This document shows positions 1 to 6,151 of a stretch of DNA of 6,151 bases, piece after piece. The notes under the pieces are model-generated. The model did not search any database. It had not been told where the DNA came from and saw only the letters and a program-made list of their open reading frames with translations. Every line of letters starts with the position of its first letter. The first letter of the stretch is position 1. Both the position numbers and the translations under genes were made by a program. The stretch comes from J061 sp003695725 [NCBI: Candidatus Schekmanbacteria bacterium] (GTDB lineage Bacteria; Schekmanbacteria; GWA2-38-11): the NCBI GenBank assembly GCA_003695725.1, contig RFHX01000071.1:1-6151 (forward strand), written 5' to 3'.

Positions 1-94
1 ACAGCATAATACTTATCTATCGTAGTCCCGTCTCCAAGCTGTCCATCACCATTTGCGCCCCACGCCCAAACTGTTCCATCTGATTTTAATGCAA
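1..94 (-). repeat. RCC1 DNA repeat, copy A
   Basis: This stretch matches 379-472 at 93 of 94 bases; the single difference is base 19 (a here, g at 397). It encodes blade 4 of the RCC1 protein, and the mismatch changes Thr to Ile at residue 229. The repeat probably continues past the left edge. Confidence 0.9.
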
Positions 95-704
95 CTGTAT
101 GTAAATAACCTGCTGAAATCGCTAAAACATCGCTTAACGCATTGCCTTGCGCATCAATTACTTGTACTGGATTTAATCTGTCTGTCGTGGTCCCGTCTCC
201 AAGCTGTCCATCACCATTTGCGCCCCACGCCCAAACTGTTCCATCTTCCTTCAATGCAACATTAAAACTACCACCTATATAACCACCTCTTTGACCTCTA
301 GACATCGCTCCTATACCTTCACCTTTAGAAATCGCTGATACTCCAGTAAAAGGATTTCCTGATTCATCCAATACCTGAACAGCATAATACTTATCTGTCG
401 TAGTCCCGTCTCCAAGCTGTCCATCACCATTTGCGCCCCACGCCCAAACTGTTCCATCTGATTTTAATGCAAGTCCATCGATTCCACCTGCAATATCAGA
501 AACATCTTTAAGAGCCTCGCCTGATTCTTCAAATATCTGGACAGGATTAAATCTATTATCTCCCCAAACCCACACAGTCCCGTCATCCTTTAAAAGACAC
601 CCCCCATAACGCGTAAGAGATATTTTAGGAGTAACTGCAAAGGCATTAGAACCAATTAATAATAGTATTAACAGATTAAAAAAAATATATTTTTTCTTCA
701 TCAT
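1..704 (-). CDS. Secreted RCC1-repeat (beta-propeller) protein, N-terminal part
   Basis: The first 234 codons are present and the gene runs off the left edge. I read it directly from the sequence. Residues 1-23 form a signal peptide: a KKK start, a hydrophobic stretch [11 protein letters not shown], and a cleavage site SNAFA before VTPK, so the protein is exported. Four RCC1-type motifs follow, each built on [12 protein letters not shown], with the DGTVW tryptophans at W45, W87, W158 and W213. Copies 2, 3 and 4 continue into [13 protein letters not shown]; copy 1 is degenerate and lacks that tail. RCC1 repeats fold as blades of a seven-bladed propeller, usually a binding surface; the ligand here is unknown. 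Blade spacing is 42, 71 and 55 residues, and the 71-residue spacing reflects a glycine-rich insert near residues 128-146. A second ATG follows at once (MM), so the start is uncertain by one codon. No good Shine-Dalgarno is visible. Function cannot be given beyond an exported repeat protein. Confidence 0.9.
181..246 (-). repeat. RCC1 DNA repeat, copy B (core only)
   Basis: This 66-base core matches 394-459 with one mismatch (base 189, g against a), which is synonymous. Outside the core it diverges from copies A and C. It encodes the [17 protein letters not shown] part of blade 3. Confidence 0.88.
379..472 (-). repeat. RCC1 DNA repeat, copy C
   Basis: This copy matches copy A over 94 bases with one mismatch and encodes blade 2. 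Identity reaches third codon positions, so it reflects recent duplication or gene conversion rather than protein-level selection alone. Offsets are 213 bases (71 codons) from copy B and 378 bases (126 codons) from copy A, so the frame is kept. Confidence 0.9.
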
Positions 705-715
705 AAAAAGATCTT

Positions 716-744
716 ATAATAAAGACATTGCTGAAAAAAATCAA
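716..744 (-). promoter_or_regulatory. Candidate promoter of the RCC1 gene
   Basis: On the minus strand a TTGATT -35 box (739-744) is followed by 17 bases and a TATTAT -10 box (716-721). Transcription would begin near 709, only about five bases before the ATG at 704. The region is AT-rich, so chance matches are likely. Read-through from the toxin gene, which ends at 758, is an alternative. Confidence 0.4.
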
Positions 745-757
745 AAACCGCTTTTTC

Positions 758-1384
758 TCACTTTTCAATTTCCGGATAATTTCTGACTTCGATTATTATT
801 TTTTTCTTAATATTTTTCCAATCAACAGATTTTAGCATAACGGGCATCGGCTCTTCCTCTGCATCATCAAAAAAAACCAAACTCTTCAAGATATGCATTT
901 TGTTATATTTTGTTTTGCTATATTTCTTTTCAAAAAAACTCAAAAGTTCTTCAAGTGAATATTTTTCAAGAAGAAAGAAAAGATCAATAAAATCTTTTTT
1001 GCATCCGCGAGAGGAAATAGCAGATATCTTCATAGCCGCAATATCGCGAATATCAGCAAGTTTAATATTTTCAAAGTCAATGAGGGGATAAAGCAGGTCA
1101 TAATCATAATGAAAAAAACTAACTTTAACTTCATCTAAAACTATATCCAATGTCCTATTATCTTCATAGACAACTATATATTCTCCTAGATTAGACAATT
1201 CTTTTCTAATGTCAGGGACTGAAAAAGAACCTTTTGAAAAAAAATCCAGATCTATGGATTGTCTGTGCCCGATTTGAATGGCAAGAGAAGTCCCGCCTGC
1301 CAAATAAAAATCTGAAACAAATCTTAGCGATCTTATTTTCGCCAAAAGGGATTTTGTTTTTTCATTGATTGCTTTTGTGTACAT
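758..1384 (-). CDS. AbiEii/AbiGii-type nucleotidyltransferase (toxin-like)
   Basis: This 208-residue protein carries the hallmarks of the AbiEii/AbiGii family (DUF1814), whose characterised members are nucleotidyltransferase toxins in abortive-infection toxin-antitoxin systems. Visible motifs are GGTSLA at 30-35, HRQSIDLDFF at 40-49 (the D45-x-D47 metal-binding pair), KVSFFHYDYDLL at 87-98, K119 in AAMK, R126 in SSRG, and KKDFID at 129-134. These cover the nucleotidyltransferase core. At 208 residues it is shorter than many AbiEii proteins (roughly 300) but normal for the compact subgroup. The opening MYTKAINEKTK is typical, which supports the ATG at 1384. No Shine-Dalgarno is apparent. The first 52 bases overlap the end of the upstream gene in another frame, so translation may be coupled. 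Sampled composition is AT-rich (13 of 60 G+C at 901-960). The nucleotide and target are unknown. Members of this family outside defence loci are common, so a toxin role is inferred. Confidence 0.9.
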   Translation of the reverse strand: MYTKAINEKTKSLLAKIRSLRFVSDFYLAGGTSLAIQIGHRQSIDLDFFSKGSFSVPDIRKELSNLGEYIVVYEDNRTLDIVLDEVKVSFFHYDYDLLYPLIDFENIKLADIRDIAAMKISAISSRGCKKDFIDLFFLLEKYSLEELLSFFEKKYSKTKYNKMHILKSLVFFDDAEEEPMPVMLKSVDWKNIKKKIIIEVRNYPEIEK

Positions 1385-1626
1385 AACGGTTTTTGAATAT
1401 CAAAATACAAACAAAAGAAATTAATTGATTTGGGATCAAGTTTGTCTATTTTTTTTTGAAAAACCTTTTTGACTTCATTAATCCCGTATGTCCTCATCAT
1501 CCACTGGAAGTCATCGATATCTCCGCGAGACAAAATTCGTTCGATAATAAAATTCCGGTTTCTCTTCAGGTCAACTTTATCAGCATCAACATCCCAAAAA
1601 AGATAAGGCTTTTTAAGAGGGTCCAT
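1333..1626 (-). CDS. Small DUF6922-like protein, likely partner/antitoxin of the AbiEii-type gene
   Basis: This 97-residue protein opens with MDPLKKPYLFWDVD (FWDVD at 10-14), then has IIERILSRGDIDDFQWMMRTYG near 27-48 and a SINFFCLYFDI stretch near 67-77. I recognise this as the small family usually called DUF6922, often found just upstream of AbiEii-type nucleotidyltransferases. The match is from memory and not from a search. It overlaps the downstream gene by 52 bases, so the tail after about residue 80 (lysine- and glutamine-rich) is encoded by DNA that also encodes the toxin N-terminus. That tail is probably less constrained. Unlike classical AbiEi antitoxins (about 200 residues with a winged helix), it is short and shows no obvious helix-turn-helix. 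An antitoxin role rests on position and co-occurrence only. No Shine-Dalgarno precedes the ATG. Confidence 0.8.
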   Translation of the reverse strand: MDPLKKPYLFWDVDADKVDLKRNRNFIIERILSRGDIDDFQWMMRTYGINEVKKVFQKKIDKLDPKSINFFCLYFDIQKPLCTQKQSMKKQNPFWRK

Positions 1627-1632
1627 ATTTTG

Positions 1633-1660
1633 CTTATACCATAAAAGAAAAGTTTATCAA
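1633..1660 (-). promoter_or_regulatory. Candidate promoter of the toxin-antitoxin-like pair
   Basis: On the minus strand, TTGATA (1655-1660; five of six against TTGACA), a 16-base spacer and TATAAG (1633-1638; five of six against TATAAT) form a good sigma-70-type promoter. Only six bases separate the -10 box from the ATG at 1626, so transcription would start at or next to the start codon. That fits the missing Shine-Dalgarno and suggests a leaderless mRNA. The promoter lies just beyond the terminator of the upstream operon, giving the pair its own transcription. Confidence 0.6.
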
Positions 1661-1705
1661 ATAGCGAAGTAAAATGTCTCAGAGCAAAACTGAAATATTC
1701 ATCAT

Positions 1706-1743
1706 AAAAAAATTCCTTCTCCCTGCTAAAGAGAGAAGGAATT
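1706..1743 (-). terminator. Rho-independent terminator of the AOR operon
   Basis: A perfect 11-bp inverted repeat, AATTCCTTCTC (1711-1721) against GAGAAGGAATT (1733-1743), encloses an 11-base loop. On the minus strand the stem runs straight into a run of seven T residues (the last two stem bases plus 1710-1706). On the plus strand no T tract follows, so it acts on minus-strand transcripts. It sits 27 bases past the AOR stop codon and ends the four-gene unit. Confidence 0.88.
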
Positions 1744-1770
1744 ATCTGATAATCGATTTATATTTATCTA

Positions 1771-3561
1771 CTATTCAATGCCAAGCTCGGCAAGTTTTTC
1801 TTTTGTTGGCACACCGTTTTCGTCCCAGCCGCGCGCTGTATAATAATCGTTCAGCATCTTTTCAAAATCCACGGTCAACCCAGCAGAAGGTCCTGAAGGA
1901 AGAGGTTCACTAATGACACGAGGAGGCAGGGAATCATCTTTTCTTGTAAATCCAGCTTGCACATTAAACAGTCGTTCTACATTCCAAATTCTCTCTCCAG
2001 CCTTCACATAATCTTCATATGAAAAATTTTCACCTGTTGCTGCGCTCAAAATCTTTGCAAATGGTTCATGCTGAACGACAACTGTTGCAAACATACAGGC
2101 CCCGGTGGCGTCAATTGCAGCATTCAAGTTTTGAAAATCCCTTGCAAGCTCACCCTTCCCTTCTTCTGTCTTTGATTTAACCTTCTTGGGAATTCCAAAA
2201 ACTTCGGCAAAAACCGTAGCTCCTCTTGTATGGTCACCGCCGCGCGGATTTGTTGAATAGGTAAGCGCCATTCCTTTTGAACCTCGTGGGTCATAGGCGG
2301 AAATTTCCATTTTCTTGGATGTCATTGAAATTTCAGGCACCCCATATTTTTCTGCAAGGCGGTAGCTTCCAAGAGCAAGCTCATCGCCGAATCCTTCACG
2401 AAGTCCTGTTTTCCTTGTAAGTTCAACCATCGCTTTTGCATCACCAAATTTGAGCTCCATCCCCACATCGTTCTTTGTAAGTTTACCCTTCTCATAAAGC
2501 TCCATTGCTGTTGCAATCGTTACGCCGACAGAGATACTGTCCATACCAAGTTCATTGCAGATGAAATTGGCTTTTGCAATAGCATTGATATTGTCGATAT
2601 TGCATGCCGACCCAAAAGCATAAATAGTTTCATACTCGGGACCTTCACCATAGCCCTCAAAACCTTCTTCTGTTACTCTACTTACTCTCCCACAGCCAAG
2701 AACACAACCATGACAGCTCTTTTTTCTAACCAAAATCTTATCTCTTATGGCTTGCCCATTTATGTTATTTGCTCCTTCAAATACGCCTTCGCGATAATTA
2801 TTGGTAGGAAAGATGCCTACTGCATTACAGTAATCAACTGCCATAGATGTGCCGAAATAGCCATAACCTTTGGCTACATCACCCTTAAAAAGCGCTGCCA
2901 TTTCAAGGCTTGCTTCTCTGAACCCCTCTGCAGCTGAAAACCCCTTTGTACCATGAACAGCTATTGCTTTGAGATTTTTGGAACCCATCACAGCGCCTAC
3001 ACCTGACCTTGCCGCAGAACGGTTTGTATCATTTATGATTGCAGACATTAGTACGAGTTTTTCTCCTGCCGGCCCAATGCAGGCAACTTTAGCCCTTGGA
3101 TCTGTCTTTTCCCTGACCAGCCGTGTTGTTTTATGCGTATCCTGACCCCATATTTCGCCTGCATCTCTCAATTCAACTTTGTCGTTTTGAATCCAAATAT
3201 ATGTTGGCTTTTCAGCTTTTCCTTCAATTATTATGCCGTCATATCCTGCTGCTTTAAGCTCAGGGCCCCAATAACCTCCTGAATTCGAACATGCAATAGT
3301 ACCTGTCTGAGGAGACTTCGTCACTACCATAAACCGCGCCGCACAAGGAGCACCTGTTCCTGTAAGTGGTCCGGTAAATATAAACATCTTATTTTCCGGT
3401 GAAAACGGATCAACCTTGGGATCAACTTCATCAAGCAGCATCTTTGAGCCGATTCCTCGCCCTCCTATATATTTCTTTGCCAACTCCTTATCCAAATCTT
3501 CAACTTTATGTGCACCTTCTGTAAGATTTATTCTTAATATCTTTCCTGTCCATCCTTTCAT
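1771..3561 (-). CDS. aor: Aldehyde ferredoxin oxidoreductase, catalytic subunit
   Basis: This 596-residue protein belongs to the tungsten/molybdenum AOR family, which oxidises aldehydes to acids, or reduces acids in reverse, with ferredoxin as electron partner. It is cytoplasmic; no signal peptide is seen. The N-terminal domain (about 1-205) opens with GKILRINL and includes ARFMVVTKSPQTG and SNSGGYWGPELKAAGYDG. R76, N93 and A183 fall at the same numbers I recall for cofactor-contacting residues in Pyrococcus furiosus AOR. The C-terminal domains hold C283-x2-C-x3-C290 and C489 for one [4Fe-4S] cluster, GPEYET (307-312), LGMDSIS with D341, YDPRG (423-427), RGGDHTRG with H444, and D484 in DATG. 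Length is normal and nothing is missing. An ATG at 3648 would add 29 arginine-rich residues unlike the family. The ATG at 3561 is better: it has a full AAGGAGGT ribosome-binding site and a 4-base ATGA overlap with the ferredoxin stop. The substrate cannot be read from the sequence; many family members remain uncharacterised. Confidence 0.95.
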   Translation of the reverse strand: MKGWTGKILRINLTEGAHKVEDLDKELAKKYIGGRGIGSKMLLDEVDPKVDPFSPENKMFIFTGPLTGTGAPCAARFMVVTKSPQTGTIACSNSGGYWGPELKAAGYDGIIIEGKAEKPTYIWIQNDKVELRDAGEIWGQDTHKTTRLVREKTDPRAKVACIGPAGEKLVLMSAIINDTNRSAARSGVGAVMGSKNLKAIAVHGTKGFSAAEGFREASLEMAALFKGDVAKGYGYFGTSMAVDYCNAVGIFPTNNYREGVFEGANNINGQAIRDKILVRKKSCHGCVLGCGRVSRVTEEGFEGYGEGPEYETIYAFGSACNIDNINAIAKANFICNELGMDSISVGVTIATAMELYEKGKLTKNDVGMELKFGDAKAMVELTRKTGLREGFGDELALGSYRLAEKYGVPEISMTSKKMEISAYDPRGSKGMALTYSTNPRGGDHTRGATVFAEVFGIPKKVKSKTEEGKGELARDFQNLNAAIDATGACMFATVVVQHEPFAKILSAATGENFSYEDYVKAGERIWNVERLFNVQAGFTRKDDSLPPRVISEPLPSGPSAGLTVDFEKMLNDYYTARGWDENGVPTKEKLAELGIE

Positions 3562-4043
3562 AATGCCTTTACCTCCTTCAGTTTCTCTGCTAAAGTTGTA
3601 AAAAGTTTCTCTCTTTCTGCCCTTTCTTCCTCTGTTATTTCTCTCCATTCTATTGCACGGTCTTTACAAAATTTGACACATTCAGGTTCGCCGCCGCAAA
3701 AGTCGCACTTGATCGCATGTCCAAAATCATCGTAAGCAAAGATATGTTTTATTGGGCACTCATCTATACAGGCGCCACATCCTGTGCATTCTTCTTCATT
3801 GATTGTAACAACCCCTGTATCCTCATTCTTTTCAATTGCTCCTACTGGACAGGCAGGCAAACAAGGTGGGTCATCACATTGGAAACAGGTTATCGGATAG
3901 TAAGACTGCTCCTCTTCAAATTCAACAGCTTTGATCTTTGAATAAAAACTTGTAAAAACATTAAAATGCTTATTCGAACATGCTGTTTCGCACCTTTTAC
4001 ACAAAGTGCATCTCTTAGGATTAAAGTGGATAACATTTGGCAT
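3558..4043 (-). CDS. Ferredoxin-type electron-transfer subunit with four [4Fe-4S] sites (AorA-like)
   Basis: This 161-residue protein has exactly sixteen cysteines in four groups: C12, C15, C18, C22; C53, C56, C61, C65; C86, C89, C92, C96; and C113, C116, C122, C126. This is the arrangement of four-cluster subunits such as HycB and DmsB, and of the small AorA subunit of multi-subunit AORs (Aromatoleum type). Clusters in such proteins are usually ligated across groups. There is no signal peptide or membrane segment, so it is cytoplasmic. Residues 137-161 form a charged, probably helical tail (ITEEERAEREKLF onward). Its stop overlaps the AOR start by four bases (ATGA), implying translational coupling and a physical complex, with this subunit carrying electrons to or from AOR. 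GGAGGG (4053-4058) lies nine bases before the ATG. No flavoprotein subunit gene (AorC) is found in the window, so the final electron partner is unknown. Confidence 0.93.
   Translation of the reverse strand: MPNVIHFNPKRCTLCKRCETACSNKHFNVFTSFYSKIKAVEFEEEQSYYPITCFQCDDPPCLPACPVGAIEKNEDTGVVTINEEECTGCGACIDECPIKHIFAYDDFGHAIKCDFCGGEPECVKFCKDRAIEWREITEEERAEREKLFTTLAEKLKEVKAL
3571..3578 (-). promoter_or_regulatory. Strong ribosome binding site fixing the AOR start
   Basis: AAGGAGGT on the minus strand is a full eight-base match to the usual 16S anti-Shine-Dalgarno core. It lies nine bases before the ATG at 3561, inside the end of the ferredoxin gene. It supports 3561 rather than the longer ORF start at 3648. 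Confidence 0.85.
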
Positions 4044-4071
4044 AAAGAAAAACCCTCCGCTTTATAAATTC

Positions 4072-5193
4072 TCATCCCAACATTTCAAGTGCAAATTTTA
4101 TCTCGTCTCTTATATCCTCATCCTCTTCATTATTCAATGCAGAATTTAATAAATCACGAGATTTTCTACCTCTAATTCTACCAAGTGCCCAAGCTGCATA
4201 ACCTCGAGCTTTATTTGGCCCGGCATTCAGAATTTCGCCAAGGGGTTCAACTGCCCGCTCATCTTGAAAATTACCTAATCCAATTGCGGCATTTCTAATC
4301 AAATATTTTTTATCCATTAGAAAGAATCCCATAAGAGTCATTGCAAAGCCTCTTTCCCAATCTTCATCGCTGATTTTCAATACATCAAGCATTTTAGGAT
4401 GCATTAGTTCCATCGAAACCTCAAAATCTTCAAGAGGAGTAAGATTTTTGTTCTTCGGACAGACATCACGGCAAATTGTACAGCCTTCTCCAAGAAGATT
4501 TCCGCAATTTTCGCGAATTTCATAAGGAATAAAATGTTTGTTATGGCCAAGATGAAAGTCGATGCACTTTGTCATATCGCAGACATAAGGAGTGCTCAAT
4601 GCATTGGTGGGACATGCTTTCATACAAAGGTCGCATTTACCACAATCCATATCGAGCGGACTGTCCGGTTCAAGGTCTGCATCTGTAATATATCCTGATA
4701 GCGATATCCAAGCGCCATATTTAGGATGCTGAATTATGGCATTTTTCCCATAGAAACCGACTCCGCATTTGGAAGCCATCAGTTTTAGAGGGAAACCGCC
4801 TGCAGTCAGGGAAAAACACTGATATCCCCTATCCTTTAAAAAATCGATTATCTTTGCATTGCGCTCGCCATTGTTTTGAAGATAATTTGTATTCACATGA
4901 GTGGCTTCTGCACAGCCAAGTAAATCCCTTTTACATTGCTCATAAGTATATACTTTCTCGATATATGCTGGAGATCCCGTGATTATAACAGATTTCGCTT
5001 CAGGCAGAAAATCTTTTGGTTGAAAAACAGTATCTATTCCTCCGGAAAGCGGTGTCGCCTTTGCAAAAATCCTTTGCACAGCGGCAATTCTTTCATAATC
5101 CTCTGAAGGATAATCCTCCGGCGCCACTACTCCAACAAGGGGTATTCCTACCTCGTTTTTTACATAATCTACGAATTCATTTTTTAGGGTCAT
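4072..5193 (-). CDS. QueG-like iron-sulfur protein with C-terminal HEAT repeats (COG1600-type), divergent
   Basis: This 373-residue protein has the layout of epoxyqueuosine reductase (QueG): an N-terminal domain that in QueG binds cobalamin (about 1-175), a double [4Fe-4S] domain, and C-terminal HEAT-like repeats. The eight expected ligands are visible as C184, C187, C190, C194 and C210, C238, C241, C245. YLIRNAAIGLGNF (297-309) and GYAAWALGRIRG (331-342) are HEAT helices. GVGFYGKNAII (144-154) and LSGYITDADLEP (165-176) match the QueG pattern GLGWxGKxxxL and LGEILTDLxLPP. It is divergent, though: the ARYARGRDYH-type N-terminal motif of true QueG is not seen, and the CISYxTIE segment reads CIDFHLGHN (210-218). 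Cysteines C205 and C230 are extra. QueG reduces epoxyqueuosine in tRNA, but here the gene sits in an AOR operon, so a different reductase or electron-transfer role is likely. CTCCC (5201-5205; GGGAG on this strand) lies seven bases before the ATG. Cytoplasmic. Confidence 0.85.
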   Translation of the reverse strand: MTLKNEFVDYVKNEVGIPLVGVVAPEDYPSEDYERIAAVQRIFAKATPLSGGIDTVFQPKDFLPEAKSVIITGSPAYIEKVYTYEQCKRDLLGCAEATHVNTNYLQNNGERNAKIIDFLKDRGYQCFSLTAGGFPLKLMASKCGVGFYGKNAIIQHPKYGAWISLSGYITDADLEPDSPLDMDCGKCDLCMKACPTNALSTPYVCDMTKCIDFHLGHNKHFIPYEIRENCGNLLGEGCTICRDVCPKNKNLTPLEDFEVSMELMHPKMLDVLKISDEDWERGFAMTLMGFFLMDKKYLIRNAAIGLGNFQDERAVEPLGEILNAGPNKARGYAAWALGRIRGRKSRDLLNSALNNEEDEDIRDEIKFALEMLG

Positions 5194-5214
5194 AACCTTT
5201 CTCCCAATTAATTT

Positions 5215-6000
5215 CTAAAACTTCGCTAAAGGAGGCAGTATTGCGCCAAGAAGGGCTTCAGCAGGTATTCCCTTTTTTAATCCAAATATCGTCCCATCAT
5301 CTTCAAGAAGAGTCCACTGCACCCACTCACCATGCTGTTTAAGTTTGCAGTTTATGTCGTCATCTGTATATTTTTGATCTTTTCTCTTCTCAGTTAACTC
5401 TCTTACAAGTTTGATATAAGTCTCTCCCATATCCTTATAAAAGGGGAAATCCTCTGCTTCAAGATGAAATGAATATATCCCGGCATGACTTCCAACTTTT
5501 TCTCCTGAATATTTTGATTTGAAGAAATCAGCCCTAACCTTCTGAAGAGAGTCATAGCTTTTGCCATGCCTTTTGCAGAGCTCTTTCATTGCATCAGCAA
5601 AGTATTTTATGTCTTCTTCAGTGTCAAAATAAGGTTTAATGTCAGTACCGCCTGCCAACACTACCTTGTCAGTTATATTTGCCCGAAGTTCAATATACGC
5701 TTTTGGAATGTGCGGATTTACAGGGAAAAAATGAAGTTCCAATACCATTGCATCAGCAGTGCTTCCCTGTTGTCCCAATTCTTCTGCAAGCACAGGAGGT
5801 GTTTCTATTTTAAGGTCGCAGTAAATAGATGTAGCTTTGTCAAAGGTCTCACCCTCAGAACGGTTCAGATAAAGTGGTCCCATCGGCGTATCAAATTTTT
5901 TTTTGACAATTTCTGAAGACGGATTATAGGTAGAGCAGATTTTTTCATATTCGCCAATCATCTGTTGCAGAAAATCGACTACCTCATCTTTTGTAAGCAT
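5215..6000 (-). CDS. Divergent HemF-like (coproporphyrinogen III oxidase family) protein
   Basis: This 261-residue protein aligns by eye along most of aerobic coproporphyrinogen III oxidase (HemF), which decarboxylates two propionates using oxygen. Shared segments are ETFDKA (51-56, HemF VFEQA), NPHIP (95-99) with R106, AGGTDIKPYF (116-125, HemF GGGFDLTPFY) with D120, EED (128-130), DDGTIFGL (234-241, HemF DRGTLFGL) and AEALLGAILPPL (247-258, HemF TESILMSMPPL). Many signature residues are gone. The two histidines of the HPxNPxxPTxH motif read F92 and Y102, the HR pair reads YS (164-165), FFDD reads YSFH (176-179), and the three arginines around RRGRYVEF and DRG read H223, E225 and D235. The C-terminal 30 or so residues of HemF are absent. 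So it probably keeps the fold but not the classical reaction. It is the first gene of the operon; AGGAGGG (6007-6013) sits six bases before the ATG. Cytoplasmic. Confidence 0.82.
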   Translation of the reverse strand: MLTKDEVVDFLQQMIGEYEKICSTYNPSSEIVKKKFDTPMGPLYLNRSEGETFDKATSIYCDLKIETPPVLAEELGQQGSTADAMVLELHFFPVNPHIPKAYIELRANITDKVVLAGGTDIKPYFDTEEDIKYFADAMKELCKRHGKSYDSLQKVRADFFKSKYSGEKVGSHAGIYSFHLEAEDFPFYKDMGETYIKLVRELTEKRKDQKYTDDDINCKLKQHGEWVQWTLLEDDGTIFGLKKGIPAEALLGAILPPLAKF

Positions 6001-6029
6001 AAATATCCCTCCTATTTGAATTATGAAAA

Positions 6030-6059
6030 ATAATTAGCAATAGTATCATTCTATGTCAA
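6030..6059 (-). promoter_or_regulatory. Candidate promoter of the four-gene AOR operon
   Basis: On the minus strand a perfect TTGACA (6054-6059) is followed by an 18-base spacer and AATTAT (6030-6035; four of six against TATAAT). Transcription would start near 6023, giving a leader of about 23 bases that contains the AGGAGGG ribosome-binding site. The -10 box is weak, so an activator may be needed. An alternative, TTGTTG with TACTAT, overlaps it and scores lower by eye. Confidence 0.55.
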
Positions 6060-6062
6060 ATC

Positions 6063-6072
6063 AACAATTGTT
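6063..6072. promoter_or_regulatory. Palindrome upstream of the operon promoter, possible operator
   Basis: AACAATTGTT is a perfect 10-base palindrome four bases upstream of the TTGACA box, where activators or repressors often bind. I see no second copy in the window, and in AT-rich DNA such a palindrome can arise by chance. The remaining bases to 6151 hold no gene I can support. Confidence 0.25.
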
Positions 6073-6151
6073 TAGAAATGATGGAAAAAATTTTATATAG
6101 GCAGATTCATTGAAATTTTTTAGTCTGTCGGATTTTTAAACACCTTTTAGC

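What the first reader, a model, noticed from the sequence alone, without database searches (positions are those of the whole stretch)
1771..6059. Self-contained operon joining HemF-like, QueG-like, four-cluster ferredoxin and AOR proteins
Seen: four tightly packed co-directional genes (gaps 21 and 28 bases, then a 4-base overlap), a candidate promoter before the first and a strong terminator after the last. Known: AOR with an AorA-type ferredoxin is an established pair. I do not know of a described pathway that adds a HemF-fold protein and a QueG-like protein. Inference: the four may form one redox pathway. One guess is that the HemF-fold protein binds a tetrapyrrole or other polycarboxylate, the QueG-like protein (possibly corrinoid-dependent) does reduction, and AOR/ferredoxin supplies low-potential electrons or converts an aldehyde/acid group.
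Basis: partly seen in the sequence, partly recalled or inferred. Interest (0 to 1): 0.75.

Follow-up and report, generated by a model that had tools for sequence, protein, structure and literature searches.

The report
HemF-like/QueG-like/tungsten aldehyde oxidoreductase operon
Four neighbouring genes of an uncultured bacterium form a real, conserved unit that joins a tungsten-type aldehyde enzyme and its electron carrier to two look-alikes of heme- and tRNA-modifying enzymes that lack the usual catalytic residues, in a lineage that has multiplied this tetrapyrrole-enzyme fold.

Summary
The four genes are real and tightly packed: HemF-like, QueG-like, four-cluster ferredoxin, AOR. The same unit lies in a second genus of the family, without the window's flanking genes. 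QueG-like/ferredoxin/AOR are adjacent in 4 of 4 genomes of the order; the QueG-like type was not found in 382 others at E<=1e-60. The HemF orthologue is unlinked in one genome and a broken remnant in another, so the trio is the core and HemF a detachable partner. Neither odd protein passes as its namesake: the HemF-like one lacks canonical HemF's His and DRGT-Arg; the QueG-like one lacks QueG's Asp and intact DYH motif but keeps both [4Fe-4S] Cys sets. The four genomes hold 12, 8, 3 and 3 bilin-reductase-family matches and 4, 6, 3 and 2 HemF-family matches, against at most one of each in 382 others; no PF01126 heme oxygenase was found. As a group the HemF-like proteins, though not the window's clade alone, link to bilin reductases in profile comparison; canonical HemF does not. 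Best reading (inference): AOR and ferredoxin feed low-potential electrons to a corrinoid-type Fe-S reductase and/or a HemF-fold tetrapyrrole-type reductase. Substrate unknown.

The parts
5215..6000 (-). HemF-like protein (261 aa), first gene; PF01218 family, not canonical HemF
4072..5193 (-). QueG-like protein (373 aa): putative corrinoid-binding N-terminal part (inferred from QueG similarity), two [4Fe-4S] Cys sets, HEAT repeats
3558..4043 (-). AorA-like ferredoxin subunit, four [4Fe-4S] Cys sets (16 Cys)
1771..3561 (-). tungsten-type aldehyde:ferredoxin oxidoreductase (596 aa), start overlaps the ferredoxin stop by 4 bases
1711..1743 (-). intrinsic-terminator-like hairpin after the AOR gene
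   Evidence: 14 pairs, T run
6030..6059 (-). sigma-70-like promoter candidate before the HemF-like gene (weak)
   Evidence: 10 of 12; matched by 78 of 1000 resamples

Best explanation
A lineage-specific low-potential redox operon. Shown: a conserved core of AOR, four-cluster ferredoxin and a QueG-like Fe-S protein, to which one family adds a HemF-like protein. Inferred: AOR oxidises an aldehyde and passes electrons through the ferredoxin subunit to the QueG-like protein, a class III (QueG/reductive-dehalogenase type) corrinoid reductase with a substrate other than epoxyqueuosine. The HemF-like protein is not a coproporphyrinogen oxidase; it is one of many HemF/bilin-reductase-fold proteins of this lineage, binds a tetrapyrrole or tetrapyrrole-like substrate and works in ferredoxin-linked, oxygen-independent reduction, in the manner of ferredoxin-dependent bilin reductases.
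For: Same four genes in G001 without the window's flanking genes; trio adjacent in 4 of 4 genomes. AOR and ferredoxin match solved Aor complexes; all 16 ferredoxin Cys kept in 4 of 4. QueG-like: 8 cluster Cys and GxxGKN invariant in 6 of 6; the QueG Asp is absent in 6 of 6 and DYH is intact in none. HemF-like: Asp120 kept in 22 of 22 rows, Asp234 in 3 of 3 of the P0004 clade, but His and DRGT-Arg replaced in 3 of 3 of that clade. Radiation: 26 PF05996 and 15 PF01218 matches in the four genomes against at most one per genome in the 382 others; PF01126 heme oxygenase in 0 of 4. Other redox partnerships: AOR > FDBR > 6PGD-like (L141), NIR_SIR > FDBR > HemF-like (L016). Profile link of HemF-like to FDBR-like: score 36.8, against at most 20.6 in 60 column shuffles and 15.3 for canonical HemF.
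Against: The HemF orthologue is unlinked in G003 and broken in G002 while the trio persists, so it is not essential to the trio. The P0004 clade alone does not reach the FDBR profile above the null (17.2), and P0004 itself matches only PF01218. Arg106 and Asp234 of HemF are kept in the P0004 clade, so a HemF-like chemistry is not excluded by them. Of 26 FDBR-family genes 11, and of 13 HemF-like genes 5, have no same-strand neighbour within 100 bases, and others sit beside glycosyltransferases, a transporter or a methyltransferase, so the radiation need not share one chemistry. No cofactor, substrate or electron transfer was observed. Both structure models failed (mean pLDDT 42.1 and 38.6).
Confidence: 0.38

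Rival explanations
1. The unit is an ordinary Aor complex (AOR plus ferredoxin) for aldehyde oxidation; the QueG-like protein is its dedicated redox or maturation partner and the HemF-like gene is a passenger in one family.
For: QueG/ferredoxin/AOR adjacent in 4 of 4 genomes, HemF linked in only 2 of 4; AOR more conserved (72-82%) than QueG-like (53-60%) across the order; HemF remnant in G002.
Against: HemF-like leads the operon in two genera and is 66-71% identical among the three full copies, so it looks kept under selection; a second AOR gene of the genome is followed by an FDBR-family gene (L141).
Confidence: 0.28
2. The HemF-fold protein is a corrinoid chaperone or modifier that loads or repairs the corrinoid of the QueG-like reductase.
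For: Known enzymes of the HemF/FDBR/RCCR fold act on tetrapyrroles (PMC10151467, section 13); the gene lies directly before the presumed corrinoid enzyme in 2 genomes.
Against: G002 keeps an intact QueG-like gene with only a remnant of this HemF orthologue; corrinoid binding is untested; no such role is known to me for this fold (recall).
Confidence: 0.14
3. HemF-like is a genuine oxygen-dependent coproporphyrinogen oxidase for heme synthesis.
For: PF01218 match 8e-27; Asp120, Arg106 and Asp234 kept; the genome encodes MauG-type and cytochrome-c-type proteins, so it presumably needs heme.
Against: 94-96 bits against 262-446 for 14 other copies in unrelated genomes; below the NCBIfam cut-off; canonical His and DRGT-Arg replaced; 100/100 split from canonical HemF.
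Confidence: 0.04
4. QueG-like is the tRNA epoxyqueuosine reductase of the organism.
For: TIGR00276 is the best family, C-terminal HEAT repeats present; full-length alignment with solved QueG.
Against: 150.5 bits against cut-off 200; QueG Asp absent in 6 of 6 and DYH intact in none; next to ferredoxin and AOR in 4 of 4 genomes.
Confidence: 0.03

Closest known systems
Aldehyde:ferredoxin oxidoreductase complexes with Fe-S subunit (PDB 8c0z, 9mqx, 6x1o/6x6u)
   Same: AOR and four-cluster ferredoxin subunit, near full-length matches, Cys and His aligned with 9mqx
   Different: QueG-like gene adjacent in 4 of 4 genomes of the order; HemF-like gene in front in one family; a third Aor subunit was not looked for
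QueG / reductive dehalogenase class III B12 enzymes
   Same: two [4Fe-4S] Cys sets, HEAT repeats as in QueG, matches 5d08 (3-372) and 5d6s (11-350)
   Different: QueG Asp and intact DYH motif absent
HemF (oxygen-dependent coproporphyrinogen oxidase)
   Same: PF01218 family, Asp120/Arg106/Asp234 kept
   Different: His and DRGT-Arg lost, own side of the tree, several family matches per genome
Ferredoxin-dependent bilin reductases / RCCR (FDBR-like sequences of Ca. Schekmanbacteria are mentioned in PMC10151467)
   Same: same fold as HemF per PMC10151467; many FDBR-family genes in the same genomes; Asp-x-x-Pro motif aligned in the profile comparison
   Different: window protein itself scores as HemF, not FDBR; P0004 clade alone not above null

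Membership tests
AOR (tungsten aldehyde oxidoreductase) | AFOR_N and AFOR_C domains over full length | tested here: met
   9mqx 2e-201 over residues 1-595
AOR (tungsten aldehyde oxidoreductase) | [4Fe-4S] Cys CxxCxxxC plus distal Cys, active-site Glu/His | tested here: met
   C283/C286/C290/C489, GEGPEYE and H444 align with 9mqx and are invariant in 4 of 4; residue roles recalled
AOR (tungsten aldehyde oxidoreductase) | tungsten cofactor and aldehyde oxidation | not testable with these tools
   needs purified protein
QueG | curated family cut-off | tested here: not met
   TIGR00276 150.5 bits against cut-off 200
QueG | conserved active-site Asp and DYH motif (PMC4646009 passages) | tested here: not met
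   Asp 0 of 6, intact DYH 0 of 6, Tyr kept in 2 of 6 (window and G001), read by eye; mapping to the paper's numbers inferred
Class III corrinoid Fe-S reductase | two [4Fe-4S] Cys sets | tested here: met
   C184/187/190/194 and C210/238/241/245 invariant in 6 of 6
Class III corrinoid Fe-S reductase | base-off corrinoid binding | not testable with these tools
   structure model failed, pLDDT 38.6
HemF | PF01218 match | tested here: met
   8.3e-27, 94 bits, cut-off 31.8
HemF | NCBIfam equivalog cut-off | tested here: not met
   102.8 bits against 297
HemF | conserved His of HxNxR-type stretch and Arg of DRGT | tested here: not met
   His 10 of 10 and Arg 9 of 10 in canonical rows, replaced in 3 of 3 of the P0004 clade; among all 11 HemF-like rows 2 keep His and 1 keeps Arg
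Ferredoxin-dependent bilin reductase | PF05996 match | tested here: not met
   PF05996 not among the families matched at E<=1 by the 11 HemF-like members, P0004 included
Ferredoxin-dependent bilin reductase | profile similarity | tested here: inconclusive
   HemF-like group E 1e-4 to 2e-4, P0004 clade alone E 0.1

The most novel reading that the evidence does not exclude
This lineage runs an oxygen-independent branch of the HemF/bilin-reductase/RCCR superfamily: HemF-fold proteins act as ferredoxin-dependent reductases coupled to tungsten AOR and corrinoid Fe-S enzymes. That would mean the superfamily need not have arisen for life with oxygen, contrary to the proposal in PMC10151467.
Probability: 0.18. 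Interest if true: 0.85.

Novelty: new variant of a known kind. Interest (0 to 1): 0.6.

Why it matters
PMC10151467 (section 13) says that the known enzymes related in structure to bilin reductases all ultimately depend on oxygen. A genome with 16 matches to the two families (12 bilin-reductase, 4 HemF, one of the latter a broken fragment), no PF01126 heme oxygenase and physical coupling to AOR (oxygen-sensitive, recalled) offers a direct test of what else this fold can do. It also supplies sequences that link HemF to bilin reductases at profile level, a similarity that the paper calls not statistically significant. The QueG-like/AOR pairing points to an unassigned corrinoid-type reductase.

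Tried and rejected
Rejected: canonical HemF, canonical QueG and an FDBR proper for the window proteins (membership rows). Chance operon rejected: same unit in G001 without the window's flanking genes.

Led nowhere: structure of HemF-like (with one partial relative) and of QueG-like (alone) gave mean pLDDT 42.1 and 38.6, so no fold search was made. A viral-contig scan with the six-row QueG alignment found no relative. Plasmid searches gave 43 records for QueG-like and 38 for HemF-like, all under 60% identity; the named features among the rows shown are queG and hemF. The single genome-contig scan gave one relative, a contig end holding only residues 1-129 of a 60% HemF relative (L005), which cannot show the operon. 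Literature: AOR with epoxyqueuosine reductase, AOR with queuosine, AOR with coproporphyrinogen and operon, and Schekmanbacteria with AOR gave 0 papers each; Schekmanbacteria with bilin gave one. Only open-licence PMC papers were searched, for these words alone.

Limits: the genomes outside the order are a sample of 382. The QueG search used E<=1e-60 and scored at most 5 candidates per genome. The wide PF05996 search scored at most 7 candidates per genome and so shows 7 for G000 and G001; the full counts are. The AOR check looked at 23 loci with about 1.5 kb flanks; 5 further AOR places outside the order got no locus, and in L110 and L113 the matched AOR frame was hidden by an overlapping ORF, so a neighbour could have been hidden there too. 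Ten of 14 canonical-type HemF loci (L173-L186) entered; L177, L179, L180 and L183 were dropped because the ORF picker chose another frame, L192 was not used, and G218's divergent protein was added. Four of the 15 PF01218 matches of the order are not in alignment A2 (11 rows): the L150 protein, the fragment G000:C161 and the two short G002:C11 matches. Neighbours were scanned with Pfam in part only; a few are named by BLAST cluster with a scanned member. G003 is only 70% complete. The Cys positions for QueG printed come from a gapped row and are not used; numbering is used.
Full report
Observation. Pfam gives Coprogen_oxidas for the first, Fer4_16 plus HEAT for the second, several Fer4 models for the third and AFOR_N/AFOR_C for the fourth. 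NCBIfam places the first and second well below the curated HemF and QueG cut-offs (102.8 against 297; 150.5 against 200). A strong terminator follows AOR at 1711-1743. The promoter call is weak.

Conservation. The genome (G000, 2.77 Mb, 374 contigs) has one held relative in its family (G001; one search covered 2 genomes for the family) and two more in its order (G002, G003). G001 has the same four genes in the same order: HemF-like 71%, QueG-like 61%, ferredoxin 76%, AOR 82%. In G003 and G002 the trio QueG-like > ferredoxin > AOR is intact (52-53%, 65-72%, 72-82%), but the HemF orthologue is on another contig (66%, G003) or a fragment with a stop (G002). The trio is therefore in 4 of 4 genomes and the quartet in 2 of 4. 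None of the three other window genes is found in the fetched loci of the other three units. Those three loci share a PMT_2-type gene on the downstream side of AOR, next to it in G002 and G003 and one gene away on the other strand in G001. Beyond the order, the QueG-like profile found nothing at E<=1e-60 in 382 genomes. The nearest AORs elsewhere (44-53%) have a detected ferredoxin neighbour in 7 of 23 fetched loci and no detected QueG-like or HemF-like gene.

What the proteins are. AOR aligns end to end with solved AORs (9mqx 2e-201, 1aor 2e-180, 9g7j 6e-178, 8c0z 1e-167), and the ferredoxin with the Fe-S subunits of 8c0z, 6x1o and 9mqx, with 16 Cys invariant in 4 of 4 orthologues. This pair is a known kind. 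The QueG-like protein aligns over its whole length with QueG (5d08, 4e-44) and weakly with a reductive dehalogenase (8q4h, 7e-8). Its eight cluster Cys and GxxGKN are invariant in 6 of 6 aligned sequences, four trio orthologues and two paralogues. QueG's Asp (VDTG in 5d08) is T, T, T, A in the trio orthologues and absent in the two paralogues. The DYH stretch reads NYL, KYL, DFL, DFL in the trio (by eye). PMC4646009 (abstract and passages seen) calls the D100-Y101-H102 motif strictly conserved and D130 conserved, and says that changing them affects QueG activity; by that test this is not a QueG, while a class III corrinoid reductase remains open. The HemF-like protein keeps Asp120 (22 of 22 rows), Arg106 (8 of 11 HemF-like rows) and Asp234 (10 of 11). 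It has lost the His found in 10 of 10 canonical rows and the DRGT Arg found in 9 of 10; of the 11 HemF-like rows 2 others keep the His and 1 other keeps the Arg. Roles for Asp400, Arg262 and Arg401 of the human enzyme are known to me from a reference title seen in PMC7242693 (passages only); the mapping to 234, 106 and 235 is my inference. The HemF-like sequences form one side of a 100/100 split from canonical HemF, and the P0004, G001 and G003 copies form a 100/100 clade; the tree program warns of long branches for L016 and G218.

A wider radiation. The HemF search led to an unexpected setting. PF05996 (ferredoxin-dependent bilin reductase) matches 12, 8, 3 and 3 places in G000-G003, 24 of 26 over the cut-off; of 14 named control genomes only Synechococcus elongatus matches. 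In the 382 other genomes 4 have a match, one each. PF01218 matches 4, 6, 3 and 2 places in the four genomes, 14 of 15 over the cut-off, some of them fragments; 16 of the 382 others have one each, and 3 of 14 controls. No copy in the order scores like a canonical HemF (166 bits or less, against 383-446 in 13 of the 16 others; the other three have 262, 87 and 20.5). Heme oxygenase PF01126 matches 0 of 4, and 3 of 14 controls; other heme-opening enzymes were not tested. In the tree, 9 of the 10 terminal pairs or triples of FDBR-like genes join different genera, so these paralogues are old and kept. Contexts vary. By same-strand runs with gaps under 100 bases, a redox-type partner is in the run of 8 of 26 FDBR-family genes and 4 of 13 HemF-like genes among the neighbours identified: NIR_SIR > FDBR > HemF-like (L016), NIR_SIR > FDBR (L139), AOR > FDBR > 6PGD-like (L141), FAD enzyme > FDBR (L131, and L150 by cluster), radical SAM with FDBR (L131, L143, and L151 by cluster), the window and G001 units, and HemF-like > MauG (L150); in L018 a MauG gene follows at a wider gap. 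Eleven of 26 and 5 of 13 stand alone, and others lie beside transporters, a methyltransferase, an aminotransferase or glycosyltransferases. PMC10151467 (abstract, start of introduction, section 13 and passages seen) says HemF has the same fold as FDBR and RCCR without significant sequence similarity, and that sequences of Candidatus Schekmanbacteria fall in the outgroup of known FDBRs. That suggests, but does not show, a Schekmanbacteria host; the one named relative (L005) is titled only Proteobacteria bacterium.

A sequence bridge. hhalign of the 11 HemF-like proteins against the 26 FDBR-like proteins gives probability 57% and E 1e-4; a re-alignment gives 48%, 2e-4, score 36.8, against at most 20.6 in 60 column shuffles. 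Canonical HemF (10 sequences) against the same FDBR profile gives 15.3, null level. The canonical profile is less diverse (Neff 2.3 against 3.05), but eight HemF-like sequences of equal diversity (Neff 2.3) still reach 26.0. QueG-like and AOR profiles give E 0.49 and 0.08. The signal survives each single omission (32.1-38.7). It comes mostly from three divergent members (34.7 alone) but also from five others (26.3); the window's own clade alone is at null level (17.2) (E 0.1). Adding seven canonical HemF sequences weakens it (probability 19%, E 0.0012). An Asp-x-x-Pro motif of both families is aligned. HMMER with the HemF-like profile finds only HemF structures at E<=0.1, and the FDBR-like profile finds FDBR and RCCR structures, not HemF, at E<=0.01, so the link is seen only by profile-profile comparison.

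Mechanism. Shown: conserved gene unit, family assignments, lost catalytic residues, kept Fe-S ligands, radiation. Inferred: AOR and ferredoxin supply low-potential electrons; the QueG-like protein uses a corrinoid and an unknown substrate; the HemF-like protein binds a tetrapyrrole-like molecule and is reductive rather than oxidative. That the HemF gene is linked in only 2 of 4 genomes means it is an add-on, not the heart of the unit. Rivals are an ordinary Aor complex with a passenger HemF, and a corrinoid-handling role for HemF.

Verdict. The operon is real, and the word searches that I made found no paper on the combination. It is a new variant built from known kinds. The larger point is the multiplication of the HemF/bilin-reductase families in this lineage.

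Noticed in passing
window 758-1626, minus strand: DUF6922 (1333-1626) followed by an AbiEii-type nucleotidyltransferase (758-1384): looks like a type IV toxin-antitoxin or abortive-infection pair.
   Followed up: no
window 3-704, minus strand: Start of an RCC1-repeat protein with very similar repeats and a hydrophobic N-terminus, cut by the contig end.
   Followed up: no
L141 6404-8968 (G000:C268): A second, distant AOR (33-36%) directly followed by an FDBR-family gene and a 6-phosphogluconate-dehydrogenase-like gene.
   Followed up: partly
L016 526-3001 (G000:C23); L139 6700-9142 (G001): NIR_SIR-type Fe-S protein followed by an FDBR-family gene in two genera; in L016 a divergent HemF-like gene follows, in L139 a protein without Pfam match.
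   Followed up: partly
L028 4971-7865 (G001:C4): A HemF-like gene lies divergently beside another distant AOR (29%); the sister HemF-like gene in G000 (L018) has UbiD and MauG neighbours instead.
   Followed up: partly
L018 1476-3633 (G000:C97); L150 9511-13441 (G001:C7): HemF-like genes beside a di-heme MauG-type peroxidase; the L018 ORF has a long N-terminal extension that looks like a membrane or signal segment.
   Followed up: no
L143 526-10000 (G003); L151 402-10572 (G002): Radical SAM/B12-binding protein, FDBR-family gene and several glycosyltransferase-cluster genes in similar order.
   Followed up: no
L191 1270-2328 (G218): A divergent PF01218 protein (87 bits) in a genome outside the order, very long branch.
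   Followed up: no
G000-G003: 10, 16, 12 and 8 AOR match rows in these genomes (some genes give several rows), which looks like a large AOR complement.
   Followed up: no
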